Part shown: piece by piece, positions 1 through 64,000 of the stretch | Layout: each line of letters begins with the position of its first letter | Numbering within the stretch: position 1 is the first letter of the stretch | Origin: Sanghuangporus weigelae | Taxonomy: Eukaryota; Basidiomycota; Agaricomycetes; Hymenochaetales; Hymenochaetaceae | DNA: 64,000 nt | Direction: 5' to 3' | NCBI GenBank assembly: GCA_033182465.1 | Contig: CP137318.1 | Coordinates: 2,728,001 to 2,792,000 of the forward strand | Notes under the pieces: model-generated | Told to the model about the DNA's origin: nothing | Databases searched by the model: none | The model's input: only the letters and a program-made list of their open reading frames with translations | Made by a program: the position numbers and the translations under genes

Positions 1-1334
1 TAACCTTGCCGTTCCTTTCGCGATGGAATTGTCGGCTTGACCTTGACCCACGTCGCCGCGAGTCGATACCTCCTCCAGATACCATATCAGACGGCGGAGC
101 AAACGCAGTTCCTGTTCCTCCTTCCCCATTCCCTATCGCAAGTCCGCACTCACAGCAAGCGCAGGAGCACGCGGCTTCGCAAGCAACAGTGCAGGCCAAT
201 ACAGTTGCAGGTCCGAAGCGACATACTTTCGCAGGTGTGGCGATGTCTCCGCACCTCCTCACCCCACAAAGGCCAATGTCCTTGACTACGAGTCCATTGG
301 GCACGCCTGGGACAAGCCGCATATCATCTCCTCTTGGAAAGCTTGGCATGAAGCCCTGGACAGTCGGAACGCTGATATCAACTCCGGGTCATCTCAGCCC
401 GCCATTACCACCTCTTCCTAACGGTTCTGTCATTCAGAAGAATCTGGGTCCACCATCCGCGGCGACAGCATCTAACTATCCATTTCCCGCTCTACCTCAG
501 ACACCTGCTTTCCCGTCATATGGTAATCAACCGATGACTCCTCGGCCGAACTCCGTAACACCATCGTTTGGACAGATGGGTACAGTCGGAATGGGCATGG
601 ACGCAAGGAGGGAAAAGCTTGGAGGGATTCCTGGTATGCCGATGACACCCGCACCGCCTATGACACCTAGACCGCAACTGGGTGTTGACGAGAGAGCATT
701 GCCTGCGTCTTTCAGGTCAACAGGCAATCTAGCATACGGCGCGAAAGACTTCATCGTATCAGTTAGTCTCCTACTGCCGAGCCCTTCAAACGAAGGCTCG
801 TCGGCATCCTCAAACCATCCTCGCCAGCGGCTCATTCATCCCCTCGACGAATTCTTTCTCGAAATTTTCGTCTTCAACCAGTCACCACACGTACGAACTC
901 TAGAAGCTACGCTTGCTGATCGCCAAAGACGACGAGATGACCAGAAACGGCATTCGAGTATGATATCTTCTCCAGACGTGGATACATGGAAACTTGCTCC
1001 TGCTGCATTTATGGCGCTTGAAAGCAAAGTCCGAATAGGGTAAATGACGATTGTACTTTTTGATGTTTTACGGAGACATTTCTGATATGATCTATTTTTA
1101 GACCACTAGGTCCCTCCACGTGCCAATCCGTGACCATGCGTTTTTTGGCTATGCTTCCTGGCGTCCACACTATCGACGGACTGATACTGACCGACTTAGA
1201 CACATGGGAATCCATCAGCCTTAGGTGCGCCGCCGCCGCCCTTCGTCGTCAAAAGATCAAATTCTAACTATTTTTCATGTCATGATAGATCTGTCGTGGA
1301 TTTTGCAGTTCTTTCGCGCGATGCTGAATCGTGA
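1..1334 (+). CDS. TRS65: TRAPPII complex subunit Trs65 (3' part, cut by window edge)
   Basis: C-terminal part of a Trs65-like subunit of the TRAPPII complex, which works at the Golgi as an exchange factor for Rab11-type GTPases. The first visible exon (to 1039) encodes a long Pro/Ser/Thr-rich disordered stretch, then a beta-rich piece (ISVSLLLP-like, 'EIFVFNQS', roughly the start of the last Ig-like domain). Exon 2 (1102-1224) carries 'IGPLGPSTCQSVTMRFLAML', and exon 3 (1289-1334) ends 'VVDFAVLSRDAES'. The GPL-P-C-S motif followed by F-L-LPGVH is typical of the C-terminal IgD3 domain of Trs65. The introns at 1040-1101 and 1225-1288 are GT-AG and keep frame. The reading frame is open to the left edge, so the start lies outside the window. 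Assignment rests on remembered family motifs, not on an alignment. Confidence 0.75.
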
Positions 1335-1534
1335 TTTGCTGAAGCTAACTTCTGACACTTATAGTATAGTACGTACCATTGTTTCCCATCTGCATAACAC
1401 ACATTGCACATAATTTATGTATCCAGTCTATATCATACATTTATACAGTTGGATTATGGACATTCGCAATAGTACGGCCAACGCCATCGGAGGCATTAGA
1501 GCTTGCGGGAAACAAGAACAATATGACACGGAAA

Positions 1535-2656
1535 TCAGTGGAGACCCTCAGCATAAACAGTCTTCCAGCTGTCACGGTCGCTCCACGCTTTCCAATACGA
1601 AGCGACCTTTGACGGGACAGGCTGCTTAAGCTCCGCCTCCAATTCGGACACATCTTTTGCTCCAGTGGTAGCGATGATGCGTGTCAACCAAGCTCCAAGA
1701 TGGAAGTCCACTTCTCCGGGTGCGGCACCAGCTACAAAACCTGAGTTGGGGAGATAACCTGGGAAAACGTTCAGGATGAAGTTGCGGAGATTCTCCCAGT
1801 GCTGCTTGGAGGTTTCGTAGAACTTTTGTTTAGAATCCTCCGGAGCCTTGTCTGCGTAGACGGAGAGAAGGCCACCGTTTCCCTCGATCTTTGCCTTGTA
1901 AAAGTCGCTGAATTCGGCTGCTTCGGGTGTTACGGCGTGCTTTTCAAGAGCGTTTTGACCTAATGCAGAGGGGGAGAAAGTTAGTAATTTGTCCGTTTCA
2001 TTCTAAGGCATTACGTCACTCACGGCCTGACAAAAACGCAAGTACGATCCCATCTGCACGGGCTTTCTTCTCTTCATCGCTACGCTACACCAATGAAAAT
2101 GTCAGTGAGTATCATTTCTGTGGATTTGGAACGTACAGAAAGAAGGAGTGCGAAGTTAGGATCAATGTCGTCTTGGTGAATTCGCGCGATAATGTCCTTT
2201 TCAGACCCAGTAGCTTTCTTGACCGGCTTGGGGGCATTGTCGATGAGGTAGTCGACCACTTCTTCCGTGCTTGTGTATGCTTTATCTCCAACCGTGAGTG
2301 TGGGTAACGTTGCTTTCGGATTCTGTATACGGCAAGAATAAGAACCGCGAACAAATCAGATAAAGGCCACGAAGAATAATTTACGATCTTCAAGAATGCG
2401 GGGCTGAAGTTCTCTCCCTGGAGGAGATTGATTGTCTTAAGCTCAATGTCGTTTGGACCATAGCCGAGTTCACGACTGAGAAAATATGAAGATGAGGTTA
2501 GACGCGCGACTGAAAAGCGTAAATATGCTCTTACAACGCGACCTCTGGCACAGCGGACCAGACAGAAGCACCGAAAGTGTAGAGGACAGGCTAATGACAA
2601 CTGGTTTAGCGCAGAGGATATAATTAACCGTGAGAGTCCAAGCATACCTTGGTCAT
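1535..2656 (-). CDS. Glutathione S-transferase-like protein
   Basis: Cytosolic glutathione transferase of the fungal type: an N-terminal thioredoxin-like GST domain followed by an alpha-helical C-terminal domain. The spliced protein starts MTK-PVLYTFGASVWSAVPE and continues with 'LKTINLLQGENFSPAFLKIN' and 'KATLPTLTVG' (the cis-Pro region that contacts glutathione), then 'STEEVVDYL'. The end is '..YWKAWSDRDSWKTVYAEGLH'. About 250 residues in six or so exons, normal for the family. The first coding exon is only 9 nt (2648-2656, MTK). The Ser in 'GASVWS' may take the catalytic position, but this cannot be settled by eye. The 3' end faces Trs65 (convergent, about 200 bp apart); the 5' end is divergent from the disordered protein at 3248. 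Likely role: detoxification or stress metabolism; substrate unknown. Confidence 0.85.
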
Positions 2657-3247
2657 TGGTAGAGCAGTACTAGTATCAGCTTGGGTAGACTCAGAGTTTG
2701 TGAAGGCGATAGATGAGGTTGATTTGCAAGGTGAGGGTCATCCCTTTTATATATGTGGCATAGACAGCTTTAAAATAGTTATTTTGTGACAGGCCAAGGA
2801 GATACCATACCATTTGACAGAATCCAGTCAGCAGGGTCCACATCACCTCAGTTGTTTGTAATAACCACGTGAGCGCACATGGCGTAGTGAGCGAATCCGT
2901 GAGCGAATCCCAGCCCAGCCAATGTCGACATTATGTGATCCGGGCCTTTTAAGCTTTTTCATTGTCGCTGTCGGTCCTAGAGCGGTCGCGTTATCATCTA
3001 TCGAAGTTTACATAATATATATCAATAATGGTCACGATAGTTGCACGTGACTCCGTCCCCGCTCGCGGTGTACAAACAATCGAATCGATGCCATCTTTGG
3101 TCTATTCTCGCCATGAACATGCCTTCAACACGTTGGGTATGAGAAGCCATCAATCAGCGGCTTAGATCAGCCCCATCCTTGTATCTTGTATCTTGTAGCT
3201 TGTATGTTATCACGACTATCGCTGCAGCGCAATCGCAGTAGCTTGAT
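2657..3247. promoter_or_regulatory. Divergent intergenic region with two CACGTG boxes
   Basis: This 590-bp gap lies between two divergent starts and must hold both promoters. It contains two perfect CACGTG E-box palindromes (2866-2871 and 3044-3049), which basic helix-loop-helix factors such as Cbf1 bind in fungi. There is also a short direct duplication of GTGAGCGAATCC near 2887-2911. No coding potential was seen. Function is inferred from position only. Confidence 0.4.
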
Positions 3248-6200
3248 ATGTCAGAGAAGGGGAGGAGCCGAAGATCAGCCAGTGATCGTGGCTCCCGACG
3301 GTCTCGCGTCTCACACGCAGATTCAGATTCTGTAGCCGCGTTAGTTTTCAGTTTTTAATATTGCTCGCGCTTCTGGCCCGTCTGACGTTAGCGCTTGCAA
3401 CTTCTCAGTTCATTGTACAATGACCAAACAGGTAGAGACACCCTCGACAGGGAGTCCATTCCTCCTCTCCCCATGAAGCCCCCAGGTAGTGTCGAGATGG
3501 GTCCAGACCCTCGACTGACGGGAAACAGCGCCGAGGAATATTTCAATGACCTCACCACTACTCCGTCCGACGAGACGCCGCCAGCGCCGCGTACAACTTC
3601 GGGCTCAAATGCGCTCTCAAGGCGAAGAACATCCTCCCAGGATCTCTCTTATTCGCAGTCTCCATCGCGCGGCCGCTCTTCACGACATACCAGGACTCAT
3701 TCTAGTGCTCGTGATATCCTCCGTGTGCTTCTTTCTGCGGAGAGCTCACAGTCACGAGAGGCCCTGGCCTTGTTACGCAGAGTACAAGAACGCCTTGAAG
3801 TAGAAAGTCAACGCGCCGCCGAGGCTGAAAGACGCGTTCAGGAGGCAAATGAACGCTGGCGCATGATCAATCAAGCGCGTGTCGAGGCGAGAGAGGAAGC
3901 CCGTAAATCTAGTGAGGAACTTCGGCTATACAAGCTGCAGCTTGAAGCAGCTCAACAACAAATTGCACGTGCGAATGATATGATCGCTTTGACGGAGAAA
4001 GAAAGAACACAAGCTGAAGATGAAGCTACCAAAGCGAAGAGATTGGCAAAGAAACTCGAGATGGAACGAGAAATTCAAAGGGCTAGGGAAGACGGAAGAC
4101 GAGAAGGTTTAATGCAAGGCAGGAAGGAGGCCAGAGAAGCTGTTGCCTACGAACCTAGGTATAGTCCAAGGGACGCGTATGACCGTGACCGCAATCAGTA
4201 CCGAAGACGCGATCGCGGAATTGATGATCAGACCTATCCTGATGACGACGAACTCACCTATTTCAATATTGATGATGAGGAGTATCCGGAGCAGCCTGGC
4301 GAGATTCCTGTAGCGCCACAGGCCATAAGAATGCATGCAAGAGAGCAGATGCCTCGTTCTGCGCCTCCTACCGGTCTACCAGGACAAGTTCAGTCGACGG
4401 ACTCTCGCGGACAGCGACGTTCCAATGGGCTCTTAAATACTATTTCTCGTCTTGGTCGAGTGGGCAGTGGCCGTCGTACGTCTGGAATGGATAGGAATGT
4501 TGCAATCAATCCATCCAACGCGCCGGACGTCGCGACCATTGTCGATGAGCCTCCCATGAATACACTTGCGTCCCCCCTTCCGCCCGAACAAACAACGCAG
4601 ATCAATCATGCGACGCCGTCGCGTATGCCAGAACCAAACTTCAATCCAGATCCCTCTGAAGTCCATCCAATAGCGATAATGGGCACCCCGAGGTCACCAA
4701 TGCATCCTCCGACTGTTATTCCGCCTGACGGTTGGATTCCTCCGCAAGATGAGGATGGTTCAATCCGGCTTCCACCTCCCCATGAAATGACTCAAGCTCC
4801 GCCTACACCTCGATCGCAATATTCACCCTTGCCTAATGCTACGAATTTACCTCCGCTTACAGATCCTGAACTACCTGAAAGAGAGCGAGGCCCGATCCCT
4901 AGGGATTTCGGTCAACAACCTCGCCATCAAGGAAGACATCGTTACCAAAAGAGCGTAGCAGACTCTGAAGATTCGGTTGCCACAGGAAATCTCTCCATCT
5001 TATCCCCCCCTGGCGCGAGATCATCTGCACAACCTCGACTGAGTGCTATTCCGGAATATGACCCACGATATGCAAGTCCAGGCGGAAGTATGAGACAGGT
5101 GGAGGCTCCTTTATATCCAACGAGCCCTCGTCCGCTTTCGATTAGGAACGCAGATCCCGAAGATGTCTATATCCCAGGCGATCCTATGTTGGATCCTGCT
5201 CTTGCCAATCGACGTTCCATGGCCAACGAGGGCCCAGTGCGTCCGATGGACACGGTGAGCAAACGTTTACTAATACAGTCTCTCCCGAAGATCCAGTTTG
5301 CTCAAGATTCTGATCTATATCCTCATTGTACCAGGCATTTTCACCTCGCTCAAATCATTCTCGCTTCTCTGGTCCCAAGAGACCTTCACGGATAACCACT
5401 CCAGCACCCCTGGCTTCTGACTCGGCCAGTCAGCGATACACACGCCCACGCATTAATTCGGTAGCGTCAGGTTCGGAACATAGTGGTTTCATTGGCACGC
5501 CACACTTCTCGCGAAGTCGAGACAAGACACCCGCACCTGATTTCAGTAGGAGCAGGGCCAGCTCGGCAGCGAATACACCGGCCAATCAGCCATTGCCGGA
5601 GATCAACATTGTACCAGCTGTATGATGATTTCTTATTTTATATATCTTTTTATCTGTTTTCTCTTTATTTAAACCAAATTATCGGACCCCATCTCCCGCC
5701 CTTTTTTGTGCGTTCCCTCCGCTTTTCTTTTTTCTCTTTTGCGTTTCTCGGTGTAAAGGTCATGTACTGAACTTCTTGTCTTTTTTATTTTGTATCAGTC
5801 GCACTATGAGTCCTCACAATCTCACTCGAATCCGAATGCCATGCCCGAAGCACACGTTGTAAGCCCGAGAAGAACACCATCGCATAGTGCGCGAATGCTT
5901 TCCCCGGTTCCAGGTCCGGTGCCCATGCCTCAGCCTCCATCACCACAGGTCCCTGAGCCGCCTTCACCAGCGAACATACCTGGAATGCCTAAGGGCTTCG
6001 TGCCAGTTTCTCCTATGCCTGCAGGATCCATGACACCATTACCTGAAGCAATACACAATGGACTATCAGCATCGCCATTCGTTGCGCCACCAGGTGCCCC
6101 GCCGGGATTTATATCTACTTCTCCGGCAGTACCTTCGCAAGGTCTATCGTTACCATCGGATGTGCCACCGGGATTTGTCCCGACGACTCCTGCGATCATT

Positions 6201-7415
6201 CCTGGAGCTCCTCCGGGGTTCGTGCCAACCTCTCCCGCAGTTCCACCTGGTTCAGGCACCTTGTCTCCAGCCGTACCTAATGGCGTTCCGCCAGGATTCG
6301 TGCCCATTTCTCCAGTTCCTCCCGAGGGCGCGCCATTAGGATTTGTCCCGATGTCTACACAAATGCCCGTGAATCCTCTGCCACAACCAAGCCCGGCTAT
6401 GAGCACAACAGGCGCGCTTCCCGTCCTTGCGCGGTCGGCGAGCGAGACCAGACGCGTCCCTACTGTGACTCGGGCCGGAAGCGGAACACATGGATCCCCA
6501 CGAGTGTCGTTCTCGGGACCAAACGCCGGATTTAATAGTCGTGCTGCATCTGAGTGGGATACTCGGTCTGCATGGGGAGGCACAATCTCGTCAGAGCACC
6601 AGTCCCCTCGGCCTGTGCGTGGACCCGACCTTTCTGCAACTATCGTCAGACCAGGATCGTCCCTTTCGAGGCGCGACTCAAGCTCTGTGAGTCCTGACGC
6701 TGCGACTTTCCGACCCAGTCGACGCTCTTCACGAGCAGGGCTTGACGGAAGAGACCCAGTCGGTGTGCCATTACCAGCCTCGACTGCACCTTCGCTCGCG
6801 CGTTCTGGCCGTGCAAGCTCTCATGCAGAAAGCAGGGAACGTGCAATCGGACCAGGCGTCTCACGTTCTCAAAGTGCGCGGAGTGAAACGTCCCGAGGGA
6901 GGATATATGCTCCCGGAACACCTGCTCACCCAGTATCGGGTCTTCCGCAATCTGGTCTGGCCAGTCCATATTCCAGACAATTGGATCCATACCCTGAGGA
7001 TGAAGATGAGTACGGGATCGTTCCTTCAGAAGATTCAAATAATACGTTGACGACACCACCTGGGAGAAGGCGGGACCTGCCACCGCCTGGCAGCACGCCA
7101 ATGGTGCCTGTACGGAATTCATTTTACACACGCAGCCCCGCTGCAAGTCAGCGCGGCGTGTCGTTATCCGCTGCTGTTGATGATATGGATGAACCCGCGC
7201 TAGGTCCCTCTCTCCGCAAGTCTGCGTCACGGCAGAGCATCGGAAGCAACAAGTCGTATGCTAAATACGATCCCAGCGATTACGTAGACCCGGCAGTACT
7301 GACTAGCGGACGCTCGCGTTTGTTGAATCTTCCTCCTGAAGAGCCTGTTCCTGCGTCAGGTCCTGCTGGTAATAAGAAAAATAAAGGCAAGAAAGGTAAG
7401 GGGAAGAAGCGTTGA
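3248..7415 (+). CDS. Large disordered coiled-coil protein with PGFVPxSP-like repeats
   Basis: Unrecognised protein of about 1270 residues in four exons (3248-3339, 3409-5254, 5335-5619, 5799-7415), all with GT-AG introns that keep frame. The start is the ATG before 'SEKGRSRRSASDRGSRRSR'. Order of parts: Ser/Arg-rich head; a heptad-like coiled coil of about 130 residues ('ALLRRVQERLEVESQRAAEA' onward) rich in E, R, A, Q; a long Pro/Ser-rich disordered region; a run of about six imperfect repeats of PPGFVPTSP type (about 6080-6360); then more Ser/Arg-rich sequence with a Lys/Gly tail ('NKKNKGKKGKGKKR'). No enzyme motif. A scaffold or RNA/nucleic-acid-associated role is possible but not shown. 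Confidence 0.75.
5930..6370 (+). repeat. Coding tandem repeat, PGFVPxSP units
   Basis: Inside the last exon of the disordered protein, degenerate units of roughly 14-25 residues repeat the core 'PPGFVPTSP' (variants PKGFVPVSP, PPGFISTSP, PPGFVPTTP, PPGFVPTSP, PPGFVPISP, PLGFVPMS). Spacing is irregular and third codon positions vary, so the array is not a recent amplification. It resembles a short linear docking motif presented several times. Confidence 0.7.
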
Positions 7416-7771
7416 TTGTATCATTTGCAGTTCTGGTTTTGCTTCATCATTGTATTCATTAAACGAAAGCTGGACTTTACGTCTCCTTGGAAGGATGTAG
7501 GGTAGTCTCGTTCGTTATCTTGTATTCATTTGTTTACCCAAGAGCTGGCTTTCTTCAATCCTGCCCGAGTGAATCTGGTTGCGGAAGAATTGTTAACTCG
7601 CAGTAGAATCTATAGACTTGTTGCACGTCACATGTAACACAAAGAAATATGTTCAGTCCAATTTCGCACAAAATCATGTATTGAGTACTAAATAGCTCCG
7701 TCTAAATCGAGAAGGCATTGACTTGGGTTTAAAACTATTATCCTGTAATCGCAAATCTTCCAAAGCGTACT
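7416..7771. other. Convergent intergenic gap, no gene seen
   Basis: About 355 bp between the 3' ends of the disordered protein and the b5 reductase. AT-rich, with stops in all frames. It presumably holds the two 3' UTRs and polyadenylation signals. Nothing else seen. Confidence 0.5.
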
Positions 7772-9100
<1,329 letters not shown>

Positions 9101-9409
9101 GCACTAGCAAAGTTATTTCTAAACGGACGAAGCGACGCAGAAGCCCCCTCCCGTAGTCACGCATTCGTCCGACTTTTTATTTTTGACGCGTTTAGATTCC
9201 GTGCGTGCGTCTGCATTATTATGTAACGTGGTGATCCGTCCATTACCGAAAGCAGAACCCCTCGCAAACGAATTTGTATTTGTATTCCTTGCCATCATCA
9301 TGATCGAAGCCACCAAACTCATGATGTGTGTGAATTTTATTGCCCGAGTCGCTATCAATTGTCCTTTCCTTTGCTCAAGTCCAGTTTCTACTCCTACTCA
9401 ATCCTGTCC
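9101..9409. promoter_or_regulatory. Divergent promoter region, b5 reductase / hydrolase 1
   Basis: A 309-bp gap between divergent starts. It has a pyrimidine-rich stretch just before the ATG at 9410, as in many fungal promoters. No distinct operator or conserved box was recognised. Confidence 0.4.
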
Positions 9410-10703
9410 ATGGATCCGGCGCTGTACAGAGACTTCAAGGCATCTAGAGGCTTCACCTATCACTATTATTTCTCTCCTCCCAAGGATTCAACTAAGCGCA
9501 CCATTTTGTTCTGTCATGGCTTTCCTTCATCATCCTATGATTGGCATCCTCAGGTTAGTTTCTTCAAGAAAGAAGGATATGGACTCGTTGTCCCGGAGTG
9601 AGTTGTCGAACTTGGTCATCTGCGGAATTAGTCGCGACTCATCCCGCTCCAATACTTAGCTTGCTGGGATTTGGAGGAACAGACAAACCCACAACAGCCG
9701 AGACATACAAAATGAGTCTCATGGTCCAAGATATAATCGATATTCTCGAACATGAGAAGCTCTCCAACATAATCGGCATTGCGCACGACTGGCAAGTTCA
9801 GCTCCTGTTGTCAGACGACATTTGCTCATCGGTCTTGTAGGGGCGCAGTACTGCTTTCGCGACTTGCCTATTATCACCCAGAATACTTCGCAGCTTTTGC
9901 TTTTCTCGGAGTTTTTATGCCGCCAAATCCGGAGTTTGAATTCATGAAGGCGCTCGAATCTACAGAGAAGATTTACGGATACACGCTTTTCGGATACTGG
10001 GAATTCTTTTCGTCCGATGACGCTCCAAAAATCATCGAGGAACACGTACGTTATGGCTCCGACGCTTGTCTCATGTGCTCCTGGGGCCAATTTTCTGGGA
10101 CAGATAGATTCGTTTTACAGCCTGATATTCCCTTCCGATCCGTTGTATTGGAAGGAACACTTTGCACCTCTTGGAAAGGCTAGGGCATGGGTGGCATCAA
10201 ATAGGATTGAGAAAAGGGTGCCTTACTTCACTGACGAGGTAAGCAGACATTTATTCCAAAATTCACGGTGAATAGTCATTACATTTGGTAGGAATGGCGG
10301 CAACACCAGAAGAATATTTTACAAGGCGGTTTTGCTTCCGCACTGTGTTGGTACAAGTCGATGGTTCATGATCACACCCCAGCTGAAGAACGAAGTAAGT
10401 TTTCTTTTTTCATCCATGATCCGCTAGGCGTTTAGTGAGGGCCCACAATCATTTTCAGGCATGAAGATCGATCCGAACAGAATAGTCATAAAGGCACCCG
10501 TCCTCTTCGGGGCGGCGCTGGATGATTACATCTGTCTTCCGGATGTCGGGAAGGCAGTCACACGACAGTTCTGTCCGAATGCGAGAATCGTGGATTTTGA
10601 AACAGATCATTGGATAAATTTGGCTGCTCGTGATCAAGTGAACAAGGAACTGCTGGACTGGATTAAAGACGATATCGAAAAGGACGCACAGGAGCGTTTG
10701 TAA
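9410..10703 (+). CDS. Epoxide hydrolase-like alpha/beta hydrolase, tandem copy 1
   Basis: Soluble alpha/beta-hydrolase of the epoxide hydrolase type, which opens epoxides to diols through an Asp nucleophile. Six exons: 9410-9597, 9660-9791, 9841-10045, 10104-10238, 10292-10394, 10459-10703. Motifs in order: oxyanion 'HGFPSSSYDW', 'DLLGFGGTDKP', nucleophile region 'IAHDWGAVLLSR' (Asp in HDWG), a cap region with Tyr residues ('YGYTLFGYWEFF'), and a late His in 'ETDHWINL'. About 330 residues, normal for the family. Intron 2 begins with GC (GACTG|GCAAGT) instead of GT; only that reading gives HDWGA. The next gene downstream is a paralogue with the same intron positions. Other lipolytic alpha/beta hydrolases are possible alternatives, but HDWG favours epoxide hydrolase. 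Confidence 0.85.
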
Positions 10704-11206
10704 ATGGCAATGTTCAAATCCGGGAGCGCAACAAACAACGGAGTGGATTGCCTATAAGCACATCTCAAATTTTTCTTGTACCAATAGAATTGGCTGTTCT
10801 GACCCTATGTAAAATCAGGATTGATCAGGAAGACTCTGAAGCACTTGTTTGCACCAATGATGTTTCAAACATCTGAAACAAGAAGTTTTGAGGGCTAGGG
10901 TGACCTGATTTCTTTCATTCTCTGTGTTCTTTTGACAAAAATATTACGCCTCGTGTTCATCTGTTTCCGAAAATCCAACATCCAGAAATGGAACCGGCTT
11001 CTTGGCCGAGCATTGTCCCTGGGCGCCTCGCGCATGCTTCACGTAAATCTGACTGTGATGGCGCGTGGCCGAACACGGTGCAAGGTATACTCCGAGTCAT
11101 TACCTGAAGTATTTATCAGTGAGGTCGTAAAAACGGTCCAGGGAGATTCCAACCAATCTCCCATCTGCAACGAAGCTAACAGTTTTATCGAAAGTGAGGC
11201 TATAGC
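10704..11206. other. Intergenic gap between tandem hydrolases
   Basis: About 500 bp between the two hydrolase copies. Presumably the 3' UTR of copy 1 and the promoter of copy 2. No supported gene. Confidence 0.5.
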
Positions 11207-12474
11207 ATGGATCCTAGCGAATATAAAGATTTCAAAACGAGCCGAGGATATTCTTACCACTACTTTTATGCTGCGCCCCGAGGCGAAAAGCCTACGCTTA
11301 TCCTCCTCCATGGCTTCCCAACGATGTCATTGGATTGGGCGACTATAGTCCCTTCCTTCAAGAAGGAGGGTTATGGACTCATCGTTCCAGACCTGCTTGG
11401 TGAGTGAAGATGTCTTGCATGTCATATGCAATTAGCTAACTGTGTTTGAATCAGGCTATGGCGGGACGGACAAACCTACCGATCCAAAGGAATATCGATT
11501 GAAACTGATGGCGGAAGACATCATAGAAATGATAGAAGCTGAGAAAACGAGGAAGATTATTTCCATCGCCCATGACTGGTGAGCGCGTTGATTGATCCGT
11601 CGTTTCATTTGTTTGATGCTCGTCTGTATTGCGCTTTTGATAGGGGCTGCGGGTTGAATTCTCGTATCGCGAACTATTTCCAGGATCGATTTGAAGCGTT
11701 TGCCTTCCTTGCTATCGCTTACTTTCCTCCGATCCCTGACGGACTTCAGATCGATGCGATCAACGATGTGAGTGAAAAGATGTATGGATATAGGTACCTC
11801 GGCTACTGGAGATTCTTTGAGAGAGACGATGCCTCTGAGATAATAGAGGCGCATGTCAGTTCATCTTTTCTTGTTAATCCCTGTAGTACTGATCTTACTG
11901 TCATCCAAGCTTGACTCATTCCAATGCCTCGGATATGCCAAAGATCCTGAAGTTCTTCGCGACCACTTTTGCCACGAAGGTCAACTGTACAAGTGGCTGA
12001 TAACGGATCAGAAAACAGAGACTGCGCCTTATGTACCGCAAGAGGTGAGAAGAATGCCATGTCAAAGGAAGAGGATACTCACTTTTATATCTATGTCTAG
12101 GCGATAGCAATCGGCACGGAGTTGGCAAAGAAATATGGTTTCAAGGCGCCTTTATGCTGGTACAAAGCTGTTCTGCAAGGACATGTTCCAAAGGATGACG
12201 CAGGCAAGTGTCACCGTCAGTTATTGCGTTGCTCAATGAGGCCAACCTTGTTTCAGAATTATCCAAGGAGGACTATATCATTAGGAAACCAGTCTTCTTT
12301 GGCGCGACGCTTCAAGATCCAACGGGTCCGGTAGAGCTCATGAAGGCGACTATGGGCGTTTATTCACCGAAGCTGAAAGTGGTGGATTTCGATACGAGCC
12401 ACTGGTTGCTTATGGAAGCACCAGAAAAGACTATCGAGGAGCTGCTGAAATGGCTGCAAAGCCTGGGCTATTGA
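11207..12474 (+). CDS. Epoxide hydrolase-like alpha/beta hydrolase, tandem copy 2
   Basis: Paralogue of the gene at 9410. Six exons (11207-11399, 11455-11578, 11644-11854, 11910-12044, 12101-12203, 12257-12474), five introns at matching positions. Motifs: 'HGFPTMSLDW', 'DLLGYGGTDKP', nucleophile 'IAHDWGCGLNSR', cap 'YGYRYLGYWRFF', catalytic His in 'DTSHWLLMEAP'. Here intron 2 has a normal GT donor, but intron 5 appears to start with GC (GCAG|GCAAGT), so the GC donors sit in different introns of the two copies. Both copies keep all catalytic positions and look intact. Protein similarity is clear but many residues differ, so the duplication is not recent. Confidence 0.85.
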
Positions 12475-13552
12475 GCGTGGTCAATAAAGTAAAGAAGACA
12501 TATATAATTCACCTATCCGATTTTGATTCCGTGGCTGTATGTGATTCCGATTTGTCAGACGCATCTAATGACATCGAGCCGACATAAACTATATAAGGTA
12601 GGCGAAAGTTAAACTCGACAAGCTGTGACGCGACACGTGCCTAACCCCACCTTCCTTTCTCAGCTCACACATTGATGCATAAATTCCGACAACACACAAC
12701 CTCAAAATCATATTTGGTCACCATTGAATTGTAGGGAATGTAGATAGCTACAGATTGTTGGTCTTATTTCTCAAAAATTTGAAATTTTGAGGGCAGAATT
12801 TCAGAAAAAAGTTTTTTGTATAAAATGCTTCAGAAGTCATTTCCCTGCATTTGCGAAGTTTGTAAAACTTACCCTCCAATTTTGGCCAGGGTCCATATTA
12901 CTAATAGCTCTATATATAGATATTACTAAGCATTACTAACTCGGTTATATTACTAAGCGTTATTAATCAGCATGTCTACTAAAACTAAAAGATCTTGTCA
13001 CTAATGATACTCAAGCATGGATGTCACTATGTTCAGAGAGCCTTGGGTGCAAGAACTCTTGCTGAAATGTCTTCTGGGGCTGAGCTATCTGTGTACTCCA
13101 CACTTCAACATCAATTTTTTTCCAGCCTCGAGATTTGGCCATCAGGGTCCTTCCAAATGAAGAAACACTAATTAAAGTTTAGGGTTGTGACCGTGACGTC
13201 ACACCCTGTCGAGTTTAACTTTCGCCTACCTTATGAGAGAGTAGTATTATTACAACAAGAAATTCCCATATGGGCTGAATAATAGTGTGAATATATGACT
13301 AACTTCAGTCAATGCAATGCACGAGGCGAGGAAGCACAATAACCACGATCGGATGCATCGGATGACGAATCGCTGGTGACGAACCTAATCCTAATATTTA
13401 TAAGACAACCGTCGATCAGAAAAGCTGTGTAGCACGAAGTCAGGTTAGTCAGCGTCCACCAGTCGCCGAGTTTGTTTGAAAAACAAGAAGCGACAGAACA
13501 TATCTGACAGGAAATATATTATGGTACAGATCTGAGGAATAAGGAAAAGCTT
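12475..13552. other. Intergenic region hosting a transposon-like element
   Basis: About 1.1 kb between hydrolase copy 2 and the 3' end of WRAP73. Its middle is the inverted-repeat element described separately (12593-13234). The flanks (12475-12592 and 13235-13552) are AT-rich without coding potential. Confidence 0.6.
12593..13234. mobile_element. MITE-like / non-autonomous DNA transposon with terminal inverted repeats
   Basis: A 642-bp block bounded by terminal inverted repeats of 38 bp with two mismatches: left 12593-12630, right 13197-13234. The shared outer end reads ATAAGGTAGGCGAAAGTTAA. The interior is AT-rich and has a near-palindrome at about 12770-12791 and a repeated TATTACTAAGC unit around 12920-12965. 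No intact transposase frame is present, so it is non-autonomous or a decayed copy. No clear target-site duplication was found at either end. The superfamily cannot be assigned; a Tc1/mariner-like relationship is only a guess. It sits between genes and interrupts none. Confidence 0.75.
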
Positions 13553-15515
13553 TCACAGTTCTCCAGTATCTTCATCGTCTTGCTCAACTTCGAAAGCACA
13601 GCAGAAGATATCTTTGTCTAGAAGAAGGAGACCCTTTCCATCTGGAGCCCACTGGACGTTTCTTAGTTGAAAATTCTCTGCGCAATGCAAATACCATCAA
13701 AATCAACATTTTCCTGGTACAAAAGGTGGTAGAATAAGCTTACTTGCCGGGATACCAATGCACTCGGCAATCTCCTCATCCTCACCATCGACGTCGTCAT
13801 CTGAGGACCATTCGTTACTCCACATATACATGCCTCCACTACCGCAGCAAAGCACAAGCGTTCCGGAACGCACGGGATTCCAGCGTGCCTGTGTAATTGA
13901 CATATGGTGTAGAAGTACACTGCGCAATCTTGGCCGGAATCGCTCTGAAGGTGAAGGGAATGAGTAAATAAATAAACCGGAAGGGCACGAGTCTATAACG
14001 AGTCTAGTTAACAGAGGAACGCAAAGATGGCGATAAGAAAAGATGACCATAACGAGCGAGCAGAAGACTCCCGTCTACATTCCAGTCAAGTTGCGCAAGG
14101 CCACTTTTCGGGTATGCCTTTGAAGCGTCAGCTCTATTGATAGGGACAAATTGCATTCCTTGCGGTCGTTCGTCTGGCTCATTCGGTTAGGATTGGACAG
14201 CTTGACTGAAACATATTGCATACAGGACAAATAACCACGACCCAATGTGGCTTCAATCCAATTCAAAGGTTCTCGCCAGACAGTCTTTGGTAAAGGAGAG
14301 TTCTGAGCTATATTATACTTTACGAAAGGAAATCGACTCACCACCTCAGATGGTATACGGTTAGATAACTCTAGTGTTGCAACGCACGACCAGCTCAGTC
14401 CGTCTAAAAGGTAGATCTGTGTCCTTGTGAATACATTAAGTCCGACTATCACGGTAAAATACATTACTTTATCGGTAAAACCGCCGACAGCTAGAAACGA
14501 GCCAGACGGGTGCCAGGACACGCAACGAATGCCGAGACCGGGATCAGGGTCGGGGATAAATGTTGACAATAACGTGCCGGTCAGTGTCAAGATACACAGC
14601 TTGAACTGAAATTTGAATCTATGAATCTAATGTGGCCTCGAACATGGAATGACCTTACCTCGAGGGGACCCTCCCATACTGCCACATGTTTCCCTGTCGG
14701 AGAGACGGACAAAGATGCTAATGACGACGTCGGAACTGCATAATGCTGAAACTGAGTTCATAAATCGCGATAGTCAGACCAAACAGACAATCGCACCCGA
14801 GCTTGCTTGTAAGAATCTCCCGCGTCATAAACACCAAGCATATCTTTTGATTTATGTCGTTCGGCGAGGACAAGATAGCGACCATCACGCCGGAATGCGT
14901 AGCCTGAATAATGATGATACAATGGATGGATAGATTTGAACCAGACTTAAGCTGGATCACCATACCTCGGTCTGGATACTTCGGAAATTGAATATGCCAT
15001 GCCGCACCGCTGAGCAGAGACCATATAGTAACACGGAGCTTAAAAGAAAAGTGAATCATCCGATACGTAAACGGTGACGACGAAGTGGTACATACACCCC
15101 ATTCCGAGAAGCAAAGAATATGACGGCCATCCGGAGCCCATTCAGCTCTGACCAGGCCCTCGATACCGGCTTCAATCCGAGCAGACCAGTCTTCGTCACG
15201 CATTTTGAAGACATTAACAATGCCAAGCCGAGTAGATGCCGCAAGCAGAAACTCTGAGTCCGCGGCCCATCCGATATGGCTTATTAAGGCGGGCTCCGAA
15301 GATGGCTGGCCGATGGGAGAGTGTTTGATGGAACCTGTGGCTAGAGCAAGATTCGTAGATGAGGGGCACGCTTCGACACGCCAAGCACGCGCAATCCGGA
15401 AGGTGTCTGAACGTCGGACGATGAGGCGATCGTTGACTACGTTCGCAATCCAATGTGCGCCGTTGCTAAAGGCGACGAGACCGTTGGATTGTTGAAAGAG
15501 CTCGGTGTAATCCAT
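13553..15515 (-). CDS. WD-repeat protein WRAP73/Wdr8
   Basis: WD40 protein of the WRAP73 family, which acts at microtubule-organising centres (spindle pole) with a mitotic kinesin/Ssx2ip-type partner in other eukaryotes. The start 'MDYTELFQQSNGLVAFSNG' and 'WAPDGRHILCFSEWGLRVTI' followed by 'WSL' closely resemble the animal protein. Later blocks include 'FRRDGRYLVLAERH', 'VSPTGKHVAVWEGPLEFK' and 'GIRCVSWHPSGSFLAVGGF'. The last exon gives 'WAPDGKGLLLLDKDIFCCAF' and an acidic end 'EQDDEDTGEL'. About nine or ten exons. The stop is at 13553-13555. It is divergent from the MFS transporter, with a 335-bp shared promoter. Confidence 0.88.
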
Positions 15516-15850
15516 GATTGTTTCAAACAAAGACTCTCGAACCGAACGGAACAATAAATGAACAACGTCAACGGTTGAATTTGGGTCACGTGCATCTACC
15601 GATAGGATCGCCGGAAACCGAGGCACAACCAGATAAGGGAATCGGGATTAGACCGGCTAATCGGGTATAACACATATATTAATAATTCTCGAAAGATCCA
15701 TCATCCGAACTGAGTCCAAAAATATGGTCATCTCCTCCCAGTCATGAAGTCGGAAAGATATATAGTCCGCACTTTCCGAGGCTTGGTATCCACCATTGGT
15801 GCTTTACCCTTTCCTGACCCTTGCTCCTCTTGCTCTTGCTCTTCCAAAAG
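15516..15850. promoter_or_regulatory. Divergent promoter, WRAP73 / MFS transporter, with CACGTG box
   Basis: A 335-bp gap between divergent starts. It contains one CACGTG palindrome at 15587-15592 (TCACGTG context). It may serve both genes; this is inferred from position. Confidence 0.4.
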
Positions 15851-17913
15851 ATGGAGACCATTTCCGCCACACCGACCATCGTTGAAGACCGTAGTGAATC
15901 TGGGAGCCTCAATGAGCAATTTCAGCACCGCTTCTTCCCTGGAACAGAAGAACAGAAGAAGGACCCGTACCTTGTTGAATTTGATCCGGACGATCCTCTA
16001 GATCCTAAGGTGAGCAAAGTTGCTTCTCGGAGTACTCCCGTCCATTCATCATACCTCTTTGCTTAGAACTGGAGTCGTGCGTATCGATGGTATCTCACGA
16101 TACTTGGTGGTATGCTAGTTCTGAACGCGTTCGTTGCCGTTTTTTCTTGCTTATGTCGCGGTCCAAAACTAATCATATTGCGACAGAACATTCGCTTCGT
16201 CTGCGCCGTCAGGTATTGCCGGACAACTTATCGAGGAATTTCATATGTCTCGAGAAGTAGCGACTTTAACAATATCGCTCTTTGTTGCCGGTTACTGTGT
16301 CGGTCCTTTGCTGTGGGGTCCTCTTTCGGAGGATGTGAGTGCTTCCTCCTGAACTTCTTATCAAAGATTCCGGCCTCACTCGTGTATCAGTATGGTCGCA
16401 GACCAATGTTCCTCATTTCATTTATAGTCTACACTGGTTTTCAAGTGGGCTGTGCACTGTCACAAAATACAGCCAGTATCATCATATTCCGACTTCTGGG
16501 AGGTACCTTCGCAGCCGCTCCTCTGACAAATAGCGGGTATGTTATTGTTTTTTCGTCTTTTTAGACTTTCTCGTTTACTGATATTCTGTTTCAGGGCTGT
16601 CATATCTGACATGTAATTGCCATTCAGATAAACTTTTTCTATGTGATTCTGATAGTTCTATCTAGGTGGGACGCTGGTACTCGTGGCAAGGCCCTCGCTC
16701 TATTTACCCTCGCTCCGTTCGCAGGTCCGTCGCTTGGGCCTATCGTGGGCGGTTACATTACCACAGCTGGTGTCTCTTGGCGCTGGTTGTTCTGGGTCTT
16801 GACAATGTTTGCCGGACTTTGCACGGCTTTTATTGCTTTCACGTTACCAGAGACTTATGCGTAAGTACTGCGACATTCCATTCTCGACGCTCCGACTCAT
16901 AATTGATTGCCCTTATCTTCAAAGTCCGGTCATTATGATTTCAAAGGCAAAGGCTATGCGATTGCGAACCGGCGATAACAATTACTATGCTCCCAAAGAG
17001 AAAGAAGAGAAGGAGGGCTTCGTGAAGCGTATTGAACATACAGTTGCCCGCCCATTCAAGATTTTGTTTCAGGAGCCAATGCTCATCGCTATCGCGGTAT
17101 ACATGAGTGTAAGCGTCCAGCCTAGTGACTTTACATTTGTAACTTAACAACTTCGATAGTTCGTGTACGGTTGCCTTTATCTACTTTTCGAGGCATATCC
17201 GGCTGTGTTTCAGCAGGGTCACCATATGTCGGAGGGAGCCGTGGGCCTCATGTTTCTTCCAGTCTTTCTCGGCGGGTGTCTGGGAGTCGCCGTATACCTC
17301 ATTTTCTTCAATCCTCGATATGAACGATTGATTGATCAGCACAAGCCGGCAATGATGCCACCAGAAGAACGGCTTGACATTTCTATAATCGCAGCTCCGA
17401 TCTTCGCTGCGTCCTTCTTCTGGTTCGGTTGGACTTCATACCCGTCAATTTCGTTTTGGGCCCCAATGCTTTCAGGACTGGCTATGGGCTTTTCTGTGGT
17501 GTTCATTTTTGTGAGTAACTTTTTTCAGGCTTGCGTTCAGCCTCAGTTCTCACACTTCGAGCAGTTGGCGCTCTTCAACTATATGATTGATGCATACCTA
17601 TTCGTCGCGGCATCTGCACTCGCTTCTAATACCGTCTGCCGGAGTTCGTTTGGTGCCGCCTTCCCTCTTTTCGCAACCCAGATGTACGATGCATTGAATC
17701 CTCGTTGGGCTTCCACTTTGGTGGGATGTGTCGCTTTGATCATGATTCCCATACCTTTTGTTCTCAAAAGGTAAGCTCTCACCCGTTTCCAGTGTTGATT
17801 TGTCTGATAACATATATTCGTCTTTCTTTAGATATGGAGAAACGCTTCGGAAACATTCTAAACATGCACCCTCACCACCTTCGAAGCATAAGATCGAAGA
17901 GTCGAGCGTATAG
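15851..17913 (+). CDS. MFS multidrug/polyamine transporter (DHA1-like)
   Basis: Twelve-TM proton antiporter of the fungal DHA1 drug/polyamine family at the plasma membrane. The hydrophilic N-terminus ends '[20 protein letters not shown]', a typical entry to TM1. The TM2-TM3 loop has '[17 protein letters not shown]' (MFS signature A), and TM4-5 has '[20 protein letters not shown]' and '[12 protein letters not shown]' (motif C of antiporters). A long central loop contains basic residues, and the last TMs end '[18 protein letters not shown]'. The start is the ATG at 15851. One exon is only 18 nt (16595-16612, 'AVISD') and is needed for motif continuity. About 520 residues, normal length. Substrate cannot be told from sequence. 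Confidence 0.9.
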
Positions 17914-18515
17914 TGACCTGTGGATTTATTCAACTTTTTCTCTCCTTTGCATTTATTCTCCGCGACGGAGCTGCTTTGGCACAGATATAGAGTCGCTTTG
18001 GACTTTCCGACAAGCGATACTATAAATTTCTGCTTGCATTTTTTGATTATTATTTACTGTAGCTAGCCCATAGACTCATGCTCATGCTCATGCTCATGCT
18101 CATGCTCATGCTCCAACGCTGTGTAAATCATGATGTGTGTTGTGTTAATTTATGTCTTTGACTTGACCAACTTCAAATATGAAACAACAACAACTTAATA
18201 GAATGTGTGTTATTCATGTTACTTGCAAGACCGAAAAGCCGAGCCAATGCTCAATTTCTCACAACGCGGGTAGACGGATCGCCGCTGCTGCGTAAGTTAG
18301 CATGTGCCTTTGCCTCTTGTCTCTCAGGCTCAGGCAGATTATACATACAGAGCTTACACATGTACTCACGAGCGTACCATGTCCGTCCTGAACATCCAGG
18401 TCAAAGGCAACTGAACAGCTTACCAGGTCTAGGCGAGTAATATCCATTTGGTATGGGTTCAAGAGTCGATTTCTAAATTTCCACCCGCAGAGTGAATTCT
18501 AAAGTGGTCCAGATA
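17914..18515. other. Intergenic gap, mostly non-coding
   Basis: About 600 bp between the MFS transporter stop and the transferase start. It holds the hexanucleotide repeat at 18075 and otherwise AT-rich DNA with no supported gene. Confidence 0.5.
18075..18113. repeat. Microsatellite (CTCATG)6
   Basis: Six perfect copies of CTCATG followed by CTC. It lies about 160 bp beyond the transporter stop, in the 3' UTR or spacer. Confidence 0.95.
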
Positions 18516-21040
18516 ATGTCTAATCCAAGGAAAATTGATTGGGAAAAGGTTGATCAGCCTGAGCTCGTCCTTCAGAGATTTCCTAGTCGGAGATCTCAAG
18601 TCTACGGGACCAAGGGTGTCGTTGCAGCCTCTCAGCCTCTCGCTGTCGAAGCCGGATTGGAAATTCTAAGGAAAGGAGGAAATGCCGGTAAGCCATCTGT
18701 CTATAAACGATTGATTGCGTTCTGGCCAGCAACTAAGAATTGAATTTCGCAGCTGATGCTGCAGTAGCTACTTCAGCGGCACTCAATGTTACTGAGCCGA
18801 GTTGTTGTGGTATTGGAGGGTATATGGATCAGTAATGTCATTTATCCGCGCTAATGCCAGCCAATCTTAGAGATGCCTTCTGTTTGTTCTATGATGCAAA
18901 GACCAAACAAGTGAAGGCCCTCAATGGATCGGGGCACTCACCTCAAAAACTTTCTATAGAGTATGTACGCTCGCGTGGCATTACAGGTCGTTCCATCCCC
19001 TTGACAGACCTGAATTGCGTTACTGTTCCTGGAGCGGCAGCAGCTTGGGTTGATACGGTCCAAAAGTTTGGAAGTGGAAATCTGACTGTTGCTCAAGTGC
19101 TTGAGCCAGCAATCCGTTTAGCTGAGGAAGGGTGAGTTGGATAACATACTATCGACCCGATTCTTCACCAATGAAATTTTCTAGCGTCCCAGTTTCTGAG
19201 ATACACAGCCACGCCGTAAGATTCAAAAATCACTGATCTTCAGCTCATCACTGATAGTTTAGACTTTCTCAGTGGCAGCGTTCAGAGTCGCTCATCAAGC
19301 ATGCATCTCCAGATGCAGACGCCATGCTTCTCAATGGCAGAGCTCCCCTTCCAGGACAGATCATGGCATTCCCTGATCTCGCCAAAACGTTCCGATCTGT
19401 CGCTGAATATGGCAAAGATGGATTTTACAAAGGCCGCATAGCGGAAGCCATCGTTGAACTCATACAAAGCAAGGGAGGTGTTATGAGGCTTGAGGACCTA
19501 GCAAAGCATGAGACGACGTTCGTTGATCCGATAAGCTATACCTACGGTGGTGAAGTTACTGTCTATGAAGTACGTATAAGCCGAGGATCGCTGATAGAGC
19601 GGGGCTTACAACGCATCCGTAGTGTCCTCCGAACGGTCAAGGTTAGTGAGCCGAGGATTAGAAGTACTCAGACCACTTGCTCAATAGCGAAAGTACCTTT
19701 CAGGCATTACAGCACTTTTGGCTCTTGGGATCATTGACAATATCCAGGAGTTGGGAATTACGAAGCCGATACAGGACATGGGACATAACTCCGCCGAATA
19801 TCTTCATCTGCTTGTCGAGTCCTTGAGGTGAGGTCCTCTCCAGCGTTCCGGACAGCTTCGTTTACGAACGTGGACCCTTCAGACTAGCCTTCGCGGATAG
19901 CCAATATTACGTGACTGACCCTGATTTCAGCCACATACCCGTGCAGGAATTCTTGAGCAAGGTTTGTTGTCCGATAAGAAGACTACCTAGCATCTGTACC
20001 TCATCCAGTCTCTAGAACTACTTGACATCTCGAGCGAAATTGTTTGATCCCTCAAGGACAAATCCAAAAGTTGTCCATGTTAGTCGATGAGACCGATACT
20101 TTAAACCATTGCTCAGACGACCTCTAGGGAAATCCAGCAAATTCATCTGATACCGTGTACTTTTCCGGTACGTCTACCTCCTATCCTGAAGAAGTTCCTA
20201 CAAACATAGGCAATAGTCGTGGATCAGTGGGGAAATGCATGTAGTTACATCCAAAGCAACTATGCTGGTCAGTTCAATAACCCCGTAAAAACCTCGTATT
20301 ACTGACGTGATGATGCGTAGGGTTTGGCACGGGAGGTTAGGAAGTTATCAATCAGAAGGTCCATTCAAGAGCTAAAATACATGTCCGCAGCTATTCCCAA
20401 GGGCTGCGGCTTCACGTTACAGAATCGGGGCTCAGGTTTTGTGCTTCAGGAGGGTCATCCAAATGTGCTCCAAGTTAGTCTCTTCTTTGAGATAATGTGA
20501 TTGCCTGAGCAGAAAATTTTCGTCAGGGTGGTAAGCGTCCCTATCATACTATCATACCAGCGATGGCACTGCGCGGCGATGAACTATTCCTTTCTTATGG
20601 AGTGATGGGAGGGTTCATGCAGCCCCAAGGACACGTCCAAGTACTCTTGAATATGCTTCGAGGATTCACAGCGCAGGCAGCCCTTGACGCACCTCGTTTT
20701 TGCATCTCCGCCGGGTCGCCAGATTCCGAAGTGCGAGGTTCGGCGGAGAAAGCTGGAGACATCAACAGCGAGGTCTACTTTGAAGAGGGTATTCCCGAGT
20801 CGGTTGTGGAGAGACTGCGAAGTGAGCTCAGGCCTAAACGAAGAATGTAATTTTTCTGATCATGATCGTATATCTTCTGAAGAAATGGGCCACGATGCTT
20901 GGACAGTCAAGGACTTCCAGAGGGGAATGATGGGACGCGGCCAAGTCATCCAGAGAATTGTCGATAAAGGCACCGGACATACTGTATGGGCGGCTGGATC
21001 AGATCCTCGTGCAGACGGAAATGCCGCAGCGCAAATTTGA
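18516..21040 (+). CDS. Gamma-glutamyltransferase-like protein, YwrD type
   Basis: Ntn-hydrolase of the gamma-glutamyltranspeptidase family, which cleaves glutathione or gamma-glutamyl amides after self-processing. The start is ATG at 18516 ('[13 protein letters not shown]'). Blocks: '[20 protein letters not shown]', '[20 protein letters not shown]', '[15 protein letters not shown]', '[20 protein letters not shown]', then the processing site '[20 protein letters not shown]', where Thr aligns with the catalytic Thr. After it come '[13 protein letters not shown]' and '[20 protein letters not shown]'. These last blocks are characteristic of the bacterial YwrD-like branch rather than the secreted eukaryotic GGT. 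No signal peptide, so probably cytosolic. Many small exons, at least 14. The stop is at 21040. Confidence 0.88.
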
Positions 21041-21144
21041 TTTTTTTGCGTATTTTCCTTGGTTAAATAAATGAACGTCTAGTAACGTAGCAGATTGTGT
21101 ATGCAGGAATCGGTGATGGTCCATTGTAGTGTTGTGTCCGGTGA

Positions 21145-22752
21145 TCAGCCAAGCATTCGTTTCCGCCTCTCCCAGCCGACTGTAAACCGCCGCCACTGTC
21201 AGTTATACCAGTAATTCCGCCAAGAAAAGAAAGCACACACTTGCTTCCGTTCTGCGATATTCGCGAAGTTCCTTCGTCTGATCTGGGCCCGTAATATTAC
21301 CCCAACCAGCAAGCGGAACGACCATAGCAGTCATATTGTCATCGCTCCCTATCTCGTCTGCAAAGTCAAGTATGACTTTGGCTGAGTCTTTAGGTGTCTT
21401 CCCGTATCGCGCCAGGTCGACAATCTCGGCGTCAGAAAGTACGGAGGAAATGCCGTCGGTGACAAGAACCATGTACGCCCATTCTGGGCCGTTCAGCAAT
21501 TTTGTAGTCACTTCTGGTTCGGCGGTGACGCCGTACGGTTTGTATTCCATGTCTCCTATCCTGCGAAGCATCAGTATGAACCGGTAAGTGGCCAAAACTA
21601 TTGTTTGCTCACCCACGAGTATTGGCCAACGCTCCCATCCACCTGGAACAGAAGATGCCGCCTGTGTATTAAACACCGCGGAGAATCGGAGAATCGGAAG
21701 AGAAATACCTGGTCTCCCCAAATGAGTCCATCACAAGGCCGGAGTTCCCCCAGCGTCGCAGTCGAGTCGCTTCGACCGGTGCTTCTGCATGATGATCGTG
21801 AGTCATCCGAGTGACTTCGCCACCATCAGTCGCACAGAGCAAAACGCGGGTGTCACTGTCGTACATACAAGGCATATTGGTTAATAAGAGACAACACATC
21901 AAGCAAGAGAACAATTGTTACCCGACGTGAGCTACAGTAAGAGCGACCGTCTGCGAAGCAAAGAAGGGTGTAGCTGGGACATCGAGAGAATGAAGAAGTG
22001 CGACGGAGGCAGTCGCACCACAAGTCTTCGCTTCGTGACATAGTCTATCCGCCTGCACGATTCCAAGACGTCAAAGTACGGAACAATACAGTCGAGGTAA
22101 AACGCACCTCGAGAAATGCTAATGTGGCTCTCGCCTCGAGGTCTATCTTCTGCTTTGAAGGCGGATGTTTCAACCACGGTTGCAGAACACCTCCACGATA
22201 GCGCCTGAAGTAGCCTCCGTGCTCCTTCGTCCATTCGAACACGTCCGGTACTTGCGAGACATCAACAGACTCGAAAATGCCATGCAAGTTTTGATGGAGG
22301 AATAATGAGACCGCTTGCCCTCCATGGCCGTCGTAGATGCCGACAAACACGACTTGCCCCGCAAACTCCTTCCCCACATCAGACGGGTTCCAGTCGATCC
22401 CAAAACTCCGTTTCGCACTCAACTGCAGCTCTTCTGGGTCCAGCGTGAGCGACGCGAACTGATGGGAATCCTCTTGTTGGCTTTGGACAGTGGATGAGCA
22501 ACTTTAGCACCGGCTTTTCGTGCGAGCTGACGCGAGACATACCGTCGGACTCCCCGTGATTCTGCAATGCCGATAACATTTGGTGAACTCAAGGGTATTC
22601 TGAGGACACCACCTGGTCGAATCAGCAAAAGGACGGCGCGAATATGATATGGGAGCCATACCAGGAGTTGCGGCTTTTATATAGGTATGATATCGTCTTC
22701 TTCCGATAGTCTTGAGAAATGAGCAGGAATATCGAAGACGAGATGATAGCAT
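21145..22752 (-). CDS. PP2C-type protein phosphatase, probably mitochondrial (Ptc6-like)
   Basis: Mn/Mg-dependent Ser/Thr phosphatase. The start at 22752 gives 'MLSSRLRYSCSFLKTIGRRR', a basic, acid-free leader like a mitochondrial presequence. Metal-binding motifs: 'SRGVRRQQEDSHQFASL' (ED), 'VFVGIYDGHGGQAVS' (DGHGG), 'LVTDGISSVLSD' (DG) and 'DFADEIGSDDNMTAMVV' (DN). The C-terminus 'EYRRTEAIGWERRKRMLG' comes from a 35-nt last exon (21145-21179) and matches the basic tail of yeast Ptc6/Aup1-type enzymes. About 420 residues. The 3' end faces the transferase (104 bp apart). Role by homology: dephosphorylation of mitochondrial enzymes and mitophagy. Confidence 0.88.
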
Positions 22753-23039
22753 GCAGCAAGGTCTTCGGTGCACAGCTAACCGACCCTGTGCATTTCAGGA
22801 GAGATTATCGGCGGGGCGGAACAGTTACGATACAAACTCAAGAGAGCGTGGAACAGAAACGAAATGATGCGCTGAACCACGATAATAGGTAATATCAATG
22901 ATTATTAGCTGGCTCGGTTTCCATGTTTTGTTGGTAATACGGCCGCACCCGCAAGAGCATCACACTCGTACTATATGTACATATAATTCCTTTCCCTACA
23001 ACTTTCTTTATACATTTTCAACTCGTTCGCATACATTAT

Positions 23040-24170
23040 TTACGTTAGGACACGCTTCGGGGTACCTTTTAGGAAGGCAGCAATGTTATCTACAGTGTCG
23101 GACCAGAATGCCTGTAAGAAAATTTGTGAGACAATTATGCCGGCTAAGATGCTAATGGTTGAACAGATACCTGATATGTATTATCGCTGACATAGCCCGT
23201 ATGTGGTGTGAGGGTGACATTGTCGAGCTTGCGCAGCGGATGATCGAGGGGGAGTGGTTCAATGTCATAAACATCAAGACCCGCTCCCGCAATCTTTCTC
23301 TGCTTCAGAGCATTGACCATGGCGAGTTCGTCGACTATCGGACCTCGCGAAGTATTGATAAAGAAAGCTGTAGGTTTCATGGCCTCAAAATCCGACGCAT
23401 TGATCAGACCACGGGTCGTATCTGATAGCACCATATGCACGGAAACGATATCGCTTTGCTTGCATAATTCCTCTTTGGTCTCCACATATTCAACACCTGC
23501 TGCTTGAGCACGTTCCGGTGTGAGATGGGGCGACCAAGCAATGACTCTCATGTTAAACGCTTTTCCGATCTAAGCATCGGTAGTTAATACATGTTGGCAA
23601 AGGACAGCAAATTCTGACGACCTTAGCAGTAGCCGCCCCAAGTCTGCCTGCACCCACGAGGCCGAGAGTATGTGCAAAAAGACCGAGCGGAACGAACGAT
23701 TGCCATCGTGGCTTTGTTTCCTAATTAGTTTCAATTTAAAGATAATTAACTGAAAAGCTCACATTGCCCGCAACAACGTTAATGTGGTCATGAGCAATGT
23801 ACCTTGCGGTCGATAAGATGAGGGCCCATATATGTTCAAGAGTAGAATCGCCTTTTGAGGAAGTGCCTGAGACGATAATGCCTTTTGTCTTCGCATGAGC
23901 GACGTCGATGCCTCTGTTCAACATGCCGGTTGTCGCAATGAACTTTAAGTTCGGAAGACGGTCCAGCAGGGTCGCGGCAAACCTGGTCCGCTCCCGCATC
24001 GCGCAGATGATGGCGTAAGGCTCAAGCCTTTGAGCAAGAGCGCCCTCGTCATGTAGAGTATCATCGAATACATCGATTAGAAGTCGCTCTTTAATCATAG
24101 TCCAGTCTGCAAAGGTGAAAGCAGCGTGCTGATAGTCATCAAGTATTGCAACTTTCACTTTGTCCGCCAT
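23040..24170 (-). CDS. D-isomer specific 2-hydroxyacid dehydrogenase
   Basis: NAD(P)-dependent reductase of 2-oxoacids, in the glyoxylate/phosphoglycerate dehydrogenase-like family. The start at 24170 is 'MADKVKVAILDDYQHAAFTF'. The Rossmann motif is 'LGLVGAGRLGAATAKIGKAF' (GxGxxG). Catalytic triad: Arg in 'FINTSRGPIVDE', Glu in 'DVYDIEPLPLDHP' and His in 'TLTPHTGYVS'. The last exon gives 'AFWSDTVDNIAAFLKGTPKR'. About 345 residues, full length, four or five exons. An upstream in-frame ATG would add 19 residues; the shorter start matches the family better. The preferred substrate cannot be told by eye. Confidence 0.92.
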
Positions 24171-25787
24171 GAGATCGAGTACAAAGAGTGCACGGAACAA
24201 ACAGAGGTGCTTGAGAGTATGCGACACATCGCCGAACTGACGCCTTCCTTCCTGGATGTTTGTAAGCTCGAAGCTTTATGAATAGTGTCGGTGAGAACTT
24301 GCACTGAACTTGCTGAGAATAAAAAAATAAGCTTTAGGCGGAGATGACCACCTGATCGATATTCAAGAGACACGTGATAATGCTGTGACTGTAATCATAT
24401 AAATTATAATATGTCACGCATACGAACAACGAACGGGTTTCATCCTCCCGTTGCGAGCCTGATCAGACTAAACCATCTTGAGTAATCTGCCAGTGTTTGT
24501 CCTCCTCGTCCAACACCGTCTTCGTCTTGAATTGCAGGGAATTTTGCGACTGAATACCATCGATCGACCTCCGAGCCTGATTCTGCGGCCTTTCTGCGCT
24601 CGCGCTGTATTACTCAGCCCAGTGATCAACTCTCGGTCTCGGAATCGGATGTTCATACATAAATCATGAGGCACACTCCGGGACTTGGCCAAGATGTTGG
24701 CTACGCAATCATATCGCAGCTCGATATCTGTATGTATGTGTATGACTAGTGAAGATAAACCTCCTATTTTTCCCTGTGCATTCTGCTGTCTGAGACAAGG
24801 CACGGACAAGCATCAAAAGAATTGAAGGTGAGTCTACCACCACCATTCTTTTGCTGTGCTGGCGGTAATGTTGATGTCGAACAGACCTGTTGGTGACGGC
24901 GGTACATTCTCTTCTTCAAATCAATTGAGGCGATGTAATTTAATCTGTTGCTTGGCCTTTAAGAGTCATCAATCGATATTCGATATTGAGTAAGAAATAC
25001 TTCAAACACCCTGTAGGTGTTGAACCTAATATCATCTGGGATACAATAGGGAAAAAAGACATTCCTCCAACAGATATGCATTTGATCTGGAAAGGAAATG
25101 GTCACGAAGGGGCGAAGGGATGCTAAAATCGAACCTTTTCTGTTAAATCCTTGGGATATCCAACCCTTGATGGCTACTTGTCCTCCTCCTGCCTCTCTTA
25201 TCTCTGGCAAACTTTCTCAAGCATATATGCCACGTAGATCATGATTTTCCGCAAGAAACTCAAGAAGCGCAAGCAAATGCGTGTCCGAACGCAATCGAAC
25301 GAGTAATCGTTCTAAGAGGAAGAGGGATAAGTTACAGAATGAGAGAGGTCATCTCATGAATTTCATGAAATCGGTGGTCTCGGCGTCGGCCGGGAGCTAC
25401 TGAGTTGGTTCCCCGCATGGCGGAGGGTCGAGCGCGCGGCACCTGATGCGTGGAGCACGCGAGATATCAATAGCCGTGCTGCCGTCGCTGGCAGCCAATA
25501 GAGCTCGGTATTTTTCCTTATCTATAGCTTCAACTGAATTTCATCTCGAAACTAAAGATCGTTCCTGCTGGGCGGTGTCCTTCGGTGACTGCTAATCTCG
25601 CTATCGTTCTCAGGGATGTTATCCTCCGTGCCCCTCGAAGCGCCTTCCAACTTTGGTCTCTAATATAATGCACGCCCTTGTGGGCTTCTCCACTCTGCCT
25701 TCAGTCTCCCGTACGTACATCTTCTCTGCACTGGCATTATACCATTAAGCCGCGTCCCGTGCAACTTCTTTGCAAACGGTGATTGCA
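24171..25787. other. Long intergenic gap without a recognised gene
   Basis: About 1.6 kb between the dehydrogenase and the receptor (both starts face this gap). A CACGTG box lies at 24371-24376, about 200 bp upstream of the dehydrogenase. Open frames here are short, show no family motifs and no consistent splice pattern. An alternative first exon for the receptor lies at 25668. Otherwise nothing supported. Confidence 0.45.
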
Positions 25788-27610
25788 ATGTCCGACTCGT
25801 CGAAGGAGGGTGCTGTTGGTGACGTAGACGATGAGTTTGCCTTCGGTACGAGACTGGGTATCGTCTTCATTGTCGAGGGTGCCTTCCTCTCCCTGCTGTC
25901 AGTCCTCGGTCTTCTTGCATATATTGCTGTACGTCGCCTTCCTGTGTGATCCCGTATAAACATCTTAACCCGTGCGGCCGCACAGTTCGCTGCTGTCAAG
26001 ACTAAAGGCAAGCGACGGGTACAGTGGACCATCGCGACGCCCTTGCATGCGTATTTCATCTCGCTATTGTTTGCTGAGCTATTTCAGGCAATAGGTAGTC
26101 AATTTACCGATTTCAAAAAGAATTCGCTAACAATATGCATACAGGAGCCATCATGAACCTCAGATGGATTCAAGAGGCCGTGAGCGCCCTTTTTTCATAC
26201 CACCGCCTAGCCAGATCTGATCAGGTGGTTGCTGTAGAGCGTTGACGAGGGAACATTTTGCGTTGCCCAAGGTATGAGCGTTGATTTACATATTTTCAAA
26301 TACGACTGATCCTTATGCTGTATTGAAAGGCATCATCAAACAAACTGGAGACGTCTCTGTTGCTCTGTGGTGAGTCGCCCTGTTCCGCCGGAAAAAAATC
26401 AATATCTGACGTTCCTTATAGTACTCTAGTAAGTCGATCGTGCTAATGTTACTGAGGCACCAGCGTTAAATTTCAACAAGGCAATCGCTATCCATACATT
26501 TACGGCCATCGTGTTTCGTTGGAAACCACCCAGGCCGAGATTCCTCTCAGTCACGGTCTTGACTACAATTTGGCTGACAGTGACTTTGATAATTGTAAGT
26601 CTTTATTGCCATCAAATTTACTTTTTATCTGACAAGTTCATTAGGTTATCAGCGCAGCAACGCACAGGAATAACATCGACGATTATTGGTCAGATACACA
26701 GTACTGTATGTCTCGTAAATCTGAGATTGGCAACATCCAGAGAAACTAACATTTCCTCGTAGGGTGCTGGATTTCAAAACCTTACAAGTTACAGCAATAC
26801 CTCCTGGATTATGCTTTCATGTGGACAACGTAAGTCGATGCATTTGGACTTGGGAAGTAAATATTATACGAAACTAACGGATCTAATGGACAGTGCGTTC
26901 GCGAACATAATCCTGTACATCCCAATGGCGCTGGTCATCAAGGGTATTATCACTGTAAATGGATGGAAGGTCAGGTACAGGCGAGCGAAAGAACGGAAGC
27001 ATATATCCACCCAGAGCTCAGTGACCAGCAACGGTAGGGGCGTCGACAAAGTTGCTTCGCAAATGCTCTTGTAAGTCTGTTCTTTCTATCTGACATAGAA
27101 GATGGATTGCTGAACCAGGAGGTGCGGGGATATAACAGCTATCCTGCGGTTTACACTATCACCATTCTCCCAATCGCCATCGTCCGCTTCCGCGCATTCC
27201 ATGACGAACATGTTCCTTTCGCATATACCGCCATAGCTGACGTCCTGTTCGTTTGCTCGGGCTTCTTCAACGTCTGCCTTTTCGGGTTTACACGACCATC
27301 GCTTCTGCCGCGTCGCGATACATTTGCCTCAAGTGGGCAGTCTTTGCACCCTTTGACTTTTTCGCTCCGCAGTCCAACAGTTGACCAACCGTTCTCCGCC
27401 CGCCCATCAATGATGCCACCTCGCTCGCCTATGGGACCCGTGACCGCCGTAACCCCCATCACTGCTCTTCCCGATGACAGCGTGATCTATCGTTTTGACT
27501 CACGGTCAGAACATGAATACGATGTCCATTCCTTCCAGCCATCCCCCATGAAGACTGGGTTGACCCCCTCTTTAGTCTCATTCCACACCAGCCCCCATAA
27601 CTCTGACTAG
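25788..27610 (+). CDS. Fungal GPCR-like seven-transmembrane receptor
   Basis: Putative G-protein-coupled receptor of the fungal Git3/cAMP-receptor-like group, in the plasma membrane. Predicted TM segments include 'GIVFIVEGAFLSLLSVLGLL', 'ISLLFAELFQAIGAIMNL', 'ALCTLAIAIHTFTAIVF', 'LSVTVLTTIWLTVTLIIV', 'IILYIPMALVIKGIITV', 'VYTITILPIAIVRF' and 'ADVLFVCSGFFNVCLFGF'. The loop before TM5 has 'TQYWCWISKPYKLQQY', a typical YWCW signature of this receptor group. The C-terminal tail of about 110 residues is Ser/Pro-rich. About ten exons, one only 7 nt (26422-26428). The start chosen is 'MSDSSKEGAVGD'; a longer form could begin at 25668 through an extra exon. Confidence 0.8.
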
Positions 27611-27868
27611 GCTTGTAATAATTTTATGCCCTAATGATCTTGTTACCCGACGCTCATTGCTAAGTTAAAGCGATGTAAAAAGTTATTGTTATATGTAATC
27701 TGTACCTTTAGAGTGGCGAGCTTTGTCGTAATCATAATCTTTTCATTTGCGGACGGTGAGAGTTATAATGACAGTATATTAAACATCCTTGAAGAAACCG
27801 ATGATCTAGACACAGTTCATTGATAAGTCAAGCAGAACAGCGGAGACGTGGATGAGAGACAATGAGTA

Positions 27869-30800
27869 TCAGTCATCGAACGGATACTGTAGCGAATATA
27901 TCAGTCTCTCATTGTTGGAATACACTACTCTATACTCACCTCAAACGATGCTGGTGGTTCCGCTTCAGGTGCATTCTCGTCGAGAGCAATGTGTGGTCCG
28001 GTCGGCTGCGACGCAGCTGGGACAGGCGCACCCGTTGCCGTTGTCGCAGAGTCTGCGGGGGGAGGTGGCGGAGGCGGTATTTCCTCCTCGATGAATTCAA
28101 CTGACTCTCCCGGAGCCTGGTCAATGAGAATGAGGATTCCACCACCGCCGGCATATCGCTCGGATGGGACTCCCAGCGCTGCCGTCATTGGCGTTTTCGC
28201 TGAAGACAACAAGAAGGATTTGCCTTTCGCAGATTTTGGAGATCGCGTCGAAACAGGTCGCACAGGTAAGAATCGCCCTTCCGGCGGAAAGACTATGTGA
28301 GCGAGCTGTGCGGGGATCACACGGGAGAAGTTTGGTAGTCGTTCAGATGACGGCTCTGATTTTCGCTTCTTCGTTTCTAAGGAGTTACCGTCGCCTTTCT
28401 GACCATCAGATGCAGACGAGTCCGATTCTGGCCTGCCCGTTGGCGGAACGTCTACCGACGTCTCCGCGGTTGTAGGTGGGGTGTCTTCAGTCTTCATCTC
28501 AACGTCGCCTTTTGCCTCTGGCTTGAATTCAACCTTTGAGTCCTAGTGTCCAAAGATAAGATGTATTTCGGCACGATTGTCAAACCAACTCACAGTCTCC
28601 ATTGCATCAGCTTTCGCTGTCGCAGCCGCTTTTTCCTTCTCTTTTGTCCTCTCGCGCGCCTTCGCCTTGGCGGTCGTCGAGAGCACAGCAGTCGTGACTT
28701 TTGTGACTGGTTCCTTTGTCGGAGATTTCGTGAGAGGCGGATAAGCGAAGAGACTAGGCTTCGCATTGGAGATAAACTCAAATTTGGGAGCCTGAAGGAA
28801 GTAGCATTAACGAACTCATTAGTACCATGATGAAGACAAACCTTACTTTAAGTTCTTCATTCAGACCAATGATAGCTGTCGGTTCAAACGCAAGACACGC
28901 GCAATGTGCTAGAGGGAACCAGTACCAGAACTGGCAGAATAGCACCATACCAACAATGGCGCTCGTATTTCGACTTCCTGCGCGGCTCTGGAGACTTATT
29001 GTGGCATTTCTCCCACTGGCGTCAATGAGACCCTGGCCTAGAGCAGCGCCGAAACGAGCCATTGGATCTTCATGCTTGTCTCCCACTATCTTTGCGTATA
29101 AACTTCGCGTTGTTGACATCGATGGGGATGCCGCTTCGGACTGCTCGACTAAGATCATACCAAGCGCAATGAATGCACCTTGACGAACGAAATCGACAGG
29201 ATCCCTCGTCATTGGTTCAAGGATATCAACAGCGTCTTGCAGACCTGTCCCAGCACAAGCAATGCCAAGAGCAAGAGTTGCACCACAGCGGACGTGCGGA
29301 TTATAACTCTCGCTCAAAAGCTGAACTATCCTTGGGACAGAACTAGGGTTCTTAAAAAGCACGAAGGCCAGGGATGTCACTGCAGCGCGCCGGACATCGT
29401 CTGAAGTATCCGAGACTGCGACATGTAGAAGTTTGCGCATAGCATCGTTATTCGAGGTGCCCGCATAAGCGAGAGCAACAGTATAGACACCTCCGTAACG
29501 TAAAATGGGATCCTAATGGATATTAAGCAAGGAAGAACTACCCAAATGAAAGACTCACCTTCTCAGCCAGCAACATCTTTATCATGTCATCCGCTTGCTC
29601 CTGTCTACCGTAATAAAGGAAAGCGAGTCCGATAGCAAGACCACGAATTATTTTCTCATGTTGTGTCTCCCTTGCATACGCTAGCATCTCGTCAGCACAT
29701 CTCGCGTCTGCAGTCCCGAGCATGACGAGCCCCATTGCATAACCAGCAGCTTCTCCTGCCACAGCAGAATCAGTGTACAGTGCTTGCTTCAGATCGTCGT
29801 ATGATTGCTCGTTCTTTCCCCCCATCCCAGCAATTCCAAGACCCAAAGCTGCACCATGCTGGACGACCTCGTTCGTGGCTGCACGCAGCTTGTCTCGAAG
29901 ATAGCTCTCGACATCACGAGCAATACCGCATCCCGCGTTGACAATTCCTAATGCATATAAAGCGCCACCTTCTGAGTACTGGGCTCCCTGGATCCCTGGG
30001 GTCTGATTACCACCCTCGACGGGTAAATATGGACCCAAGATATTCATGCCTTCCTCAAAGTGACCTTTATGGATCACTCCAAGGCCTACCGTCGCGGAAA
30101 ACTTTGCCCAATTAGTTGCCTTTCCAAGCCATTCCAGATTTTCTCGAAGGAAAACATCGGATGTCGTTCCAGCATGCATATACGCGTTTTGGAGCGTAAG
30201 AGCGTTGTGATACACTGATGAACGAGGCTCAAGGACGTCCTGATGTATTTTAAGCCAACGCATCGTAGAGAAGAGGCATCACGAACCTTCGTATTCTTCA
30301 GGATGAGCATATCAACTTTATTGTTTCTCCGGAGGAACTGCAAATATAACTTTACAGACTCCTGCCCGGTCAAAATCTGGCGAAGCGTATCGTAGATCTC
30401 CTTCGTATCCTATTTTAAGGGTAAATTTCAAAATCTACGCGTACAGTGATGTACCATACCGAATCATCGTCTGGCAGCCCTGCTCTGATAGCTACCAAGA
30501 AGTCCTGGCCACCACCTTCGACGAGATCAAAAGCCAGCTGGTAAGCAAGAAGCTTTTCATTCGGCACGAGCTTCGTGAGTATGGGAATAGTGAGGGAAGG
30601 ACTGCTCAATGTAACAAGTATACGAGTCACAGCATATACATGCGAAGCCTTCGCTTCTAGAGGAGGGAACAAGGGAAGGAGAAAGTTGAGAACTTCATTT
30701 CGGTATGAAAGTGAGAAATTCATGTCGATCACAGAGTCCATAGCGTAGGACAGCAGCGAGACATCTCGAGTCAGTTTATAGATGTGTAAAACGAGGTCGA

Positions 30801-31456
30801 GGCGGTGTGATTCTAGCGCAATACCAATGGCCTGAATAACATGATAAATAAGCACCGATTCAGAAGGCATTCGTGAAGACACACCTGTTTATGCTCGCCA
30901 TCTTCTATGCATCGCTTAAAAATGCCTTCGACAATATCCTGGAGGCGCAGGTCGATCTTCTTCGCCGACGCTTCATCAGAACGAAGCTCAACATATCGGT
31001 CAATTGCTTTGGCTGAAGCAGCTATCAACAACTAGATACAAGGCATGAGAAATTGCCACTCACAAACGACAGTTTCAATGTATTCTTCCGATCCGGGTAC
31101 GCGACTTTCTGCCTCGAAAGCTGGACCTGCACCAAGCGCGAAGGAGAGAGCTTCGTCATGCTCTCCGAGGAAGTAATAGACTTTGCTTGCAAGTAAAGCA
31201 GCAGAGTCGCGCGCCTCTTTCTGAAGCTCCTTACTCTCATACAGGGATTCTCTGAATTATTTCGTCAGTGACGGAGTTGGCGATATCGAGGCCAATCAAT
31301 CTGCACGTACATGAGAGCAACATGCTCCGAAATTTCTGCCCAGAACTGGGGGACGAGAGGGATGAGAGCTTGAAGAGCGTGTTGTTTAACAATTGGCTCT
31401 GGCTCAGACAGCAGAGCTAGTACACCAGCAGCAGATGTTTGAGTGCGGGCGACCAT
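27869..31456 (-). CDS. RPN2: 26S proteasome regulatory subunit Rpn2
   Basis: Largest scaffold subunit of the 19S base (PSMD1), which binds Rpn13 and Rpn10 and holds the ATPase ring. The start at 31456 is 'MVARTQTSAAGVLALLSEPE'. The middle carries PC (proteasome/cyclosome) repeats such as 'GALYALGIVNAGCG', 'GAALGLGIAGMGGK' and 'GATLALGIACAGTG'. An acidic/charged region follows, then the toroid-associated tail 'LILIDQAPGESVEFIEEE' and 'PPPPPP'. A last exon of 18 nt (27869-27886) gives the end 'FEYPFDD', which matches the conserved Rpn13-binding tail; reading through the donor would end in unrelated residues. About 1000 residues, full length. It is divergent from the kinase at 32132. Confidence 0.95.
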
Positions 31457-32131
31457 AGTTAGGGAGAGTAAAGGAGAGATGAGGACGCGCAAATTGAGGT
31501 TTACGCACTTGCACTTGCCTTGCGCGAGACGCGTCAGCTCTCGTGGCGCGTCGCTCCTCAATATGGCTCACGGTTCTCACGACATTACATGCTATTTCCA
31601 AGTTCTTTGCTTCCGTTCCGTAACTTTTCTTTCTTCGCTTACTTATGTCTTACCTCTGATTCCGACTTGTCAGAATTGTTCATGAGTTAATGGTTGTACT
31701 CGACAATAAGCTGAACGTCCATGTCTCGATCTGGAATGTCTCGGATACACAATGACCAGACTGCTTACTGCAAGTTCAAGCACTTCGTTGGGTCCGGCAC
31801 AAAAAAATACTTGACAAAAGGAAAGGAGATTATATCAATTGTTAATGTTTTAACTGCGGCCACAGCCTAGAATGTCTTGTCTCTCGGAATGCGATGGTAC
31901 TGGTCTACGACTTACTTCCGGATAGCGGTATATCTTCGAAACTATGATTATTGTCTGCAGAAAGACATAAAGTGCCAGTGAGTTAGCAGTTCTGAAATGC
32001 ACCAAACAATTGTTCGGAATTCGTCTTTAAAAGTGTGGCAGTCATCTAGAAACTTATCCATCTCTCTCTTACCCTTACTCCCTTCACCCTCACAACTCCG
32101 ATCTAGTCACCACCTCTATACCTCGCCCAAC
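31457..32131. promoter_or_regulatory. Divergent promoter region, Rpn2 / Ser-Thr kinase
   Basis: A 675-bp gap between divergent starts. A long CT-rich leader (about 32050-32125) precedes the kinase ATG and looks like 5' UTR. An in-frame upstream ATG at 31997 exists, but the intervening sequence resembles leader rather than protein. No specific proteasome-control box was recognised. Confidence 0.4.
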
Positions 32132-33722
32132 ATGTCTAATGACTCCAAAGACCGGCATGCCAACCTTTTCAAGGGATCTCCCTCAGAGAACATAGCTAAA
32201 GTCTTGGGCACCAAATGCCTCATTGACGAGTGTCGTCTTGTCCTGGTAGAATGCATCGGCCAAGGCTCATGGGGCGTCGTTTATAAAGCCCAACGTACCC
32301 TTGTGGGACATGACTATTATCCAAACGAATTCTATGCGGTCAAATGTATGGCGCCACATCTCATGACACGCAACCAGCAAAGATCTATCGCGCATGAAAT
32401 AGAGATGCACCGTGCTTGCTCCGACGCCACTCCCTCCGTACTCCAATTTATCCATGCCATTGAAGATGAGGACACTGGCCTCGTCTTCATTATCACAGAG
32501 TTGTGCGAGGGCGGCACGTTGTTGGAACGCATCAATGACGAATCCATTGTCGGGAGCGACGAATCCATTCGTCAGACTTTCGTTCAGATTCTGGACGCTG
32601 TCGCGGCTTGTCACGCAGCGGGTGTCTATCATCGCGATTTGAAACTGGAGAACATCCTGTTCAAGGCTGATGGGCAGATTGTCCTTGCGGACTTCGGTTT
32701 CGCGACGCACAAGAGAGGCACTAGCGATTTCGGTTTGGGAAGCAGGGAATACATGAGTCCTGGTTTGTGTTGAAAACCTTGATTTTTTGTCACGATTGCT
32801 GACTAGCCGTGCAGAGAATCTCGGTGGCTTTGGACATCACAAGGTGCGGTCGATATCCTCTCGTCAATCCGACATATGGGCGCTCGGCATCATCTTCACT
32901 ATCCTCGTCTCGGGAAGAATGCCGTGGAAGAAGGCATCCGCGTCCGACAACCACTTCACTCATTTCGTCGCCACGGACAATGATTATCTATACCACGCCC
33001 TCAACATTTCTGGTGAGACCAATGAGGTCCTGAAGAGTATATTCTGCCACACACGTGCTCGCCTTAACATCGAGGAACTGCGTAGATGCGTCTTGAGCGT
33101 GAAGACGTTCAGGCGTTGCGAATCAAAGCTGAACCTCGTGGTAGACACCGCTAAGAGAAGCGTCGTCATTTCCGAGAGCGAATGTGAGACAGAACCAGAC
33201 ACGTATCTGGGTCACGCACAGAGGGATATCGACGCGCATTTCGAAGCTGCCGCACTTCGTGTCATTAATGGCAGCGTTGCAGAGGACGAGGATATTACGG
33301 ATATGCCTGTTGACACGAATATCATCGAGCCGTCCCCCGCTCCGCCTGAAGATATCCAAGCGCCAGAAGCTGCAATGAAGGAAGACAACCTCGATGCACC
33401 CCTTTACGAAGTTATTTTGCCGCCCGTTGGCGAGGCAGACATCACAGAGGGCGTCTTCGTGCTCGGTTCCAATCTAGACTCGGACTCTGACGGCACGGAA
33501 TCAGAGGGACCTATCACACCTGAGACGCATGCCGTCGCCAGACCGCTGGAAGACGTCACCGAGTTCAACCTGGCCGACACGTCCTGTCTACAGGCTCCGG
33601 TCCCAGTCAAAGGCTTCGTCGATGGGTTCAGTATTCCTCCTGGGCTGGAGCACGTCCAGAAGTGGCACAACAATGCGACTGCCACACCCGTAAACGACAG
33701 ACTTTTGATGCCTGAGCGATAG
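32132..33722 (+). CDS. Serine/threonine protein kinase, Ran1/Ksp1-like
   Basis: Protein kinase with an N-terminal catalytic domain and a long acidic tail. Two exons (32132-32762, 32815-33722). Motifs: Gly loop 'IGQGSWGVVYKA', catalytic Lys in 'EFYAVKCMAPH', αC Glu in 'AHEIEMHRAC', 'VYHRDLKLENILF', 'LADFGFATHKRG', 'GSREYMSPENLGG' and 'RQSDIWALGIIFTILVSGRM'. The P-E-N replaces APE and the SRQSDIWALG form is typical of the Ran1/Pat1 and Ksp1 branch of fungal kinases. The C-terminal 200 residues are acidic and disordered, without a known domain. All catalytic residues are present. Target pathway unknown. Confidence 0.85.
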
Positions 33723-34722
33723 TCCTCGATTGTACGCCGATTCGATTTCCGGTTCGCATCTGGTATGTCTTACTTTTCTAACTAATTGGACTAGATGCTC
33801 ATCTAATCCAATGAAAAGTTATTGTTAGATAAAAGAAAAACAATGTCTCTGTTCTGTGTTTCGGATACTGATTCATATACTTTCATCATACCTTCATCAC
33901 GGACGCTTTCTGCGCTGCACATACGGACTCTCTCATGTAGCTGATACGTTCTGTAAACAACAAAAACATCCCCATCCGAACTGACCAATGTATTTTGCCT
34001 GCTATTCATCGATATCTTTCTTCGTTATGATTTCCAACGCACCGGCTCGACAGTTCAAGTACTTGTAAATCTGTTTTCATATATGTATACTACAGTATGT
34101 TCTCATCCTTTCGATTTAAAGAACGAAAAAAAAAATTCAAGATGAAATCAATCATGTCGAGCCTTTGAGTTTTGAGGGGACTAGTCCCGTGATTGTGAAC
34201 AGTGTGAAAAAAATGCCTCATGATTACGTGATAATAAACTCAGAAAAAAATAGAAAGTTCATCCGAGGGCAAATTTCCTCCAAGCAAGACGAACTCGCCG
34301 GCGCCATTTGATTTGACAGCATCCGGGAGCTGTCGTCCCCGCCATCCTCCATGAGGCAGTTACACACGAAGGTGCCAATCACCATAGTTTCCATATCTTT
34401 AAGGAACGAACGTCTATATTCTTGCTGGAGAATTTTGTGTTTCATCAATCAATGGACCGATCAAGGCCGTGCGTTGGGTATATCTCACGTATGTACATGA
34501 TCTACCCTACCCAAAAATGAAGTGCTAAACAACCGAAAATAAAAAGAATAGCAACACATCGTTCAACGAAGTTCGTCAAAGAGGCAGGAATAAAGTACTA
34601 CTATAAGCACTAAGATTTAATATTGTCCAAGTCGTACGAATCAGCGAGTCCATTGGGTCATCAACAAGAGCTCGAAGGAGTGAAACAAAATAAGGTATCA
34701 CGATGCTCTAGACAGAGGAGGT
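33723..34722. other. Intergenic gap, about 1 kb, no gene seen
   Basis: Between the kinase 3' end and the cupredoxin 3' end (convergent). AT-rich, with homopolymer A runs (about 34130) and short open frames that lack family motifs or splice support. Nothing further supported. Confidence 0.5.
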
Positions 34723-36271
34723 TCACAGCAGAAGGAGGAAGGCTGCCCCGACGAGTCCGAGGCATGCGCTGGCAGCAGTCATCGAGCGTGATGCACCGCT
34801 TGCGGTGGATGAGGATGATGGTGTCGAAGCGGATCCAGAGCTCGTGCTGTTGGAGGCAGTGCCGTTAAGCAGCTTAGCAGTAGCCTGGAACGCGGTGAAG
34901 TTGTTCGGGCCGTTGTCGACCGCGTTACTGCAATTCATTAATCAGTCAAGACTCTCTCGGGCAATAAATAAATAAAAAATGAGCATACATGGCGAACACC
35001 ATCCCCATTCCACAGTGTCCAGTCTGACGGCACTATAGAACGTTGGAGTTAGTCAATGCGTATATGGTCTCCAGAAAGTACATACGTAGCCCCAGATTGG
35101 CTTGGTGTCGTTGACAGTGATGCTGTAAGTCGGGAACTGAGCTGTATCTCCACTGACAGGCATGCTAAACGACCTAAGGTCAGACGCAATCGAGTTAGGG
35201 AACCCCGTTACTTACAAGCCAGAGTCGAATCCTTCCGTTCCTGCGGTCAATGCGAGCTTCTTGCACGGCTGAGCAAAGGCACTGATGGAACAAAATCAAT
35301 CACACGCCTCCCTTGATATTTTGGTTGAATATACGCCTACCTCTGAGTCACAGTGTGGTTCTTCGCTTGGCTATATCGGGCGTCAATATGACTGTGGTGG
35401 ACATCAAAAGGGACAAACGTACAACTGGAAGACGACAACATCGTTGGGCTGAGCAGATAACTCGGAGGGGTTGAAAGTAAGCGTGCTGTTACCACCGACA
35501 ATAACTGTATGTGTCGCAGCGGCAGCGGCAACAGTCGTCGATGCAGGCTCAGTTGCAACGTCAGTGGTGGCCGCGGCAGCAGTTGTCGTATCTGGTGCAG
35601 CAGTCGCGTAAGGATCAGAAGCAGTGGACGTCGTCGCGTTCCCAGCAAGCTGGGCGCCAATTGCCAAAGCAGAGTTTTTGAAGTTCGTGAACGAGTTGGG
35701 ACTGCCGTCAGTACCACAATTTACAGCGAACACCATCCCTTTGCCACAATGGCTAGCTGGTGTCCCGGCTGCTTGCGCACAATAAACCCAGATTGGGTTT
35801 GTATCGTTGACAGTGATAGTGTAGGTAGGGAAGTTGTCAGTGACGCTGGCGTCTACCGGGAAACTGAAATTTTCATTCATTCGTAAGTTCAGGAGGTAGA
35901 ACAATAATAAAGGTAAGCCTACAATCCGGAATTGAATCCGCCTTCTTTTTGCCCACATGGGTCAGCGAACGAAGATTGGACTAATGAAGAGTTAGACGGA
36001 CGAGATTCTCTCACGTTTGATGCGCCTTACCTGCACTGTGATTCTTCTGCTGGAAGTTAAAGACGACCTGGTCGCCAGGTTGAGCAAACTGAAGAGGGAC
36101 AAATTAGCACGACTGATAATTGTATAGCAACAAATGCGCATGATAACTCACGATAGCCTCAGGATTGAACTCAAGAGCACCCTGTGCGCTTCCGACGGTG
36201 ACTTGGAATACTTCAGCACGAACAAAGGGGGCAAGGAGGAGACCCAAAGACAGGAGTAAAGGGGAGTACAT
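34723..36271 (-). CDS. GPI-anchored protein with two cupredoxin domains
   Basis: Secreted, cell-surface cupredoxin. The start at 36271 gives signal peptide 'MYSPLLLSLGLLLAPFVRAE'. Domain 1: 'FAQPGDQVVFNFQQKNHSAV' (His ligand), then 'WVYCAQ..SHCGKGM' (Cys, His, Met ligands). A Thr/Ala-rich linker follows. Domain 2 repeats the plan: 'DVVVFQLYVAKNHTVTQ' (His) and 'WGYCRQTGHCGMGM' (Cys, His, Met). Both domains therefore keep a full type-1 copper set. A Ser/Thr-rich stem and a hydrophobic end 'GLVGAAFLLLL' preceded by Ser/Ala indicate a GPI anchor. Eight or more exons, with parallel splice positions in the two domains. Function unknown: such fungal serine-rich cupredoxins are thought to be surface or effector-like proteins. 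Confidence 0.85.
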
Positions 36272-37282
36272 GACGACTTGGAATAGCCAAAAGACGAAAA
36301 AAAATGAAGGATGTGATGGGGAGCTACTCGGTAGAGGCCAATATATGTACTGCCAGAGGACACCGCCTTGGAAAATGAAATATGAAGGAAAGGGAAGGAC
36401 AGGGGCACCAGGCTTTGTGAAGGGCAAGGATGATGGGGGAAAAGGAAAGGAATGAGAACACAAGTGATGGACGGGTGACAGTATTTAAGATGGAAGGCGG
36501 GCCCGCTTCTAGAAAATAAAATAAAACAATGAGATTGGCGAACACCAGAAATAGCCCATTCGCGGCCAATGAGGACGTCGGTCGATTGACTTTCATCGCA
36601 ACAGCCGGTCGTACCCGCCCGACGCCACGCATTTACAGCTGTGGGAATTGCCTCATCTGCACCAAGGCACCATTTCAAGTCAGATGCCTCACAGTCATTC
36701 TGATCGTATCCAGGTTGTTGTCTATCCTGATGTTGCTGCCTCCAGTGCGAGCAACTTGAATGTGTCGTGGAGATCAGAGGAAGAGGAATAACAAGATGTT
36801 CACTGGTATTGCTCACCAACAGTAGCGCACAATGAGGATGCTTGTCTTCTACGCTACCCTAATATGGCAACTCTACCATTCGATCACCGGCAACGCCGAC
36901 CGCCGGCTCGCCTCGCCTGGTCCAAAAGATTTTCCCACAGCCTGGCACCATCACCTGCAGAAGTGTTCCATCTTCGACGTTTGTTCACAATAAGCTCGAG
37001 AACGCGATGCCACTGGCTGAAACGATGCACAATGGATCTGATGTTTGATGAAATCATCTACGTTCGCGACTAACATCGCGGCGACTGGCCCCTAAGCTCA
37101 GTTCGCTTAGCCACATATCATCTCAATTTGACAATAAGACGAGTTAGAACAAGAGCAGCTGATGTTCGTAGCTTGGGCATGCGTCGAATATCAGCCTTAT
37201 AGTCAGAAGCTCAGATGGACTGTACTGTTGATTCACTCCACCTGACCGTCTGTTCGCTCAGTCAAGGCCGCACCTAGCCAAG
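36272..37282. other. Intergenic gap between divergent genes, about 1 kb
   Basis: Lies upstream of both the cupredoxin (-) and the MAP kinase (+). Both promoters should be here. Open frames overlapping 36150-36820 read through the cupredoxin 5' end in wrong frames and have no support. No gene seen. Confidence 0.5.
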
Positions 37283-39210
<1,928 letters not shown>

Positions 39211-39737
39211 ATCACTTATCTTACTCTCAGTTTAGTTATTCCACCTATTTACATAATTTCTTATTCGTAGAGCACACCGGTGTGCTGCTGCCACCCATTT
39301 GTCTATTCGTACTTCGTAGTTCGTTCTTCATGTGTATTCTTTCATGTTCATGTTTTTTTTTAATGTACTATGCATGCATTCTCGACGTGGACAATTCAAT
39401 TGTTACATTTTGGAACGCAAGAAAGCAAGAAACAGAAGCTACAAAAGGCTAATCTACCGAGACAAGTTGTAAGTACTCGTCAGGACTAAATAAATAGGTA
39501 TTGAGATGTACGATGATCGATTCAGATGATGATGAGAGGGCAAGGACTGGGGAGTGCATGGACAAAAGAATTGGAAAACTATGGAAACACATAAGTTCAG
39601 CTAAGTCGGTTTACGAGTTTATTTACTATCAGCTATGCATTAGGAGAGAACTGAGCTACGGTGGGAGTGAACAGATCGTCAAAAAATGTCCTGGTTAGAA
39701 TATCTGTAGATTTCTCGGTGTAAAGGGAATCGCATCG
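39211..39737. other. Convergent intergenic gap, no gene seen
   Basis: About 525 bp between the MAP kinase and the SAP-domain protein. AT-rich 3' flank of both genes. Short frames only. Confidence 0.5.
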
Positions 39738-41900
39738 CTACCAAAATTCCATGTTTGAAGAGCCCGCGATTCCGTCACGCCCAAAATCGCCAAACCGAGT
39801 GTCGTGATGAAGTTCAGTGCCGAACATCGTCCGTGGAGGCTGTCGGATAGGCGAATCGTAAATCACGCCAGGAGCGGCGGTTCCCAATCCATAGCCTAGC
39901 GCAATAGGCATGTTCGTAGTTATCATTCCTTGGTTCTGGGCTTGCGGTTGCGCATCGCGCCGAGGATAGACTGGTGTTGTAGTTTCAGCGAAAGGCAGAG
40001 TGAACATGCCCTCGGCGTATGGGTCGAAGGGAGAACAGACGTCCTCGCGAACAGGACTGAGATTATCAATCGATACTCTGAAGCGAGCGTGGCCGGATGG
40101 ACGGGGTGGAGTGCGAGGACGCGCAACGGTACTCGAAATACGGCGCGGCTCTTGCGAAAGGTGCTGGGGACTGCTGTTATGCTGGCCATTGGCATTGGCA
40201 TCCGCTGCAGCAATACGAGCTCCTAGCTTCGTCACTGATAGCTGTGAGAAGCTCTCTCCATCGTCAAAATAGTTGAAAATGTCATCGCGCGGTGTCGAGG
40301 ATGCGGCATTACAGAAGTCGAGCATACTCATATCATCCGATCGCATTTCACCCTGCTGTACATCAACCGCAAGATTGGCGGGTGCTTGCGGAGGCGGAGG
40401 AGTGCTGACCGAGGGCTGGGTCGACGGACCTGACGCCGAACTTCCAGCTGAACCGACACAATCTTCACCTTCATGGACCGGAACGAGTTTTTCGAGTTCG
40501 GGCTTTGGCTCAATTACTTTCTCTTGGAGAGGACGTCGTTCCGCACCGGTTCGCGCTCGCTTCCGATCTGGCATCATATGCCGAGCATTCTCTTCCTGCC
40601 TGATGGTGTCGCCTTCACCTGCACCCGCAATTGGATTACAAGGCCGCTTTCCCAAGGCAACTTCCGAAGGACCGGGAGGAGATTTAGAACGTGAAAAAGG
40701 ATTCTCGCTAGCATGCACAGTAAGCAATGCCGCAGGAGGATCAAGTACAGGTGTTGCCTTGGTGTTTGTATTCAAGTTGACATTACTTTCAGCGAAAGGA
40801 GTGGGTACACGTCTGAGAAAATCAAGGTCAGTTTTACCAAGGTACAACGATAAGTACAGTTTACCTCATCATTTTGCCTTTCGCGACAGCAGTCGATAAA
40901 GCTGATTTGAGTTGCTCGAGCGTGTCTTTTAGTGCCTTTAACTGGTCTTCTAAGAAAGGTATTTTCGAAACCTCGCTTCGAAGAGTTAGCACCTCAGCCT
41001 TGCAGACATTAAGTTCTCCACGGAGACCCTGGATTTCAGCCTCCCTCTGCTGCACAGAAGCCTTGAGGTAGGCAACTTGAGATGGTGTGTTCCTGAGAGA
41101 CTCGAGCTGACGCTTAACATCCGCTTCTCTAAACGTAGACTCCAATCTACCCAGACGAGCGACGACGTCATTATTTTCGCTCGTCGACGAGCTTACGCGG
41201 TCAGCATTTTGATTTGTCAGTTGAGTGGATTGAGTCGACTCAGGTTCTGCGAAAGGAGATAACGATCAATCATTGCTCGGAATTGTGACCAAAATGGGCT
41301 TCACACCTTCGACGATTGTCGCTTCAGGAGGCTTGAACGCACGACCAAATTTCCCCCGATTTGCCTTTGAGGTACTGGAGGAGCGTGATAAGGCCCGAAG
41401 ACTCGACGCGGCAACGGCAGAGGGCCTCCCTACGCCCAGCTTGTACTGAGTGAGCTTCGACTTGCTCGTCCGTGGTGATCCGTGAGCAATGGTATTGCTG
41501 GACGAAGCCACTAGCGATGTGGAAGAGCTAGAGCCGGACGTGCCTCTAGATCTGAGCGATGAGACCCTTGTTGAAGAACGGGTCGAAACTCGACGCGGTG
41601 CTGGCAACTGTGGTTGCCTGCTGGGACCAACAAGAGGGGACATGTTTGACCTTTGCAAACATTAGCACAGAAATAATAGAATAGAAGATTAAAGTCATAC
41701 TGGAATGAATCAAGAAGCAATTCAACAAGAGCTTCCGTCTTCATATTGGCACGAACGCCATAGTCCTACAAAGACGTCAAAGACGGAGCACGGAGAACGA
41801 GGACGACTCGGAGACATGCCTTGCATAACTTCTGAATATCAGCCCGTTTTAGAGAAGTCAGGTACTCTCGAGTAAAGGGCTGGCCTGTGGTCAGCATCAT
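39738..41900 (-). CDS. SAP-domain, coiled-coil protein of unknown function
   Basis: About 645 residues. The first three exons assemble a helix-extension-helix SAP-like motif: 'TREYLTSLKRADIQKLCKDY' then 'GVRANMKTEALVELLLDSF'. Exon 1 is 41820-41900, exon 2 41701-41765, and exon 3 runs from 41650 downward. Intron 1 appears to start with GC (AAG|GCATGT). Next is a Ser/Arg-rich basic segment, then a coiled coil of about 90 residues ('ESLRNTPSQVAYLKASVQQR' onward), then a long acidic, Pro-rich disordered tail ending 'GIAGSSNMEFW'. SAP motifs bind AT-rich or structured DNA, so a chromatin role is possible but unproven. Two starts (41900, 41897) are equivalent. It is divergent from the LIM gene, 220 bp away. 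Confidence 0.75.
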
Positions 41901-42120
41901 AGCGAGGTGGCAGGGCCAGGAATCGGGAAGGTGAAGCGAGATGGTTGTGGAATAGGAAGGAGTCGTGGCGGCTTTCCTGAAACGGACACGCGTCTCACAA
42001 ATTCAAACATATGTCACATGATCGTGCCAAACGCGTGCAAGCCCCTCCTGTGTGCTGTGCCGAACCTGCCATGTTCAACTTCAACGACTAGCATCTCTGC
42101 TTCAGGGCACAAGGTAAGGG
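41901..42120. promoter_or_regulatory. Short divergent promoter, SAP protein / LIM protein
   Basis: Only 220 bp separate the two divergent starts. No distinct box recognised. Likely shared promoter by position. Confidence 0.4.
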
Positions 42121-44791
42121 ATGGGATTCTGCCGCAGGTGCGGCGATATTGTCTCAGGCGTCCGTTGTAAATGTATGTGCTTTTTCGTGTAGTGCTTTGG
42201 AGTAATTCTGGAGTAACTCATTCTGAACAGGCGGCGGACTTGCGGTAAGGGCTTCTGTTGATTTCTCTCAGACGGCATCGAGTGCTGCTCAGCCAGACCT
42301 CTGGTCTCGTACATATGTGCGCCCTACACCACAAAGCCCTTCTCCGCTCAGGGAGCGTTCCACGACCTTGCCGGCCTCGACGCCTCGACGATTCTCCAAT
42401 ACCCCTAACTTTTCCCGTCCCAAAAGCACTTACTTTTCTCGCTCGACTCTTGATGACTCAGTCGTGTCGCATATAGAGTCAACTCTTACCCACGATCCCC
42501 AAAGCGCGGTTAAAACCGGTGCCGCCAAGAAAGACGATATATATAATGCTTCCTCCTCCCATGACGATATTCTGCCCGATCCTAACACTTCTACGCTGGC
42601 TAAGGCGTATGGCTCCGTCCTTCAACCCAAGGAATCACTTTCTATCTTTGCGTGCGTCGCTTGCTCCAGCCCCTTTCCGCCGGATGCTACAATTTACCCT
42701 GACCCCAACGAGACGACAACTGCAACCCGATTCCTCTGCAAACCTTGCTTCACTACGAACGGTGGGGCGAAAGGTGATTGCGCTTCATGCGGAAAGCCGA
42801 TCCTGATACTCACTAGTGAGGGTGGTTTCATCGAGAATGCTGCTCGTATCTGGCATAAACGTTGCTTCCGATGCGATGGCTGCTTCAGAGATATTAGTGA
42901 TAGACCAATGGTCGACCTTCTTGGGCGGCCGTCGTGCGAGGACTGTTTTGATACCTGCCTGAAGCGCCCGCGTGCTGATAGCATCGGCTCAAAGCGGGCC
43001 TCTTTATCTACTCCCGATAAGGTGGATATCAGAAGTAATCCAGGTGGAATGAAGAGAGGAACCAGCCGAGAGGGAAGTCCTGCAATTGAAGAACTTCAGC
43101 AAAGACTTGGGATAAAAAGTCGGGAATCTAGTCCGCTCATTGAACGCAAAGCCGCGAAGCCACCCCACCTTGAAGCCAGTCCGAGTATGCCAGATTCGAC
43201 CCATTGTCTTTCTAACATGTCTGTTAAGGCCAATCAAAGCCCCAGCTTAAAGGACGCCGCCACCCAGGATTCGCCTTCGAGGACTTCGGATGCAAGTCCA
43301 AGAGGTCGATACGCGAGATTCCGGCCCTCTTCAATTCCGGCTTCTTCAAAGCCTTTATCTATCCATAGCCCTTCTCCACGAGCAGAGAGCAACGTAGTCG
43401 AGGATATAGAGCGGCGTGTTCTTCGCAGATCGTCTAATGGCTCGCCAAGTCCAACGTCACTCTCATCAATGGCATCGTCTCGCGATTCACTCAGCGGAGC
43501 TCTTTACACACCCGACCTCACGGACAGTTCTAGTTGTGCCTCGACGTTTTCCCCTCCTTCTACGCCTTGCAATAGTCCACCGGAACAACATGACGCTACT
43601 CCTAAGAAGAAGACGCCGACAAAGTTGAACCTTAACCAGACAGACGTGCCTTCCGCAAAATTAGTCCCAAACTCACCTTCGACTCCGTGTGCGAAATGCC
43701 TAAAACCCTTGTTTAGAACTCGCTGTGGGGGGAAATTTGTTACTGTTCCAGAAGAATCGTTAAAGCAGCTTCCGCCAAAAAGTTATCACACCGAATGCTT
43801 CCGGTGCGCTGTCTGTGAAGAACCTTTTGAAGAAACCAAGAATGGACAAGCCATTTTCATCCGAACGTCGACTGGATGTTGTCACGTCAATGTAAGCAAG
43901 AGAATTTGATTTATGTCACTCTGTTTAACTTTATTCTAGTGTGCAACTCCAGAACGTATCGTAGTCCGTCCCATCAAGACGAAATCGATCTCAGTATCTC
44001 TCACTTCCTCGCCAACGAAACAGGAGAAGCCACCGATTACAGCACCACCGGCGATGAGTTCTTTCCCAAGGTTCGGGAGCGCAGGGACTTGTCCTGGCTG
44101 TCGCATTTCCGTGTCAACAATGGAACGCGGCGTAGTACCAGGCCCTCAAGGAAGTAGATGGCACGCATCTTGTCTTGTTTGCGGCGGTAAGGGTGCTCAG
44201 TCGGGCCTACGGCGTACTCCTAACACACCAGGATGTGGTAAACGTCTCGACAGCGCCGCGAAGACCGACGGGGATGGCGGGGTTTGGTGTCGCGAATGCT
44301 TGGTAAGGCTCTCTTCCATTCCACAAAAGAATTTGCTTTCTTAAATTTATTGACTCCGAATGTCGACTGTTCTGTAGCTTCTTATCGACGCAGTGACCAG
44401 ACAGGAATCACCAACAAGACCCTTAGAGCCCTCATTTACAGGCACTACTGGGATGTTCCGTTTCCCTTCAATGGGGGGACGTAGGAATGAAGGGCTAGCG
44501 CCTCAGCTGACGGGAATGACGACAATCGCGCGGCAGTTTACGGGCATGGGCGCGTTGACAAGTCAGTTAACGGGGAGCGGATTGAACCCGACTCGACAAC
44601 TACCAAGGGACATAAATCGATCGCCCAGTCCAACAAAGGGAATGCTGTTGAACAGATTCAATGAAGGTCGTCGCGCTGCATTCCCGCGCCCAAAGAGCGT
44701 TGGCGGAATCCGCGGAAAGAGCATCGATGAAGGAAGAGGTATGTTTTTGGTACGCCAGCTAACTGGAAACGGCGTTGGATTGGATCCATGA
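42121..44791 (+). CDS. LIM-domain protein with N-terminal Cys cluster
   Basis: About 800 residues. The first exons give 'MGFCRRCGDIVSGVRCKCGG', a zinc-ribbon-like Cys cluster that is joined through two small introns. Then a Ser/Pro-rich linker and LIM zinc fingers: 'FACVACSSPF..FLCKPCF', 'DCASCGKPIL..RCFRCDGCF..CEDCF', and after another linker 'PCAKCLKPLF..ECFRCAVCEEPF..CHVNCA' and 'CPGCRISV..WHASCLVCGG..WCRECL'. The C-terminus carries a short motif in several copies (PQLTG, RQFTG, SQLTG, RQLTG). Fungal LIM proteins of this kind act in cell polarity or the actin cytoskeleton (Pxl1-like), inferred only. Stop at 44791. Confidence 0.8.
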
Positions 44792-45663
44792 TCATTTCCA
44801 CGAGTCGATGCGGATCTACACAGAATAGTCTACACGACGGTCACTGGTATCAGTCTTCCGTTGGACGCTGACTTTCTAAAGGTCGAGACTATTTAATGAC
44901 TGAATAATAGGTTTTGAACGAATTATCGACTACGCTACGGACTTTGGACAGTTGACAACATAGGTCATCTCAGTGTACTTGGCCTGCTTGTGCATTTGTA
45001 GTTTTCCCAAAATGTACTTTGCTTTTCCTATTTGTCCGTGATCGGTTGATGAATGCCCTGTAGCGAAGGGCACCTAAAACGGCGTGGTTACGTGAGCCAT
45101 TTGAGGCCGTAGAGATCGTCACCAAGGCAAACGCGTTTCGATTCGCGAAGGGAAGCTCTGGACATTGATTTAAAGTACAACAGTGTTCAGATCAGATGCA
45201 CTCTCCTTCTATCCAAACACGGGCGCAGTGTCTCCCACAGCCTTTAACAACATCACCCGTCGTCTGTCCTTTCTCTTGATCTTGTTGTGCATAGTCATTG
45301 CGGCGTACCGTACACTCGCGCCAGTCTTATCGGGTCTGTCGAGACACGGATGAATCTTTCGCGGCAAAGTTGTTGAACGCTCTTTCTGCAAGCGTTGGAA
45401 CACCGTATCTTCACTCGCTTGACGCTGGTTGCTCATTGATCTCGGGTATCCCGTTTTTAAGGCCTGAGAGGCCGTGCCTTCTCAGCTGCCTTAGTTTTCT
45501 TTCTTCGTGCACCTTTGCAAGGGCTTTTGTCGCTCGCTGGACGTTGTGCATATCATTTTCTTCGTGTTCGACGACTCGTTTCGTGGAAATAATTGCTCAG
45601 GGCAGTTATCAGTCCCATTCCTGTCTATAATTCATCCACCAGGCGCCAAACCTCTCACTCCTT
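44792..45663. other. Intergenic gap with pyrimidine-rich 5' leader
   Basis: About 870 bp between the LIM gene and the 7-TM gene. The last 150 bases are CT-rich and fit a 5' UTR. Open frames at 45200-45630 have no motif and I do not call them. Confidence 0.45.
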
Positions 45664-48579
45664 ATGCCTTTCCTTTCCATGCACAGGCTTGTGCCCTCGT
45701 CCCTCTTTTCTCTCCTAGTTTCCCATCCAGTTCAAACATTTGCTTATTCTGCCTCTGTCTCACTAACGAGTGATGTTGCGGTGAGTACCAGAATTCCACG
45801 CCAAAAAAGCGTATTTTGGCTTTGACGTGATGGGGATGCTAATCTCCCGATCGTCGTTCCAAATAGTTCGGCGCAATCTTAGCCGATATTCCCTTCCTTT
45901 CCGTGGGCTTGGTTGGCTTTGCTGTCTATACCTTCTTCTTCGTTATGAGAAGGCTGAATCGGTGAGTGCTATGGAAGTTTTTTCAAGAGGCAATGCATTC
46001 TAAGTAACTAATGTCTGCAGAGTCACAACTTATATTCACGTCTCTATTTTCCTTGCGTTCGTAGCGGGTATTTTTGACTTGAGCCAAATCTTTCGTCGAG
46101 GATACCGGAACATGACGTATGACCTTGAAATCTCATCTGTAGAGGTGCTCATCATCTTGCGTGAGATTACTCATGCGTTATCCTTTGGAATGCGATATCT
46201 CTTCTTCTGGGCATTCGTGGCGGAGCCCCCGCGAGGGGAACTTCCATTTGTCCCGATGCAGGACGACCGACGACCGAATTTTATATCCCTCAGCTCAGAT
46301 TCTGTTTTACACAGCGGAGACTGGGCGAGGTTGAAGCTGATAGGAATATTTCTCAAATGGGCATTGCTGTTGCTGGTAGTGGCGGTACTGACCCTTCAGA
46401 TACTTTGGAGGCTAGTCAATGCTTTCCAGGACTTTGGTCCTGTTTATGTCACGGATGCGGGTATCGAGATTGGGCTCTCCGTGGCGTTCATTTTGAAGCT
46501 CGTAATCAACGCATTTATTTCTCCCCTCGCTCCACGTTGGCACACTCTTCGGGACTACTCGCCAGTCATTCTTGCCCTTCTGTTTGGTATGGGAGTGGCC
46601 ATAGGCAACCTTCTCTGCTGTGAGTGAATTCTTTGCTTATTTCGGTTTTCCCTGGTCTCACTGTGGCATCAGTCAAATTCACAGAGTCAACACTCGGTCG
46701 CTTTTTCCAGGCTGTCGAGCTATACATACTGATCCTCTTCGTTCTTATTTCTGCGTTCTATAAAATGCCTGTGCGTACGAGCGTTGTCGCGGAGCTTGTC
46801 CGTCGCCGACTTACCGCCGCTGGTTATGGTGACCTTGAAAATGCCGGCGTCAATAATCGACAATCTCAGCTTTCCATGATTCAGGCTCCGTATTCCATGC
46901 CACAGAGCATGGGAGTACTACGCGAGAACGAAAACAGACGAATGGACGCGCCGTCACGTCCCAGCTTTACAGAGCGTATTTCGTCTAGTTCTATCTTCAG
47001 CTCAAGACTTATGTCTAGAAGAGGTGGATCAGGTCAAATACGCGCGCTCGGTAATACAGCAGCGAATGAGGAGGGAGATCAACGCCGTCTGTGGGATAGA
47101 AACAATCCAGACCCCAGTCCGAGTCCTGGTGCACAGAGGAGCTTTCGTAACTCGCTTGATAATACTCCGGAGCAAACGCCTACTGCTGCGATGCGCGAGG
47201 CTCCGGGCTGGAGCGATCCTGTACTTACATCTGTCATGCCAGACACGCGCACCGGGACATTGAACCCAATGTCAGCTGGTACTAAAGGAGAAGAGAGGGA
47301 CAACTTGATTCCGCAGATTGTTGTTGCAGACGACGCATCACAGTACACAACAGACCGCAACTCCACTCCCATGCCCTCCCTACCTCTTTATTCTCGCGAC
47401 GCTACTGATTCTCCAGTTTACGGACTTGACGGGATAATTCGGAATCTACAGCAGAGCGGAGCTGTCAGGCTATTTGAAGAAGACATAAATTCTCAGAGGT
47501 CCTCAGGTATTGAGAGCCTTCTGCGTCAGCAGGCGGAGCTAGACAAAAGCATAGCCGGTCTTCGTAGATTCTCCATGGCCTCTGGTATTCGCACGACGTC
47601 TAGAATGCAGTCAGACTCGCTGCAAAGTGACATCTCACTTTCAAACTTCCCGGAGCCGCCGACACTAGCCAGGTCACTCAAATCGGACGGCTCAGCATCA
47701 TTGTTATCGACAGGCTTACGCCCCATTGACGAGGATGCTGCGTCTGTTCCAGAGACGGAAATAGATCGGTCGAAGTCAATGGCTATCAGTACGATAAGTG
47801 ACAACAGTATGATTGTAGATGATGTTACCTTCCAACTTCTGCCGCCGCGGATGCCAGCAGTTGTGGCAGAACAGCCCGAGAGGGCCCAGAATCAGTCTGT
47901 GCCAACTATCTCGCGGGATAGCTTGGACTCAGTTTTGCAGGATTCGAGTCCTGGTCGCGCCTTCCGTCTCGATTCTCAAGGAACACAATATGACGTGACT
48001 TCATTTATTGGCGGTAAGTGCATTGATAACTACCATACCAAGGCAGTATCTGAATTACTTTCTGGCAATACAGGCCTTACGACTCCTGCAATTAGAGACT
48101 CTCCGCAGCTGACAGATATTTCCGAGAGAGACAGACTATCGGACACAGACTCTGGCAATAATGATCCTGGAACCATCGCTGATGCTAAGCGTGTTCAGGT
48201 CGTTGATAAGGGTCGACCATCCGAGGATAGCGTACCCGACAGTGGAATAGGAGAGTCCTCGATGAGTGTACCGGATTTCGTGCCGCCTCCACCGGCGGTG
48301 ACTGTAATCGAGTTGCAACCCTCGTCGCAAAGTCAACCACAAGAGATACGGCCTCAATTGATGACTGGTGGGAAGCCGCCTGGACCTGGTAGGGGTCGCG
48401 GTCTTCCAACAGGGCCACGTGGTCGACTGGAGATTAGCAACCCAATCCGACGAAACTCCAGTATTCTCAATGATCGTACTGCCTTCCAACGGCCCCGGCC
48501 TGCGCCGCTTGTCTTGCAGAACGCAAACGATAATCAACCGACAGCCCCGGATGCGCCTCGTAACGCTAGATACTTCTAG
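45664..48579 (+). CDS. Seven-transmembrane protein with very long cytoplasmic tail
   Basis: Unrecognised membrane protein of about 930 residues. The start at 45664 (MPFLSMHRLVPSSLFSLL) ends at GCG before a GT donor, and joining to the next exon gives 'FGAILADIPFLSVGLVGF' in frame. Predicted membrane segments: 'FLSVGLVGFAVYTFFFV', 'YIHVSIFLAFVAGIFDL', a region around 'ALSFGMRYLFFWAFV', 'WALLLLVVAVLTLQIL', 'IGLSVAFILKLVINAFI', 'PVILALLFGMGVAIGNLL' and 'ELYILILFVLISAFY'. The remaining 600 residues are Ser/Pro-rich and disordered. A 60-nt in-frame stretch near 48015-48074 has GT-AG ends and could be an intron. Looks receptor-like, but no family signature was recognised. Confidence 0.7.
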
Positions 48580-49111
48580 TCTCCGGCGTAGCCGTCTATC
48601 GCAACGGCGCGTCTTCAGCGTCTCTTCAACCAAGCTCTTATCCAAGTCGACTTGCTTTCTTCCCCCGTTCCTTCCGTTTCTGATTTGTGCACTTAATTCG
48701 CTTTCTTCGCTGTTGCTAACTCCTGTTTGTTCTGTCTCCGATCTTCGACTTTCGAACCTTCCTGCTTCTCGTCTCTGGCTTAATTGGATGGAGAACGGAT
48801 AAACGAGTGTAATAGTAAACCCATCTTTTTATTGATTATTTTTTACACGGACTGTGTCCATTTATGTTGGATATCTGTAGAATTAGGAAATATATAGCAA
48901 TGATTGATCTGTTATTTGTACCTTTAGGGGGCCTGAAAGGGAAATGAAAAGATCATCGGGTCGATCACATTGCGTAAGCAGACTACGTGGGATGATGTCA
49001 TGGCGGTTTCTCACTCCTCACATTTGCAGCACCGCCTTCCTGCTAGCAGACAAGTCGCGTCGGAATGAGGAGAACGGCCCCGCCGTCTCTTGCACTTGCA
49101 TAGACACCCCC
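48580..49111. other. Intergenic gap, 3' and 5' flanks
   Basis: About 530 bp between the 7-TM gene and the J-domain gene. An upstream in-frame extension to 48944 exists, but lacks conserved sequence before 'MASSFPDYYELLGM'. No other gene seen. Confidence 0.45.
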
Positions 49112-49968
49112 ATGGCATCCTCGTTTCCGGACTACTATGAGCTTCTCGGTATGCAGCCAGCGGCAACGCAGGATCAGATTCGTCAAGCATACAAGAGGGA
49201 GAGCCTCAAATCGCACCCAGACAGGCTTGCTGGTGCACCACCTGCAGAGGTGAAGCGCGCAACGGAGAGATTCCAGGTTAGTCTCAGAGAAGTGCTGTTA
49301 TCTAAACCATATGCATAACTTTGGTTGGAAAACAGGCAGTTGCAGACGCGTATTACGTCCTATCAGACGCGACACGACGACGCGAGTATGACTCCTTGCG
49401 TGCATCGCGCGGTTTCGACGAGCGCACCACAGACCCAAGTGCCTCCGCGAACTTCTTCGCCAACTTCGCCAACATGTTTTCTGGTGCTAGTGCGGGAAGC
49501 TCTGGACAAGGTGCACCCCAGCGTCCAGATGCAGAGGGCGTTTTCGGCGACGTTTTCGAAGAGGTACGCTTCTTTATATTTCTCTAACTTCTCAAGCTAA
49601 CGCGTTAATTACGCGCGATTGAATCCGTTCTGCGTAAATTAGCTTCTTCGTCCCGAAGTCGAACGCGTTGCCCCCTTCTGGGCATGGCTAGGTGCAGCAT
49701 GCGGCGGCGGAATCGGATTCATTATCGCCAATATCCCCGGTCTCCTCGTAGGTGCGATCGCAGGTAATCGCCTCGGTGCGATTCGCGACGCGAAGGGGAA
49801 GAGCGTCGCCTCTGTCTTTTCACAGCTTGGTGGAAACCAGAAGGCCGAGGTTAGTTCCAAACTAGCTACTCTTGCCTTGTATTTGAACCTGATGAATTTC
49901 CATTTTACATTTAGATCTTGCGCGCTCTTGCCATGAAAGTTCTTGGTACCGCAGCCTCCAATTTCTAG
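49112..49968 (+). CDS. J-domain (DnaJ-like) protein with glycine-rich hydrophobic segment
   Basis: Hsp40-type co-chaperone. Four exons (49112-49276, 49336-49563, 49643-49849, 49915-49968). The J domain is at the N-terminus: 'DYYELLGMQPAATQDQIRQA', the 'SHPDRLAG' HPD motif, then 'AVADAYYVLSDATRRREYDS'. After a Gly/Ala/Phe-rich linker comes a hydrophobic Gly-zipper-like segment 'WLGAACGGGIGFIIANIPGL' and then 'LVGAIAGNRLGAIRD', likely membrane-associated. Ends 'VLGTAASNF'. About 217 residues. By the HPD motif it should stimulate Hsp70 ATPase; location unknown. Confidence 0.87.
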
Positions 49969-50560
49969 TCTGGGGATCGGCGTCTTTGTTCTGTATTGTT
50001 CTAGTTCCGTAGTTTAATTATAGTATTTTACTCTGCACTTCGCTGCAACCACCCTATGTTACTTAACTCGTGTTTCGCTTCTACTTGTCTTGTACCGTTC
50101 ACGACACATCCTCATTCATCTGTTTCATAGCGACATCAATACATGGAGATCTAACTATTGCACGTGCTGTTTTAAGTTACAAAAAATATAAGTTGCGTTT
50201 TGATATGGAAACATAATGATGCTCGGTTGACTGGTATTGCCTGCGACGGAATGAAGCAAACGAAGGAAGGAATACGGTCAAGATTGAGAAAAGACCCTCC
50301 GCGCAATGTTCTCGACGGTTTTGTGCTCCCCCTGGAAAAAATATATAATGGTCCTCGCATATTGATGATGTAGAGGGTGGAGAGAGGAAAGGCATACAGA
50401 TGAACCGGCCGTCCCGACAAAAATTGTAAATTAAGGACACCGACAGTTATCACCGTCAATTTTTTGAGCCCGAGCAAGCAGAATTTGGCATCCTCGACAA
50501 TCTGGTCCAGCTTGGGTTGAACCGTGACTGCTCGACAATGCGAATGAAACTCAAAGCACC
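49969..50560. other. Convergent intergenic gap, no gene seen
   Basis: About 590 bp, AT-rich, between the J-domain gene and the disordered protein on the other strand. No supported gene. Confidence 0.5.
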
Positions 50561-52097
50561 CTAATCCCATAGGCTGCCAGCCTCGCCATCATCCATAGCG
50601 AGAACACCCTGAACCTCTCGCAGAGGTTCGTAGTCGCCCACGCTTCCAGCACCGTTGGCAAGCGCTAAACTTAAGGCTTCCATGTCTTTCTCCGTACGTT
50701 TTGACATGCGATTTGAGAACGGGTCCGTGTAACCACCGGAGCCAATTTCCGCACTTCCCAACAGGCTCTGACGGACAGGGGATGACGAAAGTAAATTTCC
50801 ACTTCCCGTTGCGAGCGAAACAGGAGACGGAGCATTAGCACCGAGAGATAGGTGCGATGAGTTGTTTGAGGTTGAGAAAGAGAATGTTAAGGACGGCGGG
50901 CTATGCTTCACTGTGGACAGAGGCTTTGATCGGAAACGGAGAGCGCGTCTATTGCGCATTCGATCGGCAACACTACCACTGGAGCTTGTGATCCCTTCCT
51001 CGTCATCTGATGAGTCTGAGTATCCCGATGCTGACGGCGAAGAGCTACGCTCCCGACTGCGAAGGGGTATCGGGAATGGCAATGAATGGGTTTGAGCATC
51101 AGACACGACGTCTTGATAGCTCATTGCGCTGAGCGATACGGCACGCTTCTTAGAAGGCGACGAAGCTCGGAATTCGTCCGAGCCCGATGCACAGTTGGAA
51201 CGGATCTCAACGTCAGTTATTCCGTCCTCGGAATCGCTTGCTTTCCCACGATTCGTGCTCATGTCTGCTCGGTGTATGCTGCGTTGCCGAGCCGATAAGG
51301 GCGACGGTCGTTTTCGACCTCGCTTGTAGTGTGCTTGTTTGCACCCAGACCCATCGAAGAGTGACGGTAAAGTGTTACTACGAGAGGGACCTCCGGTTCT
51401 ATGCGCTTCAAGTTCACGCATACGTCGGACGAAGCCTTCGCCTGCCTCTGAGACGGTCTTCCGTAGCTCGTCAAAGGCATCTGAGTGCATCTGCTCCAGG
51501 CCTTCCACGTGTTGATCATGAGTATTCGAACCGGAGAATAACCCACTACGCGAAGCGGACGATCCCTGCGTCTGCTTTGCGATTGACGACGACACCTTGG
51601 ATGGGAAGAATTGGAACGCATCCGACGTCGTTGCGAACCGCGGATGGGGTGTTGAGGGTGCGGACATCGATAAGGAACTAGACAAGGGTTGCGATTCTGT
51701 GACGGGTGAGCTGGGCATTGGCTCGTCGCAGGACTCCATATCGGCGTCCTCTGAAAAGCTCTACATAACGAAGCACATAAAAGGCGAAGTTAGGTGCTGA
51801 GGTGTGGAAATGCGAAACGCGGCATACCTCAGGATCACGCCTGGCTCTCTTACCTCGCCTCCACGCCTCCACGTCCCATTTCTGGGGTGGCTGGGCGGCA
51901 AGCACGGAGGCATGAGAAAAGGGAGATTTGGAAGGAACTGCAAGGATACCGCATGCCTGCCTTCCGATCAAGAATGGTGTGCGAACAGCATGATTGCGAT
52001 AGTTGTCAGATCTTGTCACTGGTGAGGAGGAGGGAGAGGAGAGAGAAGTGTGAGATCTTGAGCGGCGGTGGGAGGCACGGAACGGCGATGAGGACAT
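50561..52097 (-). CDS. Disordered Ser/Pro-rich protein, unrecognised
   Basis: About 480 residues in two exons. Start 'MSSSPFRASHRRSRSHTSLS' at 52097; the first exon ends '..EAWRRGKRARRDPE' and joins 'SFSEDADMESCDEP' through a GT-AG intron. The rest is rich in Ser, Pro and Arg with acidic patches ('SDSSDDEEGITSSSG') and basic clusters ('SPSKKRAVSLSAM'). A short helical stretch 'EGLEQMHSDAFDELRKTVSE' may be a coiled coil. The end is 'GVLAMDDGEAGSLWD'. No domain recognised. Many SP/TP sites suggest a kinase substrate, perhaps nuclear. Codon use and frame length (392 codons open in one exon) support a real gene. Confidence 0.7.
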
Positions 52098-53506
52098 AGG
52101 CACCGATGAAAGGACGAAGGAGAGACGTCGGTGTCGACGGTGGTGACGACGACGGAGATACTTGGAAGTAAACGGCGTCTTTCAGTGAGGGTGTGAGGGA
52201 GGGTAGTGTGGTGGAGGAATAATTATAAATATACAATGTATCATCAGTACGTGGTGTCCGGGGTCAAGCTTTTCCAGTTCACTCACTTTGCCGTCTCAAC
52301 TCGACTTTCCATTCAACTATCGCTATTTTGGCCTCTTTTTGCTCCCCACATTGCGCCAGATCTCGAGTGCATCTTCTGTCCCGCTCCAGGCAAAGAAAAC
52401 GAATCTATTCCTTCGTTTTCGTGAACAGACGCATTTGTAACTGATGTCATAGCTCGATACACTCCACGTATACGCTATCATGTTCATGTTAGTGTCAGCT
52501 GGCCGCGCCTCAGTCAGGGGTCGCATATCCTAGTTCTTCAGAGATTGGCGCTCACGGTTTGATGTGCTACTACTGCGACCAACTTGACCCGATTTTATCG
52601 CGATGCTTGGCTGGCTCCACATGCCCTATGCTATCCACGGGCTGCCGTTCGTTCAACAGGCGCTCGATGCTCGAAGAGTCGAGACACTAAGCGCGGCTGA
52701 AACAGACCTGAACGACGGCGGCTTCAACTTCGGAGGCACTTACAGTTGGCTCGCGTGTCTCGCCTATGATGATACGATGCGTCACGAGTCTGGGTCTCCA
52801 CGGCGGACTGCGAACACCCCCAATGGCTTCTTTACGCTTCGCCGGACCCAACCACTTCGAACGTCTTGTTCACTTTCCAGATACGTTCATGGAAGATCAC
52901 TGGGCGATAGAGGCACACTTCGATTCTTCGCTCCGAAATCCCGTTTATCTCAGAAAAGCAAAAGTTCAAACTATCGATCTCTTCAATCATTACTCTATCG
53001 TCTACATGCTCTCTCATACACCTCTTCTAACTTCTATTCTTCCTTGCCTTAGGGGTGCTCCAACAACTTTCAAATGTGAACGTATCTCGCATTGGCCGAT
53101 AGCATGAGCATCTCCCGTGCTATCCGATTACACTTGGCAAAGTAATTGAGATTTTGAAGCACCCATAAGCGCCCTTGCCTTGTCCTCCTATTCTTTCGCG
53201 ACTTACTCGAATATATCTCCCGGGTGGGAAGTTCATATCAAGCATACGAACTTTCGCTGCTCGGCCGATATATCACAGTCAAGTGATGTCATTAAGATAT
53301 TATTACTATCGAATTTGAGTTATGGCGATACTGCATCTTTTTTGTTTTCTACACTACAAATGGGTCGGAAGAGTATAGATAACAAATACATAATACATGA
53401 CTATGATAGTGAATCTGAGACGACATTGATTTTCCGGCGTCTGGCTATACACTCAATTCTTCAATGGTTGCCTTTCGTCGGGTCGGTAGTGGTTATGATG
53501 ATTTGT
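52098..53506. other. Unresolved 1.4-kb region
   Basis: Between the disordered protein start and the 3' end of the large unrecognised gene. A plus-strand frame around 52603-53107 gives fairly protein-like sequence ('NHFERLVHFPDTFMEDHWAI'), but start, splice pattern and family are all unclear, and two overlapping frames compete. I do not call a gene here. The left part must carry the promoter for the minus-strand gene. Confidence 0.35.
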
Positions 53507-56500
53507 TCAAGTCTGCTTCAGTCTTTTTCAACTATTCAGGCAAATTTGACAGATTCTTTCAGTGCCAGTCGGGCTGGAAGAATTCTTACTTACCTTCTCC
53601 AAGAAATTCTCGCAAGTCCGGACGAGATGCAGATCGAATTTCTTGAATCCTTCTCTGTCCGGTTGAGTTCCATCCGCACCATCGGCCTCCTCGTCGCCAT
53701 TCAAACGTCCGTCTTTGGCGGCATTTACAAGTCTTTCAAGTGAGGCGTAGAGACTGATAGTCAGTGGGGAATCTAGCAGGAGATGCACTGAATATCGAAA
53801 AGATTCCGCGATGTTTGAAACCCCGGAAAGTCAGCATTCCAACGCTTTGATGTGCAATGAATGATTCAAGGCCGGACCTACGACAGTATCGCTACGCTTC
53901 AGCACGGCTTCGAGCGCAGTACAGATTCTCTCCGCCGCATTCGCAAATTTCTCCGTTTTATTTCCCGAGAATGACTCGGGAGATGTTTCATCAAATTCCG
54001 GGACGATATTTCCTTCCTGAAAAAGCAGTTCACCACGATCTTCCTCGAGGTGTCCGTTTACAAGGAGAAGCAGTGTATCTCGAAGGTAGTCCCATGCCTC
54101 GGTTACCAACAAGGTATCCATAGTCTTTTTGACCGTAAGTGAGACGTACGAAGCGAACGCAGCTGATGAATTTGATAATTGATAATCGGCGAGTAAGTTG
54201 CTGGAGAATGGTTTGATACTTCACAGCATAGCAAAAAGACTGACCAGCGAGCTGCAGATCACCGCAAGTTACATCAAGCGCAAGATTAAACGCCTCTTCA
54301 TCGTCCCAAGTCTTGTGAAGCTTCACAGCTGGGGATCCTTCGTTGCTCTTCGGTGCTATACTCATCCTATCCTTCCCGTTCCGGTCTCCGAACCTAGCCG
54401 TCTGACATTGCACGTATGCATATCCAAGACAGTTCAGAAGAGCTTTCCTCAATGCCAGTGTACCGATACATTTTGAGAGAAACTTGACGAGATCGGAAAG
54501 TAGCTGGAAGGTCGTCACAGGAATACATCTTGTCGCATTGTGCTTGTAAAATAGGGATATCAAGTCCAGGAGGGCAACAAGCCCAACGGCAACACCTGGG
54601 TTGAGTAAGAAACGGCCAGTGATATCCGCAGTGACCATACTGAACAATATTTTTAGGCCGAAACTATAGAAGAACCGTTTAATAGACTCACCGCGAGGCC
54701 TTCGCAATGGCTGCTTGTGTGTGTGAATCAAATCTGAATCATTAACAAGGCAAGTGACTTACTACCCGCAAACTTGGAAAAGAAAGGTACGTTCTTCTGG
54801 AGCGAAAGGAGAACCTTCTCCGCTATTTCTGACTTCAAGGCGTTCAAGCCGCGAACTACCTCGCTTTTGACTGCAATCATTCGATTTAGTAATTCCGGTT
54901 ATCATGTTAAATGACCCACACCTTTTGAAGCCGCCTCGTCATTATTCTCTCCCAACTCAGCAAACAATAAAATTAATCGGTCAGCAACAACGGATATGTC
55001 GTCGGATGACAGCATATCGCCACACGCCTCAATGAGTTCCGCGATGCACCACGTTGTGCGATAGAGCCGTACACAGCTCAGTCTGTTTTCGGGGATGTAT
55101 TTTCTGTCGTTCTCGTCGCAAATCTGGTGCTGGATGCTCAAGTCAGTTGGAATCCGTAGAAAGCTTAAAAACTTTTCACAAAGAGTGCAATTAATGATGA
55201 GCGCGGGTTCATCCTCAAGACCGCTCTGAGAAACTGTGATGCTCCGAACGAAAGAAAAAATGTATCCCTCTCGTCCCGCATGCGACCTTTGTCCCACAGT
55301 CTCATAGGCAGTGATTTGTCAAAGTGACATAGCCAATTCTTTGTCTACCATTTAGATGAGCAGAAAATCACCATTCAAAGTGGACGAGATTACCATCAAT
55401 ACCACAGTATCAAAGCCGATAATTCTTGGGTCGTCCCATTTCTCCCACGCCCAAGGAACCGTGTTACCCCAGTGCAGAAGAATAGTCTGCGCGTCATCTA
55501 GATTATCCAAGGCCCGAGGTTCTTCTAATTGCTCTGAACTAGGCGGGAAAATATATTGCATGAGTTCAAGCGAGCAGGCCAATGTATGCGGCTGGAACGG
55601 TTCCAAGCTTCGGCCTTTGTGACGCTGAGAAGCAGCTTGTGCAGACTAAGTGGAATGAATGAATGAATTGTTCATTCTTAGATCCTGTGCAAACATCACT
55701 CACGGAATACAAGACGATCGCCATTGCATGAGCAATCTTTATTGGGACAAGAGTGAGGCCGCTCTCAGGAAAACCTAATGCTCTAGCCTGAACGACAAAT
55801 TCTTCCAGGAGAGGCTGCAAGCATTCAGTAATGTACTCTGGATTAGAGCTTTGTTCTGTAAATCGACAGGTAATCAGAACATGGAAAAGGCATTCTTACT
55901 CAGCTTCTGCCCATGGATCACGATTCTCGAGATCCGACCTCACTACGAAAGATGCAAACAGCAAGCATAAAACTAGTCGCTTTGAAGCAGGGGAAGAGTA
56001 TTCGGATCGCAGGAGTCCTGAGAGTTGTAGCCGCGTATCTAAATGAACGCATTAATTTGTCAATGAGACTCATCCACTCCAATAGATTGCAAGTCCTCAC
56101 GTGGTAGCTGTAAAGCGACGCGTAGATCGTCTTCTTCTTTGTGGTTGGAGACTACAGGTAGTTCATCTCGTTTCCTGGAATTATGCCTACAGCCTGCTAT
56201 GCACGAGACGCAATCCCAGCACCGAGCAAAAATACGGTCAACCGAGCAGAATATCACGTCACCATGACAATCTATAAAGGCATTTTGAAGCAGCTGGCTG
56301 CGAATGTCGAGTAGAATACTCAAGAAAGCAACATCAACTGAGCAGAACCGCTATAGTGTCAGTGCACAGAAGTCGGGCCAAGATGAGCTTACAAAAGCAG
56401 ATGATACAGTCAATGTAGTATTGGTCTTTACATTCGTCTAAGAGTCCGGTAGTCCTTGCCTCAAGGAAGAGAAGAATATCGTTGAAACACACATCCAGTT

Positions 56501-56794
56501 CTTGAGCAACAGCTTCATCCTGCATATAGACGTCAATTGCCCGCAAGTAAAAGACAGACGGAGACCGACTCGAAGAAAACTCTTTGCGTCATCACCGATC
56601 ACGCGCAGCCTATTGACAGCAAGGATAGCATTCCTCGAAATACTTTCAACGGTTCTGGTGAGATCTCTCGATGAAGTAGCCTTGTTATCGTCAGAAACAA
56701 CTCTACTGGCAAGTTCAATAGGCCCAATAATTGGACCAGACGCAGATGCAGCCGAATTATCGGAACTATAATCGGTAACGCTCTCTTGTGACAT
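53507..56794 (-). CDS. Large unrecognised helical protein (HEAT/armadillo-like?)
   Basis: Multi-exon gene starting 'MSQESVTDYSSDNSAASASG' at 56794. Coding stretches in order include 'DEAVAQELDVCFNDILLFLE', 'VDVAFLSILLDIRSQLLQNA', 'KRLVLCLLFASFVVRSDLEN', 'QPLLEEFVVQARALGFPESG', 'WGNTVPWAWEKWDDPRIIGF', 'RLYRTTWCIAELIEACGDML' and 'AVGLVALLDLISLFYKHNAT'. The last recognised exon has 'YASLERLVNAAKDGRLNGDE' and 'HLVRTCENFLEK'; it ends by splicing (stop at 53507) or reading through (53528). The pieces are leucine-rich amphipathic helices of 30-50 residues, as in HEAT/armadillo proteins, but no family was identified. More than ten exons; internal borders are approximate. Confidence 0.6.
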
Positions 56795-57001
56795 AGCCAG
56801 CTATGGTTTCAGACGCGGCAGGTGTGAAGATTTGGAGGAGAGACGCTCAGAGCTCAGACGCGTGTACGCGGACACGAGACTACGCATCAAAGGCACAGCC
56901 ACGATCAAGTCGTCATAAGGCGTGAATTGATCTCAAGCAAACAAGCCAGTACTTTCTTTCTTGATATATCTTTTTGTCTATAGTCTTCAAAGCAAAACAT
57001 T

Positions 57002-59658
57002 ATGTCTGGTTTGATTCCTAGAGGCGAGAAATCACTTTCGCTTCATAGGAGCCCAGTATAATTGAGTTGGTTTCCTCCAGATTTCCGTCCGACCCCGGCA
57101 AGCATTCCTCCGGAGCATTGTAACTTCAGGATGACTCTTCCGAAAGGCTCGAATTTGCCCGTTAGCATACATCCTCTAGTGAGTAGGCAAATTGAGCTGA
57201 TGTAGGGTGCGAGAACTCATCAGATTACTTTGCGGACGCGTAGAATCCCGTGCAGTTCGTTCTGCGCGGAGCTACCATCTATCCTCATAAGCTTGCTCTG
57301 GCTCACCCCGATGTAGAGAATCCGGTTGCTTTTACGTACTCTGTGTGGTAGGTGTATCTCTTGGACACGTACCTGCTTTACATAAAGCACATCGAAAATG
57401 CCCAGGGCCCAAAGAATACAAAATCTCGCTTATGCTTTGATTTGGTCCGGAATCAAACCGGGAGAGAGAGTGGCTATAGTAGCACCTAACATGTAAGCTT
57501 ATTTTTGGATCACTGAACCTTTCAAATAATATCACGTCACTTTCAGTCCAATGATGGCAGGTGAGCAGATTCACTCAATCTAAAGAACCCCTACAATGAC
57601 CGAGTCGCAGATGCGCTGCAGGGCGTGCTTGCCGCTCGCGCGATACTTGTACCGATAAACATCAGACTGACAAAGAACGAAGTCACTTATATAATTGAGC
57701 ATTCCGGAGCGAAGCTGATACTTGTCGATTATGAATTCGTTCATCTCGCGAGCGATGCGAAGGTCCCAGTCATTGTTTGTAAGGATACCGGAAGGTTTGG
57801 CTGTCCCTATGAAGAGTTCCTATCAAAGGGCCGCCAGCATAGTAACGAAAGGGGCTGGCCCGGTCTCGAGATGGAACTAGATGAGAATGCAGCAGCGCTA
57901 CTATGCTACACGTAAGCTACTTGCATATGCTGAGGTCAAGCCCGTTGAGCTTGTTTAATACTCTAGGTCTGGTACAACAGGAAGACCGAAAGGGGCTCTG
58001 CTCACGTTGAGAGGTGAGGCTTGAGTGGATACACGATCAACGTCTCTTGAGTTAAGAATTCATTGCAGGCTTATACCTGGGTGCGGTTGGAAATGCTTAT
58101 GAAGCAAGGTTGGCCTCAATGTAAATGACATCTTGCATTTGAACGAATTCTTCCTCGATAGAATGACGCCTGATTCGGTCTATCTGTGGTACATCTAATG
58201 GAGGGTCATCATGCATAGCGACGAATAGCTAAGTAGATATTCAGGGTTCTACCGATGTTTCACGTCGCTGGCTGGACTTTCCCATGGGTCATTACTTTCT
58301 CATTCGCATCCCAGGTCCGCCGCGTCTTGTGTTCGAGTTTCAGTTTTTGCTGAAATATATATCTTACTTCAGATCACTCAACGCGTTGTGTCAACTGCTC
58401 ATATCTGGAGGCATTTGCGACATTCCGGCGTTTCACATTATTGCGGAGCGCCAACTGTCTAGGTATTGGACTCTAATTACCGATTTTATACAGTCCCTGA
58501 TAGCTTACGCGCGCTTGATGGATCAGATCGGAATAGTAACTCATTCAGATGCGGTGAAGCTAGAGAAACCCGTAAATACAATAGCCGGAGGTTCTGCTCC
58601 GACTGCGCATCTTGTTGGCGAGCTCGAAAAGAAGAATATTCATATTGTTCACTTATACGGTTTAACGTGAGTCTCGTCTAACATCAATAAGAATCACTCT
58701 TATCTTATTTCTAGGGAGGTATGACACGCCATGCATTTCAACTTTCGAGCTCAGCAATGTGTACTAGACCTATGGGCCTCTCACTCGCAACTACGAGCAA
58801 CCGGCCTGGAAGGATCTATCTCTTGAGGAACGAGCGAAGTTCATGGCCCGGCAAGGTCATGCCTTCTCTACTGCTCAAGAGATTCGAGTCGTCTACCAAG
58901 ATGATAACGAGAAACTTACGGATGTACCTGCCGACGGTAAGACAGTCGGAGAGGTTGTAGCTCGAGGCAACACAGTTATGAAAGAGGTGTGACGAGTATA
59001 AACCATTTAATGCGTTTCTGTTGACTGGTCTATCCTTAGTACTTTCGCGATCCCGACGCCACAAAGAAGGCTTTCAGAGGTGGATATTTCGGTACTGGCG
59101 ACCTTGCTGTACTACACGAGGATGGCAGCATTTCAATCCAGGATAGAAGCAAGGACATCATCATATCAGGTGGCGAGGTAATGTATCTGTATCATATCCA
59201 GATAGAGCGAAGTACTATAGCTAACATGGGTAATAAAGAACGCTTCGAGTTTAGCAATTGAACAAGGTCAGTTGTTTATTGTGGATATGCGAGTTAAGTT
59301 TATTGAGACATGATATTCAGAACTGGCTGAGCATCCAGCCGTCCATGAGGTAGCGGTGGTGGCGAGGCCGCACCCTAAGTGGGGTGAACGTCCGATGGCG
59401 TTCGTTATACTCACACCGGCAGCGGAAAAGGAATATGCGGGGAGACACAAAGAGTTCGAAAAAGACCTAAAGGTGTTCGCGAAAACACGCCTTCCGGGAT
59501 TTGCGTGTCCGGAATGGGTGCAAGTTGTGGATGAACTTTCTGTAAGTCTACGTACAATGTGCTTTCGGCATAGCAATCCTTACTCTTGGCCTGGATAGAA
59601 AACTTCGACAGGCAAGATCATGAAAACGGCGCTTCGCGGCTTCGTTGCCAGATTATGA
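57002..59658 (+). CDS. AMP-dependent acyl-CoA synthetase-like ligase, tandem copy 1
   Basis: Adenylate-forming enzyme that activates a carboxylic acid with ATP and CoA. Blocks: '[16 protein letters not shown]', '[20 protein letters not shown]', the P-loop '[20 protein letters not shown]', '[18 protein letters not shown]', 'LYGLTETYGPLTRNYEQPAW', 'GYFGTGDLAVLHEDGSISIQ', '[20 protein letters not shown]' and '[19 protein letters not shown]', whose last three residues ARL fit a PTS1 peroxisome signal. Exons as small as 4 nt (58715-58718) and 14 nt (57547-57560). Two oddities: intron 1 (57024-57080) starts GC, and an exon end at 58460-58462 reads TAG where copy 2 has CAG. It may be decaying or rely on an alternative donor at 58457. 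Confidence 0.83.
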
Positions 59659-59935
59659 CGCTACTATATGATGTACTTGTACCCTTCGATGATTTGAAAC
59701 AAATATATCAGGCAAACTAGCGGAAGGTCTATAGCGGTGAAGACCTGGACTAGTATGGGAATTTCGGAATTTCATAGGCGTGTGATTGACGAATGATCAT
59801 GGGACGGGACGTTGTATATTACACAGCCACAACTCGACTCGATCATGGGGCGTCATATAAAAATATAATGGTCTCTGCCACGGGTCGCACTCTCTTTCTT
59901 GTCTTCTCGACGTCCACTTTTGTCACTTGCATAGC

Positions 59936-62623
59936 ATGTCCATCTTGACTCCTCATGGTGAGCAAGGCCTTCGTCTTTCTCATAGTGGCGTTTCTAAATT
60001 CCAATCTAGGATTCCGACCGACTCCTGCAAGTATACCTCCAGAGCATTGTTGCTTCAGAATGAAGCTTCCAGAGGGAACAAAGCTGCCCGTTAATTTCCA
60101 TCCTCTGGTAAGCAATTGAGTCGAAGATTGGAAGCTCCATTGATATGTAGTACTGGTTCCGCGCTTCCAGAACCCCTTGCAATTTGTTCTCAGAGGAGCC
60201 ACGATCTATCCTCATAAGCTTGCTTTGGCACATCCGGATGTAGAGAAGCCCGTTGCATATACCTACTCAGTATGGTATGCCAATGAACTGCTTCTTTGCG
60301 CGTACGTTTAAGCTGAATAAACCCAGGGTACAGCGAATCCAGAATCTCGCGTATGCTTTCATCTGGTCTGGAATCAAACCTGGTGATAGAGTTGCAATAA
60401 TATCGCCTAATACGTAAGATTCCTTTACTACTTGTATGACGTCATATGATATTGATTTTTGGTCCGTTTAGGCCAATGATGGCAGGTAATGGCAATTTTC
60501 AATTTGTTAGTGACTATAAATTGACCGGTTTCCAGAGGCATTGCAGGCAGTCTTAGCTGCTCGTGCAATTCTCACGCCGATTAATACCAGACTGACTAAG
60601 AGCGAGGTCAACTACATACTTGAGCATTCCGGAGCGAAGCTGATACTCGTTGATCACGAATACGTTCATTTCACCAAAGATGCCAAAGTTCCTGTCATAG
60701 TCAGCAAGGATACTGGAAGATTCGGGTGCCCTTATGAGGAATTCTTGACAAAGAGTAGACAGCACAGTATCGAGAAAGGCTGGCCCGGATTGCAGATGGA
60801 AGTTGATGAAGATGCGGGAGCGATGCTCTGTTATACGTGAGTCGGATTTAAAAGAATTTCTCAGCCTCGCGGCCCGTAGAGATTGACTGATATTGTATAG
60901 TTCGGGCACTACTGGAAGGCCGAAGGGAGTCCTCACAACTTTAAGAGGTAAAATGGTTACGATGCTACGAGTCCAAAATGCGATTTAATCTCTAATACGT
61001 GCAGGGACATATCTGGCCGCTGTGGCCAATGCATATGAAGCTAGGTAGATTCTAAAGGCCGGAACTTGCCTCTTTCTTTAATTTCTTCATCCGCAGAATG
61101 ACTCCTGAGTCTGTCTACTTGTGGTACGTAGAATCGCGCAAGGAAGCTAACATCATCAAGCAAATCCAACTACTTTTAATAGGGTTTTGCCCATGTTTCA
61201 TGCTGCTGGATGGACGTTTCCGTGGTCCATAACCTTCTCATTTGCTACCCAGGTCTAGTAGCATATTGATAATCTCTTCGCTGATCAAAGGTTCTGACGA
61301 ATGTACAGATTACTCAACGTTCCGTTTCGGATCCTCAGATTTGGTGGCACTTTTTGAACTCCGGAGTATCACATTATTGTGGTGCACCTACAGTCCAGGT
61401 ATTGTATTCGTGACCGTATATCTAGTTATCGGCTCGTTTTTACAACGAGTTTGGGTATTGGTGATTTAGCTCGGCATCGTAACACATCCGGACGCAAGGA
61501 TACTAGAGAGATCCGTGAATGCTATCATCGCTGGCTCCGCTCCCACAGCGCATCTAATCGGTGAACTCGAGAAAAAGAACATTCATGTTGTCCATGTCTA
61601 CGGTCTAACGTATGTTCAGTTTGTTCTGCGTGAAATTATGGACTAATACCAAACTAGGGAGGTATGGAGATTCATTTCGAGGCTGCAACAAACTCACGCG
61701 GAATATAGACGTATGGTCCTTTCACTCGAGGTTACGCTCAGCCTTTTTGGAAAGACATCTCTCTTGAGGCACGAGCAAAGTTTATGGCACGGCAAGGCCA
61801 TGCCTTTGCAACTGCACAGGATGTGCGAGTCGTCTATCAGGATGATAGTGATGAGCTTACAGATGTGCCCGCCGACGGCAAGACAGTCGGTGAAGTCGTG
61901 ACCAGGGGTAATATCGTTATGAAGGAGGTGAGCGAGTCTCACATACCCATGGACAATGAGCAGTTAGGTAAAATATTTCCTACACTCGACAGTATTTCCA
62001 AGATCCAGAGGCGACTAAGAAAGCTTTCCGCGGTGGCTATTTTGCATCTGGAGATCTTGCAGTTATGCATGAAGACGGGAGCATCGCTATCCAGGACCGG
62101 AGCAAGGACATCATCATTTCAGGAGGCGAAGTCCGTTGATTTCATGTCATTTACTTAGCCAAGTCCAACTGACCCGCGTGAATCAAGAACGCTTCAAGCC
62201 TGGCGATTGAACAAGGTCAGTTACATCATTCATGTGCATGCGTTTGTAAAAATAAACAAGTTATTGACCATGAACATCAGAATTAGCAGAGCATCCGGCT
62301 GTGCATGAGGTTGCAGTTGTGGCAAGACCTCACTCGAAATGGGGTGAGCGCCCAATGGCGTTCGTAATTCTTACTCCAGTGGCCGAAAGGGAGTATGCGG
62401 GACGGCATCATGATTTCGAAGTAGACCTGAAGAAGTTCGCGAAGACACGTCTTCCTGGATTTGCCTGCCCTGAGTGGGTGCGAATATTAGATGAACTACC
62501 GGTGCGGCCTTGATTTCCTTGACTGCGTTCAGTTTGAGTCGAGCCTTATCTTCTTTTATCCAGAAAACATCAACAGGCAAAATCATGAAGACAGCCTTGC
62601 GCGGAATTGTCGCCAAATTATGA
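59936..62623 (+). CDS. AMP-dependent acyl-CoA synthetase-like ligase, tandem copy 2
   Basis: Close paralogue of copy 1, 277 bp downstream, same exon plan. Start at 59936 '[15 protein letters not shown]'. Intact blocks: '[20 protein letters not shown]', '[16 protein letters not shown]', '[20 protein letters not shown]', '[20 protein letters not shown]', '[20 protein letters not shown]', '[17 protein letters not shown]' and '[19 protein letters not shown]'. The end AKL is a classic PTS1, so a peroxisomal enzyme is likely. It carries the same 4-nt (61658-61661) and 14-nt (60472-60485) exons as copy 1. All donors read as GT in my model. Catalytic Lys in the final GK motif is present. Probable role: peroxisomal activation of a fatty or aromatic acid; the substrate is not clear. 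Confidence 0.88.
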
Positions 62624-62782
62624 ATAGTATAGAAACTATCGTACCTCAACAAGAAAATAACATTGTAAAGGCTACATATTTCGTGTCTAATATTACGAGG
62701 GGGTATATGCCTACAAGATGCAAATAGATGATATTGTGTTGAATGGTGCACGTCAGACGGAGGAAAGAAAGAATGCCGTAGT

Positions 62783-64000
62783 TCATGTAGAAATCGGACA
62801 AAGTTGAAGAATGCGGAATGAACCATTACTCCGTTCGCAAAAGTACACAGTATCGTCAACGCGTCCCAAATATAAAAGCTCCTCATGTTGACGTCCTTCA
62901 TTATCATCGGCATTACCGAGTGCGGAATCGTTCTTTGCTGAAGAAGATTTCCCGAAACTAAGACCTTGTTTCTTGCCAGTTGATGCCGCAGACAAAGATT
63001 TATCTGAGGAAACTGGACCAACGGCAAAGGCAGAGAGGGGCGAGCCAACTCGCCATACGAACGGACCACGTCTGCTAATCGCAGATGGATGTGGTTTGAA
63101 GTTCGGGAGAATAGGTCGCGAGAAATCGCCTGGTGATGTAAGGGCGTCCACAACGTCAGTGACTTCCAATCCGCCCTGTCTGACAGCAGCTAGGACAGTA
63201 GTCTTCCCAACATCGAACGGCTCTAGACGCTTGACATCCCCGAGCCTATTTCCATAGACCGAAAAATCTTCTTCCTCATCAATACTCCAATGCAGGCGAC
63301 CTCGTAAGACGGAACGACCACGAGCGTCGACAACACTGGTGCTATGACCTCCACGACTCGTGAAGAAGAGTGCGGGTGGACCATATCGTCGATCTTGGGT
63401 TAGCAATGACATGGGATCGAGTAATGGCTTAACTGGCTCGGCCGGCAGACTAAAACTCGTCAGCGGCGGAGGTGGAGGTCGAAATGGGTGTGTAGGATCG
63501 ACACTTTGAGACCTCAAGTCTTTCAAAAGGATATAATCTTGGTCTTCTTCCCGACGCACGGGCAAATCAGGAGGTAGGAGGCCATCCTTATACCATGTTT
63601 GCATGAGAGAGGCTTTCCATGGGCCTGACAAAGACTGTTAGAAGAGCAACACCAACACATTATTATATACTTACCCTGCACAACACCTTTCGGATCACGA
63701 TAGTACCATTTAGAGGGTGGAAGAGAAGGTGGTATAGGCAGGCCAGGAGGACTAAATTGAACATTTGCCAAATCGAGGTTGTTTACACCATCGGGCTCTG
63801 GCTCATACTGCGCTCGATATTCCAAAAACGATTGGTATGTCGGAGGTATGACGCATTCATCTGCGATGGTTGCAAGAGGAAATCGAGGAGCAAACGACAA
63901 TTGCTGAAACGTAGTATACGGTGCCGCTTGAGCGGTGGCTAGAGCGGCCAACTCCTCTGAATGTGAGGTATTCGCAGGAGCTTGTTGCGTCGACTCAGAG
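62783..64000 (-). CDS. GYF-domain protein (Smy2/Syh1-like), 5' end outside window
   Basis: The C-terminal part of this gene lies within the window. A GYF domain spans the exon junction: 'SKWYYRDPKGVVQGPWKASL' followed by 'MQTWYKDGLLPPDLPVRR' (W-Y-Y-x-D-P-x-G-x-x-Q-G-P-W). GYF domains bind proline-rich PPG peptides, and in fungi Smy2/Syh1-type proteins link mRNA decay or COPII/translation control. Upstream sequence is Pro-rich ('FSPPGLPIPPSLPPSKW'), and the C-terminus is disordered, ending 'SFRILQLCPIST'. The frame stays open to the right edge, so the start is outside. A GT-AG intron (about 63630-63675) separates the GYF halves. Confidence 0.8.

Follow-up and report, generated by a model that had tools for sequence, protein, structure and literature searches.

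The window, a stretch of 64,000 nucleotides from Sanghuangporus weigelae, holds a tandem pair of AMP-forming acyl-CoA ligase genes, copies 1 and 2, on its forward strand. In the hand models, the lengths of all 18 exons are identical between the two copies; the thirteenth exon reads GGAG in each, and the fifth is a microexon of 14 nt.

57002-59658, forward strand: copy 1, AMP-forming acyl-CoA ligase gene of 18 exons including start and stop codons, hand model
57547-57560, forward strand: copy 1 exon 5, 14-nt microexon, hand model
59936-62623, forward strand: copy 2, AMP-forming acyl-CoA ligase gene, 18 exons, open reading frame of 569 amino acids
60472-60485, forward strand: copy 2 exon 5, 14-nt microexon, hand model

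Both ANL superfamily domains of copy 2 score above their curated cut-offs (PF00501, AMP-binding, 208.1 bits against 29.9; PF13193, AMP-binding_C, 74.1 bits against 24.5), and the Y-G-x-[TS]-E motif of the superfamily reads YGLTE in both copies when GGAG is included. Copy 1 matches AMP-binding with 38.2 bits on 57565-57912 and AMP-binding_C with 62.3 bits on 59314-59598, and its stretch 58768-58992 has no family match when searched alone. The best NCBIfam match, the acyl-CoA synthetase subfamily PRK08162, reaches 519.6 bits and remains below its cut-off of 677.

A preliminary description of this DNA had placed GGAG, flanked by AG and GT, at 58715-58718 and at 61658-61661, and the sequence confirms this in both copies. 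The surrounding parts are listed below; all come from the hand models, and the two GGAG exons are backed in addition by path enumeration and shuffles.

58527-58666, forward strand: copy 1 exon 12, ending in AC, the first two bases of the Thr codon of YGLT
58667-58714, forward strand: copy 1 intron 12, 48 nt, GTGAGT...CTAG
58715-58718, forward strand: copy 1 exon 13, GGAG, of which the first base completes the Thr codon and the other three are the Glu codon
58719-58767, forward strand: copy 1 intron 13, 49 nt, GTATGA...CTAG
58768-58986, forward strand: copy 1 exon 14, starting with TYGP
61470-61609, forward strand: copy 2 exon 12
61610-61657, forward strand: copy 2 intron 12, 48 nt, GTATGT...CTAG
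61658-61661, forward strand: copy 2 exon 13, GGAG
61662-61708, forward strand: copy 2 intron 13, 47 nt, GTATGG...ATAG
61709-61927, forward strand: copy 2 exon 14, starting with TYGP

In both copies CTAG stands directly before GGAG, and GTATG directly after it. Across the junctions, TAC-GGT-(T/C)TA-AC from exon 12, G-GAG from exon 13 and AC(C/G)-TAT-GG from exon 14 read YGLTETYGP; the first base of GGAG would complete the Thr codon, and the last three would supply the Glu codon. Internal, 4 nt long and lying between canonical AG and GT sites, the element falls within the size class of microexons (15 nt or less) in both copies. The Glu of this motif binds Mg-ATP. It is present in all 80 aligned bacterial and archaeal relatives, which were kept from 147 homologues confirmed among 153 candidate stretches, found by six peptide patterns none of which overlaps the YGLTETYGP motif. 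YGLTET is also common to both copies and the long-chain acyl-CoA synthetase of Thermus (chain 1ult).

With a probability of roughly 0.94, judged from the DNA, both ligase copies contain GGAG as a constitutive coding microexon of 4 nt. Splice paths with no, one or two introns were enumerated, allowing GT or GC donors, AG acceptors and introns of at least 30 nt; splice sites could fall anywhere from the last 30 nt of exon 12 through the first 30 nt of exon 14. This gives 199 paths in copy 1 (44 with one intron, 154 with two, and no splicing) and 236 in copy 2 (66, 169 and no splicing), of which 19 and 50, respectively, are open and in frame. YGLTETYGP results from 1 of the 199 and 1 of the 236, each time via GGAG, the sole route in either copy that combines the frame with the conserved residues; the further frame-keeping two-intron paths, 16 in copy 1 and 42 in copy 2 (these were counted only), never produce it. 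The earlier claim that the frame can be kept only by GGAG has to be narrowed, since other in-frame paths exist; what stands is that the GGAG path alone yields YGLTETYGP.

A single intron, using another donor or spanning about 100 nt, would dispense with the 4-nt exon and leave a protein without the Glu. Open paths of this type do exist, two in copy 1 and seven in copy 2, and donor 61614 of copy 2 would lead to LTYTYGP; however, none of the nine gives YGLTETYGP or supplies the residue that every aligned homologue carries. For the same donor (GTTCAG), whose path comes nearest to the motif length, copy 1 offers no open equivalent. Joining exon 12 directly to exon 14 changes the reading frame and runs into stops at 58960 (copy 1) and 61901 (copy 2), and a merged intron across GGAG would measure 101 nt in copy 1 or 99 nt in copy 2, far beyond the 50-71 nt (median 57) of the other 30 introns of both genes. 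Such single-intron splicing is therefore highly unlikely.

A stwintron (nested twin intron), with GGAG as part of the outer intron and cut out in a second reaction, is scarcely credible here. Fungi are known to contain stwintrons, whose nested introns are excised one after the other, and the GGAG stretch resembles them in the two consecutive splicing reactions proposed for it; as they are described, however, a splice element of one intron (donor, branch or acceptor) is split by another intron, and no exon is left between the two, whereas one is left here (PMC6616335). Introns 12 and 13 each possess their own intact GT and AG, and removing GGAG would break the frame and lose the invariant residue. 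Classification as a stwintron was rejected, both introns being complete and GGAG being needed for frame and motif.

The role of chance was gauged by dinucleotide-shuffling each intronic stretch 20000 times and scoring for AG-4nt-GT flanked by 40 nt or more on both sides. The bare element is not rare (855 shuffles for copy 1, 834 for copy 2 and 38 for both), which would be in line with a random occurrence within one long intron in a pair of decayed genes. Elements ending in an in-frame Glu codon number only 16 and 27 and occur in both copies in 0 of 20000 shuffles; in the real stretches, place, four bases, frame and residue all match between the copies, and no second AG-n-GT element of 1-15 nt is found there with the same margins. 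Decay of the pair is disfavoured by an identity of 82% in amino acids against 46% at third codon positions. We regard an accidental AG-GGAG-GT as extremely improbable.

An exact DNA pattern, TAG-GGAG-GT followed after 30-60 nt by AG-AC-N-TAY-GGN-CC, matches the genome at these two places only, with 0 matches in the control. Among the 15 of 44 AMP-ligase candidates that were scored, a list in which copies 1 and 2 do not themselves appear, there are at least ten other AMP-ligase regions (two C2 matches counted as one). In nine of these the Glu and its neighbours lie within one open frame, and the split motif is therefore not general in the superfamily; in the remaining one (contig C9, L037) the motif was not found. 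A separate search for a stray fungal relative among viral contigs turned up two 18-residue matches.

Splice sites were ranked with a leave-one-out weight matrix derived from some 30 introns hand-modelled in copies 1 and 2. The donor directly after GGAG ranks 6 of 34 in copy 1 and 4 of 34 in copy 2. The remaining splice sites around GGAG are not all strong: the intron 12 donors rank 16 (copy 1) and 23 (copy 2), the intron 12 acceptors 2 and 25, and the intron 13 acceptors 28 and 17, each out of 34. No match to the branch-site pattern YTNAY occurs in intron 13 of copy 1, nor in 6 of the 33 other introns.

GGAG is bounded in both copies by what would be two ordinary, very short GT-AG introns. Most likely intron definition would apply, with each intron recognised as a whole, and the two would be removed successively, because a 4-nt exon would leave no room for splicing factors on both sides simultaneously; after removal of the first, in either order, GGAG would sit at the end of an exon of normal kind. 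The splice consensus has G after AG, and AG before GT. Two constraints may thus hold the four bases in place, since their ends fit the splice-site preference and they code for an invariant residue. We infer splicing of the RNA as modelled, the order of intron removal and constitutive inclusion. That inclusion is instead regulated, as an ancient on/off switch common to both copies, seems improbable; skipping would then join exons 12 and 14 out of frame, drop the invariant Glu and turn the enzyme off.

Four nucleotides had been thought close to the smallest known exon size, a view that no longer holds: exons of 1 nt have been published for plants and Fusarium, and one of 4 nt for rice. Ultra-short exons are already known as a kind, and the GGAG pair is a further case. 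The 1-nt exon of Fusarium CYP621A, reported from a comparison of 20 orthologues with SRA-read support in two species (PMC12940212), likewise lies in a highly conserved motif of a fungal gene, breaks the phase when omitted and is kept across relatives, whereas the present element has 4 nt and is known from two paralogues of one genome and from DNA alone. The rice gene LOC_Os02g54020 belongs to a plant and is a different gene, but its microexon has the same length of 4 nt; it was validated by RT-PCR, and its absence from the annotation led to a truncated protein (PMC8831610). In Arabidopsis APC11, a plant gene with an exon of 1 nt rather than 4, in vivo assays are reported to show constitutive inclusion; this exon likewise falls short of the size needed for exon definition, and stepwise removal by intron definition was proposed (PMC4674806). 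Among fungi, the P450 genes of Phanerochaete chrysosporium are similarly intron-rich, with frequent introns of 45-55 bp and tiny exons, although they form a different gene family and the shortest exon reported there has 6 bp (PMC1184071). The Xlr2 microexon of Trichoderma virens also comes from a filamentous fungus but is described as switch-like, alternatively included and giving two protein isoforms (PMC11121469).

GGAG appears to be a clear and old 4-nt coding exon within the conserved motif of an enzyme, and it fits the view that very short introns and intron definition make tiny exons tolerable. Its length is in the range where annotation reportedly fails in plants and Fusarium, and gene callers are reported to miss tiny exons in Fusarium P450 genes (PMC12940212) and also in plants. 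A gene model without GGAG would present two broken genes, or two enzymes lacking the invariant Glu.

Between the copies, 140 of 230 fourfold sites differ, and the NG86 estimates are dN 0.11 and dS 4.2, the latter saturated. Alignment between the copies is no better than shuffles for introns 12 and 13 (z -1.4 and 0.5); two other pairs, those of intron 8 (z 2.1) and intron 15 (z 2.5), score a little higher than shuffles. Because synonymous sites are saturated and the flanking introns unalignable, the exon seems to be old and retained, and on the same grounds a recent duplication or gene conversion was ruled out as the source of the shared exon. Together with the same 18-exon layouts and the few amino-acid changes, these comparisons uphold the earlier proposal that the exon predates the duplication, and they support its probable retention since then in two paralogues of one genome.

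Copy 1 carries an in-frame TAG at 58460-58462, the last codon of modelled exon 11, which the preliminary description had missed. The stop puts the present product of copy 1 in doubt, and the statement that the exon has been kept is well supported for its history only. Copy 1 could, on account of this TAG, be a recent pseudogene in which GGAG is a relic of past selection; this would be compatible with GGAG as a coding microexon, and we consider it a serious possibility that we lean slightly against. The model contains no other internal stop, and general decay of copy 1, in the form of excess changes at conserved sites, is not seen. Both copies match at 96 of the 182 columns in which at least 80% of the 80 homologues agree, while 3 columns deviate in copy 1 only and 5 in copy 2 only; relative to the outgroup (L058), unique changes at 503 sites number 15 in copy 1 and 13 in copy 2. 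Around the stop, 20 of 91 one-intron paths are open. One of these 20 uses a donor at 58457, 6 nt upstream, and with the modelled acceptor would skip the stop and keep the frame; the sequence of this donor, GTCTAG, consists of the same six bases as the donor modelled for intron 10 in copy 2.

With high probability, GGAG is a genuine four-nucleotide exon in two tandem paralogues of an AMP-forming acyl-CoA ligase, termed copy 1 and copy 2, that were modelled by hand in a genome of 33.9 Mb and 13 contigs. The numerous short introns appear fungal in character.

57002-59658, + strand: copy 1, 18 exons (hand model)
59936-62623, + strand: copy 2, 18 exons (hand model)

In these models, the lengths of all 18 exons are identical between the copies (22, 98, 104, 87, 14, 301, 47, 40, 27, 70, 90, 140, 4, 219, 138, 28, 221 and 60 nt). 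GGAG is exon 13, located at 58715-58718 in copy 1 and 61658-61661 in copy 2. The last two bases of exon 12 are AC, and the first codon of exon 14 is ACC or ACG; direct joining of the two exons shifts the frame, and skipping of GGAG would lead to shifted frames with ends at 58960 (copy 1) and 61901 (copy 2). With GGAG inserted, the codons AC-G, GAG and AC(C/G) encode Thr-Glu-Thr within the motif YGLTETYGP. Splice paths containing up to two introns (minimum intron length 30 nt; donors GT or GC, acceptors AG) were enumerated from 30 nt upstream of the exon 12 end to 30 nt inside exon 14; copy 1 has 199 such paths and copy 2 has 236. The preliminary description regarded GGAG as the sole means of keeping the frame. 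This holds for the motif, as a single open in-frame path per copy yields YGLTETYGP and uses GGAG in both; the frame alone, however, is kept by 19 and 50 of the enumerated paths, respectively.

The residue encoded by this exon is strongly conserved. A scan for relatives using six peptide patterns, none of which covers the motif, provided 153 candidate stretches, of which 147 were confirmed and the best 80 kept. In the alignment of copy 2 with these best 80 of 147 relatives, all 80 relatives carry E in the Glu column and G in the column of the YG glycine, with no gaps in the columns from the Tyr to the second Gly. The motif Glu presumably participates in Mg-ATP binding.

Chance occurrence was assessed by shuffling each intronic stretch 20000 times with dinucleotides kept and at least 40 nt required on either side of the element. 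An AG-4nt-GT element arose in 855 trials for copy 1, 834 for copy 2 and 38 for both; when an in-frame Glu codon was also required, these counts fell to 16, 27 and 0. The introns adjoining GGAG (48, 49, 48 and 47 nt) are the four shortest among 34, the other 30 introns of the gene pair measuring 50-71 nt (median 57); a hypothetical merged intron would measure 101 or 99 nt.

Splice sites were ranked among the 34 introns with a leave-one-out weight matrix built on the other introns of the gene pair. The donor directly after GGAG ranks 6th in copy 1 and 4th in copy 2, the intron 12 donor 16th and 23rd, the intron 12 acceptor 2nd and 25th, and the intron 13 acceptor 28th and 17th. No YTNAY branch-site match was found in copy 1 intron 13, as in 6 of the 33 other introns. 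Because GGAG agrees with splice-site preference at either end, it may be held jointly by coding and splicing constraints. Four nucleotides would leave scarcely any room for splicing factors on both sides of the exon simultaneously, and the likeliest course would be intron definition with stepwise removal of introns 12 and 13, as proposed for the 1-nt exon of APC11 (PMC4674806).

Microexons of this size are an already known kind. A rice exon of the same length, 4 nt, has been published (PMC8831610), and 1-nt exons have been described in plants (PMC8831610, PMC4674806) and in Fusarium CYP621A, there inside a conserved motif and with SRA support (PMC12940212); the initial suggestion that 4 nt is close to the smallest known exon is thus not upheld. 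The smallest exons of Phanerochaete P450 genes are 6 bp (PMC1184071), and a regulated microexon has been described in Trichoderma virens (PMC11121469). Searches for 4-nt exons and for microexons with acyl-CoA synthetase and basidiomycetes, covering the literature in part, found no published report of the GGAG exon.

The two copies encode the same amino acid at 82% of 568 compared codons (stop codon position excluded), differ at 140 of 230 fourfold degenerate sites, and show an NG86 dN of 0.11 and a saturated dS of 4.2. Introns 12 and 13 align between copies no better than shuffled sequences (z -1.4 and 0.5; highest z among the 17 intron pairs, 2.5). GGAG and its distance from the exon 12 end (48 nt) are equal in both. 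Most likely the exon arose before an old duplication, as originally proposed, and has been under selection, because synonymous sites are saturated and the introns unalignable and yet GGAG and its position are unchanged. An exact pattern search of the genome found no third occurrence of the exon. A family search (15 of 44 candidates scored, two C2 matches taken as one) identified 10 other AMP-ligase regions; nine carry the Glu and its neighbours in a single open frame, and in one the motif was not found. The split therefore appears specific to this gene pair within the regions examined.

Copy 1 contains an in-frame TAG at 58460-58462, the final codon of modelled exon 11 and a sense codon in copy 2, and no further internal stops. 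Among 182 columns with a conservation of 80% or more across the homologues, 96 are matched by both copies; copy 1 alone departs at three of the 182 and copy 2 alone at five. With L058 as outgroup, copy 1 has 15 unique changes and copy 2 has 13 (503 sites). By these sequence comparisons copy 1 does not look relaxed, with no excess change at conserved sites. The stop could thus be of very recent origin or an assembly error, or it may be excluded from the mRNA via a donor at 58457, 6 nt upstream, which is used by one of the 20 open paths among 91 around the stop. The modelled copy 2 intron 10 donor, GTCTAG (61253-61258), consists of the same six bases that span the copy 1 stop (58457-58462) and could provide an alternative donor there.

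The copy 2 frame is open over 569 aa and encodes an AMP-binding domain scoring 208.1 bits and an AMP-binding_C domain scoring 74.1 bits; its top solved-structure match is the Thermus long-chain acyl-CoA synthetase 1ult (E 9.1e-62). The top NCBIfam model, PRK08162 acyl-CoA synthetase, scores 519.6 bits, below its cut-off of 677, and the substrate is therefore left unnamed. Exon 5 is a second microexon (14 nt; 57547-57560 in copy 1, 60472-60485 in copy 2), matching in length and phase. Modelled intron 1 of copy 1 (57024-57080) is a GC-AG intron (AG/GCGAGA, the slash marking the exon end), where copy 2 has GT. An adjacent frame on the opposite strand (62783-63637, - strand) encodes a GYF domain that scores 39.3 bits against a cut-off of 25.7.
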